Positions 1 through 64,000 of a stretch of DNA of 64,000 nt are shown piece after piece. The stretch's first letter is position 1; every line of letters starts with the position of its first letter. Source of the stretch: Picrophilus oshimae DSM 9789. GTDB lineage: Archaea > Thermoplasmatota > Thermoplasmata > Thermoplasmatales > Thermoplasmataceae. The stretch is from NCBI RefSeq assembly GCF_900176435.1, contig NZ_FWYE01000001.1, positions 310,001-374,000 of the forward strand. Reading direction: 5' to 3'. The notes beneath the pieces are model-generated. The model did no database searches. It had not been told where the DNA came from and saw only the letters and a program-made list of their open reading frames with translations. Both the position numbers and the translations under genes were made by a program.

Positions 1-1
1 T

Positions 2-1804
2 CCATTTATTATGTACCCTGTCATTCCATCAAATTATTACATGGAAAGATTCACCGGAAACAACACCTCGCTTATAATAATAAATGTAAAAAATGCAAAT
101 AGCAAAACAATAAATGAGATATCAAAAGATACGTCAAGGTACATAAAAAATTATTATCTTTCAGGGAACATAGTGGCAGATTATCAGATAGGTAATGAAA
201 CAATACATGGCGCGGAGATCTCGCTTTTTATAGGCATAGTTCTTGCCATTATTATTTCAATAATATTCTTTGGATCCGTTAAAGCAGGCATATTACCGGT
301 AACGGTTTTTGGAATTTCGGCAATAACTGCATCAGGTATTGATGGCATATTATACAAATATATATTTAAATCAACAATATCATTTATAACACCAACGCTG
401 CTTCTGGTACTTATACTTGGAATATCATCAGATTACACAGTCTATTTTATTTACAGGTACAGGGAGAATATATCAGATGATCCTGTATTATACGCAAAAA
501 AATATGCTGGAAGGGCAATAATGATCTCCGGCCTGACCATTTTTATATCATATATTGTTCTCTGGCTCTCAGGAATTCCATTATTTAGTGATGATGGACT
601 TGCAAACGCCATAGGTGCATTGTCAACACTGCTTGTTATAAACACTTTTTTGGTCTCTTTTATTAAAAACTTCCATGGAAAGATTTTTAATAAAAAGGCA
701 AAAAATTACAGGGTATCAAAAAGGGTTTCCAATTTTGCCATAAAGCATAAAAAGGCAGTTATAGCAGTATTTATAGTTGTAACAATGGCCTCAGGGTATT
801 TTTATTATACAACACCAACCGGCATGGGCATATTTTCACTAATACCGGATAGCAGCGCCTTCAAGGCAGTGCATGATGTTAATGACCATTTTCAATACGA
901 TGTATTTTATCCAACATGTGTTATAATAAAATTAAGATCGCCAATAATAGAAAATAATGGATATAATTTAAGCGAGTATAATTATATAAAGAATGTTGAG
1001 GGAAAGCTTTATAATAAAAGATACGTGTCAGCCATCTTTGGCGTTGGCTATACCTTTGGAAAACCTGTAAATGAAACACAGATATCAGATTATTATTACA
1101 AAGAAAACATGGATTACATAGGTAAAAATTCAAGCTATGTGCTTGTAAAAATCTATATGAAAAATCTGCCCTGGAGCAAAAAATCCATAGATTATGATAA
1201 AAGCATTGGAAAATACATAAATGGCAGCTATTACATAGGCGGCCTGGGAGAATACCTTGAAAATTCTTACACATTTACTGAATCATCTTTTTATAATATA
1301 ATACCAATGCTGATAATTGTTATATATATTATATTATTTATTCTTCTTTATTCGGCATTAACACCATTGAGACTGATAATAATTGTAATCTCGTCAATAG
1401 TAAGCTCGCTTTCAATTACATATTATATATTTAAATATTTGATGAATCTGCCAGTTATAATATTCCTGCCAATCTTTGTTTCAATAACATTACTTGCGGT
1501 TGGCCTTGATTATGATATATTCATGGTAACCAGGGTTATAGAAAACATTGATAAGAAGATTGACCAGGATAATGCAATAAAGGCTGCAATATCAGATAAC
1601 GGCAGCGTTATAATGGTTCTTGGTTTATTGCTTTTTACAACCTTTATATCATTATACCTGAGCGGCATAGCAATGATAGAGGAGATAGGCCTTGGTATAT
1701 CCCTTGGTGTTTTAATAGATACATTCGTGGCATGGTTCTTCTTCGTGCCTGCCATTATGTCGTTAATGAACAGATACAACTGGTGGCCATCAAAAAGGAC
1801 TTAA
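2..1804 (+). CDS. MMPL/RND-type membrane exporter, C-terminal part
   Basis: The reading frame is open at the left edge of the window, so the 5' end is missing. The visible ~600 residues hold two blocks of about five to six membrane helices each, separated by a soluble extracytoplasmic domain (about residues 270-420, counted from the ATG at 11). This is the second half of the duplicated MMPL/RND layout. Each block carries an Asp-Tyr pair in a central helix (D141-Y142 and D500-Y501), equivalent to the proton-relay pairs known from MmpL3. The role is inferred to be proton-driven export of a lipid or hydrophobic compound across the cytoplasmic membrane. The substrate cannot be told from sequence. 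Confidence 0.85.
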   Translation, partial: PFIMYPVIPSNYYMERFTGNNTSLIIINVKNANSKTINEISKDTSRYIKNYYLSGNIVADYQIGNETIHGAEISLFIGIVLAIIISIIFFGSVKAGILPVTVFGISAITASGIDGILYKYIFKSTISFITPTLLLVLILGISSDYTVYFIYRYRENISDDPVLYAKKYAGRAIMISGLTIFISYIVLWLSGIPLFSDDGLANAIGALSTLLVINTFLVSFIKNFHGKIFNKKAKNYRVSKRVSNFAIKHKKAVIAVFIVVTMASGYFYYTTPTGMGIFSLIPDSSAFKAVHDVNDHFQYDVFYPTCVIIKLRSPIIENNGYNLSEYNYIKNVEGKLYNKRYVSAIFGVGYTFGKPVNETQISDYYYKENMDYIGKNSSYVLVKIYMKNLPWSKKSIDYDKSIGKYINGSYYIGGLGEYLENSYTFTESSFYNIIPMLIIVIYIILFILLYSALTPLRLIIIVISSIVSSLSITYYIFKYLMNLPVIIFLPIFVSITLLAVGLDYDIFMVTRVIENIDKKIDQDNAIKAAISDNGSVIMVLGLLLFTTFISLYLSGIAMIEEIGLGISLGVLIDTFVAWFFFVPAIMSLMNRYNWWPSKRT

Positions 1805-2099
1805 TTTTATATTTAAAAATGTTCATTTATCCCGGATCATTTTTATCCATATTATAAATGATTTTTTTCTGCCATGGCTATTTATTTTTAATATGTTAGA
1901 ATTATTTTATATAAATAATTTTATCTTAAATTTTCATGATGAAGAAACATATCCCAATGTTTAGATTTTGCTGATAATACGAATGTAAATTACAATTATT
2001 ATGATATATTTTTAAAGCCATGCTAATTTTATTTATACAAATGCTTCATTAATATGATATATTAAAATAAATTTTGTATTTAATTTATAAAAAAGATTT

Positions 2100-2990
2100 T
2101 TAAATGTTTAGATTTGAGCTTAAAACACGGAATGCATTTTTATAGACAACATCATAAAAATGTTCGCCAAGGAAATCCCTTAACTTTACAATATCAAGAA
2201 TGCTGTTAAAATTATCTGGTGTATCGTTCATGCCAAGAAAGTCTGTACCAATGGAAACATGCCTCCAGCCATAGTTATCACCAACGTAGTTTATATTTTC
2301 TATTATATCATATATACTCCCATTTTTTAATGTTTCTTTTATTCCGGTTAAGCCAATCACGCCATCGGTTTCAGTTATTGCCTTTATTGATTCATCATCT
2401 ATGTTCCTTTTATGATTCTTTAATGAGCTTACGTTTGTATGCGAATCTATAACCGGCCTTTCTGTAACAGAGGATGCTTCAAGAATGGTTTTTTTGCTGG
2501 CATGCGCCAGATCTATTATAATATTATTTTTATTGCATATTGATATTAAATCCTCCCCATGGCCTGTAAGTCCGTAATCCTTCTTTGAATAACAGGATGC
2601 TGCAAATTTTGTATCATAGTTCCATGTAAGTCCAATGGATCTCAGGCCAAGTCTTTTTAGGATAATTACATCCTCAGGCTCATTTAATATATCCGTGCCC
2701 TCCATTGATATTAAAAAGTTTATTCCGTTTAATATTTTGTCCTCAATAATATTTATTTTATAATCGCTGCTCATTCTATAATATAGCTTGAACTGCTCAA
2801 GCATTACATCCATTAAAGGTATAAATTTTGTTTTCTGGCCGTGAATCTTTATATGTGGAAAGACGGCTGAGAATATTATTGATTTATCAAAGCTTTTCAA
2901 TTTTTCTATGCTTGACTGACCTGTTTCATTGTAAACATTATAATAAAATGATGAAAATGCAAGGTCCTCATGTAAATCTATGATCTCCAT
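2100..2990 (-). CDS. Membrane dipeptidase family protein (peptidase M19)
   Basis: A 296-residue amidohydrolase-fold protein of the renal dipeptidase (M19) family, which hydrolyses dipeptides with a dinuclear zinc site. The expected metal ligands are visible: H7-x-D9 near the N-terminus, E97 in SMEGTD, H163 in DLAHAS and H184 in DSHTN, plus D250 in GTDF. It is a little shorter than many bacterial members, and no signal peptide is visible, so it is probably cytoplasmic. It is last in a probable three-gene unit with a CoA transferase and an acyl-CoA ligase (32-base gap upstream). A link to their pathway is only positional. Confidence 0.85.
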   Translation of the reverse strand: MEIIDLHEDLAFSSFYYNVYNETGQSSIEKLKSFDKSIIFSAVFPHIKIHGQKTKFIPLMDVMLEQFKLYYRMSSDYKINIIEDKILNGINFLISMEGTDILNEPEDVIILKRLGLRSIGLTWNYDTKFAASCYSKKDYGLTGHGEDLISICNKNNIIIDLAHASKKTILEASSVTERPVIDSHTNVSSLKNHKRNIDDESIKAITETDGVIGLTGIKETLKNGSIYDIIENINYVGDNYGWRHVSIGTDFLGMNDTPDNFNSILDIVKLRDFLGEHFYDVVYKNAFRVLSSNLNI

Positions 2991-3021
2991 TATTATAAAT
3001 TAAAAATTTATAAATAAACTT

Positions 3022-3930
3022 TTATAGGCGTATGCTGCCATCTGCCAGAAATGATTTTATATCATCATCATTGAAGCCAATGGATTTTAAAACTTGGACT
3101 GTGTCAGAGCCCATTCTTAAATTTTCAGATTTTTTAACCTCCGGTTTTGATACCTTTGTTGCAGGGAATCCGTAAATTTTTGAGGCCTTTATTATATCAT
3201 CGCTGCTCATTTTTGATGTTTTTTCATCTATTTTTCCCTTTAATGATTTATCATGCATTGGGCCATCAATGTTTATAAATTCAAGAAAATTTTTCCAGAA
3301 CTTTTCCTCAAAGGCACCCAGGGCTATTGAACCATCCATGGTGTTGTATATAGTGTAAAATGGATAATCCCCATTGATCATGCTCTTATCGAATATATTT
3401 ATTAAATTAAAGTAAAATGGTATGTAACGCATGTCTATTATTATATGCTCATTGACGTTTTTATACAATGAATTTAAAATTCTTAATGCTGCCATCATGC
3501 CTGCTCCGGTATCTGCTATCTGCACAGGCAGTGTTTTATCTATTCCATTCATGGCAGTATAATTTATATCATGTCCGGGATCATCACCACCGTTTATTGA
3601 GCAGTAAACAATGTTTTTATTTATTTTAACGACCTCATTGTATGAAAGGCCAAGCCTGTCCATGACGCCTGGCCTGAAACTTTCTATTAAAACATTAGAA
3701 TGCTCAATCAGCCTTTTCATTATAATTTTGCCGCCATCCTTTTTTAAATCCATTGATATTAATTTCTTTCCAAGATTTAAGAAGCCAAAGGTTCCTGGAT
3801 ACAAATCCCTTAGATAATCGCCGTGCCCTGTATCCTCAACTTTTATTATCTCAAAGCCAAGATCGCACAGTATTCTTGTTGCTATTGGGCCGGGCAAAAG
3901 CCTTGTTAAATCTATTATTTTATTATGTAT
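3022..3930 (-). CDS. CaiB/BaiF family (class III) CoA transferase or racemase
   Basis: Related to alpha-methylacyl-CoA racemase and formyl-CoA transferase. It has the N-terminal DLTRLLPGP...LCDLG element, ESFRPGVMDRLGL, and an Asp in QIADTGAGM that matches the catalytic Asp of the family. At about 300 residues it is compact compared with the usual 360-440. The start is odd. The first conventional start codon (TTG at 3897) would cut off IDLTRLL, which is conserved in the family. The frame stays open to a TGA at 3931-3933 with only ATA-type codons before it. I set the start at the first open codon (ATA, 3930); ATA at 3918 is also possible. The gene overlaps the stop of the upstream acyl-CoA ligase, suggesting coupled translation and joint activation or exchange of a carboxylic acid. 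Confidence 0.75.
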   Translation of the reverse strand: MHNKIIDLTRLLPGPIATRILCDLGFEIIKVEDTGHGDYLRDLYPGTFGFLNLGKKLISMDLKKDGGKIIMKRLIEHSNVLIESFRPGVMDRLGLSYNEVVKINKNIVYCSINGGDDPGHDINYTAMNGIDKTLPVQIADTGAGMMAALRILNSLYKNVNEHIIIDMRYIPFYFNLINIFDKSMINGDYPFYTIYNTMDGSIALGAFEEKFWKNFLEFINIDGPMHDKSLKGKIDEKTSKMSSDDIIKASKIYGFPATKVSKPEVKKSENLRMGSDTVQVLKSIGFNDDDIKSFLADGSIRL

Positions 3931-5588
3931 TCATGCTCACCCCTTGATGATTTTTTCGATTCAATATCCCTTAGAACGTTTCTTCTTGTTTTATTGCTGA
4001 TTGTTTTTGGAAGTTCATTTACAAACTCTATGACCGATGGTACCTTATAGTATGGTAAAAGCTCTGATACCTTATTTTTGAGTGAAATTGCAAGATCCAT
4101 TGAGGGATTATATCCTGGTTTTAATATTATAAAAGCCTTTATGATTTCATATTTTTCAGGATTATTTATGCCTATGACTGCAGCCTCAGCAACCGCATCA
4201 TGTACCATAAGTGCACTCTCGACCTCAAATGGGCCTACACGGTAGTCGGAAGTTTTTATAATATCATCGTTTCTGCTTACAAAGAACCAGTGACCGTTAT
4301 TTAAATAGGCCTTATCCCCTGTTAAATAATAATTATTAACAAATGCCGCCCTGTTCCTTGATTCATCAGAGTATCCAAGTAAAAGTCCAGTGTTATTATA
4401 ATCAAGCTTCACGGCTATATTTCCTATTTTATCATTTTCATTTATTTCTTTATTTTCTTCATCAAGTAGCACCATATGGTACATTTCAGATGGCCTACCC
4501 ATTGAGCCAGGAATGATATCATCACCGGGCATGTTGCCTATCATTGCAGTACTTTCTGTCTGGCCGTAGAAGTCCCTTATTGTTATCATTGTCTTTTCCT
4601 TAAATCTGTTTATAACCTCAGGATTCAATGGCTCGCCGGCACTCACGGCCACCTTTAATTCCGGAAGCTTCAAATCCTTTATTAATATGAACTGCTTCCA
4701 GGCGGTTGGTGGTGCACAGAATGAGTTTACATGGTATTTCTCAAGCAAGCTTATGTATTTCTCCGAATTTAATTTTCCAGAGTAATTTATTCCAAGGATT
4801 GTTGCATTCATTATCAGCGGTGCAAAGTATGAGCTCCATGCAAATTTTGCCCATCCGGTTGCGCTTAGATTTAAATGAATGTAATCTGATTTAATGCCTA
4901 TAAATGCAGCTGTTGACATATGACCAATTGGATATCCAACAGCGCTGTGTATAACCCTCTTTGGAAGGCCTGTTGTTCCTGAAGTAAAATAATTTAATAT
5001 TGGATCTTTATAATATGTTTTTTCATACTCTGCTTTATTGAATTTTATTTCATTATAGGATTCCCAGTTTTTTTTCTCGCCTAAAACAATTCTTAAAGTG
5101 TTTTCAGGTATAATATTATCTATTAAGTTCGCACTCCTCTCATCTGCTATAATTGCATCAGGTTTTAAATCACTGAATCTGTTCTTCATCTCATATTCTG
5201 TTAGATTTGTTGCACATGGAATTGCGATCATACCACCTTTTATTGTTGCTGTTAATGCATACCACTGTTCAGGAACAACGGGCATCATCAGGTAAACAAT
5301 TGATCCTTTTTTTAAACCGTTTAATCTTAAAAAGCTTAAAAGTGCGTTTGATCTATTTACAAGATCCCTGTAACTTATTTCCATGGACCTTTCAGTATCC
5401 ATGTCATAATGTATTAATGCTGTTTTTTCAGGATTCTTTAATGAATCTTTTTCAATAACGTCGTGCACAAAATTGAACTCCTGTGAAAGGTCAATGCTGC
5501 GTAATTTATTAAATATCTCAGAGATGCCATTAAAATCATCATTGTTTAAATTATGCCTGAAATTATTGAACAATTCATAAAAATCCAT
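3915..5588 (-). CDS. Acyl-CoA synthetase (AMP-forming), acetyl-CoA synthetase-like
   Basis: A 557-residue ANL-superfamily ligase that activates a carboxylate with ATP and CoA through an acyl-adenylate. Visible motifs are the phosphate-binding loop TSGTTGLPK (about 202-210), the YGQTES motif (about 331-336), and the C-terminal PKTISNK segment with the adenylation Lys at about K533. The length is typical of medium-chain or short-chain acyl-CoA synthetases. It is first in a unit with the CaiB-like transferase (overlapping ends) and the dipeptidase. The acid it activates cannot be named. Acetate, propionate or another short acid would fit. Confidence 0.88.
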   Translation of the reverse strand: MDFYELFNNFRHNLNNDDFNGISEIFNKLRSIDLSQEFNFVHDVIEKDSLKNPEKTALIHYDMDTERSMEISYRDLVNRSNALLSFLRLNGLKKGSIVYLMMPVVPEQWYALTATIKGGMIAIPCATNLTEYEMKNRFSDLKPDAIIADERSANLIDNIIPENTLRIVLGEKKNWESYNEIKFNKAEYEKTYYKDPILNYFTSGTTGLPKRVIHSAVGYPIGHMSTAAFIGIKSDYIHLNLSATGWAKFAWSSYFAPLIMNATILGINYSGKLNSEKYISLLEKYHVNSFCAPPTAWKQFILIKDLKLPELKVAVSAGEPLNPEVINRFKEKTMITIRDFYGQTESTAMIGNMPGDDIIPGSMGRPSEMYHMVLLDEENKEINENDKIGNIAVKLDYNNTGLLLGYSDESRNRAAFVNNYYLTGDKAYLNNGHWFFVSRNDDIIKTSDYRVGPFEVESALMVHDAVAEAAVIGINNPEKYEIIKAFIILKPGYNPSMDLAISLKNKVSELLPYYKVPSVIEFVNELPKTISNKTRRNVLRDIESKKSSRGEHEYIIK

Positions 5589-5621
5589 AAGGATATAAAT
5601 GATAAGAATATATAAATATTA

Positions 5622-6497
5622 CTAAAATGTCGTTTTTGCAGCAAGGTATTTATCTATGGATTCAACAAGCATTCCTGAGATGATTATTATACCACCGATA
5701 ATTGTATATATATTTGGTATCTCCCCAAGTATTATTATTGATGACAGAACTGCAAACATTGGCTCTCCAACGTAGATTATCCCGGCAGCCGTTGGCTCAA
5801 CGTACATAAGTGCCCTTGTGTTTATGTAAATTGCAAATGTGCCTGCCAATGCGGCTGTAAATATCAAAGTAAATATCACTATTGGAACTGCCAGACCGGA
5901 TATATCTGGATTATATGATATTAATATTGCTGAAAGAACACCGACTACAATTAATTGATAGAATGTAAAAACTCCTGAATCAAGATCCCTGGAATATTTA
6001 AATACATAAGCTGTCTGCATTGCATAGAAAAATGCGCATATTAATGTAAGTACGTCTCCAAAGAGGTACGAACCCGAGAAATCAATCTTTGACATTATTA
6101 TCAGGCCTGCGGTACCAAGCATTACAGCGATGAGATCACCGCGGTTTGCTTTTATATGCAGGTAAAAATATGATATCAATGGTAACATAACAACGTAGAG
6201 TCCTGTTATTAATCCTGATTGTGATGGTGTTGTGTATTTTAATCCAACAGTTTGAAAATAATATGCCAGGAATAACATAAATCCAGCGGATAAACCGTAT
6301 TTTAAATGTTTTTTTTCAAGTAAAAAATTCCTTTTCTTTATTAATGGTATCAGGAGTATTGATGATATAATAAAACGGAACGCAAGAAGGACGACAGGTG
6401 AGATATAATAAAGCGTTATCTTCATAAATGGAAATGTTAGACCCCAGATGAAGACAACGAATATTAAAAGTAATAAATAGAATATGCGCCTGTCCAT
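5622..6497 (-). CDS. EamA (DMT superfamily) transporter
   Basis: A 291-residue polytopic membrane protein with about ten hydrophobic helices arranged as two EamA repeats. Features are the WGLTFPFMK start, PSQSGLITGLYVVMLPLISYF in the first repeat, and the PTAAGIIYVGEPMFAVL signature in the second. Family members export amino acids or other metabolites. No substrate can be assigned. It lies 33 bases upstream of the acyl-CoA ligase on the same strand and may be co-transcribed with it. Confidence 0.85.
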   Translation of the reverse strand: MDRRIFYLLLLIFVVFIWGLTFPFMKITLYYISPVVLLAFRFIISSILLIPLIKKRNFLLEKKHLKYGLSAGFMLFLAYYFQTVGLKYTTPSQSGLITGLYVVMLPLISYFYLHIKANRGDLIAVMLGTAGLIIMSKIDFSGSYLFGDVLTLICAFFYAMQTAYVFKYSRDLDSGVFTFYQLIVVGVLSAILISYNPDISGLAVPIVIFTLIFTAALAGTFAIYINTRALMYVEPTAAGIIYVGEPMFAVLSSIIILGEIPNIYTIIGGIIIISGMLVESIDKYLAAKTTF

Positions 6498-6571
6498 TTA
6501 AACCGTATTTCATTGTAATTAATAATATTTCTTTAGAGAAAATATATTTAATATAAAGTAAATACACTTAC

Positions 6572-7519
6572 ATGAATAAGAGGATCGTTGCTGTGATTAT
6601 AGTTTCAATTGTTATAATAGCCTCGTTTTTGATCTATAATATTCATGATAACAAAAATGTAAAGGGGATAACAGTTTATGCTGACAATGGAACTTTCAAT
6701 TTTAAATCAAGTGTAAACAGGATAGTTTCATTATCGCCGGCCTTTACGGCAACGCTTTATGGAATAGGTGCCCTTAATGACGTTGTTGGAATAAGCACAT
6801 GCACCTTTTATCCAGAGCCTGTGAAAAATATAACTGTTGTCGGCTCATACGATAGCATAAATACAGAGGAGATACTAAACCTGTCTGCACAGGTTATTAT
6901 TGGCTGTTCCATGCCCGCATCACTGATATCAAAGGTTGATTCCCTTGGAATAAAGTATCTTGAGTATGTTCCATGCAATATAAATGAAATAGAGAACATG
7001 ACATTACAGCTTGGAATACTCACAGGGAATGAAAGAAATGCAAGCATCATTGTAAAATGGATGAATTCTGCCATTGATTCATTTTCAAATATATCAGATC
7101 TAGAAAAAACATGTATATTCTATTATCTTGATAGTGATCCTGTTTACACGGCAGGAAACAATACTTTTATGAACCAGATATTCAATATAATAGATTTAAA
7201 GAATGTTGCTGCCTTTCATAATGGTTATTTTCCAATTTCAATGGAGTATATATTAAATGACAGTTCAAATATAAGGTATATAATAATGTCACCATATGTT
7301 AATTATACAAATCTTAAAACAAAGGCCTTTGAGGCGACATATGCATTTAAGCATAATAATATAATTTACACGAACTCATCATTGAATAATCTGCTGGAGG
7401 AGCCGGATTTCAGGATCATATATGGCGCATATAATCTTCTAACCGAGATGAATAGGACAAGGGCCTTTATGGTAAAAATACCGGAATTTCCATTTAATTT
7501 AAAATACAGTCCGGATTAG
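6572..7519 (+). CDS. Periplasmic-binding-protein-like protein (Fe-siderophore/B12 class)
   Basis: It has an N-terminal membrane anchor or signal (residues 5-22) followed by a class III solute-binding fold. VNRIVSLSPAFTATLYGIGA and the NTEEILNLSAQVIIG segment are typical of BtuF/FecB-like proteins. It probably binds a corrinoid or iron chelate outside the membrane. No permease or ATPase gene is adjacent, so its partner must lie elsewhere, or the protein acts alone. A TATA-like element (TATTTAATA) lies just upstream of the ATG. Divergent from the EamA gene. Confidence 0.8.
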   Translation: MNKRIVAVIIVSIVIIASFLIYNIHDNKNVKGITVYADNGTFNFKSSVNRIVSLSPAFTATLYGIGALNDVVGISTCTFYPEPVKNITVVGSYDSINTEEILNLSAQVIIGCSMPASLISKVDSLGIKYLEYVPCNINEIENMTLQLGILTGNERNASIIVKWMNSAIDSFSNISDLEKTCIFYYLDSDPVYTAGNNTFMNQIFNIIDLKNVAAFHNGYFPISMEYILNDSSNIRYIIMSPYVNYTNLKTKAFEATYAFKHNNIIYTNSSLNNLLEEPDFRIIYGAYNLLTEMNRTRAFMVKIPEFPFNLKYSPD

Positions 7520-7549
7520 CTTTAATTAACTTTATATTTAGATATTTAT

Positions 7550-8080
7550 ATGCAATTTATGGAAAAGCCCTGGTTACTTGCTATGGATCTTGATGGAACT
7601 GTCTGGGATAATTTAAACATCTCGGGGGTCAGGCCACCCTACAGAAGAATAAGCGATAACGAAATAACAAATGGTGATGTTAGGATAAAGCTTCTTGATG
7701 ATATAATAGATTTCATGGAGTGGTGTAAGACCAACGGCGCAATAATAATATCATTAAGCTGGAACATAAAAGAGAATGCACTAATGGCATTAAGGGAATT
7801 TAATATTGACCGCTTCTTTGATTACCATGCAACAGATTACACACCAGAGAAGGGCAGGAGGCTGCTGGAGGCCCTAAAATATCTGGGCGACAGAGGTATA
7901 AAAATAGATAGAAGCAGGATTGTTTACATAGATGATAGAAACATACACATGGATGAGATAAAAAGGCTTGTTGGCGATATAATTTTTATACACATGTGGA
8001 AGGATGTGGATAATTATAAAAAGGCCAAAGAAATAATATACAAAAATATAATTCAGAGTAAAAGCTCAAGAGGCGCATGA
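7550..8080 (+). CDS. Magnesium-dependent phosphatase-1 family (HAD)
   Basis: A 176-residue HAD-superfamily phosphatase. Motif I is MDLDGTVWD with catalytic D13 and D15, followed by the RPPYRRIS segment typical of MDP-1. Motif II is the Ser/Thr strand IIISLSWN, and the acidic motif is YIDDRNIH. MDP-1 proteins dephosphorylate phosphotyrosine or sugar phosphates and may act on glycated proteins. The physiological substrate is unknown. A TTTATATTTA element sits about 20 bases before the ATG, consistent with a leaderless transcript. The 3' end overlaps the convergent exonuclease III gene by 28 bases. Confidence 0.85.
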   Translation: MQFMEKPWLLAMDLDGTVWDNLNISGVRPPYRRISDNEITNGDVRIKLLDDIIDFMEWCKTNGAIIISLSWNIKENALMALREFNIDRFFDYHATDYTPEKGRRLLEALKYLGDRGIKIDRSRIVYIDDRNIHMDEIKRLVGDIIFIHMWKDVDNYKKAKEIIYKNIIQSKSSRGA

Positions 8081-8805
8081 TCTGATCCCTTTACATTCTC
8101 AAGTATTATTGAATCCTTAACATTTTTTATAAAATCATCTGTAACTATAAAATAATCTATACGCCAGCCAATGTTTTTGGCCCTTGCATTAAAACGGTAT
8201 GACCACCATGAGTAATGGCCAGGCTCCTTGTGAAAATATCTATAAGTGTCTATGTATCCATGGTTTAAAAATTCGGTCATCCAGTTTCTCTCCTGTATTG
8301 TAAATCCTGCATTGTTCTCATTGTCCTTTGGTCTTGCTATATCTATTTCCTCATGTGCAACGTTGAAATCCCCTGTTATTATCAAAGGCTTTTCCTTTCT
8401 AAGTTTTTCACAGAATTCAAGGAATTTATTATCAAAGTCAATTTTATAGTCAAGCCTTGTTAATCCATGCTGCGAGTTTGGAAAATATGTGTTTATTATG
8501 TAAAAATTATCATATTTTAAAATCTGAACCCTGCCCTCTGAGTCATAATCCTTAATGCCAATGCCGCTTGAATAATCCAGGGGCTCAACCTTTGAGAGAG
8601 CCATTGTACCACTGTAACCCTTTTTTTCAGCAGGATTTATAAAGATCTTATAGCCCATGTGGTGTAATTCCTCAGGCAGGTCATTTTTACCGCTCTTGAT
8701 TTCCTGTAAAAGTACAATTTCCGGATTCTCTTCATTTATAAAATTTAATATACCATTTTTAACGGCTGCCCTTATGCCATTAACGTTCCATGATAGAATT
8801 TTCAT
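8053..8805 (-). CDS. xth: Exodeoxyribonuclease III / AP endonuclease
   Basis: A 250-residue member of the exonuclease-endonuclease-phosphatase family with all catalytic motifs. These are N7 in SWNVNGIRAA, E35 in LLQEIKSGK, TGDFNVAHEEIDIARP, and the terminal SDHAPLELLL with D242-H243. It is expected to cleave DNA at abasic sites and degrade 3' ends in base excision repair. The length matches bacterial and archaeal ExoIII. It reads alone toward the HAD phosphatase and overlaps its end. Confidence 0.93.
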   Translation of the reverse strand: MKILSWNVNGIRAAVKNGILNFINEENPEIVLLQEIKSGKNDLPEELHHMGYKIFINPAEKKGYSGTMALSKVEPLDYSSGIGIKDYDSEGRVQILKYDNFYIINTYFPNSQHGLTRLDYKIDFDNKFLEFCEKLRKEKPLIITGDFNVAHEEIDIARPKDNENNAGFTIQERNWMTEFLNHGYIDTYRYFHKEPGHYSWWSYRFNARAKNIGWRIDYFIVTDDFIKNVKDSIILENVKGSDHAPLELLL

Positions 8806-8892
8806 GTAAGATAATAATACATTTATAAAAAAGTTTTTTCATTAAAATGGATAAAATGGAATAATTTTTATCCAAATATTTTATTATGAGTC

Positions 8893-9585
8893 ATGGTAAA
8901 TACCGATGATGCCATAATAGCAAGATACGAATCACATGGCCATCGTTTTGAGATACTTATTGACCCGGCATCAGTTGATAAGATAAGATCCGGTAATATA
9001 GACGTTGAAAAGGACATGGCCCTTGATGAGATATTTAAGGATGCAAGAAAGGGAGAGAGGGCCGGTGAGGAATCATTAAAGGAGGTTTTTAAGACCACGG
9101 ATGTGTCACAGATAGCAATAGAGATAGTTAGAAAGGGCGAGGTACAGTTAACAACAGACCAGAGAAGAAAGATGACAGAGGAAAAGAAAAGGCAGATAAT
9201 AAATGAGATAGTAAGGCAGGCAATAAATCCACAGACAAACACGCCGATACCTGCAATAAGAATAGAGGAGGCCATGGAGGAGGCAAAGTTTCATGTTGAT
9301 CCATTTAAAAGCACCGAGGAGCAGGTTCAGGCAGTTTTAAAGGCAATAAGGCCCTTAATACCAATAAGATTTGAAAAGACAAGGCTTGCAATAAAGATGT
9401 CCGGAGAGGACTATGGGAAGGCATATGGTGACATAGCGAAGGTTGGTAGCATAATAAAGGAGGAATGGTCAAATTCCGGTGATTATATGTGCATTATTGA
9501 GATACCTGCGGGCATGCAGGGAGAGGTCATAGACATGATAAACAAAAGATCCAGGGGAAATGCCGAGGTAAAAATATTAAAATGA
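8893..9585 (+). CDS. Ribosome maturation protein SBDS (Sdo1) homologue
   Basis: A 230-residue protein starting with VNTDDAIIARYESHGHRFEILIDP, the conserved N-terminal FYSH domain. A central helical domain (about 95-160) and a C-terminal ferredoxin-like domain (about 165-230) follow. In eukaryotes SBDS releases the anti-association factor eIF6 from the 60S subunit. Archaeal members are thought to act in large-subunit maturation. Its end abuts the convergent RlmE gene with no gap. Confidence 0.93.
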   Translation: MVNTDDAIIARYESHGHRFEILIDPASVDKIRSGNIDVEKDMALDEIFKDARKGERAGEESLKEVFKTTDVSQIAIEIVRKGEVQLTTDQRRKMTEEKKRQIINEIVRQAINPQTNTPIPAIRIEEAMEEAKFHVDPFKSTEEQVQAVLKAIRPLIPIRFEKTRLAIKMSGEDYGKAYGDIAKVGSIIKEEWSNSGDYMCIIEIPAGMQGEVIDMINKRSRGNAEVKILK

Positions 9586-10170
9586 TTAGATCCTGTTTAA
9601 GAATATTATATAGATCTCCCTGCTGTGCTGCCTGGATGCCTTTGGTTTAGTTATTTTATAATAGTTAAAGTAACCGGACCATTTCTTTATAAACTCGTTT
9701 GTCATATCTCCCTGGAACTGCTTTAGTATTATATTTCCACCGTTCTTAAGCCTTGGTATTGAGATGTCCATAACACGCTCGCATATTTTGTATGAATTGT
9801 AATGATCGCGATCCTCTATGCCGCTGGTCCTTGACATTGCATCTGAAAGAATTGAATCAAAGTTTTTAATATTATTTTCAGCCATTGCGTGATCTATACT
9901 CTTAAATATATCATCATCGAAGATGTTCATTTTTATAAATACCGTGTTTTTTACAGGGTCCATCCTGTTTATATCAACTGCTATTATAACAGATTGTGTT
10001 ATGTTCTCTATAACCTGGGTCCAGCCACCGGGTGATGATCCAAACTCAAGTACATTATCACCCCTTGATACTATATTGTATTTATTATTAATCTCTATGA
10101 TCTTGTATGATGCCCTGCTTCGATAGTTTTCACGCTTGGCCCTTATGTAATATTTATCCTTTCTGTTCAT
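9586..10170 (-). CDS. rlmE: 23S rRNA (uridine-2'-O)-methyltransferase RlmE/FtsJ
   Basis: A 194-residue SAM methyltransferase of the RrmJ/FtsJ family. Motif I is VLEFGSSPGGW (about 40-50). The K-D-K-E catalytic tetrad is visible as K23 in RASYK, the Asp in LSDAMSRTSG, the Lys in IILKQFQG and the Glu in SREIYII. It methylates the 2'-hydroxyl of an A-loop uridine in large-subunit rRNA. Transcribed with gcvH upstream (14-base gap). Confidence 0.92.
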   Translation of the reverse strand: MNRKDKYYIRAKRENYRSRASYKIIEINNKYNIVSRGDNVLEFGSSPGGWTQVIENITQSVIIAVDINRMDPVKNTVFIKMNIFDDDIFKSIDHAMAENNIKNFDSILSDAMSRTSGIEDRDHYNSYKICERVMDISIPRLKNGGNIILKQFQGDMTNEFIKKWSGYFNYYKITKPKASRQHSREIYIIFLNRI

Positions 10171-10184
10171 AATAATTATAAAGT

Positions 10185-10559
10185 TTATTCGCCTATGTAC
10201 TTTTTGTACTCCTCACCGGACATCCCATCAAAGTTATCATTTGAAAGCCTTATTTTAACAAGCCAGTTTTTATATGGATCCTCGTTTATCAGCTCTGGTT
10301 TTGATTCCAGATCCCTGTTTATTTCAATGATCTCTCCTGTTACAGGAGAATAAACATCCTCGGCAGATTTAACAGATTCTATTGTTAAAAGTGTTTCGCC
10401 CTTATTTTTGTGCTCGCCATTTTTTGGAAAATCCACATAGACAATATCTGTAAGCTGATGCTGGGCATAATCTGTTATTCCAACCGTTGCAACACCATTT
10501 TCTATTAAAAACCATTCATGGCTTTTTGTATAATAAAGATTGTCTGGAACCCTGGACAT
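10185..10559 (-). CDS. gcvH: Glycine cleavage system H protein
   Basis: A 124-residue lipoyl carrier of the glycine cleavage complex. The lipoyl-Lys is K64 within TIESVKSAEDVYSPVTGEI, and the HEWF segment and C-terminal GEEYKKYI are typical. It shuttles the aminomethyl group between the P, T and L proteins. Those partners are not in this window, but serine hydroxymethyltransferase (20016-21317) belongs to the same one-carbon metabolism. It diverges from thpR across a 74-base AT-rich promoter region. Confidence 0.95.
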   Translation of the reverse strand: MSRVPDNLYYTKSHEWFLIENGVATVGITDYAQHQLTDIVYVDFPKNGEHKNKGETLLTIESVKSAEDVYSPVTGEIIEINRDLESKPELINEDPYKNWLVKIRLSNDNFDGMSGEEYKKYIGE

Positions 10560-10633
10560 GCATCCATATTATTTTTATATATAAAAATAAAGTGTATAGA
10601 AAAATTAATTTTTATTAAAGATATTATTATAAA

Positions 10634-11116
10634 ATGATGAAGAGATGCTTCATAGCCTCACCTGTGAATATCGGAGACGAAATATTAAATAATATTGAAT
10701 TTCACGGCAAGCCTGTTTCACCTGATATAATGCATATAACATACTATTTCTATGGAAATATAAATGAGACAAAGATAGAAAGAATATGCAGCGATCTTTT
10801 GAAAATTGATTTTAAAAGATTTAAAATTAAGATCACAGGCCTTGGAGCCTTTCCATCAAAGAGGGATGCCAGAATCGTATATTTATCAATAAAAAGTGAT
10901 GAATTGATGATGCTGCAAAGGCAGATTTCGAGGCTTTTGTCACTGTCATCAAAGGATTTTATACCGCATATTACACTTTACAGATCAAAAACGCCTGTGA
11001 AACTTCCAGATGTTAAATTAGATTATGACTATGAGATAACAAAGGTCTGCTTATATGAAAGCATCTTTGAAAATAAGAGGATATACAGGGAGATATGCTG
11101 TAAAAATATGTATTAA
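10634..11116 (+). CDS. thpR: RNA 2',3'-cyclic phosphodiesterase (2'-5' RNA ligase family)
   Basis: A 160-residue 2H phosphoesterase with both HxT motifs: H34-I-T36 in MHITYYFYG and H112-I-T114 in PHITLYRSK. Family members open 2',3'-cyclic phosphates to 2'-phosphates and can join RNA 2'-5' in reverse. The role in the cell is uncertain but probably lies in tRNA or RNA repair. RtcB (28469-29881), which also works on 2',3'-cyclic ends, is encoded elsewhere in the window. Confidence 0.92.
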   Translation: MMKRCFIASPVNIGDEILNNIEFHGKPVSPDIMHITYYFYGNINETKIERICSDLLKIDFKRFKIKITGLGAFPSKRDARIVYLSIKSDELMMLQRQISRLLSLSSKDFIPHITLYRSKTPVKLPDVKLDYDYEITKVCLYESIFENKRIYREICCKNMY

Positions 11117-11118
11117 AT

Positions 11119-11409
11119 TTAAACAATATAGTTCGTCTTTTCAGTATCGTCTGATTTATCCTTTTTTATAAGGTTATCCTCATCAAAATCGATATAATTT
11201 ATCGCGTTTATAGGTATCAACCTTATAAATTTTTTATCTCCTGAAGAGACGCGAAAGCACAGTGCACCCTCCTCTCCAAGGATTGCATATCCAACGTATT
11301 CTCCCTCTGTTATCATCGGTTTCTCATCACCGCTGCCAGATGTTACAGTGTACTTTGCACCCTTTTTAATTTCTATCATTTCCATGGTATTTGTTATATA
11401 AAACAGCAT
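11119..11409 (-). CDS. Conserved hypothetical small protein
   Basis: A 96-residue protein of unknown function. The core (about 10-75) alternates short beta strands: IKKGAKYTVTSG, EGEYVGYAILGEEGALCFRVS and KFIRLIPINAINYIDF. This suggests a small beta-barrel (SH3/Sm-like) fold, followed by a charged, probably disordered tail. The true start may be the internal Met at residue 9 or 10. The gene converges with thpR with a 2-base gap. No catalytic motif is visible. Confidence 0.6.
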   Translation of the reverse strand: MLFYITNTMEMIEIKKGAKYTVTSGSGDEKPMITEGEYVGYAILGEEGALCFRVSSGDKKFIRLIPINAINYIDFDEDNLIKKDKSDDTEKTNYIV

Positions 11410-11475
11410 AAAAACTTATTTAATTTTATAATAATAGTTTTTGTATTTTATTTTAAAATTCGAAAATTAATGATC

Positions 11476-12051
11476 TTAAAAGTACTTTTCCATGTCCCTT
11501 GTATCTATAACAGTGCCAAAATAGCTTAACATTTCAAGAGACTGAAAGTAAAGTCTTTCCGAGTATGTTGATGTGGCATCTGATATTATATAAACATTGA
11601 ATTCCTTTATGTATGCTGATACTGCGCTTATAAAGACATCGGTATCTGTGAAAAAGCCGCATAATAAAAGATCAATTTTATTTTGTTCTTTTATTATTTT
11701 ATCAAGATTGGTTTTATAAAATATATCCTCCTTGAAAACACTGTAATCATCGCCGGTTAATCTTTTCAGCATAAAATCATCCGCAAATTTTTTATCCATT
11801 GGTGATTCTGGAACCTTTCCCATTAATCTTCTTTTATCAACCTCCATTTTAAATTCCATAAGTTCAGGATTTGATGTACTATAATTAATCGGTCTTCTTG
11901 TGCTTATAACAGGTATTTTATATTTTTCAACAAAGTGATTTATATAATCAAGTGCCATTATAATTTCCATCTTGCTGAATATATTATTAAAGAATTCCAT
12001 GTCATTATTTATAAATATTATTATTGATTTCTCAACACCTGGATATCTCAT
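11476..12051 (-). CDS. Isochorismatase-fold protein with altered nucleophile
   Basis: A 191-residue protein with the cysteine-hydrolase/isochorismatase fold. An N-terminal FINNDMEFF places D17 at the catalytic Asp, K107 sits at the catalytic Lys, and CGFFTDTDVFISAV matches the usual G-x-x-T-x-x-C-V segment. In that last motif the nucleophilic Cys position is Asp (D128), so ordinary amidase chemistry is not expected. It may be a non-thiol member, as true isochorismatases are, or a non-enzymatic relative. It stands alone between a small hypothetical gene and tRNA-Leu. Confidence 0.7.
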   Translation of the reverse strand: MRYPGVEKSIIIFINNDMEFFNNIFSKMEIIMALDYINHFVEKYKIPVISTRRPINYSTSNPELMEFKMEVDKRRLMGKVPESPMDKKFADDFMLKRLTGDDYSVFKEDIFYKTNLDKIIKEQNKIDLLLCGFFTDTDVFISAVSAYIKEFNVYIISDATSTYSERLYFQSLEMLSYFGTVIDTRDMEKYF

Positions 12052-12100
12052 AAATCATTATCAATTGATTTATAATTAATTTTGGCAGGCACTTAAAAAT

Positions 12101-12108
12101 TTTAAATA
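12101..12108 (+). promoter_or_regulatory. Box A (TATA) promoter of tRNA-Leu
   Basis: TTTAAATA lies 22 bases before the first base of tRNA-Leu, the spacing expected for an archaeal TATA box with transcription starting at or just before the tRNA. Confidence 0.6.
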
Positions 12109-12130
12109 TGAAAAAAAGATTATGAGTCGG

Positions 12131-12215
12131 GCGGAGATTGCCGAGCCAGGCCAAAGGCGATGGATTTAGGGTCCATTTCCGCAGGGATTCGGGGGTTCGA
12201 ATCCCCCTCTCCGCA
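12131..12215 (+). tRNA. tRNA-Leu (anticodon UAG)
   Basis: An 85-base class II tRNA without intron. The acceptor stem GCGGAGA pairs with TCTCCGC (7 bp), and the discriminator is A. The anticodon stem ATGGA/TCCAT encloses loop TTTAGGG with anticodon TAG at 12167-12169. A long variable arm is present, and the T arm is GGGGGTTCGAATCCCCC. The CCA end is not encoded. Confidence 0.96.
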
Positions 12216-12217
12216 TA

Positions 12218-12997
12218 TTAATCATCCCTGTACATTGTATCGGTGTCCTCGCCACCGGTAAAGAAATTTGAGATCTCGGAGTATACATCCTCCATGCCGA
12301 ATGAATCCTTTGATGAAACCGGATATATTTTGTTCATTATTCCTGAGTTTGAAAGTGCCTGGACTATGTTTTCAAAGTAATCCTTTAGCATATCTCCCTT
12401 TTCTTCCCTGAAGGCATCCAAAAGTATGTCCGGGTCATCCTCCCATTTGATGATTTCATCAACCTTTTCAGAGCCTATAAGATCTATTTTATTTAAAATG
12501 AAGAGCATTGGCACATAAAATCTTGAGTACAGTGATGCATAGAGCATCTTCTCTGATATATATCCTGAGGGCATTGATGATACAACGGCATCTGATACAA
12601 ATGCTATCATTGCCTTATTGTTTGTTAATGCCTTAACAAGATACGGGCTGCTTGGCCTGAAACTAAAGAGCTCTATCTGACCTGGTGTATCAAATATAAC
12701 ATAGTAATCAGGATAGTTTTCAAGTTTTTCCTTTATATAATTGATGTTTTCAAGTATCATGTCTGCTGCAACTATCTGTGCACCGTTTGGTCCAAGTGAG
12801 TAATTGCTCATTATATCATTTAATGATATCTTTTCCTTAATGTCTATTTCCGGATTGTATGGCATGAAATCTGATCCTGGATCCAGATTAACAATTATTG
12901 AGTCAAAACCCTGTGAGATCAGCCAGTCATTAAATGCGCCGGCAAAAGTTGATTTGCCAGTTCCCGCAGGACCTGCTATAAAAAGAGAGCCAATCAT
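12218..12997 (-). CDS. GPN-loop GTPase
   Basis: A 259-residue ATP/GTP-binding protein of the GPN family. It shows the P-loop GPAGTGKST (9-17), the hallmark GPN insertion at G69-P70-N71, FDTPGQIE (G3) and LNKIDL (G4). Eukaryotic GPN proteins assist RNA polymerase assembly. The archaeal form is a homodimer of unclear partner. Upstream of it on the same strand lies the split HTH-ACT regulator (about 20-base gap). Its 3' end faces tRNA-Leu. Confidence 0.93.
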   Translation of the reverse strand: MIGSLFIAGPAGTGKSTFAGAFNDWLISQGFDSIIVNLDPGSDFMPYNPEIDIKEKISLNDIMSNYSLGPNGAQIVAADMILENINYIKEKLENYPDYYVIFDTPGQIELFSFRPSSPYLVKALTNNKAMIAFVSDAVVSSMPSGYISEKMLYASLYSRFYVPMLFILNKIDLIGSEKVDEIIKWEDDPDILLDAFREEKGDMLKDYFENIVQALSNSGIMNKIYPVSSKDSFGMEDVYSEISNFFTGGEDTDTMYRDD

Positions 12998-13016
12998 GGT
13001 ATGATATTAAATATAA

Positions 13017-13394
13017 TTATATATCCTTTCTTGACTTGCTAAGCTTTGATGAGATCTTCTTCGGGCATATCTTTACCTCGCACTTTCTGCATATTAATTC
13101 TATATTTTCATTTGATATTATATCTATCTTTTTTATTCCGGAAATACGGTCCAGCTCTTCAAAGACACCTGGACTGATCTGGCCATAGAAGATTATTCTT
13201 ATGTATGATTCCTTGCCTGTATCGCCGTTGTATGAGTATATCTCCTTAAGATAAACAGAATATTTCTTTATTATATCAAGTATCTCCATTAAAACCCTTT
13301 GAAATGACCCGATGCTTATATGTATTGTTAGTATCTCATCGCCCATGAGAAGTGAGATATTTTTTATATCGGCCATGGACTTTATATTTTCCAT
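13017..13394 (-). CDS. ACT-domain part of a split HTH-ACT regulator
   Basis: This is the C-terminal part of what looks like a single archaeal regulator of amino-acid metabolism (HTH followed by ACT-like domain). LTIHISIGSFQRVLMEILDI and the strand/helix pattern that follows fit a ligand-binding ACT module, then a Cys-containing tail (CRKCEVKICPKK). The frame is open upstream of its ATG back to the A6 run at 13414-13419, and the residues encoded there (NLPVKYAMENIK) continue the HTH fragment naturally. It may be translated separately from the ATG at 13394, or as one protein by slippage. Confidence 0.6.
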   Translation of the reverse strand: MENIKSMADIKNISLLMGDEILTIHISIGSFQRVLMEILDIIKKYSVYLKEIYSYNGDTGKESYIRIIFYGQISPGVFEELDRISGIKKIDIISNENIELICRKCEVKICPKKISSKLSKSRKDI

Positions 13395-13402
13395 TGCGTA
13401 TT

Positions 13403-13612
13403 TTACAGGTAAATTTTTTCTATTAGTTCCATTGTTTCGTATACTGTTTTTCTGTTTATTTTTAAGGCCTTTGCAACTGCGCTTATTGATATTTCTATAT
13501 CGTTTAGGTAAAGTTTTCCATTTTTTACAGATATGCCGTTTTCAAAGAGCTTTTCGATGATCTCCCTTTTTACTGGATAATCCTTGAAGTATTCCTGCAG
13601 CAAAAGAATCAT
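13403..13612 (-). CDS. HTH part of a split HTH-ACT regulator
   Basis: A 69-residue N-terminal fragment: EYFKDYPVKREIIEKLFENGISVKNGKLYLNDIEISISAVAKALKINRKTV. This matches the N-terminal winged-helix region of archaeal predicted regulators of amino-acid metabolism that end in an ACT domain. The frame stops at TAA 9 bases before the ATG of the ACT fragment. A -1 shift on the run GAAAAAAT (A6 at 13419-13414 on this strand) would fuse the two into a protein of about 200 residues. Whether this is decay, slippage or a sequencing error is open. Confidence 0.6.
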   Translation of the reverse strand: MILLLQEYFKDYPVKREIIEKLFENGISVKNGKLYLNDIEISISAVAKALKINRKTVYETMELIEKIYL

Positions 13613-13680
13613 AAACCTTTAATTTAAAATATTATAAATACTTTTAATTAAATTTAATATAATCAATAAAATATTCAAAA

Positions 13681-15159
13681 TTAGTTATAAATACCATCAT
13701 CCACGCCATTTGAATAATTGTAAACACCTTTCTGGGACCCTGTGGCCTCGGTTCTTAATGCATTTTCCATGCTTCCATAGTATTTCTTTATCTTTTCCTC
13801 AACAGGTATGTAAAGTTTTAATGCCTCTATTACATCGCCCTTTTCTATTAATTTGTGATTGTTTTCCACCGCTATGTCGCCTGCCGCTCTTACAAGACCA
13901 CCAAGCTCCCTTAACCTTAATGATAATGCATTGTCCTTTCCATCTATTTCCTTTGCCTTGCGGCGTCCCTCCTGTATTATTACATATGCACCGTCTATTG
14001 TCATGTGCGGTATCCTGCCATCCATGTTTATCTCCTGTGCTATGAACTGTAAATACTTTAGCCGGTTCTTTTCATTGTCTTCCATAACAGTTTCCATAAG
14101 GATCTCATAGCCATTGCCTATTATACGTGATCTTAACGGGCTTAGTATGTATTGAAGATCTGCTATGTTGCATGCTGCAACAAGTATAAAATCAGATGGC
14201 ACATCATCAACGCGCACGCTTGCACCTGCGCTCTGTGGGTTCCTGCCAATTATTGGAAAGCTTTTTTCCTGCATTGCTGTTAATATAAAACGCTGCAGGT
14301 TGCCTAAATGCGTTATCTCATCTATGAATAAAACGCCCTCATGCGCCATGTGAACCGCACCGGCAACAACCCTTTCATATGGCAGGGTCCCAAGCTGTGG
14401 ATGGCCGCCATATGGATCGTGCCTGACATCTCCGAGAAGTTCTGTTTCACTGGCTCCTGTTGCAAGCACGAAGGGATTTCTATCTATTGGAACTATCACC
14501 TTGCTTGGACTCTTCTTCTCGATTTTTCTTCTCCTCTCCATGGTCTTTTCGTCCATGACCCTTATTTTATCACCCTGGCGTTCATAGACTATTACCTCTT
14601 CGTGCTCCCCAATACGCCTTGTCTGGGTAACCCTTTCATTGCTGCCAACGCCAAAGGCCGCGCCTATGACGTTAAAAACGTCGCTGAACGGACTCTGTGC
14701 TGTATTAACCATCTTTGTATTTCCGCACTGTGGGCATACATTCTCTGATGGCGATGAGTAGAAACCACAGTGGGGGCATCTGTATCCAAGACGCTCGGCC
14801 ACATTCTGCGGTGCATCCTTTGGATCTATTAACTGCCCCTCAATGGAATTCATTTCAATTTTTTCACGTTCTATTTCATCCCTGGTTTTTACCTCGACAA
14901 ACGGCCTCTCAGGATAAACTGGATTATGAACAACCCTAATCTCCTCCTGAGGTCTGGGAAGATAGAATGACATGGCCTGTGCTATCATGGATTTGCCAAC
15001 ACCAGGAGGACCGACAAGCAGCAGGTTCCTTCTCTGCCTTGCGGCCATGAGTGCAAGCTTAACTGCCTCATCCTGGCCTATCACACGGTCCAGTGGATTT
15101 GCCGGAATCTTAATCATTGATGTGTCTGTATATTCATCAAAGTTTATATATGATCCCAT
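13681..15159 (-). CDS. Lon-like AAA+ ATPase lacking a protease domain
   Basis: A 492-residue AAA+ protein related to the ATPase part of archaeal LonB and Mg-chelatase-like ATPases. Walker A is GPPGVGKS (50-57), Walker B is GVLFIDE (D280-E281), and SPLRSR gives the likely sensor/arginine region. A zinc ribbon (C128, C131, C142, C145) is inserted between Walker A and Walker B. The Ser-Lys protease domain expected after the ATPase is absent, and the protein ends in a short Gly/Asn/Tyr-rich tail. It overlaps dnaG by 16 bases and is surely co-translated with it. The remodelling target is unknown. A link to primase or replication is inference from context. Confidence 0.85.
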   Translation of the reverse strand: MGSYINFDEYTDTSMIKIPANPLDRVIGQDEAVKLALMAARQRRNLLLVGPPGVGKSMIAQAMSFYLPRPQEEIRVVHNPVYPERPFVEVKTRDEIEREKIEMNSIEGQLIDPKDAPQNVAERLGYRCPHCGFYSSPSENVCPQCGNTKMVNTAQSPFSDVFNVIGAAFGVGSNERVTQTRRIGEHEEVIVYERQGDKIRVMDEKTMERRRKIEKKSPSKVIVPIDRNPFVLATGASETELLGDVRHDPYGGHPQLGTLPYERVVAGAVHMAHEGVLFIDEITHLGNLQRFILTAMQEKSFPIIGRNPQSAGASVRVDDVPSDFILVAACNIADLQYILSPLRSRIIGNGYEILMETVMEDNEKNRLKYLQFIAQEINMDGRIPHMTIDGAYVIIQEGRRKAKEIDGKDNALSLRLRELGGLVRAAGDIAVENNHKLIEKGDVIEALKLYIPVEEKIKKYYGSMENALRTEATGSQKGVYNYSNGVDDGIYN

Positions 15160-16433
15160 GCAACCACCTTTATATCATCTGGCTTCTTTGTGATGTTTCC
15201 TATTTTAAACCCGTATATGGCTTTAACGCCGATATTATATGCTATATCAAGAAGCCTCTGTGATATTATGCCACCTGTTATTAATAAATCGCCGTGCATG
15301 CTTTCTATCTTTTCTATTGCATCCGAAACCGGGAACTTTCCAACTGATGATTGCCCATCGAAAAGCTCAAGCTCCCTGGACTCGTAAAGCTGCTTTAACT
15401 TAAACTTTATTGATTCCGGGCTGGAGGGATCGAATTCTGGAACGGTTTCAAGCTTCTGGACAGAGCCCTCCTTTAACTCAACGTTCTTTTCTGATTCCTC
15501 GTTTTCGTTTATTTTTTCAGGCCTTTCATTTTTTAATTCGTTGCCCTGCCTTTCCTCAAGTTCCTTTGTGTTCCTGCTGCTCCACTCCTTTAGCTCTTCT
15601 ATCATACCATGTGTTTCCAGATACTGCTCAACAGGTGTTTTATATTTTAATGCCTTTATTATCTGCTTGTATGTTAATTCCTCAACCTCGGTTCCAGGCG
15701 GGGCCCTTGCTATGAAATCGACATCAGCGACCTGAAGCATTTCCTTTATTATTAAATCACCGCCATGATCACCGTCAACGAATAATGTGACAGTCCTTGA
15801 TTTTGAAAGCTCCTTAACAGTCTTTGGCACGCTTGTTCCCTGAACGGCTATTGTGTTCTTTATTCCATACCTTAAGAGGTTTAATACGTCGTTTCTGCCC
15901 TCAACAACAATTATTGAATCTGAATCTTCTATTGCAGGCCCTGCAGGCAGATGCTCCTCACCGTATGATATGATCTCCTTTTTCTCAACCTCCTCACGAA
16001 CCGTCTGTACTATGCTCTCGCTCAGGCTCTTGCCGTTTTCACCCATCTTTCTGTACAGTTCCTCTGCTCGTTTTATTACACGATCCCTTTTGTTTATCCT
16101 TACGTCCTCTATGGATTCTATCTCAACCTTTGCCTTGCATGGTCCTATTCTGTCTATTGTTTCGAGTGCTGCGGCAAGTATTGAGCTTTCAACCTGATCC
16201 AGACCTGACGGTATAAGAACATAGCCCTCTGTTCTGCCCTTCTTTGTATCTATTTCAACCTCTATTCTGCCTATCTTACCGCTTTTTTGGAGGTCCCTTA
16301 GATCGAGCTCATCGCCAAGGAGCCCCTCGGTCTGGCCGAATATGGCCCCAACAACATCAGGTTTTTCAACCACACCATCAGTTACTATTTTTGCCTTTAT
16401 CATATATTTTGTTATGTTTGGATCGACATTCAT
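15144..16433 (-). CDS. dnaG: DnaG-type primase (archaeal)
   Basis: A 429-residue archaeal DnaG homologue. The TOPRIM core shows VVEGRNDVL (E178) and LFVDGDHGGD (D220, D222), the metal-binding residues. The N-terminal 100 residues (NITKYMIKAKIVTDGVVEKPDVVGAIFGQTEGLLG, split here only for reading) match archaeal members. A charged low-complexity linker (about 300-360, rich in Glu, Lys and Asn) precedes a C-terminal domain. Archaeal DnaG can prime DNA in vitro and associates with the exosome. First gene of a unit with the Lon-like ATPase. Confidence 0.93.
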   Translation of the reverse strand: MNVDPNITKYMIKAKIVTDGVVEKPDVVGAIFGQTEGLLGDELDLRDLQKSGKIGRIEVEIDTKKGRTEGYVLIPSGLDQVESSILAAALETIDRIGPCKAKVEIESIEDVRINKRDRVIKRAEELYRKMGENGKSLSESIVQTVREEVEKKEIISYGEEHLPAGPAIEDSDSIIVVEGRNDVLNLLRYGIKNTIAVQGTSVPKTVKELSKSRTVTLFVDGDHGGDLIIKEMLQVADVDFIARAPPGTEVEELTYKQIIKALKYKTPVEQYLETHGMIEELKEWSSRNTKELEERQGNELKNERPEKINENEESEKNVELKEGSVQKLETVPEFDPSSPESIKFKLKQLYESRELELFDGQSSVGKFPVSDAIEKIESMHGDLLITGGIISQRLLDIAYNIGVKAIYGFKIGNITKKPDDIKVVAWDHI

Positions 16434-16605
16434 AATTTATCACCACTATGCATGATGAATTAATGAAGACTGAATACATCAGCTATCAATAAATTGTTAT
16501 GCTAAAACAATATATAATCTATTCGTTTAATTTTTATATTTTTATATATATTTTAATTTAAGATGCTTCGATAGATTAAAATAATTCAAATTATTCTATA
16601 AAAAG

Positions 16606-17616
16606 ATGATAAAATTTGGTGTTGCCGGTATTCCATTAACAAGCAAGGGCAGAACATACATAGATTCAATAATAGATGTCTTAAATCTTGGTTTGAACTC
16701 ACTTGAGGTTCAGCTTTTAAGGGTAAATGTAAACGATACGCCTGCTACCGAGTATGCAGGAATGTATCCAAAGGATGTGGAGGATTCAATAATAGTTGAT
16801 GTGCTAAGACCTGATGAGAATGGAAATTATCAGAGTGTTGGTGTTGAAACCGAGATAGAGGAGGATGATATAGTCCAGGAGCTTTTCTGGAACATGGCAA
16901 GAAACTACAACGAGCTTGCAGAGGGCATGGAGCTTGCAAAGGAGCTTGATGTTGATGTATCGATACATGCACCTTACTACATGGACATGCTGTCAGATGA
17001 TGAAATGGCCGAGAAATCAATAAATCATTTAAAATGGGCCATAATAATAGGAAAGGCCATGGGTGCCAGGCGTGTTATAACACATACAGGTTTCTATCAC
17101 TCGGGCCGTGAGAGCAGCATGTCAAGGGCCATATCGATATATTCGGATATATTAAAAATGTATCCTGCCGATAAGGGATATCCATACATAGGCGTTGAGG
17201 CAACCAGTAAAAGCGATATCTTTGGCACCGTTGAGGAGCTTTTATACCTTGCAAGGGCCGTTAAGGGCATAGAGCCCATTCTAAACTTCCCGCATATACA
17301 TTCAATAACAAATGGATCATTAATAGAGCCATCAAATTTCAGCGACCTCATTGAAAGGTTTCTGCCTTACGCGCATGGTGATCTATATACAGAATTTGCC
17401 GGCGTCGATTATGAAAACGGCAATGAGGTAAAAATAACCGCAATAAAGCATGGTGATCTAAAATTCGAAACCCTTGCGGAGGTTCTTTCAGTCCTTGATA
17501 ATGATATGACAATTATATCAATGTCCCCGCTTCTTGAGCATGATGCACAGTATATGCAGTTAATGTACATGCGATCCCTGCTGAAAAAATATCAGAAAAA
17601 GACGCTAAAGAGGTGA
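16606..17616 (+). CDS. TIM-barrel protein, AP endonuclease IV-like family
   Basis: A 336-residue protein resembling the xylose-isomerase-like TIM barrels (endonuclease IV family): FGVAGIPLTSKGRTYIDSI, VSIHAPYYMDML, RRVITHTGFYH and YIGVEATSK. His and Glu residues at strand ends suit a metal site. The function could be DNA repair or sugar-phosphate isomerisation. Sequence alone does not decide. Followed after 4 bases by a DUF5611-like gene and then a small membrane protein, probably one unit. Confidence 0.7.
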   Translation: MIKFGVAGIPLTSKGRTYIDSIIDVLNLGLNSLEVQLLRVNVNDTPATEYAGMYPKDVEDSIIVDVLRPDENGNYQSVGVETEIEEDDIVQELFWNMARNYNELAEGMELAKELDVDVSIHAPYYMDMLSDDEMAEKSINHLKWAIIIGKAMGARRVITHTGFYHSGRESSMSRAISIYSDILKMYPADKGYPYIGVEATSKSDIFGTVEELLYLARAVKGIEPILNFPHIHSITNGSLIEPSNFSDLIERFLPYAHGDLYTEFAGVDYENGNEVKITAIKHGDLKFETLAEVLSVLDNDMTIISMSPLLEHDAQYMQLMYMRSLLKKYQKKTLKR

Positions 17617-17620
17617 TTTA

Positions 17621-17911
17621 ATGGTAAGGGATTATCCAGTTAAAAAAAATATTAAGATTAGCAAGGAATTTATATACGAAACTGTGAAAAATGTTACAGG
17701 AAATGCAGAGATTTTAAATGATCACATAAAATCGAGCTATCCTGGCATGAAATCTATGGATCTCTGGACTGATGGAAAGAAGCTCTATGCAGAGACCGAG
17801 ACTGACAGGGATTACAATAATCCAATGGAAACGATAAAAACGTACAATGAACTAATAGAAAAACTAACAGGATACACTGCAAAGGAGAGAAAGAAGCTAT
17901 TATCAAAGTAG
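17621..17911 (+). CDS. DUF5611-like small protein
   Basis: A 96-residue protein of unknown function, beginning VRDYPVKKNIKISKEFI and ending GYTAKERKKLL, which I recognise as the pattern of the euryarchaeal DUF5611 family. The middle strands (SMDLWTDGKKLYAETETD) suggest a small alpha/beta domain. The start is set by GGTGAT a few bases before the ATG, overlapping the stop of the TIM-barrel gene, so translation is coupled. Confidence 0.65.
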   Translation: MVRDYPVKKNIKISKEFIYETVKNVTGNAEILNDHIKSSYPGMKSMDLWTDGKKLYAETETDRDYNNPMETIKTYNELIEKLTGYTAKERKKLLSK

Positions 17912-17923
17912 CGATAAATTAAA

Positions 17924-17948
17924 ATGTAACATTTATATAATGTTACAT
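17924..17948 (+). promoter_or_regulatory. Perfect inverted repeat spanning a TATA box and start codon
   Basis: ATGTAACAT (17924-17932) and ATGTTACAT (17940-17948) are exact reverse complements separated by TTATATA. The repeat runs into the ATG of the next gene (17947). It could be an operator that hides the TATA box, or an mRNA hairpin closing over the start codon when the gene is read from upstream. Confidence 0.6.
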
Positions 17949-18324
17949 GCCAAGCCCATTAAGGAAATTGCAGATACCTTTGTATATAATCATAGCGATA
18001 GCATCATTATTCTTCTTTGTAATAAGTTCAGATTATTTAATATTTGGAGATACATCAATTGAAAATTCGGTTCATATTGTTATAGGTAGATACTATTATT
18101 ATTTATTTGCCGTTTCATTGATATTCCTTATATATGGACTCTACGAATCCTATTCAGGCATAAAGGACACAATTGATTTTAACAGGTACATAGGCAGCGA
18201 GAGCAAGAAGATGTTCATGGAGCATCTAACCGAGCTTGAGAGGATATCAAAGAGATTTGACGGCTCATATGAGGAAAGACTTGAGGAGGCAAAGAAAAAG
18301 TGGAAATTAAAGAGCCTTAAATAG
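17947..18324 (+). CDS. Small two-helix membrane protein, unknown function
   Basis: 125 residues with two membrane helices (about 11-30 and 49-70) and a charged cytoplasmic C-terminal helix region ([35 protein letters not shown]). The pattern resembles a Thermoplasmatales-specific family (possibly DUF3198), but I am not certain. The TATA-like element inside the palindrome sits so close to the ATG that a leaderless transcript might begin downstream of it. A TTG about 7 codons on is an alternative start. Convergent with speE, with an 8-base overlap. Confidence 0.6.
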
Positions 18325-19144
18325 ATTTTATTATATTCTTGACGAATTCAGGAAGGTAAAATGATCCTTTTAAAACATCCTCATTGAAATATCTTCCAGG
18401 AATGACTTTTTCCTTTCTTTGCATTATTTCAGATTTTGATGCCATGGTAAATGACCAGAGACCGCTTGGATACGTTGGTATAAATGCTATGTAGGTTCTT
18501 ACGTTGCTAAAGACATCAAGCATTCCTTTGGTGGCCATTTTAAGTGCCTCGGGCTGGTAATATGGTGACCCTGACTGGGTTACTATTATACCATCATCGC
18601 TAAGCCTGGCCCTTGCATTTTCATAGAATGATTTATTGAAAAGACCCTCTGCTGGACCAACCGGATCTGTTGAATCTATTATAATTAAATCAAATGATTC
18701 GTCTGTATCCTTTACATATTTTATTCCATCCCCTATTATAAGCTCAACGTTTTTATTATTAAATGAATCTGCCAGCTCCGGAAAGTACTTCCTTGATATT
18801 TCAACAACGTTCTGGTCTATTTCAACGTTTACAATCCTCTTTATTCCAAGGTCTATAAGCCTCTTGGCAGCACCACCATCACCACCGCCTATTATAAGGG
18901 CACTGTCAGATTTTGCGGTGCAATAGTACGGAACCATTGTTATCATCTCGTGGTAAATGTACTCATCCTTTTCCGTCAGCTGAACGGTGCCATCTATAGA
19001 TAGAAGCTTTCCGAAATCGTATGTATTGAAAAGGTCTATTCTCTGATAATCTGTCTTAACCGATAGAAGCTGATCCTGAACCCTAAAGGACAGCTGCAGA
19101 TTATCTGAATACCTCTCTGAAAACCAGTTTTCTATTAATCTCAT
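18317..19144 (-). CDS. speE: Spermidine synthase / aminopropyltransferase
   Basis: A 275-residue polyamine aminopropyltransferase, which moves the aminopropyl group of decarboxylated SAM to putrescine or a related amine. N-terminal [18 protein letters not shown], the central YHEMITMVP, the nucleotide loop [14 protein letters not shown] and the catalytic [13 protein letters not shown] are all present. Typical length. Downstream of dtdA on the same strand (33-base gap). Confidence 0.93.
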
Positions 19145-19177
19145 GAAATGGCATTTTTAAAAGATATATAATTTTAT

Positions 19178-19963
19178 TTATATCTTTATAAGCTCTAATG
19201 AGCATTTATCAGCAGCATCAAGTGCAAGAGACCTCAGCCTTGATGGAGAACCCTTCCAGTCTATTAATATAAAAGAGCAGTTCTCAGTATTTTCTATGCT
19301 TTCAATAATTTGATTGTCCTTTATTGTTTCAGAGACGTATTTAGGTATTATATGCCCTATATTTATATCATTATTAAAAAAATAATCAGAGATCTTTGGT
19401 GCGTAATGGCCGCCGCCTATGCCAATGCCTGATCTAAACCTTTTCACATTTTTTTCAATTACAGATCTTGCCATTATTTCCAGTATTTTATCATTATGCC
19501 AGTCCTCGCCTGAGGTGCCTATTTCTATAAAATAGGATCTGTTCTTAGTGTATGGCCCATGGTGCGTTGCCTCGAACGTAATATTGTAGCCATCATCATT
19601 GTATAATTCTTTTATTGATCTCAATGATGATGACATCTCGTACGGTGCGGATAAAACAGTTTTATTATCATAGCCTCCAAGCTCGGCCTTCCTGTAATTG
19701 CCTATTGAGTGGACGGTCAATGATTTTACCCCTGCAGACGATGAGTGCCTTGAGAGAAATATCAATGTATCAAAATCCAGTTTTTCCATATTATGATATA
19801 TATGAAGATCATCAATGAACATTAATTTAAATCCATCTTTTTGATATTCATTTTCATTTAACCTGTTAAAATCATAAAGATCGATGATCTTTTCGGCCAT
19901 TAGCATGCTTGCCTCATCCATTCTTGAAGCTATGATGAGATCCATTGTTCTTAATATCATCAT
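19178..19963 (-). CDS. dtdA: Archaeal D-aminoacyl-tRNA deacylase
   Basis: A 261-residue DtdA/GEK1-family protein with FEATHHGPYTKNRSYFIEIGTS and the GIGGGHYAPK motif, which hold the conserved metal-binding His residues. It hydrolyses D-amino acids mischarged on tRNA. Family alignment would also allow a start at the internal ATG (19945, MDLIIASRMDEA). The TATA-box distance favours 19963 or 19960. Divergent from glyA, sharing one symmetric box A. Confidence 0.9.
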   Translation of the reverse strand: MMILRTMDLIIASRMDEASMLMAEKIIDLYDFNRLNENEYQKDGFKLMFIDDLHIYHNMEKLDFDTLIFLSRHSSSAGVKSLTVHSIGNYRKAELGGYDNKTVLSAPYEMSSSLRSIKELYNDDGYNITFEATHHGPYTKNRSYFIEIGTSGEDWHNDKILEIMARSVIEKNVKRFRSGIGIGGGHYAPKISDYFFNNDINIGHIIPKYVSETIKDNQIIESIENTENCSFILIDWKGSPSRLRSLALDAADKCSLELIKI

Positions 19964-19985
19964 GATATTTTAATTATTAACCAAA

Positions 19986-19993
19986 ATTTAAAT
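19986..19993. promoter_or_regulatory. Symmetric box A shared by dtdA and glyA
   Basis: ATTTAAAT is its own reverse complement. Its centre is 26.5 bases from the first base of both divergent start codons (glyA 20016, dtdA 19963), so a single TBP site appears placed to serve both leaderless genes. Confidence 0.6.
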
Positions 19994-20015
19994 ACAATAT
20001 TCACATAGTTTTTTA

Positions 20016-21317
20016 ATGCTTGATAATAAAAAGGAGTATCTAAAGGATGCCATGTTTATTAGAGATATGGCCATGCAGCATGAACAGCTTTTTAGGGAGA
20101 GCATACCGTTGATAGCATCCGAGAATATTATGAGCCCGCTTGCAATGGAGATGCTTTTAACAGACCTTGGTTTTAGATATGCCGAGGGGCTGCCACACCA
20201 CCGCTATTACCAGGGAAATGAATATGTCGATGTTATAGAGGATAAAACGACGGAGCTTGGAAAGAGGCTCTTTAATTCAAAGACTTTTGATCCAAGGCCC
20301 CTGTCAGGTACAAACGCAAACATGGCCGTTTTATATGCCTTAACCGAACCTGGGGATAAGATATCTGTTCCACCACTGTCAGGTGGTGGTCATATAAGTG
20401 CGGCAAAATTTGGTGCCGTTGGCTTTAGAGGTTTAAAAACCGTGCAGTATCCATTTGATATTAATGAGATGAATATAGATATTGATGGCACAATAAAAAC
20501 AATAAAAAATGAAAGGCCAAAGGTCTGCTGGTTTGGGCAGTCAGTATTTCTCTTCCCAACACCGCTAAAGGAGCTCCAGGATGCTTTTAATGAGGTAAAT
20601 GCAAGGGTTGTTTACGATGGCGCACATGTTGCCGGCCTTATAGCAGGCGGTGAATTTCAGGATCCATTAAGGGAGGGTGCAGAGATAATCACTGGAAGCA
20701 CACATAAAACTTTACCGGGGCCACAGCACGGCATGATTATTGGAAATACAGACGATGATACATGGAAGAAGGTGCAGCGCGGTGTCTTTCCAGGTACGTT
20801 AAGCAATCATCATTTAAATGCAATGGCCGCCCTTGGTGTAACGCTTGCTGAGGAGCTGGATTTTGGAAGGGATTACGCAAAACAGATCGTAAAAAATGCA
20901 AGGCATCTTGGAGAAAAGCTTTATGAATTCGGTTTTAACGTCCTTGGAGAGAAAAATGGATTTACAAGATCTCATACCCTTGCTGTTGATGTCTCAAAGA
21001 ACGGCGGCGGAAGAAAGGTTGCCGAGAATCTTGAGAAATCTGGAATAATACTAAATAAAAACCTTCTTCCATGGGATGACAATAAAAATTCACAGAATCC
21101 AAGCGGTATTAGAATAGGTGTCCAGGAGATAACAAGGATAGGCTTCATGGAGGATGATGTAACCGAGCTTGCCGAGATACTAAGGGATGCCGTAATAAAT
21201 GAAAAACCGGTAAATGAAATAAGAAGAAGGGCACTTGAATTAAAATCAAGGTTTAATAATATAGAATACTGCTATGGAAATATGAAACCATATTCATACA
21301 TAAAAATTTTTGAATAA
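20016..21317 (+). CDS. glyA: Serine hydroxymethyltransferase
   Basis: A 433-residue PLP enzyme that interconverts serine and glycine with a one-carbon carrier. Features are LIASENIMSP, YAEGLPHHRYYQGNEYVD, VVYDGAHVAGLIAGG (D201, H204) and the PLP-Lys K231 in GSTHKTLPGPQ. Full length. A TATA box lies about 22 bases before the ATG, indicating a leaderless mRNA. Works in the same one-carbon network as gcvH (10185-10559). Confidence 0.95.
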   Translation: MLDNKKEYLKDAMFIRDMAMQHEQLFRESIPLIASENIMSPLAMEMLLTDLGFRYAEGLPHHRYYQGNEYVDVIEDKTTELGKRLFNSKTFDPRPLSGTNANMAVLYALTEPGDKISVPPLSGGGHISAAKFGAVGFRGLKTVQYPFDINEMNIDIDGTIKTIKNERPKVCWFGQSVFLFPTPLKELQDAFNEVNARVVYDGAHVAGLIAGGEFQDPLREGAEIITGSTHKTLPGPQHGMIIGNTDDDTWKKVQRGVFPGTLSNHHLNAMAALGVTLAEELDFGRDYAKQIVKNARHLGEKLYEFGFNVLGEKNGFTRSHTLAVDVSKNGGGRKVAENLEKSGIILNKNLLPWDDNKNSQNPSGIRIGVQEITRIGFMEDDVTELAEILRDAVINEKPVNEIRRRALELKSRFNNIEYCYGNMKPYSYIKIFE

Positions 21318-21322
21318 TTTTT

Positions 21323-22672
21323 TTATGCAGATATATTTTCCAGTGGTTTTCCAGTTGCCCTGGTGCCACCTATTAACACCAGTATTCCTGCTATTAGACC
21401 TGTTACCGCTATGAACTCAAAGCCAAATGAGAATGAATAGGATGCAACAAGCACTGGAAGAAATATTGCCCCAAAGGCACCGCCTATATGGCCAAGGCCA
21501 TCTGTTAGTGCAAAACCTGAGCTCCTTGCCCTTGTCGGGTAATTCTCTGCTGTAAATGTGTATGCAACCTGAAGGTACATTCCAAGGGCCATTGATGCAA
21601 GAAATGAACCAATGAACAGCGTTATATCCATTTTAAGCGCAAACAGTGTTAATCCAATGAACCAGACAACTGTGTCTATAAATATCACATATTTTCTTTC
21701 AAATTTATCCGCCGTGGCTATCATTATAATGGCACCGACAGGATAGCCGATGGCGCCAATTGCCAGATATAGTATCGAGCTGGATATGCTGAAACCCGCG
21801 CTTGAAAGCAGCGATGCGGAATCGCCAAGAAATGCATAATTGCCTATGTACCAGAAAAACCAAACTATTACAAGCAATGAAAGCCTTGTTGAGTATGGTC
21901 TTTTGAATAAATATAATGTCGGGAATTTACCGCTCTCGGTATCAACTCTTGTTACATCAGGTTCTGGTAGCTTTCCTATCTTCCTTTCAGCGGTTCTTTC
22001 CATCATTTCAAGTATTTTTTCCGCCTTTTTTATGTCCTTTTTCTTTAATGCAAGCCATCTTGGTGATTCAGGTAATTCAAATCTTAATATTAATGCTATA
22101 AATGCTATTATAGCTCCTATGCCAAAGAGCCAGCGCCAACCATCGTAATATACTGGAACAAGTTCAAGACCTATGAATGGCGTTACGGCCTGGCCAAGTA
22201 TACCAACGAGGAATGTATAAACAGTGATTTTCCCACGGACACCTGGCGGGGCAAACTCGCTAATATATGTTGATACAAGGTTTAGATCCGCCCCAAGACC
22301 AAGACCTGTTATAAATCTAAAAATTGTAAGCTCGGGTACATTTAATGATATTGCATCTCCAAAGGACCCAAGGGCAGTTAAGGCCATTGTTATTATCATT
22401 GATTTATACCTTCCTATAACATCTGCCGTGCTGCCTATTAAATACGAGCCTATCCCATAGCCTATTAATCCAACGGATAGCGCAAGGAAAAGACTTGTTG
22501 AGGAACCGAGATGGAACTGGGCATCTATTGCCGGCATTGCCAGTCCAATGTCTGATATATCATAGAATGTAAAGAAGTAGCCCACGCCTATAATAGCAAG
22601 AAAGGAATAAGGCAGTGACCATACAGGTATTCTATTGGCTCTAGCAATTATATTCTCAACATTGTTCTCCAT
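21323..22672 (-). CDS. MFS transporter, sugar/organic-acid porter family
   Basis: A 449-residue major facilitator with about 12 membrane helices. The A-loop GSTADVIGRYKSM (helices 2-3), RFITGLGLGADLNL in helix 4 and the PESPRWL motif after helix 6 mark the sugar-porter-like subfamily. A central charged loop (about 205-250) separates the halves. The substrate is not determinable. Thermoplasmatales have many such permeases for sugars and acids. Convergent with glyA (5-base gap). Confidence 0.88.
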   Translation of the reverse strand: MENNVENIIARANRIPVWSLPYSFLAIIGVGYFFTFYDISDIGLAMPAIDAQFHLGSSTSLFLALSVGLIGYGIGSYLIGSTADVIGRYKSMIITMALTALGSFGDAISLNVPELTIFRFITGLGLGADLNLVSTYISEFAPPGVRGKITVYTFLVGILGQAVTPFIGLELVPVYYDGWRWLFGIGAIIAFIALILRFELPESPRWLALKKKDIKKAEKILEMMERTAERKIGKLPEPDVTRVDTESGKFPTLYLFKRPYSTRLSLLVIVWFFWYIGNYAFLGDSASLLSSAGFSISSSILYLAIGAIGYPVGAIIMIATADKFERKYVIFIDTVVWFIGLTLFALKMDITLFIGSFLASMALGMYLQVAYTFTAENYPTRARSSGFALTDGLGHIGGAFGAIFLPVLVASYSFSFGFEFIAVTGLIAGILVLIGGTRATGKPLENISA

Positions 22673-22939
22673 TAAATAAATAATATTATATCTTATATAA
22701 AGCTATATAATAGTATTGATAAAACAATTTGATTTCAAAATCTGTATAATTTCGTTTTGTTTATTTTTAAATTAATGAATTTTAATACCAGGTTATGTAA
22801 AATCTGAAAAAATTAAATATATTATTATAATCAGAATAAAATAATCGTCGATCAAATCAATCTTTTTGCAACTGAAATGAAATTTAATTCACATTTATGA
22901 TTATTTGAAGAAATATAGTAAAAATTGTTTAAAAATAAC

Positions 22940-22948
22940 TTTATATAT
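22940..22948 (+). promoter_or_regulatory. Box A of cydAB
   Basis: TTTATATA lies roughly 28 bases before the proposed ATG of cydA, in a 294-base AT-rich gap where I see no other gene. Confidence 0.55.
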
Positions 22949-22975
22949 GAATTAGTAATTTAAAAATTGATAGAT

Positions 22976-24424
22976 ATGGCAATCTCGTATCCTGTATGGG
23001 ATAGTGCAATGTTTGCATATACGATATCATCACATATACTCTTTGTTACATTAAGTATGGCTCTTGCCATAACAATAACAATAGCAGAGTTCCTTGCCCT
23101 GAGAAAGAAGGACAAGTACTATGATACACTGGCGTATAAATTATCAAAGGGACTGGTTATATTCTTTGCAGTCGGTACAGCATCAGGTACTGTAATGGCA
23201 ATGGAGTTGTTCCTGTTCTGGCCTAACTTTATGAAGATAGTTGGTCAGGTCTCAATAGGCCCATTCTATGTCGAGGTCTTCTCGTTCCTTTTAGAGGCAA
23301 TAGCATTACCAATGTATGTTTACTTCTGGAAGGACTTTAAGAACAGATGGGAGCACTGGGCCCTATCACTGGCAGTAACAATAGGAACGTACCTTTCAGC
23401 CTTTACTGTAACCGAGATAAATGCATGGATGAACACACCAAATGGATTCAACGTAAAGTACTATCTATTACATAACAAGATCATAGATGTAAATCCTTTA
23501 GCACCTTTCTGGACACCATCAACATTTGCAGAGGAGTTACACATGTCTGGTGCAGTTTACTATGCAGGTATCGTCGTTATATTAGGTTACCTTGCATACA
23601 AGTACCTTAAAACAAGCAACATGTCAGAGAAGATGGTTTACAGGCGCGGTATAAACATAACAGCAGTCTTCGCAATCCTGGATATAATATATCTTGGTGC
23701 AACAGGCTCAAACGAGCTTTCAACACTGCTGGTAATAGAGCCATTAAAGTATGCAGCCCTGGAGCAGGACATGGTTCCTGTTACATACGGTGCACCTGAG
23801 CACATCTTTGGTATAATAATAAACGGACATCCTGCATACTATGTTAATCTGCCACTGGCACAGTCATTGCTTGCATATCCGTTTACATTTGGACATGGAT
23901 ACATACCCGGACTTTCATCATATCCTTCAAGCGTATGGCCGCCATCATTTGTTCATGATACACTGGATCTAATGGTCGGCTTCGGAGTATTAATGGGATT
24001 CTTCTGGCTAATCGTTGTAATAATGTACTTCATGAAGAAGGATCCACTATCAAGGCCATTAATACTAAAACTAACAATGGCAGTAGCAGTCCTTGGTGTA
24101 TTAACAATGGAGGATGGCTGGTACACGGCCGAGGTCGGCAGGGTACCATTCATAATAAAGGCACCTGTTGGCGGCACAGGCATACCAGGAGTTTACGGTG
24201 TTATGACCATAGGCCAGGCAGCATCAACATCACCTGTGGTGTTTCCACTTGGAATAGCGATAATAATCTTCTACATTGTATTGCTTCCATTAACGTTCTA
24301 CTATGCCTTCAAGGTCATGAAGCTATCAAACATAGATGATGACCTGAAGATGGCAGAGGAAGATATAAAGATCGAGGAGGAGAGGAAGAACCGCGGAGTT
24401 CCAGCAAAGGCAGGCATGAGGTGA
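22976..24424 (+). CDS. cydA: Cytochrome bd-type quinol oxidase subunit I
   Basis: About 482 residues with nine or so membrane helices. HILFVTLSMALAI carries the N-terminal haem-ligand His, and MAMELFLFWPNFMKIVG, EVFSFLLEAIALPMYVYFW and the short quinol loop resemble the cyanide-insensitive oxidase branch. It oxidises quinol and reduces oxygen in the cytoplasmic membrane. The frame opens at a TTG (22967), but the ATG three codons later fits the TATA spacing and gives MAISYPVWDSAMF. First gene of the cydAB operon. Confidence 0.93.
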   Translation: MAISYPVWDSAMFAYTISSHILFVTLSMALAITITIAEFLALRKKDKYYDTLAYKLSKGLVIFFAVGTASGTVMAMELFLFWPNFMKIVGQVSIGPFYVEVFSFLLEAIALPMYVYFWKDFKNRWEHWALSLAVTIGTYLSAFTVTEINAWMNTPNGFNVKYYLLHNKIIDVNPLAPFWTPSTFAEELHMSGAVYYAGIVVILGYLAYKYLKTSNMSEKMVYRRGINITAVFAILDIIYLGATGSNELSTLLVIEPLKYAALEQDMVPVTYGAPEHIFGIIINGHPAYYVNLPLAQSLLAYPFTFGHGYIPGLSSYPSSVWPPSFVHDTLDLMVGFGVLMGFFWLIVVIMYFMKKDPLSRPLILKLTMAVAVLGVLTMEDGWYTAEVGRVPFIIKAPVGGTGIPGVYGVMTIGQAASTSPVVFPLGIAIIIFYIVLLPLTFYYAFKVMKLSNIDDDLKMAEEDIKIEEERKNRGVPAKAGMR

Positions 24425-24430
24425 TTTAAA

Positions 24431-25444
24431 ATGAATCCTATTTTTTCTGCTCCTGTTGAGGTAATTTTTCTTATTGTTATTATAGCATCAATGATAACGA
24501 TGTTCACAACAGAGCTTATGTCAACGATTCCATTGATAACAGGCTTTAAAAACGATGGTATAAGGAATAATATTCTTAAGTACGTTATACCTGCATGGGA
24601 GGTCGTTGGAACATTCTTTGTTCTCTGGCTTGTTGATATGGAAACAATAGTGCCATTCTTTGCACCGCCAATGGCATATACATTATTCCCGTTGTTTGCA
24701 GTATTCATATTCTTTTTAATAGTGAGAAATGCAACGATAATATATGCAGAGTTTATATGGAAGGACAACAGACTATTTGATGATAGAAAATTATACACAT
24801 TCTATGCAATAGCAACATTTATAATGGGCTTGATGGCTCTTTCAGTTATAACAGTTATGTTATCCGGCTATGGCGCCGTTGTAAATATATCAAAGCCATC
24901 ATTAAGCTCCCTGAATTACGCGGTTTTATTATCAAAGATACAGCTTTACGGCTTTATAATAGGAACATTAATACTATTATCTGGCATGGGAATGGTCTTT
25001 TACAGAACCGTTGATATAAATACTCCAAGAAGATTTTTACCATTGGTTCTTGTTGTAATAGGATTAATAATAGACTGCCTTACATACCTTAGCTTAATAT
25101 CGGCAGACCATTCAGTGAATACAGACTTAATTATAATACCAATAGTGCTAACACTGATAATACCAATACTATATACATTCAAGAAGACAACGTACATTGC
25201 ATCATACAAGCCATTATACGTTATATTTACAATAATATCCGTGACATTCCTTGAGCTTATTGTATATCCATACGTCTACGGTGGAAAGGTTTATGTGCCA
25301 GCCGTTGTAACAAACTCTGCGGTTCTCACAATGGACTTTTACATATCAATAGGCGGCGGACTCTGGCTAATACTGATGATGATATACTATGGCTATGTCT
25401 CGAACCACAGAATGGCAAAGATAATGGCAGAGGCAAAAAATTAA
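24431..25444 (+). CDS. cydB: Cytochrome bd-type quinol oxidase subunit II
   Basis: A 337-residue polytopic protein with about eight to nine helices, in the CydB position 6 bases after cydA. The start is fixed by GGTGATTTAAAATG, where the Shine-Dalgarno overlaps the cydA stop. It forms the oxidase heterodimer with CydA. Sequence similarity to bacterial CydB is modest, as usual for archaeal members, but position and topology support the call. No CydX-like small gene is visible. Confidence 0.88.
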   Translation: MNPIFSAPVEVIFLIVIIASMITMFTTELMSTIPLITGFKNDGIRNNILKYVIPAWEVVGTFFVLWLVDMETIVPFFAPPMAYTLFPLFAVFIFFLIVRNATIIYAEFIWKDNRLFDDRKLYTFYAIATFIMGLMALSVITVMLSGYGAVVNISKPSLSSLNYAVLLSKIQLYGFIIGTLILLSGMGMVFYRTVDINTPRRFLPLVLVVIGLIIDCLTYLSLISADHSVNTDLIIIPIVLTLIIPILYTFKKTTYIASYKPLYVIFTIISVTFLELIVYPYVYGGKVYVPAVVTNSAVLTMDFYISIGGGLWLILMMIYYGYVSNHRMAKIMAEAKN

Positions 25445-25445
25445 A

Positions 25446-25458
25446 TTTTTTAATTTTT
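25446..25458 (+). terminator. T-rich terminator after cydB
   Basis: Two T runs (T6, AA, T5) start 2 bases after the cydB stop, the oligo-T form of archaeal termination. No hairpin is seen. Confidence 0.4.
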
Positions 25459-25473
25459 AAAAGAGTGAAAGAA

Positions 25474-25481
25474 TTATATAT
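25474..25481 (+). promoter_or_regulatory. Box A (TATA) promoter of tRNA-Pro
   Basis: TTATATAT ends 21 bases before tRNA-Pro, the same spacing as for tRNA-Leu. Confidence 0.5.
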
Positions 25482-25502
25482 TATTTTAAAATTACATGCC
25501 AA

Positions 25503-25575
25503 GGGGCTGTGGGGTAGCTTGGTATCCTACGGGCTTTGGGAGCCTGAGACTCCGGTCCAAATCCGGACAGCCCCA
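25503..25575 (+). tRNA. tRNA-Pro (anticodon UGG)
   Basis: 73 bases. The acceptor stem GGGGCTG/CAGCCCC is followed by discriminator A. The anticodon arm CGGGC-TTTGGGA-GCCTG has anticodon TGG at 25537-25539. The T arm is TCCGGTCCAAATCCGGA. No intron, CCA not encoded. Confidence 0.95.
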
Positions 25576-25635
25576 TCCGCAGTGATGAAAAATAAAAATT
25601 ATGATTGTATGATTAATGACAGGCGAGCTGAGCGG

Positions 25636-25845
25636 TTATGGATTATTATAGAAGGAGCTTATCTCAACCCTTGAGCCGTCGTGATTGTATATAAAGATTT
25701 TATCACCTTCATTGACGGTTTTTGTATGATGCCCATCGCAGTATGGTTTGTTCTCTGAAAGGCCGCAACCGCATAGATAGAGTTCCTCATTGCCAATCTT
25801 TACAACATAGGGTCTGTTTCTTTCATGTAAAACCAGTCTTGCCAT
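25636..25845 (-). CDS. CDGSH iron-sulfur domain protein
   Basis: 69 residues with the motif CGCGLSENKPYCDGHH, which gives the 3-Cys/1-His ligands C25, C27, C36 and H40 of a mitoNEET-type [2Fe-2S] cluster. No membrane anchor, so it is a soluble small iron-sulfur protein, possibly in electron or cluster transfer. Monocistronic, between tRNA-Pro and nnr. Confidence 0.9.
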   Translation of the reverse strand: MARLVLHERNRPYVVKIGNEELYLCGCGLSENKPYCDGHHTKTVNEGDKIFIYNHDGSRVEISSFYNNP

Positions 25846-25917
25846 GCATATTCATTTAATATTATCTATTAAACTTTTTCGTTGAAATAATTAAGTATTT
25901 TCTTTTTATAAAAGATC

Positions 25918-27270
25918 ATGGACTATCTGGATGTAAAAAGGGATGATATAAATTACAGAAATGTTTATGGAAGCACGTATCCGCTTATGAAAAATGCCGG
26001 CATGGCTGTTGCGAATGTTTTTAAAAGCAATTTTGGCAAAAACAGAAAGGTGCTTGTTATTGCAGGTCCTGGAAACAATGGTGGTGATGCAATATGCGCG
26101 GCATCATATTTAATGATTGACAACGATGTCTACCTTTTAATGATAAAGGACCCAAAGACACCGGAAGCAAGAAGGGCATATAATGAATATAATGGTATTT
26201 CATACAAATACGATGAAATAGATGATTTGATTAAAAAGACCGAGATTATCGTGGATGGAATTCTTGGTATTGGAATCTCTGGAAATCCAAGGGAGCCTGA
26301 ATTATCAATAATAAGAAGGATCAATTCCTCCGGGAAAAAGGTAATTTCAATAGATGTACCATCAGGGTTCCCATATGAATCTGTAAAACCTGATATAACG
26401 GTAACGTTCACGGATTTAAAGGAAAATATGAATGAATCAAACTCTGGAAAAATCTTTATAGCTGACATAGGCATAGGTAAAAATATACGCGAGTATGCCG
26501 GCCCAGGAGACCTTGTTTATTTAAAAAAGCCTGCATTTGATTCCCATAAAGGCATGAATGGTGTTTTATCAATAATAGGTGGTTCTGCATATTATGGCTC
26601 TGCGGTTATAAGCGGCCTGGGTGCATACAGCTGTGGTATAGATCTTGTTAAAATATTCACGGAAAACGTCGATATAATATCATCCTATTACCCGGGATTA
26701 ATTGTAAGAAATATAAAAAATGTTGATGAGATGCTAAAAAGCAATGCCTTTTTGATAGGCCCGGGACTCGGCACGGATTTTGATGATTACGATCTTTTAA
26801 TTAGAATAATTTCAAGCGGTAAGCCTGTTGTTCTGGATGCTGATGCGCTTAAAATAATAAAAAAGGAGGATGTAAAGTGCAGGAATGTTATTATAACGCC
26901 ACATAAAATGGAGTTTAAAATATTTACTTCAATGGAACCATCAGAGGAGAGTGCTGTTAATTTCTCAGAAAAATATAAGATAACGGTATTGTTGAAGGGC
27001 ACAACGGACATTGTTACAGATGAAAATAGGATCATGAGGGTTCCTGGAGGTAATGCAAGGATGTCCATGGGGGGTACTGGCGATCTTTTATCAGGCATGG
27101 TTTCTGCATTCGCCTCCAGGGGTGTTTCGAATTTTAGGTCTGCGGTCATGGCATCCTATATAAATAAAAGAGTTGGCGAGCAGTGCTTTAAAGAAAAGGG
27201 ATACTTTTATTCAATAACAGATATGATAGATAAAATACCATCATTCATTAATAAAAATACATTTTATTAA
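25918..27270 (+). CDS. nnr: Bifunctional NAD(P)H-hydrate repair enzyme
   Basis: 450 residues with two fused domains. An N-terminal YjeF-type epimerase (about 1-200) shows VIAGPGNNGGDAICAASYL. A C-terminal ribokinase-like ADP-dependent dehydratase (about 205-450) shows GPGLGTD, ITPHKMEF, LLKGTTDIV and the catalytic GGTGDLLSGM. Repairs damaged hydrated NAD(P)H. A TATA-like TTTTTATAAA lies directly before the ATG. Probably heads a unit with the next two genes. Confidence 0.93.
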   Translation: MDYLDVKRDDINYRNVYGSTYPLMKNAGMAVANVFKSNFGKNRKVLVIAGPGNNGGDAICAASYLMIDNDVYLLMIKDPKTPEARRAYNEYNGISYKYDEIDDLIKKTEIIVDGILGIGISGNPREPELSIIRRINSSGKKVISIDVPSGFPYESVKPDITVTFTDLKENMNESNSGKIFIADIGIGKNIREYAGPGDLVYLKKPAFDSHKGMNGVLSIIGGSAYYGSAVISGLGAYSCGIDLVKIFTENVDIISSYYPGLIVRNIKNVDEMLKSNAFLIGPGLGTDFDDYDLLIRIISSGKPVVLDADALKIIKKEDVKCRNVIITPHKMEFKIFTSMEPSEESAVNFSEKYKITVLLKGTTDIVTDENRIMRVPGGNARMSMGGTGDLLSGMVSAFASRGVSNFRSAVMASYINKRVGEQCFKEKGYFYSITDMIDKIPSFINKNTFY

Positions 27271-27304
27271 AAAAGCTTAAAAATTTTAAATATATACATA
27301 AAAA

Positions 27305-28450
27305 ATGGCAAGAATACCAGAGATCGGTCCTTACACAATGTTTCTAAGGAACACAAATGTAAACAGAAGCCAGCCCGTCCTGATTTACAATAATAGATAC
27401 ATAGCATATTACAGGATGCTTTCTTATATAGACAGCATGTCCTATTATTTATCGAATAATCTTGGAATTAATCCAGGCGATCCTGGTATAATAATTGTAA
27501 GGGAGCTGCCGGAATTTATAATATCACTGTTTGCAATGATAAAGGCCGGATTAAGCATTACAATAATTGATCCTGATGATTCTTATCTTTTAATTGATAA
27601 AATAAAGAGTTCAAGGATAACAATTGCATCATATGATGACTATGAGAAACTTTCAGATTTTGGATATTTCATAGTTTCAGATTCACAGTTTTCCGGATTC
27701 AGGGATATGATACTTGGCTCAATAAGAAGGATAAAACACAAGGATACAAAATTTTCGAATGTTATATACTCTGGAAAAGGATCAGAAAACTTTGAAGATG
27801 ATTCAATGATTAAATTTATCAGGAATGGCCATGAGATAAAATTCAATCAGAGGTATATAATTGAAAATGTTTTTAATATTAATTATTCAATGCCAAAGAT
27901 GGAAAACAGGCCGTATATTAAATCCAATGTTCCAGGGTACATACCTGCCGGCTTCATGTTCTCTATAATGATACCAATATCATTCGGTGCAACAATAATA
28001 AATGGAAAAAGCGACAGATCATATGATTTCTCCTTTGAATGCATGGATGGCATGCCATTCTATGGATACAGATATGGATTAAATTATATATACTATTATT
28101 TCAGGGATTCTTCACTAGCAGTTTTCAGGGAAAATTCAAATGTTTTTGATATGTTTGATTATAATATCGAAAACAACCATCTTTCAGTTTATTACAAGGA
28201 TATCACCATTGATCTTGATGATTATTTTTATGATGATTTAAAAATTAGAAGGGGTAATTACATTATAAGATCATGCCGTGAGATATATCCAGATTTTATA
28301 TTAAAAAAGCTTGAGCCATGCAATATAAAACCGGAGATAATAATAAATGGCAATGAGATTGAGATGATTGTGAATAAATACGATTACAAATGCATCGAGG
28401 ATCGTCTTTCTAAATTTGAAATGCCTGATAAAATTAACGTTTATGAGTAA
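27305..28450 (+). CDS. Degenerate ANL-superfamily (adenylating) protein
   Basis: 381 residues. The N-terminal ~100 residues (QPVLIYNNRYIAYYRMLSYIDS... and GIIIVRELPEFIISLFAMIKAGLSITIIDPDDS, quoted in parts) follow the start of acyl-CoA/AMP ligases. After this, the ATP-binding TSGTTGxPK loop, the YGxTE motif and the C-terminal adenylation Lys are all missing, and the protein is about 150 residues short. The frame is intact and codon use is like its neighbours, so it seems maintained as a non-catalytic relative. It lies between nnr and rtcB, with 35- and 18-base gaps. Confidence 0.55.
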   Translation: MARIPEIGPYTMFLRNTNVNRSQPVLIYNNRYIAYYRMLSYIDSMSYYLSNNLGINPGDPGIIIVRELPEFIISLFAMIKAGLSITIIDPDDSYLLIDKIKSSRITIASYDDYEKLSDFGYFIVSDSQFSGFRDMILGSIRRIKHKDTKFSNVIYSGKGSENFEDDSMIKFIRNGHEIKFNQRYIIENVFNINYSMPKMENRPYIKSNVPGYIPAGFMFSIMIPISFGATIINGKSDRSYDFSFECMDGMPFYGYRYGLNYIYYYFRDSSLAVFRENSNVFDMFDYNIENNHLSVYYKDITIDLDDYFYDDLKIRRGNYIIRSCREIYPDFILKKLEPCNIKPEIIINGNEIEMIVNKYDYKCIEDRLSKFEMPDKINVYE

Positions 28451-28468
28451 AGATTGTATAATCATACA

Positions 28469-29881
28469 ATGCAACCAAAAATGATAGACAAAAATAAATA
28501 TGTAATAGAAAGGACAGGCGATATGAAGGTGCCTGCCTATATTTACATAAATGATGAATTGCTATCAAAGATGAATGATGAACCATTAAGGCAGCTCATG
28601 AACGTGGCCTCGCTGCCTGGTATAGTTAAGGCCGCGTACGCAATGCCTGATATACACCTTGGATATGGTTTTCCAATAGGCGGCGTTGCCGCCTTTGATT
28701 ACGATGAGGGCATAGTATCCCCTGGTGGTGTCGGCTATGATATAAATTGTGGTGTGTCATTGATAAAAACAAACATAAGTTATAACGATGCAAAATCAAG
28801 AATAAAAGATTTAATAGATGAGATCTTTAAAAATGTGCCGGCAGGCATAGATTTAAAATCCTCATTTAGGGTTAATAAAAATGATATGACTGATATATTG
28901 TCTGATGGCATAAAATGGGCTGTTTCAAAGGGCTATGGAACGGAAAGGGATATTGAGTCAACAGAGGAAAACGGCAGCATGAATTCAAATCCGGATAAAG
29001 TCTCTGAAAAGGCCATCTCAAGGGGAATAAATGAGGTTGGCAGCCTTGGGGGCGGCAACCATTTTCTGGAGATACAAAAAGTTGACAGGATCTTTGATGA
29101 AAGGACTGCAAGGTATTTTGGAATAGAAAAGGACAATATAATGATCATGGTTCATACAGGTTCCAGAGGACTCGGGCACCAGGTTGCAACCGATTATTTA
29201 ATGGAGCTTAACGAGAAGAGCGATATAAAGGTAAAGGACAGACAGTTAATATCAGCATATACAAAATCAGGTATCGGCGAATCCTATATAATGGCAATGA
29301 ACTCTGCTGCCAACTTTGGCTTTGTGAACAGGCAGATAATATTATATAAAATAAGAAGGGCCTTTGAGAGCGTCTTTAAAAAGGACTTTGAATCTCTTGG
29401 CCTTGATCTTGTTTACAGCCTTGCACATAACATGGCAAAGATAGAGGAGCATAATATAGATAATAAAAGATTGAAACTAATAGTTCATAGAAAGGGTGCA
29501 ACAAGGGCATTCCCTGCAGGATACTCAACAGGAAAATTTAAAAATACTGGACATCCAGTGTTAATACCAGGTGATATGGGAACCGCATCATATGTATTAA
29601 CAGGCAATAAGAACAACATGGAAATGTCCTTTGGAAGCTCATGTCATGGTGCCGGAAGGGCATTAAGCAGGAAAAAGGCCAATGATGCATTCAATCCTGA
29701 TGATGTTTTAAAAAACCTTGGTAATCATGGAATATATGTGAGGGCCGCATCAAGTAAGGTTATAACAGAGGAGGCACCTGGAAGCTACAAGGACATAGAC
29801 GAGGTCATAAAGATTGTTTCAGAGCTTGGTATGTCAAATATAATATCAAGACATGTGCCACTTGGCGTTATGAAGGGATAA
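28469..29881 (+). CDS. rtcB: tRNA-splicing ligase RtcB
   Basis: About 470 residues. RtcB joins RNA 2',3'-cyclic phosphate ends to 5'-hydroxyl ends with GTP and Mn2+. Visible are AMPDIHLGYGFPIGGVAAF, GGVGYDINCGV with the metal-binding Cys, GGGNHFLEIQ, MVHTGSRGLGHQV and the guanylylated His in SSCHGAGRALSRKKA. The frame starts at TTG 28454, but the ATG at 28469 is preferred, and a further ATG at 28481 is possible. No archease gene is adjacent. No intron was found in the three tRNAs here. Confidence 0.94.
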   Translation: MQPKMIDKNKYVIERTGDMKVPAYIYINDELLSKMNDEPLRQLMNVASLPGIVKAAYAMPDIHLGYGFPIGGVAAFDYDEGIVSPGGVGYDINCGVSLIKTNISYNDAKSRIKDLIDEIFKNVPAGIDLKSSFRVNKNDMTDILSDGIKWAVSKGYGTERDIESTEENGSMNSNPDKVSEKAISRGINEVGSLGGGNHFLEIQKVDRIFDERTARYFGIEKDNIMIMVHTGSRGLGHQVATDYLMELNEKSDIKVKDRQLISAYTKSGIGESYIMAMNSAANFGFVNRQIILYKIRRAFESVFKKDFESLGLDLVYSLAHNMAKIEEHNIDNKRLKLIVHRKGATRAFPAGYSTGKFKNTGHPVLIPGDMGTASYVLTGNKNNMEMSFGSSCHGAGRALSRKKANDAFNPDDVLKNLGNHGIYVRAASSKVITEEAPGSYKDIDEVIKIVSELGMSNIISRHVPLGVMKG

Positions 29882-29919
29882 AGAAAGTTTTATATTAAGA
29901 AATTTACTTAACCGTCATA

Positions 29920-31440
29920 ATGAATAAAACACGTAGAGGCATTATAGTAGCAGTTACGCTTTTAATGGTTCTAAGCACATTTGCGTTCGTTTCACAGGCA
30001 GACAGTGGTTCAGCTTTTGTGCCAGCAAATGTTGATCTGTACTGGCATGGTATGGAATTTAACAATTATATTATAAATTCAACGCCTGAAAACGCAACGC
30101 TTGTTGTGCCTCAAAAAAATGTTTATTTTAACGTTTCAAATGCGTATTATCCAGATTATAAAGATGTGGTTTTTGCATGGTACCTTAACGGTGTAAAATT
30201 AAATGAAACATCATATAATATAAGCATCAACTTTTCAAACATGGCCGGCAAAAACATTGTAAATGTATCTGCCAATGGCGCAAATACAACATTCATTGTA
30301 TATGTAATACCATCAAATATAAGGCCAAGCCTATCATATAAGGTTTACCAGAATTCACATGAAATATCATTAAGCAATGGTAAATACTATGTTAAACAGA
30401 ATGAGCCTGTTAATATAAATGCATCAGGCCATCTAAAATATGATAACATAAATGTTCCAGTGTTTTATAAATGGTATGTAAACAGTACATTAAAGATATC
30501 ACAGTATTTAAATTACACATTCAAAAATGCATTTAAGAACTATACAGTTTATTTAAATGGAACGTCTGAAACAGGGAACTATAAAAACATATCAATAACG
30601 TTCTATGTAAATGATACAACGGCACCAAGAACCATCTTTAATATATATTACCAGAACGGGACAAAAACAAACCTGTTACCCTACGATGAATACATTATAT
30701 TATCAGGAAACAAATCATATGATAGATACTTTGGCCATGATTTAAGGTATCGCTGGTCATTCCTTTATAAAAGCAACGGCACAGTGCTGCCCTCAAGTCT
30801 ATACAATATAAAGTCCGGAAATTTAACATCGCAATATCTTATAGTAAAGTTCATGACATTATCTCCATTAAATATATCTTTAAAGACAACGAACCCATTA
30901 AATTTATCCTCTTATTATAATGAAAGTTATACGCCATATGTATCTGAACCATACCTTGTTGTTCAGAGCATATACATACCAAGGGAGCTTGCCGAGGGCG
31001 TTACAGGAACAATATACGTAAACGTAACAAACAGGGGCAGTTCAACAGCATCATCTTTTACTCTTGAGGCTGTTCTTGATGGAAAAACGTATTATCATTT
31101 CTATTCATTATCAATAGCACCTGGTGCATATGCAAACGTCTCATTTAAGATAAAGCCACCACAGGCAGGTTCACCATTAATACAGTTTAAGGCATTAAAC
31201 AAGAATGAACCTGCAAGTCTTGAAAGCCTTGGCGCACTTACAACCAGAATACATGTAAAAACAGATCCTTATTATATATACATAGCAACAGGCGCTGTTG
31301 TTCTTGCCTTGTTTGTAATAGGTATAGTTTTATATGAAATAGACAGGAGATCAAGGGTTGAGCTGCCTGCAAGGAGCGATAAAAACGTTAACAAAAGCCC
31401 GACAAGAGGCGTAACAAGATCATCAAAACAGAGAAGATAA
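29920..31440 (+). CDS. Secreted/surface protein with signal peptide and C-terminal anchor
   Basis: 506 residues: an N-terminal signal peptide (about 1-28), a long Asn/Ser/Thr/Tyr-rich ectodomain with many N-glycosylation sequons (NVS, NTT, NGT), PKD-like beta repeats (about 60-330), a CARDB-like domain (about 345-430, EGVTGTIYVNVTNRGSSTASSF), then one membrane helix (about 451-475) and a basic cytoplasmic tail. Probably displayed on the cell surface. No catalytic residues were recognised. Confidence 0.75.
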   Translation: MNKTRRGIIVAVTLLMVLSTFAFVSQADSGSAFVPANVDLYWHGMEFNNYIINSTPENATLVVPQKNVYFNVSNAYYPDYKDVVFAWYLNGVKLNETSYNISINFSNMAGKNIVNVSANGANTTFIVYVIPSNIRPSLSYKVYQNSHEISLSNGKYYVKQNEPVNINASGHLKYDNINVPVFYKWYVNSTLKISQYLNYTFKNAFKNYTVYLNGTSETGNYKNISITFYVNDTTAPRTIFNIYYQNGTKTNLLPYDEYIILSGNKSYDRYFGHDLRYRWSFLYKSNGTVLPSSLYNIKSGNLTSQYLIVKFMTLSPLNISLKTTNPLNLSSYYNESYTPYVSEPYLVVQSIYIPRELAEGVTGTIYVNVTNRGSSTASSFTLEAVLDGKTYYHFYSLSIAPGAYANVSFKIKPPQAGSPLIQFKALNKNEPASLESLGALTTRIHVKTDPYYIYIATGAVVLALFVIGIVLYEIDRRSRVELPARSDKNVNKSPTRGVTRSSKQRR

Positions 31441-31451
31441 ATTTTATAAAT

Positions 31452-33080
31452 TTATATTTCATCAAGGAGTTTTATTCCAACAAGAGGTGCAGCATCCTCC
31501 ATTATTTTTATAAATATTTTAATGATCTTTGATCTCTTGTATATTTGATCAGAGCCTATAACAGGACATTTCATGTAAAAATCGTTGAAGGATTTTACCA
31601 GTAGTAAAAGATAGTTTGCAATGATGTCAGGCCTTAGATTTTCAAATGCAGACTTTAAATAGTATGGATACAGGAACATATCTTTTATTAATGATCTCTC
31701 ATAATCGTTAAAATCATTCAATTCCCCTGTATTATTTTCGCTTATCTTCCTGATGATGCTCTTTGCCCTTGCGTATGCGTACATAATATATGGCGCTGAA
31801 TCCCCCTCAAAGTTAAGGGCCTCGCTCCACCTAAAGGTCATCGGCTTGTTCTGGTTAACCTTTGATATGTTAAATCTTATCGATGATGATGCTATCGCAA
31901 CGGCAATCTCCCTGGCCTTTTCCTCGCTGTATTCAGGCCTCTTTTCCTTTACAATCTTTATTGATTCATCAACGGTTTTATTGTAAAGTTCATCAAGGGT
32001 TACAATGTTTCCCTTCCTTGTTGACATCTTTCCTGATTCCAGTGATATAAAATCATAGAAAACGAACCTTAAGTTTGCATTGAAATCAAGGAGATCTTTA
32101 AGCACGTATTCAAGATTCCTTGCATGCTCCTTATGGTCCTCGCCAAGCACATCAATTATAAAATCATAGTCGCCGGCCTTGTATAGATGGTACGCTATGT
32201 CACGTACAAAGTAGAGCGATGTGCCATCACTCCTTGTTAAATATATCTTTCTGCCGTTGTACTCTATGTATTTTGCATCGCCATCGTTTTTTATGCTGTT
32301 CTCAAGCATGGACATGACCCTTGATGTGCTGCCATTTATGATAAATGACGATTCCCAGACATAGCTCATTATGTTCACATCAATTTTTTTCAGTGATTCC
32401 ATTATTGATGAAAGTACTATGCCTGCAATATTTTGTATTTTCTTTATTGTTTCTGTATCACCCTTTTCATAGAGCCTTGAAAGCTCAGAGACCTCATTTT
32501 CTATTGATTCATCAATATTATTGTATATCTTTTGATATCCGTCAAGCAGGTTTTCAACTGTTGGTTCCTCATTTTTATGGAATTTTTCATAACCAATATA
32601 AAGGTATAATACCTGCTTGCCAGAGTCGTTTACATAATACTGCGTCATGACGCGCATGCCGATTCTTTCGATGATCCTTGCTATTGAATCTCCTATTATT
32701 GAGTTTCTCGTCCTACCTATGTGTATTGGCCCTGTAGGATTTGCACTGGTATGCTCAACCAGTGCCTTTTCAGCATCCTGGAATACATCCGGATAGGTAC
32801 CAAGCCTGTCAAATGCATCTAAAAGTATATCAAACATTAGTCTTGTCTTTAACCATATATTAAGATATCTTCCATTTATTTCAAATCTTTCAATGTATGC
32901 CTCTTTTTTTAATATATTATAAATATTATTTTTTATAACATCAGGATCATCTTTTATTTTGAAAAGCCTTATTGATATATCGCCATGCTCTGTGTTTATC
33001 TCCGCGTCCTTATCCTCAATTTTATAAACACTGTTTAATTTTGTTATTAATTGCCTTTTATAATCGTCAAAAAGCAGCAT
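31452..33080 (-). CDS. argS: Arginyl-tRNA synthetase
   Basis: 542-residue class I synthetase. The HIGH motif is HIGR in SANPTGPIHIGRTRNS, and the KMSKS equivalent is KMSTRKG. The N-terminal Add1-like domain (1-100) and the DALR anticodon-binding domain at the C-terminus (APYIMYAYARAKSI onwards) are present. Charges tRNA-Arg. Lies 34 bases downstream of aroA on the same strand and may be read with the aro operon. Confidence 0.95.
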   Translation of the reverse strand: MLLFDDYKRQLITKLNSVYKIEDKDAEINTEHGDISIRLFKIKDDPDVIKNNIYNILKKEAYIERFEINGRYLNIWLKTRLMFDILLDAFDRLGTYPDVFQDAEKALVEHTSANPTGPIHIGRTRNSIIGDSIARIIERIGMRVMTQYYVNDSGKQVLYLYIGYEKFHKNEEPTVENLLDGYQKIYNNIDESIENEVSELSRLYEKGDTETIKKIQNIAGIVLSSIMESLKKIDVNIMSYVWESSFIINGSTSRVMSMLENSIKNDGDAKYIEYNGRKIYLTRSDGTSLYFVRDIAYHLYKAGDYDFIIDVLGEDHKEHARNLEYVLKDLLDFNANLRFVFYDFISLESGKMSTRKGNIVTLDELYNKTVDESIKIVKEKRPEYSEEKAREIAVAIASSSIRFNISKVNQNKPMTFRWSEALNFEGDSAPYIMYAYARAKSIIRKISENNTGELNDFNDYERSLIKDMFLYPYYLKSAFENLRPDIIANYLLLLVKSFNDFYMKCPVIGSDQIYKRSKIIKIFIKIMEDAAPLVGIKLLDEI

Positions 33081-33114
33081 GATGGTTGATACATTTAATA
33101 TAATTATATTTTTT

Positions 33115-34350
33115 CTATTTCAGAATATAATATCCAAGATTTGAGAGGTCATTTAAAAACCCGGGGTAGCTCTTGCTTATATTCTCTATGTTTTCATATA
33201 AAATATCGCCAGATGAGATTAAACCTGCTATTATTGATGACATGATCATTCTGTGATCTGAAAATGAGATCCTTTCAGGTAATGATATTTTACCCCTTCT
33301 TATTACCATTTCATTATCGTTTTTTTCTATTAATGCCCCGAAGGACCTTGCCATGGAAATTATGTTTTCCTCACGGTTCGACTCCTTTATCTCAAGCCTT
33401 CTGTAATTTAGTATATGCACCGCAATGTCAGAGAATATTCCTATTATTGAAAGTGGTGGTGCAAGATCCGGGTTTTTAGCCACATCAATGTATAAATCAC
33501 CAAGAAAACCTGTTTTATGCACAACAATTTTATTATTGTATATATCTATCTTCCTCTCTGAAATGCCGTTTATTATATTTATAATTGCTGCATCAGGCTG
33601 GCATGAATCAGATTTTAAATTTTTTATTTCTATATCGCCCTTGAACAATCCAAGGACAATCCAGAATGCCGCAGATGAGTAATCACCCTCTATGCATATT
33701 TTATTGCCTTTCATCAATGTTTTACCAAATTCAAAAAATCCATTTGAGTTATAAACAGAGATGCCAAAATCATTCAGTGTTTTAATGGTTATTTTTATGT
33801 AATCATTTGAAACGATGTTTAATGCTTTTAAACTGCCTGATGTTAATGAATGGTACATCATCATCGATGAGACAAACTGTGAGCTCCTGCCCCCATCTAT
33901 AATTGAATCTGAAGGAATGGAATTTGATGCGTCGATCATTATTCCGTTGCCTAGATTATTAAATACTACGTTTTTTTCTGATAATGTTTTTATTAAATCA
34001 TCAAGTGGCCTTTTTAATAATGATGCTTCCTCATGTATAAATGTTTTACATCTCCTTGCGGCAAGCAGGCCGGTGACAAGCCTTAATGATGTGCCGGACT
34101 CGCCTGCATTTATCTCATCCGGGCATCTAAAATCAGGTTTTATTGTTAAAGAGTCATTAAACTCAATGTCCGCACCACAGGCCCTTGCGATTTCCAGTGC
34201 AATCCTTTCATCGTCAGAGAATGATACGTTCTTCAATGTCACAGGAATATTTGAAAATGCAGAGTATAATATATACCTCTGTGAAAAGCTCTTTGAGGAT
34301 GGTGCATTAATTACACCTGGCCTGAATTCACCTGATATTCTTACATTCAT
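33115..34350 (-). CDS. aroA: 3-phosphoshikimate 1-carboxyvinyltransferase (EPSP synthase)
   Basis: 411 residues. Transfers enolpyruvate from PEP to shikimate-3-phosphate. N-terminal PSSKSFSQRYIL binds phosphate, NAGESGTSLRLVTGL is the PEP-site loop, and DGGRSSQFVSSMMM and EGDYSSAAFW follow. Last aro gene in the chain aroB-aroE-aroK-aroA. Its start overlaps the aroK end by 23 bases. Confidence 0.94.
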   Translation of the reverse strand: MNVRISGEFRPGVINAPSSKSFSQRYILYSAFSNIPVTLKNVSFSDDERIALEIARACGADIEFNDSLTIKPDFRCPDEINAGESGTSLRLVTGLLAARRCKTFIHEEASLLKRPLDDLIKTLSEKNVVFNNLGNGIMIDASNSIPSDSIIDGGRSSQFVSSMMMYHSLTSGSLKALNIVSNDYIKITIKTLNDFGISVYNSNGFFEFGKTLMKGNKICIEGDYSSAAFWIVLGLFKGDIEIKNLKSDSCQPDAAIINIINGISERKIDIYNNKIVVHKTGFLGDLYIDVAKNPDLAPPLSIIGIFSDIAVHILNYRRLEIKESNREENIISMARSFGALIEKNDNEMVIRRGKISLPERISFSDHRMIMSSIIAGLISSGDILYENIENISKSYPGFLNDLSNLGYYILK

Positions 34351-35176
34351 ATGTTATTCCCCTGTTTGATGGATGTGTTTTTATAATATTATAATTAAAA
34401 TTGAAATCATCTATTGCCCTCTTTCTTAGCATGTTGTTATTAAATATCGCATAGACTGCAGGCCCCTTTCCAGACTGGGATGAATATGATGCACCCTTAT
34501 TTAGAAAATAGGATATTAAATCATAATCTGAGCCAAATATTGATGAATAAAGGTTTCCATTCATCTCCATGGCATCAAATATCATGCCATGTTTTATCAA
34601 ATTTTCTATTGCATCGGCCTTCCTTGATAAATTTTTAAGGCCTTCAGGATCGATATTAACCGTCTGCCTGCCACGCATGGAATATGCTATGACAATGGGC
34701 ACATAATCAATATGATACTTTTTTATTATTCTCATGTTTTTATTATCGGTATGGCAGAAGCCCCCATAGTAAACGGAGCATAGATCATCAAGGGCCCCGG
34801 TTATGGACGTTTTATTGTATATTGAGGCTTTTGCAGCAAACCTTAAGATATCGATCTCATTTAATTTTATGTTCTCAATCTTTAATATTCCGAAAACCAC
34901 AGATAATGTCATTGCACTGCTGCTTTTTAAACCATTTGCCTGTGGTATCCTGCTTTTTATTTGTATTGTAAAATTATCATTTATATCAAATCTTCTCTTT
35001 ATAAATTCCACGGTTTTCTGAACCGATTCATTTGGAAATAAATCATAACCTGATTTCTTTATTTTAATGCTCATTGGCAGGTCTATGGAAAATGCTGCCC
35101 CGTGACCGTTTGCAAATGCTGACAGTACCGACAAACCACCGTTTGCAGTTATCTTTATGTTATTCATTGATATCAC
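34328..35176 (-). CDS. aroK: Shikimate kinase, archaeal GHMP type
   Basis: 282 residues of the GHMP kinase family, the archaeal non-homologous replacement for bacterial AroK. The ATP-binding IPQANGLKSSSAMTLSVVFG motif (about 100-120), the N-terminal GHGAAFSIDLP segment and the C-terminal SGKGPAVYAIF are visible. Phosphorylates shikimate. Overlaps aroE (17 bases) and aroA (23 bases), so translation is coupled. Confidence 0.92.
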   Translation of the reverse strand: MISMNNIKITANGGLSVLSAFANGHGAAFSIDLPMSIKIKKSGYDLFPNESVQKTVEFIKRRFDINDNFTIQIKSRIPQANGLKSSSAMTLSVVFGILKIENIKLNEIDILRFAAKASIYNKTSITGALDDLCSVYYGGFCHTDNKNMRIIKKYHIDYVPIVIAYSMRGRQTVNIDPEGLKNLSRKADAIENLIKHGMIFDAMEMNGNLYSSIFGSDYDLISYFLNKGASYSSQSGKGPAVYAIFNNNMLRKRAIDDFNFNYNIIKTHPSNRGITYECKNIR

Positions 35177-35960
35177 TTAAGGCTTTTAGAACATATAACT
35201 TAAAATCATTATAATCAAGATCTATATTAAATATTAACCTCAAAGTTTCAACACCCTGGCCTGTGAACAGATCAACGCCGTTCACCGCCCGACCACCATT
35301 TGATTCCACAATGCTTAGGAATCTTGTCCTTACAGGATTGTAAACTACGTCTATGCCAGTGACCTTTTTTATTATATTATCAGGGAATGCAATGGAATTA
35401 TCAGGATAGGTTCCCAGAGGTGTGCAGTTTATAAGTATATCATAATCATCCTTTACATTATTATAATTATAAACATTTATATTTTCAGGTATCCATGGCT
35501 TTCTTCCTGATCTGGATAAGAATGATACATCAGCGTTAACATTTTTGTCTTTTATTGCATTGAAAACCGTTCTGGCGATACCACCGGTTCCTGAGATTAG
35601 GATTCTTTTGTTTTTTAATTCAATATTATTTTCATCCATTGTTTTAATAAAGCCAGCGTAATCAGAATTATATCCATAGAGTCTGTTATCAAGAACCCTT
35701 ACAAGGTTAACTGATCCTGTTTTCAAAGATATTGAATCCACGCTGTTTGTATATTTAATAATATCATTTTTATATGGTGCCGTGACGTTGAAACCTGCCA
35801 TGTTTTCCGCTGCATATTTACAGAAGATGCCCAGGTTTTCTTTTATTATATCAAAGGACATGTATATGGCATCCATTTTAAGATCTTTAAAGATCCTGTT
35901 GTATACAAGCTGGCCTATTGAATGTGTTACAGGCCTGCCTATAAGACCAGAGATTATCAT
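35160..35960 (-). CDS. aroE: Shikimate dehydrogenase
   Basis: 266 residues. Reduces 3-dehydroshikimate with NADPH. IGRPVTHSIGQLVYN and FNVTAPYKNDII carry the substrate-binding residues and catalytic Lys, GYNSDYAGF follows, and ILISGTGGIARTV is the dinucleotide loop. The ATGA overlap with aroB and the overlap with aroK show tight coupling. Confidence 0.94.
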   Translation of the reverse strand: MIISGLIGRPVTHSIGQLVYNRIFKDLKMDAIYMSFDIIKENLGIFCKYAAENMAGFNVTAPYKNDIIKYTNSVDSISLKTGSVNLVRVLDNRLYGYNSDYAGFIKTMDENNIELKNKRILISGTGGIARTVFNAIKDKNVNADVSFLSRSGRKPWIPENINVYNYNNVKDDYDILINCTPLGTYPDNSIAFPDNIIKKVTGIDVVYNPVRTRFLSIVESNGGRAVNGVDLFTGQGVETLRLIFNIDLDYNDFKLYVLKALSDINE

Positions 35961-36973
35961 GGCATCCCACCGAGGATCCTTAACATTTCCTCAGGACTTA
36001 AGGCCTCTATTTTATATCTTCCTATGCCGTTAACCGCAACGATATTTATATATCCTGATTCGGATTTTTTATCATTTTTTATGTACTCTAAAAGCCTGTT
36101 GATATCAACTGACCTGAAATCAATGATTTTAAAGCCGAGCCTCTTTATTATAGATCTTATTTCATTTGATATATCAGCGTTTCCAAGGCATTTTGATATA
36201 TATGCCTCTATTATCATGCCATTTGCAACGGCCTCACCATGTGATATATTATTATTAAAATATGATTCCAGTGCATGACCTATGGTATGTCCAAAATTAA
36301 GAACGTACCTTAAATGTTTTTTATCATGGAAATCTTTTGAAACGATGCTTAACTTTGCATTTATGCTCAGTGTTATTATTCTCTCAATGTTTTCTATAAT
36401 GTAATCAGGATCGTTGTTTATAATATTAAAGAGCTCTGGTTCTATGGTTATTCCCATCTTCAATGACTCTGCAAGGCCATCCATCATCAACTTTTTATCA
36501 TCTATAAATGATATATCATCGATTATAAGTTTCGGATTGTAAAATGTTCCGATTAGATTCTTTATGTTCATATAATTTATGCCGTTTTTCCCGCCGATTG
36601 AGCTGTCCACCTGTGCAAGCAGGGTTGTTGGTACCGCTATTAAGCCCATGCCACGCTTGTAAATGGATGCGGCAAACCCTGAAAGATCGCCTGTTGTACC
36701 ACCACCTATGTAAATAATTGAATCCCCACGCTCAACCCTTTTATTTAAAAGCTCATTTATTATTAATGTTAAATATTCCATGCTCTTGGCCCTCTCGCCA
36801 TCATCGATTATGATCCTATTTTTTATAAATGATAGATCGTACTTTTTGTAAACGTTTCTGCTTATTATTGAAATATTTCCACCGGAATTTAATTCACATG
36901 CAAAATCCTTTAATATGTTTTTACCGGTAACAATTCTTATAACATCGTTACCGAGTTTGTATTTCAAATCCAT
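35957..36973 (-). CDS. aroB: 3-dehydroquinate synthase
   Basis: 338 residues. Cyclises DAHP to 3-dehydroquinate with NAD+ and a divalent metal. YIGGGTTGDLSGFAASIYKRG, AVPTTLLAQVDSSIGGKNG and the metal-binding His in NFGHTIGHALES are present. It is the first gene of the aro cluster. Using AroB implies the DAHP route rather than the archaeal AroA'/AroB' alternative. The DAHP synthase gene is not in the window. Confidence 0.94.
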   Translation of the reverse strand: MDLKYKLGNDVIRIVTGKNILKDFACELNSGGNISIISRNVYKKYDLSFIKNRIIIDDGERAKSMEYLTLIINELLNKRVERGDSIIYIGGGTTGDLSGFAASIYKRGMGLIAVPTTLLAQVDSSIGGKNGINYMNIKNLIGTFYNPKLIIDDISFIDDKKLMMDGLAESLKMGITIEPELFNIINNDPDYIIENIERIITLSINAKLSIVSKDFHDKKHLRYVLNFGHTIGHALESYFNNNISHGEAVANGMIIEAYISKCLGNADISNEIRSIIKRLGFKIIDFRSVDINRLLEYIKNDKKSESGYINIVAVNGIGRYKIEALSPEEMLRILGGMP

Positions 36974-37065
36974 GCATGGCTAATGAATAATAACTTAAAA
37001 AGCTTATATTAAAAATGATATTTGATTAAAATAGATATATTAGAATAAGATCACATAAAAGTTAA

Positions 37066-38907
37066 ATGATAACTTTCAATAATTTGCCGGATATAAACGA
37101 CATAAGGGTTAATGGTTACGTCAAAATAAAGAATCATGGAATGATAGCAAACAACAGAACAGCGGCCATAGTTGCCATGGATGGAACCATAGACTGGGCA
37201 TGCTTTCCAAATTTTAATTCAAGGCCCGTTTTTGATTCAATACTTGATAAAAACAGGGGCGGCTTCTTCTCGGTAAGACCTGTTGATAACTCATTTTTAA
37301 ACCAGTACTATGAGGAGTTCACAAACATACTTATAACGGAATTCCTGAGAGATCACGAGATTGTTTTAAGAATTACAGATTTTCTTCCGATATCTGATTA
37401 CTCAACAATAAATTATCCAGAAATTCACAGGTTCATAGAGGCGCCTAACAGGGATGTCGACATTGAGATAAGGTTCAGGCCCAATTTTAATTATGGCATG
37501 GAAAGGCCAATGATAGAGAGATCTAGATATGGATACCTTTTTACAGGGTCTCAAAACAGCGTCGGCATATCATCAAACTTCAAATTTAAGCTTGAAAACG
37601 GCAACATGCTATCTTCTAAAGTAAGATTAACAAGTGGTTCATACGAATGGATTGTTATACCAACAGGAATAAAACACATAAGCCCTGTTGAGGATTATAA
37701 ATCATACGATCGTCTTGAGGAAACAAGGGAATACTGGAAAAAATGGTCAAACAGCATAGATTACCACGGCGTGTACCACAAGTACGTTTTAAGATCCGCA
37801 CTGGCATTAAAGGGACTTTTCTATGATCCCACGGGACTCATGGTTGCTGCACCGACGTCCAGCCTGCCGGAGTCCATAGGCGGTGAGAGAAACTGGGATT
37901 ACAGGTACACCTGGATACGTGATACAGCGTACGTCATAGAGACATTATCGTTCATAGGCCTAAAAAGGGAGGCAACAAAGTTCCTTTACGATATAATGGA
38001 CACAATAGAAAAGGAGAGACGTTTAAGAACAATATACTCAATTGATCACAACTACGATGAATTATTTGAGGATATAATAAACTACGATGGATACCTTGGA
38101 TCACGGCCTGTAAGGATGGGCAACAGGGCTTCGGAGCAGCTCCAGGTTGATCAGTACGGATCAATAATAAATGCCCTTTATCATTTAAACAAGATAGGCG
38201 GAACCATAAATTCATACATGTGGGATTTTGTTATCGACATTCTTGATAAGCTATCAATAATATGGAAGTACCCTGATTCAAGCATCTGGGAATTCAGAAC
38301 CGAGCCAAGACACTATGTTTATTCAAAATTAATGTCCTGGGCAGCCTTTGACAGGGCAATAAAGATGGGAAAAAGCCTTGGTTACTCTGCACCGTACAGT
38401 AAATGGAGAAAAACAGAAAATGAGATAAAAAATGATATAATAAAAAATGGATTTAATAAGGAATTAAATTCATTTGTTCAGTACTACGGTTCAAATGACA
38501 CGGATGCCTCACTGCTAAGAATGCCACTTTTAAATTTCCTGCCTGTTAATGATCCAATGATTCAGGGAACGATCTCATTAATAGAGAAAAAATTAATGCA
38601 TGGCGATTACCTTTTTAAAAGGTACAACGAGGATGATGGTTTAAAGGGCGATGACAATGCATTTCTCTTGCTATCATTCTGGTACGTCGAGGACCTAATA
38701 CTAATGAATAAGATAAAGGATGCAAAGAATGCCCTTGATAAAATACTAAACATGTCAAATCATCTAATGCTGTTTTCAGAGGAGATTGATTTCAAAACGC
38801 TTGAACCTGTTGGCAATTTCCCGCAGGCAATAACGCATCTTGGTGTTATAAGGGCCATAACAAAGCTGAACAACGCATTTAAAAAGATAAAAAACAGCGA
38901 TTTTTAG
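37066..38907 (+). CDS. GH15 family glucoamylase/trehalase-like glucohydrolase
   Basis: 613 residues, no signal peptide, so intracellular. The N-terminal beta-sandwich (GMIANNRTAAIVAMDGTIDWACFPNF, up to about 230) precedes the (alpha/alpha)6 catalytic domain with GGERNWDYRYTWIRDTAYVIETL and, near 500-560, the second acid region. Prokaryotic GH15 enzymes of this architecture include Thermoplasma trehalases and a Picrophilus glucoamylase. Sequence alone cannot choose between trehalose and maltooligosaccharides. Lies between the aroB cluster and marC, possibly linked functionally to the sugar uptake locus at 50-58 kb. Confidence 0.85.
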   Translation: MITFNNLPDINDIRVNGYVKIKNHGMIANNRTAAIVAMDGTIDWACFPNFNSRPVFDSILDKNRGGFFSVRPVDNSFLNQYYEEFTNILITEFLRDHEIVLRITDFLPISDYSTINYPEIHRFIEAPNRDVDIEIRFRPNFNYGMERPMIERSRYGYLFTGSQNSVGISSNFKFKLENGNMLSSKVRLTSGSYEWIVIPTGIKHISPVEDYKSYDRLEETREYWKKWSNSIDYHGVYHKYVLRSALALKGLFYDPTGLMVAAPTSSLPESIGGERNWDYRYTWIRDTAYVIETLSFIGLKREATKFLYDIMDTIEKERRLRTIYSIDHNYDELFEDIINYDGYLGSRPVRMGNRASEQLQVDQYGSIINALYHLNKIGGTINSYMWDFVIDILDKLSIIWKYPDSSIWEFRTEPRHYVYSKLMSWAAFDRAIKMGKSLGYSAPYSKWRKTENEIKNDIIKNGFNKELNSFVQYYGSNDTDASLLRMPLLNFLPVNDPMIQGTISLIEKKLMHGDYLFKRYNEDDGLKGDDNAFLLLSFWYVEDLILMNKIKDAKNALDKILNMSNHLMLFSEEIDFKTLEPVGNFPQAITHLGVIRAITKLNNAFKKIKNSDF

Positions 38908-38942
38908 GAAATTATTAATAATCATTAAATATAGGTAATCCA

Positions 38943-39572
38943 ATGAGCTATGCCTATCTATTTGTATCATCGCTTGTCACGCTTTTTGCGATAATGAACC
39001 CGATAGGAGCTGTGCCAATACTAATTGCACTGACTGATGGATATACCAGAAATGAAAGAAACAATGTTATTTTAAAAAGTGTTTTTACTGCTGCAGGCAT
39101 GATGCTTGGCTTTATGCTCATCGGTGTTTACATATTCCAGGTGTTAAGAATAAGCATATATGATTTTGAGATAGCCGGTGGCATGCTTCTCTTTAAGGTT
39201 GCATTCGACATGCTTCAGGGAAGGACATCACCAACGAAGATAACAAGCACAGAAAAGGAGGAATCCGTTGAAAGGGAGGCCATTGGTGTGGCCCCCCTTG
39301 GAACGCCATTGCTGGCAGGCCCCGGAACGATAACAACTGCAATAATCTTTTTTAACGGCAACGGAAACGCAATAATGACAAGATTTGTTGTTATAATGAG
39401 CGTTATAATACTGATCATTTTAACATATATAATACTCAAGTTTTCAATACCAATATTCGCAAGGCTTGGAAAGACAGGATCTATAGTTATAACAAGGATT
39501 ATGGGTCTTCTGCTTGCATCAATAGGTGTTCAGCTTGTTGCCTCTGGAATAATCAACGTTTTCCATATTTAA
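38943..39572 (+). CDS. MarC family integral membrane protein
   Basis: 209 residues with six predicted helices. [18 protein letters not shown] is the family signature near the N-terminus, and [18 protein letters not shown] is the repeated motif in the middle. The function is unknown: the family was once linked to antibiotic resistance without firm proof. Its 3' end overlaps the convergent aroD by 20 bases. Confidence 0.88.
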
Positions 39573-40164
39573 TATAAAATGATTCGTATTCATCCTTTGT
39601 TATCTGGCCCGGGGCGCTTTCGTTAATATACCTTGCATATACAATCTCCGATAATATAAATCCCGAGAATATCCTTAATGCCTCGTTACCCCGGCCCATT
39701 GGTATGAAGACTATTTTGTATTTTTCATCCTTTTTCATTAAAAGGTATTGAAGGTCATCGACAAATTTTTTATTGTCATTATAGTTCAATGCTATTTTAT
39801 AATAATCCGGGTTTTTTTCATTCATAATTGTAAATATCGCTGGAACATTATCGTTGTTATTTCCATGGTATGAGACCATTAACATGGAATTCCTTGGCCT
39901 GAATTCCATGTTAATGTCAAGATCCATCATCCATGGATTGTAATCATCGGCAATTTTATAATAATCAACACCAAGCCTGCATGTAAATATGTATTTAATC
40001 GAATTATCATTCAGGTATGATAATATACCCGGAAGTGATTCAATGGAATGATCGTAAAAAAGATCGTACCTTAGCTCGTAAACATTATTTTTGTTGAATT
40101 TAAATCTATCCTTCATTTCTTTTATATCCTTAAAGTATATTGATTCAACTATTAACGGTTGCAT
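39553..40164 (-). CDS. aroD: 3-dehydroquinate dehydratase, type I
   Basis: About 203 residues. Dehydrates 3-dehydroquinate through a Schiff base. [18 protein letters not shown] (catalytic His), YYKIAL (Schiff-base Lys, about K123 from the chosen start), [11 protein letters not shown] and the C-terminal [11 protein letters not shown] are all present. The ATG at 40164 is preferred over an upstream TTG. The gene is separated from aroBEKA by the GH15-marC pair. Divergent from an HTH gene. Confidence 0.92.
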
Positions 40165-40220
40165 GGCAATAAATAACAAATATGTATAAAAATTATTAAG
40201 GTAATTTATTATTGAGATCT

Positions 40221-40646
40221 ATGTTCAAGATTACAATAACATCGGTGCCATCAAGGTATGATGATGACCCTGATAGGATCATAGCGTATTTTTTGTCTGA
40301 TATAGGATACATACCAAGGTTCAATCCAGAGCATGATATAAACAGTATAAAGTCATCCGCATATTTTAAGCTGTTTAAATGCTTTTTAATTACGGACAGG
40401 TACTGGGGCGTTGATGAGCTCACATCATATTTAAAAACATCAAGAACCACGCTTTACAGGCATCTTAACAAACTAAAATCCATGGATATAATAGAGGAGC
40501 TAAATGATGGCAGGGAGAAAAAATACAGATTAAGATCTGGAAACATAGAAAGCGCATGGAGCTGGGTTGAGGTGAATGTAAAGATGGCCCTTGACAATTA
40601 CAGAAAGACCGTGGAGAATATAAGAAGATCCATGGATCATAGCTGA
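40221..40646 (+). CDS. Winged-helix transcription regulator
   Basis: About 141 residues. The middle holds an ArsR-type winged helix (YFKLFKCFLITDRYWGVDELTSYLKTSRTTLYRHLNKLKSMDIIEEL), preceded by an unusual 45-residue segment (KITITSVPSRYDDDPDRI) and followed by a helical tail. The start is taken at the ATG after an upstream TTG. The target is unknown. Divergent from aroD and overlapping the convergent DsrE-like gene by 10 bases. Confidence 0.75.
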   Translation: MFKITITSVPSRYDDDPDRIIAYFLSDIGYIPRFNPEHDINSIKSSAYFKLFKCFLITDRYWGVDELTSYLKTSRTTLYRHLNKLKSMDIIEELNDGREKKYRLRSGNIESAWSWVEVNVKMALDNYRKTVENIRRSMDHS

Positions 40647-40966
40647 AGATATGAGTAACCGAGTTCCTGTTTTTCAACGATCTCCATGACGCCAGCCCTT
40701 ACGGTTCCTATGTTCTCTGCCAGCTCACTTTTATCTATTTTTAGCTCTTTCAATGAGTTCTCACAGGCAAAGAATTTTATTCCGGATTTTATTAAATCAT
40801 TTATTTTATCTATGTTTTCGTAGTTTTTTAACAATGCCTTTACAGCAGACCTGGTGAAAACAATCTCGATGTTGCCATCCGGCATTGCATCCCTTAAATT
40901 TTTTATCTGTTTTAATATTAGATTCATCTTTTCAAAATCGTTGCCGTTCACTATTACATTGTGCAT
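40637..40966 (-). CDS. DsrE/DsrF-like small protein
   Basis: 109 residues with the DsrE fold pattern: NVIVNGNDFEKMNLILKQIKNL, VFTRSAVKALLKN and GIKFFACENSLKELKI, with a single Cys in the position seen in many family members. These proteins take part in sulfur relay or related redox tasks. The exact role is unknown. Divergent from thrS across 40 bases containing the perfect palindrome TTAATATATTAA (40978-40989), a possible two-way box A. Confidence 0.75.
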   Translation of the reverse strand: MHNVIVNGNDFEKMNLILKQIKNLRDAMPDGNIEIVFTRSAVKALLKNYENIDKINDLIKSGIKFFACENSLKELKIDKSELAENIGTVRAGVMEIVEKQELGYSYLQL

Positions 40967-41006
40967 GCCATGTAATATTAATATATTAATTAAATATTTA
41001 CAGAGA

Positions 41007-43001
41007 ATGGCAGATATTATTTTAAAGGTAACAAAGGGTCAAAAGTTTTCGGATCTTGTCCCTGAAAAGCTTAATCAGAGGATTGTTGCCGCAAGAATGA
41101 ATAAAAGGCTCTTTGATCTTTCAGACAGCGTTCCCGAGGATGGGGATGCCGAGCTCATAGATGTTTACTCCGATGATGGTTTGATTATACTAAGGCATTC
41201 GGCGGCCCATGTGCTGGCAAATGCCGTTGTTGAGCTTTACAATGCACTGCCAAATACAAGCAATGAAAACCAGGAGGGTTTTTACTATGATTTTGACATG
41301 CAGCCAATATCGACGGATGATTTTCCAAAGATAGAGGATAAGATGAAAGATATCATAGACAAAAACATAAAAATAGAGAAATACACAATGAAAAAGGATG
41401 ATATATTAAACCTGTTTAAAAACAATCCATATAAAATAGATAAGATAAACAAAAATGCCGATGATGATGCAACGGTATATAGGGAGGGTGACTATTACGA
41501 GTTCTGCCGTGGGCCACATGTGCCATCCACCGGCTTTATAAAGGCATTTAAATTATTATCAATAGCAAGCACAACGTACAACGGCGAGATAAACGGGAAA
41601 AGGATGATAAGGATCTACGGCACTGCATTTCCTGACAAAAAGATGTTAAATGATTTTCTAAAGAACAGGGAGGAGGCCATGAAACGTGATCACCGCAGGA
41701 TAGGCCAGGAGATGGATCTTTTTATATTCGATACCGAGAGGGCACCGGGAATGCCATTTTATACACCTAACGGTGCGGTTATAAGAAACGAATTAATAAA
41801 ATACATGGGCGAGATCAATGCAAGGAATAACTGGCAGGAGGTCTGGACCGCACATGTTTTCAGGGATTTAATATGGAAGCAGTCGGGCCATTATGATAAA
41901 TACAAAAATGATATGTTTTTATTTCAGCTTGAAAACGGTGAGCACTATGGCCTAAAGCCAATGAACTGTCCAGGTCATATAACAATCTTTCAGAGAGGCA
42001 TTTACAGCTACAGGGACATGCCTGTAAAGTACTGCGAGCCAGGCACCGTTTACAGATACGAAAAATCAGGCGAGATGGGTGGTTTAACAAGGCCCAGGGG
42101 CTTTACAATAGATGATGGTCATGGGTTTTTGAGGCAGGACCAGATACTGGAAGAGGTCTCATCGTTACTTGGAATGATACATGAGGTTTTTAATACAATA
42201 CTTGGCAATGTCGAATTTTCATTTGATCTCAGTGTAATGGATAAGAACAGCCCGGAGAACTATCTAATAGAATACAAATGCAGGAACTGCGGCAACGTCT
42301 TCATGCTCAGGGCAGGTTCATCAAAAATTGAATGCCCAAAGTGCTCATCAAAGGATCTTGAAATGGACTTTTCCATGTGGGATGCGGCAACAGAGAATTT
42401 AAGAAAGGCCCTGGAATCCAGGAACCTGAATTACAAGGAGTACCCTGGTGAGGCTGCTTTTTACGGGCCAAAGATAGATGTACACGTAAAGGATGCACTG
42501 AACAGATTCTGGCAGCTGTCAACGATACAGCTGGACTTCTTCATGCCGATAAACTTCGATCTTTATTACATAAACAGCGATGGTAAAAAGGAAAGGCCTG
42601 TTATAATTCACAGGGCCATATATGGCAGCTATGAAAGATTCATTGCAATACTTTTGGAGCATTACAATGGGAAGCTGCCCACATGGCTCTCACCAATTCA
42701 GTGTTATGTAATACCGGTAAGTGAGAATTACAATGAATATGCAGAGTCAATAAACAGCCTTTTTGTAAAAAATAACATAAGGTCAAAAATTGATTTATCC
42801 CCAGAGACCATATCAAAAAAGATAAAGATGATAAGAAAAATGAGACCTTCATATATAATAGTTGTCGGTGAAAAGGAGGAGCATAACAAGAGCGTTTCAA
42901 TTAGAAACAGAAAGGATAAAACCATCGAGATGCCGGTGAATGAATTCATAGAAAAGATTAAAGATGAGATATCTTCAAGGGAGATAAACCAGATGTTTTA
43001 A
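41007..43001 (+). CDS. thrS: Threonyl-tRNA synthetase, bacterial-type with zinc-ribbon insertion
   Basis: 664 residues. Layout: TGS domain (1-62), editing domain with HSAAH (about 70-75) and CRGPHVPSTG, class II catalytic core with MNCPGH, DDGHGF and IHRAIYGSYERF supplying the catalytic zinc ligands, then the anticodon-binding domain. This is the bacterial/eukaryotic architecture, not the archaeal DTD-like one. An extra zinc ribbon (C425, C428, C443, C446) is inserted in the core before the MWDAATENLRKAL helix. The start was chosen at MADIILK. The frame extends upstream, but that part lacks family similarity and lies over the DsrE-like gene. Confidence 0.94.
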   Translation: MADIILKVTKGQKFSDLVPEKLNQRIVAARMNKRLFDLSDSVPEDGDAELIDVYSDDGLIILRHSAAHVLANAVVELYNALPNTSNENQEGFYYDFDMQPISTDDFPKIEDKMKDIIDKNIKIEKYTMKKDDILNLFKNNPYKIDKINKNADDDATVYREGDYYEFCRGPHVPSTGFIKAFKLLSIASTTYNGEINGKRMIRIYGTAFPDKKMLNDFLKNREEAMKRDHRRIGQEMDLFIFDTERAPGMPFYTPNGAVIRNELIKYMGEINARNNWQEVWTAHVFRDLIWKQSGHYDKYKNDMFLFQLENGEHYGLKPMNCPGHITIFQRGIYSYRDMPVKYCEPGTVYRYEKSGEMGGLTRPRGFTIDDGHGFLRQDQILEEVSSLLGMIHEVFNTILGNVEFSFDLSVMDKNSPENYLIEYKCRNCGNVFMLRAGSSKIECPKCSSKDLEMDFSMWDAATENLRKALESRNLNYKEYPGEAAFYGPKIDVHVKDALNRFWQLSTIQLDFFMPINFDLYYINSDGKKERPVIIHRAIYGSYERFIAILLEHYNGKLPTWLSPIQCYVIPVSENYNEYAESINSLFVKNNIRSKIDLSPETISKKIKMIRKMRPSYIIVVGEKEEHNKSVSIRNRKDKTIEMPVNEFIEKIKDEISSREINQMF

Positions 43002-43649
43002 ATGAATATACCTGAAATTTATAAAAGGTTATTTTCATTTTACGGTGATTTGCACTGGTGGCCTGCAGAGAATGATTTCGAGGTGTTAATAGGTGCGATA
43101 TTAACACAGAACACATCATGGAGGAACGTTGAAAAGGCAATAGAATCTTTAAAAAGCTCCGGGCAGTTAACAATCGATTGGATTATAAAAATGGACTGTA
43201 AAGATCTTGCATTAAAGATAAGGAGTGCCGGTTTTTATAATCAGAAGGCAGGATACATAAAAAACGCATGCATTTCAATAAAAGCAATATATGGTAATCT
43301 TGATAACATGAAGAAAAACTTCAATGAGGTCTATGATTTTCTATCAGGTTTAAAGGGTATAGGACCTGAAACCAGGGATTCAATACTTTTATACGCATTG
43401 AATTACAGAACCTTTGTGATTGATAAGTACACTTTAAGACTGTTTTCAAGACTTTACGGTAAAAATTTTTCATACATTGAGATAAAAAGCAGTGTGGAGG
43501 AATCGCTAAAAACAGTCTTTGAATTAAAGAATTTCCATGCAATGATAGTCGAGCTTTCAAAGGATTACTGCAGGAAAAAACCTTTATGTTTAAAATGCCC
43601 GTTAAATGATCTATGCCTATATGGAAATAATAGAACCGTAACCGATTAG
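43002..43649 (+). CDS. HhH-GPD DNA glycosylase, MagIII/EndoIII-like with Fe-S cluster
   Basis: 215 residues. GAILTQNTSWRNVEKAI, the helix-hairpin-helix LKGIGPETRDSILLYAL, the catalytic Asp in VIDKYTLRLFSR, and a C-terminal four-Cys cluster motif (C-x5-C-x2-C-x5-C in YCRKKPLC...NDLC). The catalytic Lys of true endonuclease III is absent from the hairpin, as in 3-methyladenine glycosylase III, so it probably removes alkylated bases as a monofunctional glycosylase. Starts directly after the thrS stop. Overlaps the convergent aIF2-gamma gene by 33 bases. Confidence 0.87.
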   Translation: MNIPEIYKRLFSFYGDLHWWPAENDFEVLIGAILTQNTSWRNVEKAIESLKSSGQLTIDWIIKMDCKDLALKIRSAGFYNQKAGYIKNACISIKAIYGNLDNMKKNFNEVYDFLSGLKGIGPETRDSILLYALNYRTFVIDKYTLRLFSRLYGKNFSYIEIKSSVEESLKTVFELKNFHAMIVELSKDYCRKKPLCLKCPLNDLCLYGNNRTVTD

Positions 43650-44834
43650 GCGCCAGCGGTTCATGACACGCCTGCCTATTGCAACACGGTCGCCAGGGCT
43701 TGCCGCAACAGGATATTTTAACGATACCTCTATGCTGTTGTCCCTCGATGATGTTATAACACCAACGGTGTTTGCAGTTCCAACTGTTAGCATGATGTTT
43801 TCATTTGTTTTTAGAGGCTCAACCTTTATATTTTCATCGAAGCCGACAACCCTCTTTAAAAGATGCGATTCCATCGTTAATGAGAATGCGGCCTCAGGCA
43901 CCTTTCCAGGCCTTCCAAGAACCCTGCCTGTTAATGAATCGCTCTTTGTTAAAAATGGATCCAGCTTTGTACCAACAGCGGCCAGACCTCCTGGCCTTAT
44001 TTTATCGTAAGAGCTTGACCCGGCCATCAGGCTTACTATCTCAGTGTTAATATTCTGCCAGACGGTTTTATTTCCCCTTGTCATTTGTATTCCTGGAACG
44101 ATCTCTATTTCATCCCCGATCTTTAATTCACCCTTTATCAATGAGCCGCCAAGGACGCCACCTTTAAGGTTTTTTATCGATGTTCCGGGCTTGTTGACAT
44201 CAAATGATCTTGCTATGTACATTAATGGATCGTCTGATTCCCTAAATTCAGGTGTTTTTATTATATTCTCTATGGCGTATAATACCATGTCAATATTGGT
44301 GTTATGATAGGCACTTACCGGTATTATCGGTGCGTTTTCAGCTATGCTTCCCTTTAAAAATTCCTTTATTTCCCTGTAGCTCTCCATTGCCCTTTCCCTT
44401 GTAACAAGGTCGATCTTGTTCTGAACAACTATAATTTCCTTTATGCCCATGATCTCCAGGGCTGTTAGATGCTCCCTTGTCTGTGGTTGCGGACATTTTT
44501 CATTTGCGGCTATGACAAGAATGGCGCCATTCATTATTGATGAACCTGCAAGCATTGTTGCCATTAATGTTTCGTGCCCCGGGGCATCGACTATTGATAT
44601 CACCCTTGAAAGTATGCAATCCTCGTTTAATTTTTTGTTTGAATAGAACTCATTTCCGTTTTCGTCGAAGCATTTGTATATCGGTGTATCGGCATAACCA
44701 AGCTTTATTGAGATGCCGCGCTTTATCTCCTCTGAATGAACGTCAGTTTTTTTACCGGTTAATGCATATGTAAGAGTGCTCTTGCCATGATCAACATGGC
44801 CAACCATTCCAATATTGACAGAAGGCTGCTCCAT
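43617..44834 (-). CDS. Translation initiation factor aIF2 gamma subunit
   Basis: 405 residues. Binds GTP and initiator Met-tRNA as part of the aIF2 trimer. GHVDHGKST (G1, about 12-20), DAPGHETLM (G3), QNKIDL (G4), followed by two beta-barrel domains. The zinc knuckle that normally has four Cys between switch 1 and G3 keeps only C55 and C73, so zinc binding is probably lost. Downstream of S6e with stop-start contact, a common archaeal arrangement. Confidence 0.95.
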   Translation of the reverse strand: MEQPSVNIGMVGHVDHGKSTLTYALTGKKTDVHSEEIKRGISIKLGYADTPIYKCFDENGNEFYSNKKLNEDCILSRVISIVDAPGHETLMATMLAGSSIMNGAILVIAANEKCPQPQTREHLTALEIMGIKEIIVVQNKIDLVTRERAMESYREIKEFLKGSIAENAPIIPVSAYHNTNIDMVLYAIENIIKTPEFRESDDPLMYIARSFDVNKPGTSIKNLKGGVLGGSLIKGELKIGDEIEIVPGIQMTRGNKTVWQNINTEIVSLMAGSSSYDKIRPGGLAAVGTKLDPFLTKSDSLTGRVLGRPGKVPEAAFSLTMESHLLKRVVGFDENIKVEPLKTNENIMLTVGTANTVGVITSSRDNSIEVSLKYPVAASPGDRVAIGRRVMNRWRLIGYGSIISI

Positions 44835-45217
44835 TACTGCTCTCCCTTTTGCTCTTCTGGTTTTTCTAATGGCTGTGGGCCGTACTGTGTTATGATCATA
44901 TTTAACTGTGATATATCCGATCCAACAATGTTTCCCCTTAGCGTAACCCTCTTCCTTATACCGTTCTTGCCCTTCCTTCCATGAGTGTAGGTTATTAATA
45001 TCCTCTTTTTGCCTGCTATTGGAAGATCCTTTTTCATTGGAAATCCATTGTTTGCGCTTCCACCTGTGATCTTTAATTTATAGCCGGGCATCTCAAAGAA
45101 TGAACCGTCTATCTCATCACCAATTCTTCTGCCTGTTAGCAGGCCGATAACATTTTGATCGATCTCCTTCTTGTAAGTTTTTCCGGTATTTTTATCTGCA
45201 ATAACAATTACTGCCAC
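44834..45217 (-). CDS. rps6e: 30S ribosomal protein S6e
   Basis: About 127 residues: AVIVIADKNTGKTYKKEI, GRRIGDEIDGSF, YKLKITGGSANNGFPM and KKRILITYTHGRKGKNGIRKRVTLRGN are the conserved S6e core. The longer eukaryotic C-terminal tail is absent, as in other archaea. The GTG at 45217 is preferred over the in-frame GTG at 45226, because a GGGTGAT ribosome-binding site sits 4 bases before it and it gives the usual N-terminus. Operon with aIF2-gamma. Confidence 0.94.
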   Translation of the reverse strand: MAVIVIADKNTGKTYKKEIDQNVIGLLTGRRIGDEIDGSFFEMPGYKLKITGGSANNGFPMKKDLPIAGKKRILITYTHGRKGKNGIRKRVTLRGNIVGSDISQLNMIITQYGPQPLEKPEEQKGEQ

Positions 45218-45427
45218 AATTATCACCCAATGATTTTATGGTCTATCTTTATTAACTATATCTCTTTTTTTATATCATTTGTCTAATACCACATTAAAGT
45301 ATTTAATAAAACCTTTTCTAAAGATTATTTAAAAAACTTTAATTTTTATGATTTTATTTAAATTATATTAAAGACGCTTTATAGTTCAGCTGCTATCAAT
45401 TTTTATATTAATGATGTATAATCTTAT

Positions 45428-46279
45428 ATGGAAAGGATCGTCATAGCACTTGGAGGCAACGCAATAGACAGCGGAAATTCCGGTATAAACGAGCAGATAG
45501 AAAAGGCCGTAAAGGCCTTCTCAGAGCTTGCTGACATAATAAGCAACAACGAGGTTGCAATAACATATGGCAACGGGCCACAGGTCGGAAACATATATGA
45601 AAAGGGCTATGATCTTGACCTAAGCGTTGCAATGTCCAATGGCATGCTTTCATATATAATATCAATGGCATATGACAGGGCAAAGTACATATCAGGAATA
45701 TCAAAGGATATAATTACAATGGTTACAAGGACTGTTGTCAATCCTGATATTTATACAATGAAGCCTGTTGGAAGGTTTTATGACAAAAAGATTGATGATT
45801 CATACTATTACGAGATAAACCGTGGATACAGAAAGAGGGTGAAATCGCCTGAACCAGTGGACATACTGGAAAAATCAGCGATATCAAATCTCATGGCCAA
45901 TGGATTTCTGCCTGTTGCTGTTGGTGGCGGGGGCATACCTGTTGTACAAACCTTGCAGTACTATTCAGGATTCCCCGGGGTAATAGATAAGGATCTTGCC
46001 TCGGCCCTGCTTGGGAACTTAATAGACGCGGATACATTAATGATAATAACAGGTGTAAAGAACATATATTTAGATTATTCAAAAAAGGATGGTATAATAA
46101 AGAGCATTGATTATGATAAGATGCTTGATTATTATAATACCATAAATTTTGAGGAGGGGACGATAAAGCCCAAGATCCTGGCAGCACTTAAATTCCTTGA
46201 GCGTGGTGGCAGGAAGGTTTACATAACATCAATAGAAAATATAAAGAATTTAAATGATGGAACGGTAATTTATAAATAA
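45428..46279 (+). CDS. Carbamate kinase-like amino-acid kinase
   Basis: 283 residues. VIALGGNAI, TYGNGPQVGNIYEKG, VPVAVGGGGIPVV-type loop (here GFLPVAVGGGGIPVV), DKDLASALLG and the C-terminal GTVIYK tail match carbamate kinase (makes ATP from carbamoyl phosphate and ADP, or the reverse). Slightly shorter than the usual ~310. No arginine deiminase or ornithine transcarbamoylase gene is close, so the pathway is open. Overlaps the convergent phosphoribosyltransferase by 10 bases. Confidence 0.88.
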   Translation: MERIVIALGGNAIDSGNSGINEQIEKAVKAFSELADIISNNEVAITYGNGPQVGNIYEKGYDLDLSVAMSNGMLSYIISMAYDRAKYISGISKDIITMVTRTVVNPDIYTMKPVGRFYDKKIDDSYYYEINRGYRKRVKSPEPVDILEKSAISNLMANGFLPVAVGGGGIPVVQTLQYYSGFPGVIDKDLASALLGNLIDADTLMIITGVKNIYLDYSKKDGIIKSIDYDKMLDYYNTINFEEGTIKPKILAALKFLERGGRKVYITSIENIKNLNDGTVIYK

Positions 46280-46914
46280 TATTTTCCAGAATCGTTCCTT
46301 ATTATCTTCATTTCAACGTAGTCTTTAAAGATCTCGTTTAAATTGATCTTTTCAGTTTCAAGACCATAGTTTTCCCTTAATTTCTGCTCTATAATATTAA
46401 TGTCCATTGGTGCATCAATGATATTCTTTGAAAGATTGTATACGTCCTCATATACATTCCATGGAAATATAAACCATGACCATTTATCCCGCCTTATGTC
46501 CTCACCAAAAAAATCAGGTTTGTATGATGGATTCTCAATATGAAGCATTGTTGCAGTTTTTACATCCACGGGCCCAAGGGATTTTACATAGTCTCTTGAG
46601 AGCTTCATGCTCTGTCCGGTATCCGTTATATCATCGACGATGAGCACCTTTTTATTCTCAAGGGTTGATGATAATTTATCCTTTAAAACGGCCTCACCAT
46701 CAATGTTTGCTGTTATACCCCAGTGCTCTGTTCTTATAGATAGCATCTCCTTTATAAAAAGGTAATCTGAGATCAACCTTGCAGGTACAAGGCCTCCCCT
46801 GGCTATGCCTATGATAACATCTGGCCTGAAATCAGATGCAAGTATCTTTTTCTTTATGGCAATGGTCCAGCGCTCTATGTCGTTCCATGATACTATTGTT
46901 GCCTTAAACTCCAT
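46270..46914 (-). CDS. Phosphoribosyltransferase (xanthine/hypoxanthine-type, COG2236-like)
   Basis: 214 residues. ARGGLVPARLISDYL near the N-terminus and VLIVDDITDTGQSM (the PRPP-binding loop) are typical of purine or xanthine phosphoribosyltransferases. The aromatic KWSWFIFPW segment after the loop marks the COG2236 group. Probably salvages a purine base with PRPP. Next to the XTP/dITP pyrophosphatase gene on the same strand (30-base gap), so both handle purine nucleotides. Confidence 0.87.
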   Translation of the reverse strand: MEFKATIVSWNDIERWTIAIKKKILASDFRPDVIIGIARGGLVPARLISDYLFIKEMLSIRTEHWGITANIDGEAVLKDKLSSTLENKKVLIVDDITDTGQSMKLSRDYVKSLGPVDVKTATMLHIENPSYKPDFFGEDIRRDKWSWFIFPWNVYEDVYNLSKNIIDAPMDINIIEQKLRENYGLETEKINLNEIFKDYVEMKIIRNDSGKYYL

Positions 46915-46944
46915 ATGGGTTAAGTAATTTATAATTTTAAACTT

Positions 46945-47481
46945 TTATTGTTTTTTAAGAAATTCAACCATTATTTCCAGGGCTTTTGATCTGTGCGATA
47001 TCCTGTTCTTTTCTGATATTGACAGCTCGGCAAGGCTCTTATCATAGCCATCTGGTATAAATACTGGATCATAGCCAAAGTTCATTGAGCCTGATTCATG
47101 GTCTGATATAGTTCCATTTAATATTCCCGAGAACTGGTATATTTTTCCTGAATAGAATAATGATATCACCGTTTCAAAATGTGCCCTTGATCCCGCTGCA
47201 AGCCTTATTATATTTTTATTCCCAAGGGTTTTGTTAACATATGATGCGTATGGACCTGGAAATCCGTTTAAATCATCTATATATAATCCGGTGTCATCTA
47301 TAAAGAAATCCTCTTTTATTTTATACATAAGCTTTCTGCAGCTGTCCATTGATATCTCCTTGTTTGTATCACCCTGGATTTCCTCATACTTCATATTCTT
47401 CCATTTAATATCTATATTGTATTTTCCAAGAAATTCTGCAGCCTCCTCGTACTTGTGCCTATTGCTTGTAATAAAGAGCAT
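46945..47481 (-). CDS. XTP/dITP diphosphatase (Ham1/RdgB family)
   Basis: About 178 residues. Removes non-canonical purine nucleotides. [69 protein letters not shown] and the C-terminal [10 protein letters not shown] are all present. The internal ATG (MLFITSN) is chosen because family proteins start there. The frame opens 6 codons earlier. Confidence 0.93.
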
Positions 47482-47563
47482 GGATGGTAAATAAAACAAA
47501 GAATAATTTCTTTTTCATTTAAACAACAAAATTAATATGTTAAAATGATATCGAACCTATATC

Positions 47564-48520
47564 ATGATCAATATATGGACTGAAAAGTACAGGCCAAAGA
47601 GGCTTGATGATGTTATCGGAGAGGATGAAAATATAAACACATTAAAGTCCTTTGTAAAGAATGGTGATTTACCACATTTAATATTTGCCGGACCTGCAGG
47701 CACGGGAAAAACATCAACGGCAATAGCCCTTACAATAGAGCTCTTCGGGGATGACTGGAAGGAGAACTTTCTTGAATTAAATGCATCGGATGAGCGTGGA
47801 ATAGACATAATAAGAAACAATATAAAGGACTTTGCAAAGATCAGGCCCTCCAATAAACTTGGATTTAAGATTATTTTCCTTGACGAGGCGGATCAACTTA
47901 CAAATGAGGCGCAGGCAGCACTTAGAAGGACCATGGAGATGTTTTATTCCACGACAAGATTTATATTCTCATGCAATTATTCATCAAAGATTATACCACC
48001 GATACAGTCAAGATGCGTTGTTTTAAGATTCAGGCCACTTGATAAAGAGGCCATGGAGAGAAAGCTTAGAGAGATAGCAAAAAATGAAAAATTCGATATA
48101 GATGATGATTCACTGGATGCAATATATGAGATATCAGATGGCGATATGAGAAAGGCAATAAATGTCATGCAGGCAATACAGTCCACCGGTGAGATAAAAC
48201 CATCAAAGATATATGAAATATCAGGTGAGATAAATAAAAATGAATACAAGAATTTAATATCGCTGTCATTAAACGGAGCGTTCTCAGATGCAAAGAGTCT
48301 TCTTGATAAGATGCTTGTTGATTATGGTCTTTCAGGGATAGATATAATAAGAGGGATGCATTCAGCAATTAGAAATGAAAGGATAGCAAACAGACAGAAG
48401 CTTGAGATACTCATAGCCCTTGCAGAGTTTGAATTCAGAATATCGCAGGGTGGAAGTGATAATGTCCAGATGGATGCCCTGCTTGCCAGGATATCATACA
48501 TAGGAAGCGAGATAACATAG
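47564..48520 (+). CDS. rfcS: Replication factor C small subunit
   Basis: 318 residues. Clamp-loader AAA+ subunit: WTEKYRPKRLDDVIG, Walker A GPAGTGKTSTA (about 46-56), Walker B IIFLDEADQL, the SRC motif QSRCVVLRF and a C-terminal collar domain. Loads PCNA with RfcL (not in the window). The last base of the TAG stop is also the first base of tRNA-Ala. Confidence 0.95.
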   Translation: MINIWTEKYRPKRLDDVIGEDENINTLKSFVKNGDLPHLIFAGPAGTGKTSTAIALTIELFGDDWKENFLELNASDERGIDIIRNNIKDFAKIRPSNKLGFKIIFLDEADQLTNEAQAALRRTMEMFYSTTRFIFSCNYSSKIIPPIQSRCVVLRFRPLDKEAMERKLREIAKNEKFDIDDDSLDAIYEISDGDMRKAINVMQAIQSTGEIKPSKIYEISGEINKNEYKNLISLSLNGAFSDAKSLLDKMLVDYGLSGIDIIRGMHSAIRNERIANRQKLEILIALAEFEFRISQGGSDNVQMDALLARISYIGSEIT

Positions 48521-48591
48521 GGCCGGTAGATCAGCGGTAGATCGCCTGCTTCGCAAGCAGGAGGGCTCGGGTTCAAATCCCGACCGGTCCA
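48520..48591 (+). tRNA. tRNA-Ala (anticodon CGC)
   Basis: 72 bases. Acceptor GGGCCGG/CCGGTCC (one G-T pair), discriminator A. Anticodon arm CCTGC-TTCGCAA-GCAGG with anticodon CGC at 48552-48554. T arm CTCGGGTTCAAATCCCGA. G1 coincides with the last base of the rfcS stop codon, and no separate promoter is obvious, so it is probably released from the rfcS transcript. Confidence 0.95.
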
Positions 48592-48614
48592 CTTTTTGTA
48601 ATATCAAAAAGTGG
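48589..48614 (+). terminator. Perfect hairpin at the tRNA-Ala 3' end
   Basis: CCACTTTTTG (48589-48598) and CAAAAAGTGG (48605-48614) are exact reverse complements around a 6-base loop TAATAT. The left arm starts inside the tRNA acceptor end. It could terminate the rfcS-tRNA transcript, affect 3' processing, or be a junction relic of the island that follows. Confidence 0.45.
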
Positions 48615-48671
48615 CTTATTTACAGGTTATTCAAATGAATACAATATATATGCAATTTTAATTAAGATATT

Positions 48672-48877
48672 ATGGCGTGTGGAGATTCTATGGGTGCAAA
48701 AGGTAGAAAAATAGTAAAAATTGAGGTACCTCATAAAGAGGAATATAAATCAGGTGATAAAAAATTACAGAAGGTGTTACTATAATTAAATATAAGGATG
48801 AACCATCAACAATTGTAAACTGGAAACAGATAATTGATGGGGATATAAATTCAAATTTCTTTATGGTGTTTACATGA
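48672..48877 (+). pseudogene. Short ORF split by a -1 shift at an A6 run
   Basis: The ATG at 48672 opens MACGDSMGAKGRKIVKIE and would stop at 48785 (37 residues). The A6 run at 48759-48764 lies just before the frame fails. A -1 shift there enters a frame (ITEGVTIIKYKDEPSTIV...) that runs to a TGA at 48875-48877, giving about 68 residues. That TGA overlaps the ATG of the next gene (ATGA), as expected for a real coupled gene pair. Function unknown. Confidence 0.45.
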
Positions 48878-49143
48878 AATTAAAGAGAATATTTTTCATA
48901 TTAAGTGGAGTTATTCTTCTAACGGCAGTTTTGATTCTGGATTCATATGTATTTATTACTTCAATTCCTTTTATATTTTTAAATATTATACTTTTTGAGA
49001 TTTCTTTAAGTATGATCCTTTATGGTTCGCTTAATGCTCAAGATTATGGAATTCCATTTTCTGTAGCATTAATCTCACTTGGTGGTGTAATAAAAATATA
49101 CAAGATAAAAAATAGAGGTAAAAGATATAAATTCTACCGGTAA
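48874..49143 (+). CDS. Small membrane protein, unknown
   Basis: 89 residues with three hydrophobic helices (about 5-25, 29-51 and 60-77) and a basic C-terminus (KIKNRGKRYKFYR). Start by ATGA overlap with the preceding composite frame. No family recognised. It may be a remnant or a small accessory membrane protein. Confidence 0.45.
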   Translation: MKLKRIFFILSGVILLTAVLILDSYVFITSIPFIFLNIILFEISLSMILYGSLNAQDYGIPFSVALISLGGVIKIYKIKNRGKRYKFYR

Positions 49144-49212
49144 CGCCAGAATAAATAACCAGCTGTCTAATTATAGACTACGTATTTCCTGCGGCAGGCC
49201 TATGAACAGAAA

Positions 49213-49219
49213 TATATAA
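49213..49219 (+). promoter_or_regulatory. TATA box before the 49237 pseudogene
   Basis: TATATAA about 18 bases upstream of the GTG start suggests the broken gene once had its own leaderless promoter. Confidence 0.35.
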
Positions 49220-49236
49220 GATCTTAATTTTAAATT

Positions 49237-49615
49237 GTGATAATAAGAAAAGTTAGGGAAATAGACCCGCAAGGTAAAATAATCTATGAATCCAGGATAG
49301 ACCTCGATGCGAATAAAGTAAAAATTTATCAAAGCAAAAGGGCCGAAGCATCTAAGAAAATAGAAATAATAAATTTGCCCCTAAACTCTTTATTCAAGTG
49401 TATGTTGCTATTATTAATGGAACAAATTTAAAATACTTTATTGCCTCAATTACCATTGCAGTTCTTCTAATAATGGCAGTAGTGTTAGGAGTCTTTTATC
49501 TTATTGTGTTTAACCACAATAATTCAATTGGTTACAAGTTCACTTCGTTTTATTAGCCGCCCTTGGCGTCTATTTTTTGTATAACCGTTTAAGAAGAAAG
49601 CATATGAAATTGTAG
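49237..49615 (+). pseudogene. Two-helix membrane protein gene with two frame breaks
   Basis: The GTG at 49237 begins a hydrophilic N-terminus (REIDPQGKIIYESRIDLDAN) that runs out at 49431. A -1 shift near the C4 run at 49378-49381 continues into LFIQVYVAIINGTNLKYF and a membrane helix (IASITIAVLLIMAVVLGVFY), stopping near 49553. A second -1 shift near T4 continues into LLAALGVYFLYNRLRRKHMKL with stop at 49613-49615. The parts fit one ~125-residue membrane protein, so the gene is most likely dead. Confidence 0.55.
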
Positions 49616-49628
49616 AATATATTTAAAA

Positions 49629-49946
49629 ATGGTTAAACCTGGGAAGTATATTTATCATGTAATCCCAATTTTTATATTGTCCTTAGCTGTCCTAATATCA
49701 GAATATTAGCTTTTTTATTCATGGAATGTAAAAGATTATCTGTATCCATGGTTCTATTGAATATATTTTCAATGCACTCCAGGGTATTTGGTAAAAGGTG
49801 CTTTCTATATAATACCACCTTGCAATACAAATTATATATTTAAATATTTAATTGTGGTTTAAATTACAGGATTTCAAGATGCATCAATTTTAATATTTTC
49901 AATTATCCTTATTTTTATACTACAAGACAAATTATTTTATCTATAA
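49629..49946 (+). pseudogene. Small membrane protein gene with three in-frame stops
   Basis: One reading frame of 106 codons starts at the ATG 49629 (VKPGKYIYHVIPIFILSLAV) and is interrupted by TAG (49707), then a TGA, then a TAA. Between the stops it still reads as membrane-protein sequence (YSWNVKDYLYPWFY; CTPGYLVKGAFYIIPPC; ILIFSIILIFIL) and ends at TAA 49944-49946. It is best explained as a decayed gene. Family unknown. Confidence 0.5.
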
Positions 49947-50039
49947 TATACAGGTTTATAAAAAAATATTTCATCTAAATATTTCGATATATATTAATTT
50001 AAAATTATATCCAGATAGAAATATTTAAATACTGAATTT

Positions 50040-50047
50040 TTTATATA
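50040..50047 (+). promoter_or_regulatory. Candidate box A of the sugar ABC operon
   Basis: TTTATATA is partly covered by the left operator arm. A second candidate, TTTAAATA at 50024-50031, would place the transcript start inside the repeats. Either way the repeats would block TBP or RNA polymerase. Confidence 0.45.
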
Positions 50048-50072
50048 CTAATAGTAGTTAGTATAAACTACT
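50045..50072 (+). promoter_or_regulatory. Two interlocked inverted repeats, likely operator
   Basis: ATACTAA-N6-TTAGTAT (50045-50064) and AGTAGTT-N6-AACTACT (50053-50072) are both perfect 7+6+7 repeats, offset by 8 bases and sharing sequence. They sit between the TATA box and the ribosome-binding site (GAGGGGAT) of the binding-protein gene. The likely ligand is the TrmB-like regulator encoded at the far end of the locus. This is inference. Confidence 0.6.
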
Positions 50073-50083
50073 GAGGGGATGAA

Positions 50084-51406
50084 ATGGAAAAAAAGACCTT
50101 GATAGCCATTATAGTTGTTATTATTGTGGTTGCAGCCATAGCTGGTGGGGTTGAATATCATAGTATAACAAGTAAACCGGCAAAAGCATCCATTGTTTTC
50201 TCCGGTTGGGTCTCCAGTGGTGCAGAATACACATTTGATTTACAGATGGTAAAAACCTTTAATGACATGCACTCAAATGTCACCGTAAAATTTGTTCCAA
50301 TAACTACAAATTACTATGGTACTCTGGAAACCGAGCTTTCATCAAACTCTGGTCCAGGAGTCTTCTATATGGAGAATGACATATTACCTGAATTTGTCAA
50401 GGGCGGTTATTTAATGGATCTGAGTCCAGTACTTACGTCAAATAGCACATACAATATAGGTGGATTCGCACCACAGATACTTGATACCTTTATGCAGCAT
50501 GATCAGCTTTATGCCGCACCAAAGGACTGGAGTCCGCTATTTGTACTTTTTAACAAGAATATTTTCAATGCAGAGCATGTTCCATATCCAACAAATTATA
50601 CAAACTGGAACTGGACGAATTTTCATAAGACGCTGGTTTTGCTCAAAGATAATGAAAGCATGCTACCAGGCAATGGCAAGGGATACTATCCAATGGTTCT
50701 TGGGCCGCAGTTTGCCAGGATACTTGCCTTTATGCATGAGGCAAAGGGCCAGTGGATAAATGCCATGGGCGATGGTGCATCATCAAACAGCAATGGACTT
50801 TTAACTGCAATAAAATTATGGTACGGCCTTTATTCAAGTGGCCTGGCAGGCCTGAACAGCAATCTTAGTGCCGGCTGGAACGGCGGTGATTTTGCATCTG
50901 GCAAGGTTGGCATGGTAGTTACAGGCACATGGACTGTACCTGTTCTTGAGGAAAATGGCTCTGCATTTAAAAATGACATGTCTGCCGTTGGATATGCATT
51001 CATGCCATATGATGTTCAGAACGCAACAATGATGTTCAATGTTGGGCTTGCAATTAACAGCCATTTAACATCAACACAGAGATGGATAGCGGAGCAGTTT
51101 GTAATGTTCTTTACAGGACCTGCAGGAGAAAAGCTCTGGGTCTCAAAGGGCCTGGCACTTCCATCAAGGACGTCAATACTGGAGAGCAGCTGGTACAAGA
51201 CAAATTTCCCGATACAGAGCTTTGCCGGTAAGCAGTTCCCGAATGCCTATGGCTGGAACTACAATACAACAAACTTCCAGGTGACAGAAAGCACAGCACA
51301 CAGCATAATCGTTGACCTATTTGCAGGAAAGATTACACCTGAGCAGGCATATAATGAGATAATAAACGAGACAAATGCAAATCTAAAAGGAACATCAACC
51401 CTTTAG
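50084..51406 (+). CDS. Sugar ABC transporter, substrate-binding protein
   Basis: 440 residues. An N-terminal membrane anchor/signal (5-24) is followed by a cluster B/MalE-type solute-binding fold: IVFSGWVSSGAEYTFDLQMVKTFNDM, FYMENDILPEFVKGGYLMDL, YAAPKDWSPLFVLFNKNIF, GKVGMVVTGTWTVP and the GEKLWVSKGLALPSR hinge region. It captures a sugar or oligosaccharide outside the membrane. First gene of a six-gene operon. SD GAGGGGAT precedes the ATG. Confidence 0.92.
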   Translation: MEKKTLIAIIVVIIVVAAIAGGVEYHSITSKPAKASIVFSGWVSSGAEYTFDLQMVKTFNDMHSNVTVKFVPITTNYYGTLETELSSNSGPGVFYMENDILPEFVKGGYLMDLSPVLTSNSTYNIGGFAPQILDTFMQHDQLYAAPKDWSPLFVLFNKNIFNAEHVPYPTNYTNWNWTNFHKTLVLLKDNESMLPGNGKGYYPMVLGPQFARILAFMHEAKGQWINAMGDGASSNSNGLLTAIKLWYGLYSSGLAGLNSNLSAGWNGGDFASGKVGMVVTGTWTVPVLEENGSAFKNDMSAVGYAFMPYDVQNATMMFNVGLAINSHLTSTQRWIAEQFVMFFTGPAGEKLWVSKGLALPSRTSILESSWYKTNFPIQSFAGKQFPNAYGWNYNTTNFQVTESTAHSIIVDLFAGKITPEQAYNEIINETNANLKGTSTL

Positions 51407-51420
51407 GTTCAGTGATTTTA

Positions 51421-52341
51421 ATGGATTCAAATGTATATGAAAATAAGAAAATAAATGTCGGGGATAAGAAAAAAAGGAAAGACCCTGAAAGGCTCACGGG
51501 TATTGTTTTTATAATCCCCCTTATGTTTTTTATTACTGTTTTCACATTTTTTCCCGCTTTTTATTCTTTTGCAATAAGCCTGTTCCATTACAACCCATTT
51601 TTTCACAGTATTTATTTCGTTGGTGCATCAAATTATATGGATGTCATAAGGGACCCGGCCTTTATAAGGGCATTGATAAATGTTTTGATATACACCGCTG
51701 TTGTCGTGACCGTTCAGACATTCCTTGCGTTTGGATATGCACTTTTATTTAACACAGCATCAAGGATAAGCAGAATTGCAAGGGCAATAGTCTTTATACC
51801 TGCCGTGGTCTCCCCGGTATCAATGTCCATTATATTTATATGGGTATTCTCTGACACGGGGCTTGTAAACTATTTCCTATCGTTTTTTGGCATACCACCG
51901 CATAACTGGCTTTTTAGCACAACCTATGCATTTCCGGCAATAATGGCAATGAACATATTCACAACGGCACCGTACTTTATGATAGTTTACTCTGCAGGGC
52001 TTCAATCAATACCATCTGAGATAATGGATGCAGCCAAGATAGATGGTTTAAAATCAGGAATAAAGAGGTTTCGATACATATATTTTCCATTGATGAGGTT
52101 TTCCACTATACTGGTTGTTATACTCGGTCTTACAGGTGCAATGCAGCTATTTGACCAGATCTATGTGATAACGGATGGTGGTCCCGCAAGGGCAACATAT
52201 GTACCATTAATGTACATATATAATAGAACCTTTGTTTACGTTGGTGATATTGGGCTTGCAGCAGCGGCATCCTTCGTGCTTTTTGTGATAATAATGATTC
52301 TTACAGTAACACAGAGAAAAGTAATAACGGATAGAAGGTGA
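51421..52341 (+). CDS. Sugar ABC transporter permease (MalF type)
   Basis: About 306 residues with six helices and the permease EAA-type loop ESIPSEIMDAAKIDG variant (SIPSEIMDAAKIDGLKSGIKRFRYIYFP). The ATG at 51421 is preferred over an upstream in-frame GTG, because GTGAT lies just before it. Forms the membrane channel with the next gene product. The stop overlaps the next frame. Confidence 0.92.
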   Translation: MDSNVYENKKINVGDKKKRKDPERLTGIVFIIPLMFFITVFTFFPAFYSFAISLFHYNPFFHSIYFVGASNYMDVIRDPAFIRALINVLIYTAVVVTVQTFLAFGYALLFNTASRISRIARAIVFIPAVVSPVSMSIIFIWVFSDTGLVNYFLSFFGIPPHNWLFSTTYAFPAIMAMNIFTTAPYFMIVYSAGLQSIPSEIMDAAKIDGLKSGIKRFRYIYFPLMRFSTILVVILGLTGAMQLFDQIYVITDGGPARATYVPLMYIYNRTFVYVGDIGLAAAASFVLFVIIMILTVTQRKVITDRR

Positions 52342-52346
52342 TAAAA

Positions 52347-53213
52347 GTGTTCTGGAAAAAAAGAAGAAAAATATATGCTGGCGAAACTTTAAAGATGTAC
52401 ATAATATATACTGTTTCAATATTGCTTGCAGTAATATATTTAATACCATTTTACTGGACTGTGATAAAATCATTTAGAAATAGCATATTTGCAAATTTCC
52501 CGCCTGATATGAACCCGTTAAGCAAAACAAGCCCATCATATTTTATAATTAATTTAAAGACCGTCTGGGGTTTTGGAGATTTTCCGCTCTGGTATTTCAA
52601 CAGTGTTTTTGTTTCAATTGCGGTCGTTATTGGAAGCGTTTTTGTGGGAATGCTTGCTGGCTATGCATTTGCAAGGCTCAGATTCCCTGGAAGAACCTAT
52701 CTATTTTATTCAGTCCTTGCAACGCTTATGATACCTTTTCCTGTTATATCAATAGCATCATATGTTTTCATGCTTGATCTAAACTGGCTCAGCACCTATC
52801 AGGGATTAATACTTCCGCAGATAGCATCCGCACTCGATGTTTTTATAATGAGGCAGTATTTTTTAACAATACCTGAGGAGGTGGAACTTGCAGCAAAGAT
52901 AGATGGTATGAAACCATGGCAGATCTTCTTCAGGGTAAGTGCCCCAATGGCAAAGCCAGCAATTGCAGCTGCAACAATATTTTCATTTATAGGCTCATGG
53001 AATAACTTTTTATGGCCGCTCATGGAGGTGCACAGCCTGCACATGTTTACATTACCTCTGGTGCTCAATTTCTTTAAGGGTGCCAATGGAACGCAGATAT
53101 ACTGGAACCAGATGATGACTGTAAACATATTGACAATAATACCAACGATAGTGATCTTCATCGTTTTTGAAAAGTACTTCATAAGCGGCATTTCATTAAA
53201 CTACTCAAGGTGA
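52347..53213 (+). CDS. Sugar ABC transporter permease (MalG type)
   Basis: About 288 residues, six helices, EAA loop IPEEVELAAKIDGMKPWQIFFRVSAPM. The GTG at 52347 is preferred because the GGTGAT site overlapping the previous stop lies 4 bases upstream. The frame opens at the GTG within that site. Pairs with the MalF-type subunit. Confidence 0.92.
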   Translation: MFWKKRRKIYAGETLKMYIIYTVSILLAVIYLIPFYWTVIKSFRNSIFANFPPDMNPLSKTSPSYFIINLKTVWGFGDFPLWYFNSVFVSIAVVIGSVFVGMLAGYAFARLRFPGRTYLFYSVLATLMIPFPVISIASYVFMLDLNWLSTYQGLILPQIASALDVFIMRQYFLTIPEEVELAAKIDGMKPWQIFFRVSAPMAKPAIAAATIFSFIGSWNNFLWPLMEVHSLHMFTLPLVLNFFKGANGTQIYWNQMMTVNILTIIPTIVIFIVFEKYFISGISLNYSR

Positions 53214-53217
53214 TTTT

Positions 53218-54318
53218 ATGGGTATAGACATTGAAGATCTAAATGTAAGTTATGGTGGCAATGAAATATTAAAGAATTTTAATTTAAGAATAAATGACGG
53301 CGAATTCTTTGTAATACTTGGATCGTCAGGAAGTGGTAAGACAACACTCCTAAGAAGCATAGCCGGATTAATACCAATAGATTCAGGAAAAATATACATA
53401 GATGGCAATGATGTAACAGATCTTTATCCTTCAGACAGGAATATATCAATGATCTTTCAGAACTTTGCACTCTATCCGCACATGACAGTTTTTGACAACA
53501 TATCATTAAATTTAAAGATAAGGCATGTGCCAAAGGATGAGATAAAGAAAATGGTCAATGATGTTACCGAGATGCTTCATATAAAACAGCATTTAAAAAA
53601 GTATCCAAGGCAGCTGTCAGGTGGAGAGCAGCAGCGTGTCGGCATGGCAAGGGCAATGATAAGGAACCCATCCGTGTTTTTAATGGACGAACCGCTCTCG
53701 AATCTTGATGCCAAGCTAAGAAGGGAAATGCTTGGAGAGCTTAGATCCTTCCATGAAAAAATTAAAAAAACAATAGTTTATGTCTGCCATGATCAGGACG
53801 AGGCAATGGCCCTTGCCGATAGGATACTTGTGCTTAACCAGGGCAATATAATGCAGATAGGCACACCAGATGACCTGTATGAACACCCGTTAAATGTTTT
53901 TGTTGCGGGTTTTATAGGAAATCCACCGATGAATATAATCAAATGCGAGATGGAAAATTCAAGGTTAATTATTGAAGACTTTTCAATAGACATTGATGAT
54001 GATTTAAATGGCCATGCATACCTTGGAATAAGGCCCGAGATACTTGGACTGTCAGAAAAACACGGAATACCGGCAGCATTTGATTATTATATAAATTCTG
54101 GATTAAACATTGAGGTGCACGCCACCATCGATGATTCACCTGTAAGGGCTGTTATACCAAAGGAAGAGGTGCAATCATATATAAAGGATTTTAAAAATGG
54201 TGATACAATATATTTAAGTATAAAGCCAGGTAAACTGTATGTTTTCAATGCAGATAGCGGTTCAATTATAAGGGAGGTTGAATACGGTGGTTTCAAAAAC
54301 GTTGAGAGATCTAATTGA
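53218..54318 (+). CDS. Sugar ABC transporter ATP-binding protein (MalK/MsmX type)
   Basis: 366 residues. Walker A LGSSGSGKTTLL (about 38-48), Q-loop MIFQNFALYPHM, signature LSGGEQQRVGMARA, Walker B VFLMDEPLSNLDAKLRRE and H-loop VYVCHDQDEAMALAD, followed by a C-terminal TOBE/regulatory domain (about 240-366). Powers the transporter. GGTGAT overlaps the previous stop before the ATG. Confidence 0.95.
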   Translation: MGIDIEDLNVSYGGNEILKNFNLRINDGEFFVILGSSGSGKTTLLRSIAGLIPIDSGKIYIDGNDVTDLYPSDRNISMIFQNFALYPHMTVFDNISLNLKIRHVPKDEIKKMVNDVTEMLHIKQHLKKYPRQLSGGEQQRVGMARAMIRNPSVFLMDEPLSNLDAKLRREMLGELRSFHEKIKKTIVYVCHDQDEAMALADRILVLNQGNIMQIGTPDDLYEHPLNVFVAGFIGNPPMNIIKCEMENSRLIIEDFSIDIDDDLNGHAYLGIRPEILGLSEKHGIPAAFDYYINSGLNIEVHATIDDSPVRAVIPKEEVQSYIKDFKNGDTIYLSIKPGKLYVFNADSGSIIREVEYGGFKNVERSN

Positions 54319-56215
54319 GGAGGCAAGGAATCTGGACTGGGACGATAATTACACCGATATTAGGCACTGGATTAAGGTAAAAAATAATGCAATGGATTCA
54401 TTTAATTACAGCATGGTCAAGGGATCAAAGGCACATTTTATATCATATATAAATGGCGTTATATACAGGTCTGACATGCATAGATCAAGGACCGGATACT
54501 GGAAAAATGATGTAAACCATCTTGCCTCCGTTGATGGATATATAAATAATAAATCAATGGGTGATGCATTTTTAAAGTATGTGCGCGGCCTTGGATACAT
54601 ATACAGGGAATATTTAAATCTTGAGAGGCTGGATTATATATCTGAAAATGACGGTTCACTGCATATACAGCTGATTTCAGATTATAAGGCAAAAGTCAGG
54701 CTTAAATTTGAAATAGGGCATACAAGGGCATGGCCATCATGTGATGTTTTTAATAAAATTGATGTAAAAATTGCTAAAAACACTGTTTATATATCATCGA
54801 ACATATCAAAAACAGTAATAAACGTTTTGTGCTCTGGAAACACCAAAATAGATTCCTATAATAATTTTGTTTACATTGATATTGAATCATTTTCAGATGC
54901 GGAGATTATAGTATCGGACAGTGATGTTTATTCCGATGATATTGATGATACATTGAATTATCATAATATTATAGAAAAAACTGTAATACTTGAAACGCCG
55001 GACTTTGAATTTAACAAGCTCTTTCTATGGGCCAAGCACGATATCCTTGAGTTCTACAGCGAGACAAAAAATGGTAGTGGCTGGTTCGCCGGGTTTCCTG
55101 TTTACTCATGGTTTTTTGGCAGGGATGGTCTCTGGATGGCCCTTGCAGCAAATCAGATAGGATTAACGGAACTAACCTTAAAGCACATGCGTCTGCTATT
55201 CAAATATTCGGACAAAGGAAGGATACCACATGAGATAGGTCTCGGTAATATTATGGATCAGAATTATTCAATAAATAATACAAAATTTAACACAATGTAC
55301 ATGTCAATAGACAGCAGCCTGCTATGGCTCCTTGTAAATGAATCTGTTAAAAACTGGTATAAATCTGATTTTGATGATAATGATATAAAGAATGTCCTTG
55401 ATTTTCTATATAGCTGTGATTCTGACAACGATCTTCTTCTGGAAAACGATTTTATGAAAGGTTTGATAGGCTGGCCTGAGACATGGGCAAACATAAGGAA
55501 TGGAAAGACCGTTGACATAAATGCACTCTGGATTGAGGTTCTTAAATATTACAGAAATGATGAATACGATTATGCATTGAAGAGATATGTATCGCTTTTC
55601 TTTAATGAGTATATGAGCATAGATTTCATAGATTCAAAAGCACATGAAATAAAAAGTGCCATGCAGTTTGTGCCGGGCATATTTTTAATGGATCAAAGGA
55701 TTTCAAAAAGGCTCAGAGACCTTATACCAGGGATGTTTACGCCATGGGGTTTAAGATCAATGTCCGTCTACGATGAAATGTACGACGGCGGATATCATAC
55801 AGGAACGGTATGGCCGTTAATGACAGGATGGTTCGTACTATCTGCATATAACAATGGTCTTAAAGATGAGGCCTTTAATGCGCTAAAAACATTTGTTAAT
55901 GCCGCGTTCTCTGCGAATGATCCGGGAAGAATAAATGAAACATACGATCCGGTTAGCTTTACACCAACGGGTCAGTTCGCCCAGGGCTGGTCATCATCAA
56001 TGTTTGTATTATCATTAATGCAGGGAATGCTTAACATAAATTCCCTGGATTTCAAACCTGAAAACTTTGAGTGCAAAAACATACCTGAATCATGGGATTA
56101 TGTAAAAATTCATAATTTAATATGGAGGGATAAATTCTATGATGTTTACATTAACCATGATTATCATTCCATAATTGAAATAAAGATGAGTGATGTAAAT
56201 GAGGATAATAGGTGA
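54287..56215 (+). CDS. Six-hairpin glycosidase, amylo-alpha-1,6-glucosidase-like (first copy)
   Basis: 642 residues. An N-terminal beta-rich domain (about 1-240) is followed by an (alpha/alpha)6 barrel with YSWFFGRDGLWMALAANQIGL, GRIPHEIGLGNIMD, LIGWPETWANIRNGKTVDINALWIEVL and GGYHTGTVWPLMTGWFVLSAY, as in glycogen-debranching-type enzymes. Cytoplasmic. Probably hydrolyses the imported glycan. The GTG at 54287 is chosen from a GGAGGT site 8 bases upstream. This start lies inside the end of the ATPase gene. Confidence 0.8.
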   Translation: MVSKTLRDLIEEARNLDWDDNYTDIRHWIKVKNNAMDSFNYSMVKGSKAHFISYINGVIYRSDMHRSRTGYWKNDVNHLASVDGYINNKSMGDAFLKYVRGLGYIYREYLNLERLDYISENDGSLHIQLISDYKAKVRLKFEIGHTRAWPSCDVFNKIDVKIAKNTVYISSNISKTVINVLCSGNTKIDSYNNFVYIDIESFSDAEIIVSDSDVYSDDIDDTLNYHNIIEKTVILETPDFEFNKLFLWAKHDILEFYSETKNGSGWFAGFPVYSWFFGRDGLWMALAANQIGLTELTLKHMRLLFKYSDKGRIPHEIGLGNIMDQNYSINNTKFNTMYMSIDSSLLWLLVNESVKNWYKSDFDDNDIKNVLDFLYSCDSDNDLLLENDFMKGLIGWPETWANIRNGKTVDINALWIEVLKYYRNDEYDYALKRYVSLFFNEYMSIDFIDSKAHEIKSAMQFVPGIFLMDQRISKRLRDLIPGMFTPWGLRSMSVYDEMYDGGYHTGTVWPLMTGWFVLSAYNNGLKDEAFNALKTFVNAAFSANDPGRINETYDPVSFTPTGQFAQGWSSSMFVLSLMQGMLNINSLDFKPENFECKNIPESWDYVKIHNLIWRDKFYDVYINHDYHSIIEIKMSDVNEDNR

Positions 56216-57917
56216 TTATAAACCAAATCATAAACCGTACACAATCTCATCAATGAAAGCCTATTTTACAGGATTCCTGGATTTAATGCCCGATTCCATT
56301 GGATATCACATACCTGGCAACATGAATGGGCTCTGGTTTCCGCCCGTGCGTGCTTTAAAGAACGTCTACATTTTAAATGGTAATGAAATCGTTAAGCCCA
56401 AAAGGGTCATTTTATATTCATCCGGCATTGAATTCCATAATGATGATCTATTGCTTAAATTCTGGTTTGATAAAAACAGCATTTTCAGGATAAAAATAAA
56501 CAGCATGAAAAATTATAATATTGAACTTATCATGGAATTAATGCCATTAAACACCTGGTTCAGTATAAACGATACACGGATACTTGAGAAAAAGCATTTA
56601 ATCACAATTTCAAGCCAGATGTTTACCGATACAAGAATAAAAATAAGAACTGGAAATCCATTTATTTTAAAAGATGGTATTTTAAAAATTGATGTTAAAA
56701 AATCCTCAGAAGTTGAAATATATAATTATTTTAACATTAATAATAAGATACCTGTAAACAATTACAGTGATATCAATAGGTTTTCAGTGCTTAAATCAGA
56801 GGGGAACATGCCAAGGAATTTTACAATGGCCAAGGAAAATCTAATAAGGCTCTCCATGATTATTCCAGGAATAGGATACGGATTAACCGCAGGGCAGCCT
56901 GACTTTCCATGGTACTTCGGTATAGACAGCATGCTTTCAATAAATGGCATGCTTTACTCGGGTTTTTTTAACCTTGCACGTGGATCGCTGAACATTCTGG
57001 CAAGGTTCAGCAGGTCCGGTAAAATACCGCATGAAATACTGCAAAGTGGAAAGATATACAATGATGGTGATCTTGAGGAAACGGCACTTTATCCATATGC
57101 AGTTTTTAGGTACATTAAATTTTCATGGAATTTAAAAGAAAACCTGCATTTAATAAAAACTGCAGGTGAATCATTTAATTATATCATGGAGCATGGTTAT
57201 AGTGGCCGCGGCATTATGGAGGATCCTGGCGCGGGCTCCGGCATTGACATAGATACAATAACGTTCACAATCATGTCATTAAAGGAATTGATGGATTTTA
57301 AAAACTGCGATAGCGAAGAGATACTTAATATGATCGATGTTTTAAATCCGGGTGAAAAAATAGATGGGCTTAAAAAGATCATAAATAATTTCTGGTTAAA
57401 TGAGAAAAAAACCTTTGCAAACAGGATAATAGACAATACGCCCTATGACCATGGCTTCTGGACTTCAATACTGCCATTTTATTCAAATCTGGCAACAAAT
57501 AATCAGTACAGGATGTTTGCAGATTACAACGGAGGTTTATCATCGATGAAATCTGATTCTGGTATTATGATTGATAGATCCGGGAATACAATGCCATTGA
57601 ATACAGGAATGTTTTTAATTGCCGCGGCAGCATATGAAGATTCAGAAAATGCACTTTACTGCCTGGAAAAGCTCAATAATTCATTTGAAAGGTTCTCACC
57701 AGGCTCATGCCCGGAGATTTCAAATAACAGTCATGGATGCTTTCTACAGGCCTGGTCTGGTTCGTTATACATAGAGTCCATTGCCAGCGGAATATTTGGC
57801 ATAAAAATAGAGAATGGAAAACCTGTATCATCACCGTTGAAGAACCATGGCCTTGGGCATGCACGGCTTGAAAAATTAAGGTTTGGCAGTGTTTTATACA
57901 ATTTTAATTTATATTAA
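56199..57917 (+). CDS. Six-hairpin glycosidase, debranching-enzyme-like (second, diverged copy)
   Basis: 572 residues. The C-terminal half is an (alpha/alpha)6 barrel with AGQPDFPWYFGIDSMLSINGMLY, GKIPHEILQSGKIYNDGDLEETALYPYAVFRYI and DNTPYDHGFWTSILPFYSN. The N-terminal ~190 residues form a beta domain. Related in layout to the preceding enzyme but clearly diverged, so it may cleave a different bond. Its ATG overlaps the previous gene by 17 bases. Its end overlaps the convergent regulator by 14 bases. Confidence 0.75.
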   Translation: MRIIGDYKPNHKPYTISSMKAYFTGFLDLMPDSIGYHIPGNMNGLWFPPVRALKNVYILNGNEIVKPKRVILYSSGIEFHNDDLLLKFWFDKNSIFRIKINSMKNYNIELIMELMPLNTWFSINDTRILEKKHLITISSQMFTDTRIKIRTGNPFILKDGILKIDVKKSSEVEIYNYFNINNKIPVNNYSDINRFSVLKSEGNMPRNFTMAKENLIRLSMIIPGIGYGLTAGQPDFPWYFGIDSMLSINGMLYSGFFNLARGSLNILARFSRSGKIPHEILQSGKIYNDGDLEETALYPYAVFRYIKFSWNLKENLHLIKTAGESFNYIMEHGYSGRGIMEDPGAGSGIDIDTITFTIMSLKELMDFKNCDSEEILNMIDVLNPGEKIDGLKKIINNFWLNEKKTFANRIIDNTPYDHGFWTSILPFYSNLATNNQYRMFADYNGGLSSMKSDSGIMIDRSGNTMPLNTGMFLIAAAAYEDSENALYCLEKLNNSFERFSPGSCPEISNNSHGCFLQAWSGSLYIESIASGIFGIKIENGKPVSSPLKNHGLGHARLEKLRFGSVLYNFNLY

Positions 57918-58941
57918 AATACCTCATTATTACATCCTCAAGCTGTGAATCGTAGCCCCCAACAGTAAATTTTCCATTTTTTGTTTCAAAAACAAAGTTT
58001 ATGACATCACTGTCCAGATTTATTCCTGTTATGGACCCCTGCTCATGAAAGCGTTTTCCTGTAAGGCGGAATGATCCATCCAGCACGCCATTGATATTTA
58101 TTCCATTTAGGCCCTTTAAATCACCTATTAGTATCCTCTGTGATGAATATTTATATGGCCTTATCAACGGCATCTTTAATATTTCCATTGCCCTGTACCA
58201 GCCAGTGAAAAAGTTATGGGTTATGAACCATGACATGTCCCTATCTTTTATAATATAGCCATACCTTTCCATGTTTATATTCATTGCCACACCACGTGGC
58301 ATGAAAACGGAATTTGTTTCATCAGAGATGACTGCAAAAAACTGCCCTGGCATGATATATTTTATATCGATTTCCATGCCTGAAAATTCGTTTTTTATCA
58401 TTTCAGTTTTAATATCATTGCCAAAGAACATAATCTCAATGCGGCATCCGCCTTTGAGCTTTCTAATTATTGGATCCCTTATATAATTGTATAGCTCCCA
58501 GGTGGTTTCTATTTCCAGCGTTTCATTTGCATTGTTTATTAGCTCTATTGAGTTGTTTATCACGCTTTTAATGTTCTTTGCATTGATGAGCGCGGTTTTT
58601 TCGTGCCTGTTTTGGATTGCAATGTTTGCCCAGTTTAGAAAATACTCCCTGTTCCTGTTTAGTATCTGCTCCCTGGCCTCAACAACGGCCTCTGGTTCTA
58701 TGGCCTCATATTTCTTTGGCCTTCCAAGGAGTATATTGATAAAGCCCTTCCTCTCAAGGCCTGCTGTTACGTCATAAAGCTGTGGCTGGCGTAGTGGCAG
58801 ATAGTTTAATATATCCTGTGCGGTCATGCTGCCATGCTCAAGGAGCAGGATATAAACCCTGGATTCGTTTTCCGTAAGACCCATATCCTGCAAAACAGAT
58901 ATTATATCAGAATGGCCTGATCCATCAGATCTCGCTGGCAT
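57904..58941 (-). CDS. TrmB-like sugar-responsive transcription regulator
   Basis: About 345 residues. The N-terminal TrmB winged helix (about 10-85: MGLTENESRVYILLLEHGSMTAQDILNYL... RQPQLYDVTAGLERKGF) is followed by a short coiled segment and a C-terminal effector domain (about 100-345) with the ETTWELYNYIRDPIIRKLK pattern. TrmB proteins bind maltose or trehalose and control sugar ABC operons. Located at the end of the operon in opposite orientation. The start is taken at ATG 58941, about 30 bases after a TATAAA element. The frame opens 18 codons earlier. Confidence 0.87.
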   Translation of the reverse strand: MPARSDGSGHSDIISVLQDMGLTENESRVYILLLEHGSMTAQDILNYLPLRQPQLYDVTAGLERKGFINILLGRPKKYEAIEPEAVVEAREQILNRNREYFLNWANIAIQNRHEKTALINAKNIKSVINNSIELINNANETLEIETTWELYNYIRDPIIRKLKGGCRIEIMFFGNDIKTEMIKNEFSGMEIDIKYIMPGQFFAVISDETNSVFMPRGVAMNINMERYGYIIKDRDMSWFITHNFFTGWYRAMEILKMPLIRPYKYSSQRILIGDLKGLNGININGVLDGSFRLTGKRFHEQGSITGINLDSDVINFVFETKNGKFTVGGYDSQLEDVIMRYFNIN

Positions 58942-58971
58942 AGCAGGAATATTGAAAATATAATAATATAA

Positions 58972-58982
58972 TTTTATACTAA
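58972..58982 (-). promoter_or_regulatory. Promoter element of the TrmB-like gene with shared TTAGTATAAA
   Basis: Read on the minus strand, TTAGTATAAA is identical to 50058-50067 in the sugar operon operator. It contains a TATA-like core at the right distance from the regulator start, so identity may reflect either autoregulation or simply a TATA box. Confidence 0.4.
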
Positions 58983-59070
58983 TTGAGAATTGCATATAAA
59001 TAATGTTATAATAAATATATTAGAAATTAAAAAAATCATAACATAAAATGATTAAGAAAGATCAATGTTT

Positions 59071-60156
59071 TTAAATATTTTTCAGTATCATATATAAGAG
59101 GAACGACCTCTCCGGAAGGCTTTTTGTAAATATGTATTCACTGTCTGAATGTGCGCCGTCCCCAACGGTTCCAAGACCATCAATTACCGGGCAGTAATAT
59201 GAGCAGAAGTTGCCATCACTTGCACCTGAAACTGAGGCCTCTCCTATTATTATATTATTTTCAATGCATATCCTTTTTATTTTTTCCATTAATTCATCGG
59301 TTTTTTTGCTTTTTACCATTGGCGGCCTTATATCATAGCTTATATCTATTCCGTGATTTTCCATTAATTTTTTTATAACGTACTGATCATCACCTGGTTC
59401 GTTAAACCTTAAATCGAGGATGCCATAGCAGGTATCAGGTATAACGTTTGATCTTGTTCCACCATGAACGATATCGAGATTTAATTTCCTTTTATTATTG
59501 TTCATGGATTTTATTAATGGTATAAGATCAAAAAGACCGTATATTGCATTTATGCCCTTCTCTGGATCGAGTCCGGCATGTGCCGATCTTCCATGAACTG
59601 TTATTTTTATTGTGCCAACACCGCTCCTCTCTGTTTTTAACATTCCATTTAATGATGGCTCCATAACAAGGGCATAACATGCATTTCTTGCCTCGTTCTC
59701 TATTATCGGCCTGGAAAATTTTGAGTCGATCTCCTCATCTGATGTTATTAGAAGCACCACGCTTTTATTAAGTTCGTTCAATGCGAATTTTAAAGCGTAT
59801 AATGTTTCTATGATCCCTGACTTCATATCAAAGATCCCGGGGCCATATGCCCTATCGCCAATGATCTTAAAAGGTCTTTTATTTACTGTTCCCTCGTCGA
59901 AAACGGTATCGTAATGGCATAACAGCAAAATATTTTTTTCGGAGCCCTTATTTATATACAGTTTTATATCATTACCATTTTCCTTTGATTCTATAATCTC
60001 TGGATCAATACCGATAAGATCCTTTATGTATCCAGATAAATATGATGCAAATCCATCCAGCAGGTTTTTATTATAAGAAGGTGTCTCCATCTCTATTAAT
60101 CTTTTAAGATCATTTAACATGCTTTCTTCATAATTATAGAAATCGTTGATATTCAT
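59071..60156 (-). CDS. M20 family metallopeptidase (carboxypeptidase/deacylase)
   Basis: About 361 residues. Dinuclear zinc ligands: H-x-D in LLCHYDTVFD (about 81-83), D110 in GPGIFDMKSG, the Glu pair in TSDEEID (about 141-142) and VMEPS. A dimerisation domain is inserted in the middle (VHGRSAHAGLDPEKGINAIY). Resembles glutamate carboxypeptidase (CPG2) and ArgE/DapE relatives. The exact substrate is unknown. ATG 60156 is preferred over TTG 60165. Divergent from the double-HTH regulator. Confidence 0.88.
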   Translation of the reverse strand: MNINDFYNYEESMLNDLKRLIEMETPSYNKNLLDGFASYLSGYIKDLIGIDPEIIESKENGNDIKLYINKGSEKNILLLCHYDTVFDEGTVNKRPFKIIGDRAYGPGIFDMKSGIIETLYALKFALNELNKSVVLLITSDEEIDSKFSRPIIENEARNACYALVMEPSLNGMLKTERSGVGTIKITVHGRSAHAGLDPEKGINAIYGLFDLIPLIKSMNNNKRKLNLDIVHGGTRSNVIPDTCYGILDLRFNEPGDDQYVIKKLMENHGIDISYDIRPPMVKSKKTDELMEKIKRICIENNIIIGEASVSGASDGNFCSYYCPVIDGLGTVGDGAHSDSEYIFTKSLPERSFLLYMILKNI

Positions 60157-60234
60157 ATAATGCAATAATTATAATTTTTATAAATGTTCCCATGGCATAG
60201 ATAAAAATTTAAATGTATAATTATTTACTTTTCA

Positions 60235-61026
60235 ATGGATGAGATTGACAGAAAGATCATATTTTATTACCTTCAGGAGGCAAGGGTGCAGCAGAGAAAG
60301 ATATCAACGGAGCTGAACATATCGCCACAGGTTTTAAAGTACCGGTTTGATAAGCTTGTTAGCAATGGCATAATAAAAAAATTTGTGCTTCACGTTAATC
60401 CTGCAGTATATAATAAGAAGGTTGGTTTTGCAGCATTTAAGGGCTCATCTTCTTACAATGACCATGTTTTTACAGAGATAAAATGTCTTGAGGAGCTTTC
60501 GATATACGGTTTCTATGGTGATTCTGATGACGAGGTGTCTGAAAATATAAAAAAGGCATCCGGGAAGCTTGGTCCAACAGCCATGAGGTATATACCGGTC
60601 ATGGATGATCATCCATCACTGAATAAATATGATAACAGCATAATAGAAAGCCTAAGGAAGAATCCAAGAAGATCGGCATCTGAAATAGCCCAGGAGCTTA
60701 ATTTAAGGTATCACTTTGTCAAGCGCAGGATCAATTACATGCTTAAAAAGAATATAATTTCAATAATACCAATACTTGATCTATCAAAGACAGATATTGT
60801 TTTGTTTGGACTCTTCACAATGAATTTTAAGGCGGTATCAAAAATAGTTGAGGATATCACACTTTTTAATGTAAATGATCTTAAGTCAGGAATTTCCATT
60901 TGCTTCTCCGAGAGTTTAAGCGGGGCAAAACAGATAATAAATAAATGCCGTGAGATAGATAAAAATATTGATGTAATGGTAATATACGAATACGATTTTT
61001 ATGATGATTTCAATGAAATTAATTGA
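60235..61026 (+). CDS. Double HTH regulator, Lrp/AsnC-like
   Basis: 263 residues with two similar halves, each an HTH (about 1-50 RKIIFYYLQEARVQQRKISTELNI; about 130-185 NSIIESLRKNPRRSASEIAQELNL) followed by an alpha/beta segment (FAAFKGSS; LFGLFTMNF). This looks like an internal duplication of an Lrp-type module, with the effector part reduced. The target could be the divergent M20 gene or the flavoprotein that follows 35 bases downstream. Confidence 0.75.
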   Translation: MDEIDRKIIFYYLQEARVQQRKISTELNISPQVLKYRFDKLVSNGIIKKFVLHVNPAVYNKKVGFAAFKGSSSYNDHVFTEIKCLEELSIYGFYGDSDDEVSENIKKASGKLGPTAMRYIPVMDDHPSLNKYDNSIIESLRKNPRRSASEIAQELNLRYHFVKRRINYMLKKNIISIIPILDLSKTDIVLFGLFTMNFKAVSKIVEDITLFNVNDLKSGISICFSESLSGAKQIINKCREIDKNIDVMVIYEYDFYDDFNEIN

Positions 61027-61061
61027 TAAAAATTTAAAAGGCCATTAAAATTACAATTTTA

Positions 61062-61925
61062 ATGAATTTCGATGTCGTTGTTCTTGGGTCCGGTTATTCC
61101 GGACTAAACGCATTTTATAATATAAAATCAAAAAGCAAGGTATTAATAAGCAATAAAAAATATCTTAATTATTACAAATCACATGGTTATAAAAGGATAG
61201 AATTGAAAAATATATTAAATGAAAATGTAATCGATATAAAATTTGAAGAGAATCTTGTAAAAACTGATAAAAATGAATACAATTATAAAAATCTTGTAAT
61301 AGCCCTTGGCTGCTCAAGAACAGACCAGATAAGGTTCCTTGAATATTTGGAAAATCAGGATAATATATCATTGGCCTCTGAAAATGATTTTGATGATTAT
61401 ATATTAATACAGGAGCTCTTTTATTTAAAATATCTTGGTAAAAATGTAAAATACCATGGAAATTACATGAATTTCCTTGGCAACAGGATAAGCTCTGCAA
61501 TAAAGAGCATAATGGATAGAAACGGCATTGAATTCTCTGAAAGATATGATTTTAAAATACCGAAGTGCATGCCAAATCCATTGTTTAAAGATTTTTTAAG
61601 AACCGATTCAAAATTCAGATTGAATAATAACGTTTATGCCATAGGCGATGTAATAGATTCCTGGCCAAAGCTTGGCGAGCTATCCATGAGACACGGAAGG
61701 TATGTTGCCGATCTTATAAACGGACTTAATTACGAATTTAAACCGGTATTTATAAATATCATTGATACATATAATGGATCTGCCTTTAGAATAAAGAGCA
61801 CAAGGCCCTGGAATGGCAATACTGAAAGAATAAGCAAAGGTATTTACGTTCATTACATGAAGGAGTTCCTCCATTATTATTATAAAATAAGGCGTGGTAA
61901 AATGGGCTTTCTAACATATATTTAA
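61062..61925 (+). CDS. Shortened NDH-2-like FAD-dependent oxidoreductase
   Basis: 287 residues. The FAD-binding N-terminus VVVLGSGYSGLNA and the second FAD motif NNVYAIGDVIDSW are intact. The internal NAD(P)H domain is reduced: the place for its G-x-G-x-x-G loop reads GNYMNFLGNRISSA without the glycine pattern. Typical NDH-2 proteins have about 400 residues. The C-terminus ends in an amphipathic basic/aromatic segment that may touch the membrane. It converges with the UbiA gene (4-base overlap), so a quinone-linked role is possible. Confidence 0.65.
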   Translation: MNFDVVVLGSGYSGLNAFYNIKSKSKVLISNKKYLNYYKSHGYKRIELKNILNENVIDIKFEENLVKTDKNEYNYKNLVIALGCSRTDQIRFLEYLENQDNISLASENDFDDYILIQELFYLKYLGKNVKYHGNYMNFLGNRISSAIKSIMDRNGIEFSERYDFKIPKCMPNPLFKDFLRTDSKFRLNNNVYAIGDVIDSWPKLGELSMRHGRYVADLINGLNYEFKPVFINIIDTYNGSAFRIKSTRPWNGNTERISKGIYVHYMKEFLHYYYKIRRGKMGFLTYI

Positions 61926-62821
61926 AATGCAGGGAAACCCAGAGCCGCATCTATTATTATGCCAAGGGCCAGCACAATTGATGCATATATATTATAATAG
62001 AAGGCCCTGCCAAAATTGCCTTTATAAGCAAAAATGAATGCCGCAAGCATTATTATACCGTGAAGTGCTGTTGCCGTGTATGATATAAAGTATAATTTAT
62101 AAACAATGTCTGCCGCAATGGCAAGGGATACAGATATTATTTGATTTATACCTGCAAATTTTAATGCCTTTTTGCCGAGAAGCACGGCAAAGCTGTGCAA
62201 ATTGTTTTCACGATCATAGTCCATGTCAGGTATATGATTGTAAAGATCGAAGCCAAGGGCCCAGAATACAGTCGCAAAGACAAAAAGCCATGGTATTCTG
62301 TATATTATATATAAAGGCCCATGGTTTCCAAGGACAGATATGGCACCTGCCATGACAGATAAACCCTGAATCGATGCTATTTGATAATTTGCAAATGATG
62401 TATATCTTTTCATATACGGATAGCTCATTATCACGAGTGCACCTATTGGACTTAGTGCAAGTGCAACCTTGCTTATGAAAACAACGGATGCAAAATAGCC
62501 TATTAAACCGATGATTATCATTGTGTATGCATCCTTAACGGTTATCACGCCTGTAACCATTGGCCTTGTCCTTGTCCTTGGATTCTTTGCATCAATGAAG
62601 CGATCGGCAAGGTTGTCATTTGTCATCCCTGCTATTCTTATAAAGAATAATGCAACAAATATCAATAACAATAATCTTATTGATGGTATCCCCCTGGCCG
62701 CAAGGAATGCGCCAAGATAGGCCATTGGCAGGCTGAATAATGTCTGCTCCAATCTAAGAAATCTAAGCGTAATATAGAACTTGCTCTGTTTATTCTTGAC
62801 TCCACCAGGGTCCCAGTACAC
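61922..62821 (-). CDS. UbiA-family prenyltransferase
   Basis: 299 residues with about eight or nine helices. The two Asp-rich motifs are NDNLADRFID (first) and DLYNHIPDMDYDREN (second), which bind the Mg-prenyl diphosphate. It transfers a prenyl chain to an aromatic acceptor, either in quinone synthesis (4-hydroxybenzoate or naphthoate type) or in another lipid pathway. Starts at a GTG. In context with cydAB (quinol oxidase), quinone synthesis is the likely role, by inference. Confidence 0.87.
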   Translation of the reverse strand: MYWDPGGVKNKQSKFYITLRFLRLEQTLFSLPMAYLGAFLAARGIPSIRLLLLIFVALFFIRIAGMTNDNLADRFIDAKNPRTRTRPMVTGVITVKDAYTMIIIGLIGYFASVVFISKVALALSPIGALVIMSYPYMKRYTSFANYQIASIQGLSVMAGAISVLGNHGPLYIIYRIPWLFVFATVFWALGFDLYNHIPDMDYDRENNLHSFAVLLGKKALKFAGINQIISVSLAIAADIVYKLYFISYTATALHGIIMLAAFIFAYKGNFGRAFYYNIYASIVLALGIIIDAALGFPAF

Positions 62822-62962
62822 GATTCAGGATTTTTTCACCCCTTATAAATATTGTTTAAAAAAGTTTGAAATATTACGCTTTATAATTATTTAAGACAAA
62901 TTTTCAAAAATTATGATTTTAGGTTTACTGGTTTATTAAATTAAAAAAATAAATTAAAAAAT

Positions 62963-63508
62963 TTAGCTGTAATAGTTCAGTGCAAGGGCACCTGATCCTG
63001 TTGCGGTTCCTGAAAGCTCAAAGCTCACATAAAGTGTGTATGTGCTTGTTGATGATCCAGATAATTTTATTGGGGTTCCAAGAGTGTATGCAGTTGCATT
63101 TATAGACAATGTTGTTGATGATGCCGAGCCTGAAACTGTTGCGGGTGATGTTGTAATATATATCGTGACGCCTGATGGAAGCGTTCCATTTATGTACAGT
63201 GTGCCTGCAACCGTTGAATTTATGTAAAGCACGTTCAAAAGATAAACAGCACCAGCACCGGCAGTGGTATTAACATCAATTGTTGTACCGCTGGTTATGT
63301 TTAAGGGCGATCCTGTTACCGGTGCATATATAAAACCATCTGCATTTGCCGTATTATAATTTGGTCCCTGTGCCATATAAACAACTGGAGCCTCCCCTGA
63401 AACTGAAATCGCATGTGTGCTTGTAATAACAACGCTTGCGAAGACTGCTGTAGGAAGGAGTGCAACTATGATTATTGCAAATAATACATATAACCTCTTC
63501 TTGTTCAT
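62963..63508 (-). CDS. Secreted Ser/Thr/Gly-rich protein
   Basis: 181 residues: a Sec-type signal peptide (about 1-24, cut after VFA), then a Cys-free, beta-rich ectodomain full of Thr, Ser, Gly and Ala (TVSGSASSTTLSINATAYTL) with several N-glycosylation sequons and no C-terminal anchor. The composition is like structural surface or fibre subunits. A pilus-like donor-strand protein is one guess, without motif proof. Monocistronic. Confidence 0.65.
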   Translation of the reverse strand: MNKKRLYVLFAIIIVALLPTAVFASVVITSTHAISVSGEAPVVYMAQGPNYNTANADGFIYAPVTGSPLNITSGTTIDVNTTAGAGAVYLLNVLYINSTVAGTLYINGTLPSGVTIYITTSPATVSGSASSTTLSINATAYTLGTPIKLSGSSTSTYTLYVSFELSGTATGSGALALNYYS

Positions 63509-63697
63509 GCTATCAGTGAGTAAATTTTGTCATCTATATAAATTTTTGTATAAATGATTTTAACAATTGAACGATAGAAAATATCATAATATAAATATTA
63601 TATATTGAATATATAATTTATAAACCGTAATTATATCAATTATAAAAAAGTATTTTAGATAATCTTTTATATTTACAATATATTATTATCGATTTAA

Positions 63698-64000
63698 ATG
63701 ATAGAGTTCTATTCGAAGGCAAGGCTGCCATCAAGGTTTGGCAGCTTCGAAATATACGTTTTCAAGAACGATGAGAACAAGGATCATGCGGTTATAGTTC
63801 ATGGTGATGTGAGAGGCAAAAGTGATGTTCCGGTTAGAATACACAGCGAGTGCCTAACCGGTGATGTCCTTGGCTCAATGAGGTGTGACTGCCGTGACCA
63901 GCTTATAGAATCACTAAAATACATAGGAAGCCAGCCATACGGCATGCTAATATACATGAGACAGGAGGGACGTGGCATAGGCCTTTTAAACAAGATAAGG
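63698..64000 (+). CDS. ribA: GTP cyclohydrolase II, N-terminal part
   Basis: The frame runs off the right edge. The visible 101 residues include [23 protein letters not shown], with the three zinc-binding Cys, and [15 protein letters not shown], the catalytic region of RibA. It opens GTP for riboflavin synthesis. This is the bacterial-type enzyme, whereas many archaea use GTP cyclohydrolase III. The ATG lies about 35 bases downstream of a TTTATATTT element. Confidence 0.93.

Follow-up and report, generated by a model that had tools for sequence, protein, structure and literature searches.

Two inverted repeats that share bases in the promoter of a sugar transport operon of Picrophilus oshimae DSM 9789 are probably signals of different kinds: a DNA operator of a TrmB-type regulator (repeat 1) and a hairpin at the 5' end of the messenger RNA (repeat 2), interleaved on the same bases. 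From comparative sequence evidence we give this reading a probability of roughly three in four. Comparison of related genomes shows that the operator is conserved and restricted to two promoters, and that repeat 2 varies in ways that preserve its pairing. The repeats lie in a window of 64,000 nucleotides (contig NZ_FWYE01000001.1, positions 310,001 to 374,000 of the forward strand), which is the whole stretch of DNA that was analyzed and to which the coordinates of the operon, its promoter and trmB refer (Table 1). An earlier sequence-only reading had proposed that a protein dimer could occupy either repeat, as part of a repressor switch over the TATA box and start region.

Promoter layout and repeat geometry

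Table 1. Features of the sugar operon, its promoter and the linked regulator gene in the window.
Feature	Position	Strand	Evidence
Predicted TATA box TTTAAATA, sugar operon promoter	50024..50031	+	Sequence; TATA-like element in orthologous promoters
Repeat 1, DNA operator TATACTAA-N6-TTAGTATA, very probably of the TrmB-type regulator	50044..50065	+	Core conservation; restriction within genomes
Operator N6 spacer TAGTAG, 5' arm of the hairpin; variable sequence	50052..50057	+	Pairing covariation
Repeat 2 extended, predicted mRNA 5' hairpin	50052..50073	+	Compensatory and G.U changes in six species; folding
Arms and loop of the predicted hairpin	arms 50052-50059 / 50066-50073; loop 50060-50065	+	
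Shine-Dalgarno sequence GAGGGG	50073..50078	+	Sequence
Sugar-binding protein gene, ABC transporter	50084..51406	+	PF13416, 90 bits
Two permease genes	51412-52341, 52338-53213	+	PF00528
MalK/UgpC-like ATPase gene	53218..54318	+	PF00005; UgpC and MalK models
Two glycoside hydrolase-like genes	54278-56215, 56199-57917	+	PF06202 GDE_C; retained in relatives
TrmB-type regulator gene (trmB)	57904..58995	-	PF11495, 163.3 bits; PF01978, 68.7 bits
Degenerate operator copy TATGCAATTCTCAATTAGTATA, trmB promoter	58975..58996	-	Also at trmB in four Thermoplasma-type relatives

The trmB gene is convergent with the sugar operon and lies at its far end. Both repeats sit between the TATA box and the Shine-Dalgarno sequence, the first base of which pairs with the first base of the hairpin according to calculated pairing probabilities. 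In orthologous promoters a TATA-like element precedes the operator by 21-23 bp, a similar distance throughout, and position n1 is a pyrimidine in 11/11 and n2 a purine in 9/11 of these promoters. The TATA spacing and the n1/n2 pattern predict that transcription starts near 50053, so that the hairpin would form the 5' end of the message. Of the position first proposed for the repeats, the part that concerns the start region agrees with this prediction, but the TATA box lies upstream and is not covered.

The repeats themselves are exactly as first described. Repeat 1 (ATACTAA-tagtag-TTAGTAT, 50045-50064) and repeat 2 (AGTAGTT-agtata-AACTACT, 50053-50072) are perfect 7-6-7 inverted repeats, interlocked with an offset of 8 within bases 50045-50072 (ATACTAATAGTAGTTAGTATAAACTACT), and repeat 1 extends outward by one base on each side to the 22-bp motif listed in Table 1. 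The window holds 13 inverted repeats of the 7-6-7 type, and two nearby ones arise in about 20% of shuffles of the local AT-rich sequence (884 bp). Geometry alone is consequently weak evidence, and we rejected the idea that the interlocking is unusual per se. The reality of both repeats rests instead on comparison across species, which shows conserved sequence in the case of repeat 1 and pairing maintained by compensatory change in the case of repeat 2.

A search of the genome (1,534,155 bases) for many unrelated copies, as the sequence-only reading had suggested, did not find them: the exact 20-mers of repeats 1 and 2 occur once each. Two copies of repeat 1 with one mismatch, at C1:1392 between two unrelated genes and at C2:331701 within a coding frame, were not taken as operators.

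Conservation and distribution of the probable operator

Orthologous promoters were listed from a protein search for the binding protein in 117 genomes of the order, a list that is independent of the motif. The protein was found in 12 of these genomes, the copy in G081 being a C-terminal remnant. In 11/11 genomes whose binding-protein gene has kept its 5' end, the core TACTAA-N6-TTAGTA lies directly upstream of that gene, about 22 bp past the beginning of the TATA-like element. Among these promoters there is no variation at positions 50046-50051 and 50058-50064, and the N6 spacer and the flanks are variable. The complete cassette, including the convergent trmB, is retained wherever the contigs of the relatives are long enough.

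The relaxed operator pattern TATRC-N9-TTAGTATA has two matches in the window genome and no others, one at the transporter promoter and one at the trmB promoter; G082 and G083 give the same result. An intact transporter promoter is lacking in G006 and G081, and their sole site is that of the trmB promoter. The full 22-bp motif is present in 10 of the 390 genomes of a phylum sample, six with the cassette, three of the genus g18 and one isolated.

Several genomes show local rearrangements or stray sites. A deletion in G081 (L097:1501-1866) fused the C-terminal part of the binding protein to an acetolactate-synthase-like frame and removed the operator; the trmB operator is kept despite this loss. 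The corresponding stretch of G006 (L089:8919-14805) contains trmB, both hydrolases and the ATPase, and the binding protein and permeases were not found in it. The isolated occurrence of the full motif is in a distant genome of the phylum (L119, G275:C205:3231-3252).

At the trmB promoter, the degenerate operator is carried by the window genome and the four Thermoplasma-type relatives; no clear operator was found upstream of trmB outside Picrophilus and Thermoplasma-type species, nor in G024. The longest trmB frame begins at 58995 on the minus strand, inside the trmB operator, and within 58939-58995 homology together with the position of the operator indicates that the real start is probably the ATG at 58941.

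Conserved pairing in repeat 2

The operator spacer with the two bases that follow it (N6+TT) and its downstream partner change together between species. They read TAGTAGTT/AACTACTG in the window genome, TAACAGTT/AACTGTTG in G024 and G083, TAGCAGTT/AACTGTTG in G082, TGACGGTT/AACCGTTG in G078 (with the AACTGTTG variant on another contig of the bin) and TGCCAATT/AATTGGTG in G085. Standard pairs fill 48/48 cells, with double changes at four pairs, in six distinct leaders from six species, a pattern owed in part to descent. The covariation score, obtained from an alignment with an N placeholder in the loop, was 0.517 versus 0.274 in shuffled alignments (0/500), and every slid control scored lower. 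Compensatory changes in the six leaders therefore go beyond both the shuffled and the slid controls, the behavior by which a conserved structured RNA leader is recognized. When seven leaders are counted, 30/42 spacer cells are Watson-Crick pairs and 12/42 are G.U pairs when read as mRNA, with no A.C and no unpaired cells.

The letters of the arms are those of the lineage (AGTAGTT, AACAGTT, AGCAGTT, GACGGTT or GCCAATT), and four of the species have a loop of 7 nt, the window genome and G085 one of 6 nt. Because pairing is conserved, and G.U pairs and changes of loop length are tolerated, whereas letters and spacing are not conserved, an mRNA hairpin fits repeat 2 better than a second operator. 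We conclude that repeat 2 is probably a conserved hairpin of the message and not a protein site, and that its pairing has probably been selected. A search of Rfam returned sub-threshold chance matches only, none above the gathering score.

It is unlikely that repeat 1 is the operator and repeat 2 a functionless accident, produced by AT-rich sequence and common ancestry or by a template switch that perfected a quasi-palindrome. Such an origin would suit the small number of species compared, the frequency of overlapping short inverted repeats in the local shuffles, the marginal hairpin at growth temperature and the lack of the structure in G008, which has no hairpin, and in G073 and G074, which fold otherwise. 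It accounts poorly for double-sided changes at four positions and for complete pairing measured against shuffled and slid controls. Furthermore, the chance that a random spacer pairs with its partner at 6/6 positions is 0.001-0.016 per leader, and the 12 G.U pairs are not expected from template switching.

The linked TrmB-type regulator

The regulator gene encodes a protein with the TrmB winged helix-turn-helix domain and the Regulator_TrmB effector domain (PF01978 and PF11495, respectively), both scoring above the Pfam cut-off. Scores with NCBIfam equivalog models of characterized regulators were 53.7 bits versus a cut-off of 600 for the Pyrococcus type and 79 versus 500 for the Halobacterium type. 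The protein is a member of the TrmB family and not an equivalog of a characterized one. No residue of its recognition helix, LRQPQLYD, varies among the 11 TrmB orthologues that were compared. In Pyrococcus TrmB, Tyr50 and Asp51 contact DNA and Gly320 and Glu326 contact the sugar (PMC4158304). All four residues are matched in an alignment to 3qph, of which the C-terminal stretch is a weak match taken alone, and they are conserved in the orthologues.

The restriction of the site, the invariant helix, the contact residues, the TACT half-site and the position over the start region together point strongly to TrmB as the binder, and repeat 1 is very probably its operator. The earlier proposal of a repressor switch on the sugar operon, very probably worked by the linked TrmB-type protein, thus gains support from an operator that is both conserved and confined to these promoters.

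We consider it improbable that repeat 1 is the operator of some other regulator. The observation that would favor it comes from g18, a genus without a close TrmB orthologue, in which the identical 22-bp motif, TATACTAA-N6-TTAGTATA, stands at another promoter. In four species (L072:9818, L073:8268, L074:391 and L075:9976) about 15 nt separate it from a downstream zinc-ribbon-like frame of 112 aa; another regulator that recognizes a site of this form may act there. In the genomes discussed above, however, the site is limited to the transporter and trmB promoters and stays at trmB after loss of the transporter promoter, its TACT half-site is that of known TrmB sites, and the recognition helix of TrmB does not vary.

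Very little remains for the proposal that both repeats bind the same (or another) protein dimer, with overlap making occupancy mutually exclusive or cooperative: the two perfect 7-6-7 repeats with their offset of 8 and the AGTA or its complement in all four arms are as it would have them in the window genome, but repeat 2 has arms that vary by lineage around a spacer of 6 or 7, its non-Watson-Crick pairs are exclusively G.U in the sense strand, and neither the trmB promoter copy nor the transporter promoters of five more distant species, all of which keep repeat 1, contain it.

Comparison with known systems

The arrangement resembles that of TrmB in Pyrococcus furiosus and Thermococcus litoralis, in which the site at the malE (trehalose/maltose) promoter is TACT-N3-AGTA (PMC4158304): a sugar ABC operon is linked to trmB, a palindrome with TACT half-sites lies in the core promoter, and the regulators belong to a common family and have the residues that contact DNA and sugar. 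The spacing differs, being TACT-N10-AGTA here (11/11), and so does the position, which is over the start here and over BRE/TATA at malE. A match to the Pyrococcus-type TACT-N3-AGTA at 50046-50056 occurs in the window genome only, is not conserved, and was set aside as incidental.

The closest NCBIfam regulator model by score is that of Halobacterium TrmB (the 79 bits given above, below cut-off). The site of the Halobacterium salinarum protein (VNG1451C) is TACT-N7-8-GAGTA (PMC4158304), and it shares with repeat 1 the TACT...AGTA form with a long spacer, the spacing differing by 1-2 bp. Halobacterium TrmB represses when its site is downstream of the promoter; its regulon is global, whereas the conserved site described here is at two promoters only. 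TrmBL1/Tgr, which binds the Thermococcales glycolytic motif TATCAC-N5-GTGATA (PMC4158304), offers a parallel in position, since an operator downstream of TATA and over the start allows it to repress by blocking polymerase recruitment; the half-site sequence here is different. Members of the TrmB family act as repressors when their site follows TATA and covers the start (PMC4158304).

A 2014 review of the TrmB family tabulates no binding site for Thermoplasmatales (PMC4158304), and among the papers that we searched there was nothing useful on start sites or TrmB sites in Picrophilus or Thermoplasma. Repeat 1 provides a concrete candidate operator for the TrmB regulators of this order.

Bacterial operators are in some cases transcribed into 5' hairpins, as in the lac operator region, where an operator at the start is transcribed in part. 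In the lac type the operator palindrome is itself the hairpin, whereas here the hairpin would be a repeat distinct from the operator and offset from it, made up of the unread spacer and bases further downstream. To our knowledge, structured 5' leaders are little described in Thermoplasmatales-type archaea, and a covarying hairpin at a predicted transcription start makes a direct test case for them. The example also cautions against assuming that each of two interlocked inverted repeats in a promoter binds a protein.

Proposed mechanism

What follows is inferred: that TrmB binds, represses and is released by sugar, where transcription starts, and what the hairpin does. A TrmB-type dimer would occupy TATACTAA-N6-TTAGTATA, which follows TATA and spans the transcription start, and in this position block RNA polymerase; sugar would free the operator. 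The regulator would also repress its own gene through the degenerate operator copy. The six spacer bases, apparently unread by the repressor, and the right half-site would open the transcript, where they would form, with the bases downstream, a short 5' hairpin with a 3' arm that runs up to the Shine-Dalgarno sequence. This structure most likely would prevent base pairing between the spacer and the ribosome-binding site and cap the 5' end. A spacer that a repressor leaves unread could, on this evidence, carry a second message in RNA.

A further step, in which the interleaved DNA and RNA elements make up a two-layer sugar switch, with TrmB controlling transcription and the hairpin translation or mRNA decay, is tentative and rather doubtful. 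On this tentative reading, the spacer of the more distant relatives G013 and G046 would have acquired a new target, the start codon or the Shine-Dalgarno sequence.

Stability of the predicted hairpin and the ribosome-binding site

Taken alone, the fold is modest (z about -1.9). At 60 C the hairpin of the window genome has an energy of -2.5 kcal/mol, and those of the five further species range from -1.4 to -4.3. Such stability is marginal at the temperature of growth, and the role of the hairpin may depend on temperature or on a factor. The predicted effect of the hairpin was assessed by pairing probabilities of the real spacer relative to random spacers. The ranking by total folding energy, in which the real spacer was 1226 of 4096, is confounded in the window genome by GC-rich spacers that pair with GAGGGG.

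The real spacer of the window genome is paired at 5.8 of its 6 bases. Pairing of the Shine-Dalgarno sequence is 0.14 with this spacer versus 0.56 with random ones (p 0.003), and 0.07 versus 0.36 in G085 (p 0.017). By the same measure, the freeing of the Shine-Dalgarno sequence was not significant in G024, G082, G083 and G078, and in G078 the real spacer frees the start codon. The opposite effect is seen in G013 and G046, where the partner of the spacer is the start codon or Shine-Dalgarno sequence; either the spacer has been reused there in a different RNA fold, or the argument that all leaders share one function is weakened.

The two G078 contigs (L081:5761 and L082:333) differ by one base in the 3' arm of the hairpin, CCGTT versus CTGTT, which turns a G-C pair into a G.U pair. 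These variants may represent an intermediate at the level of the population.
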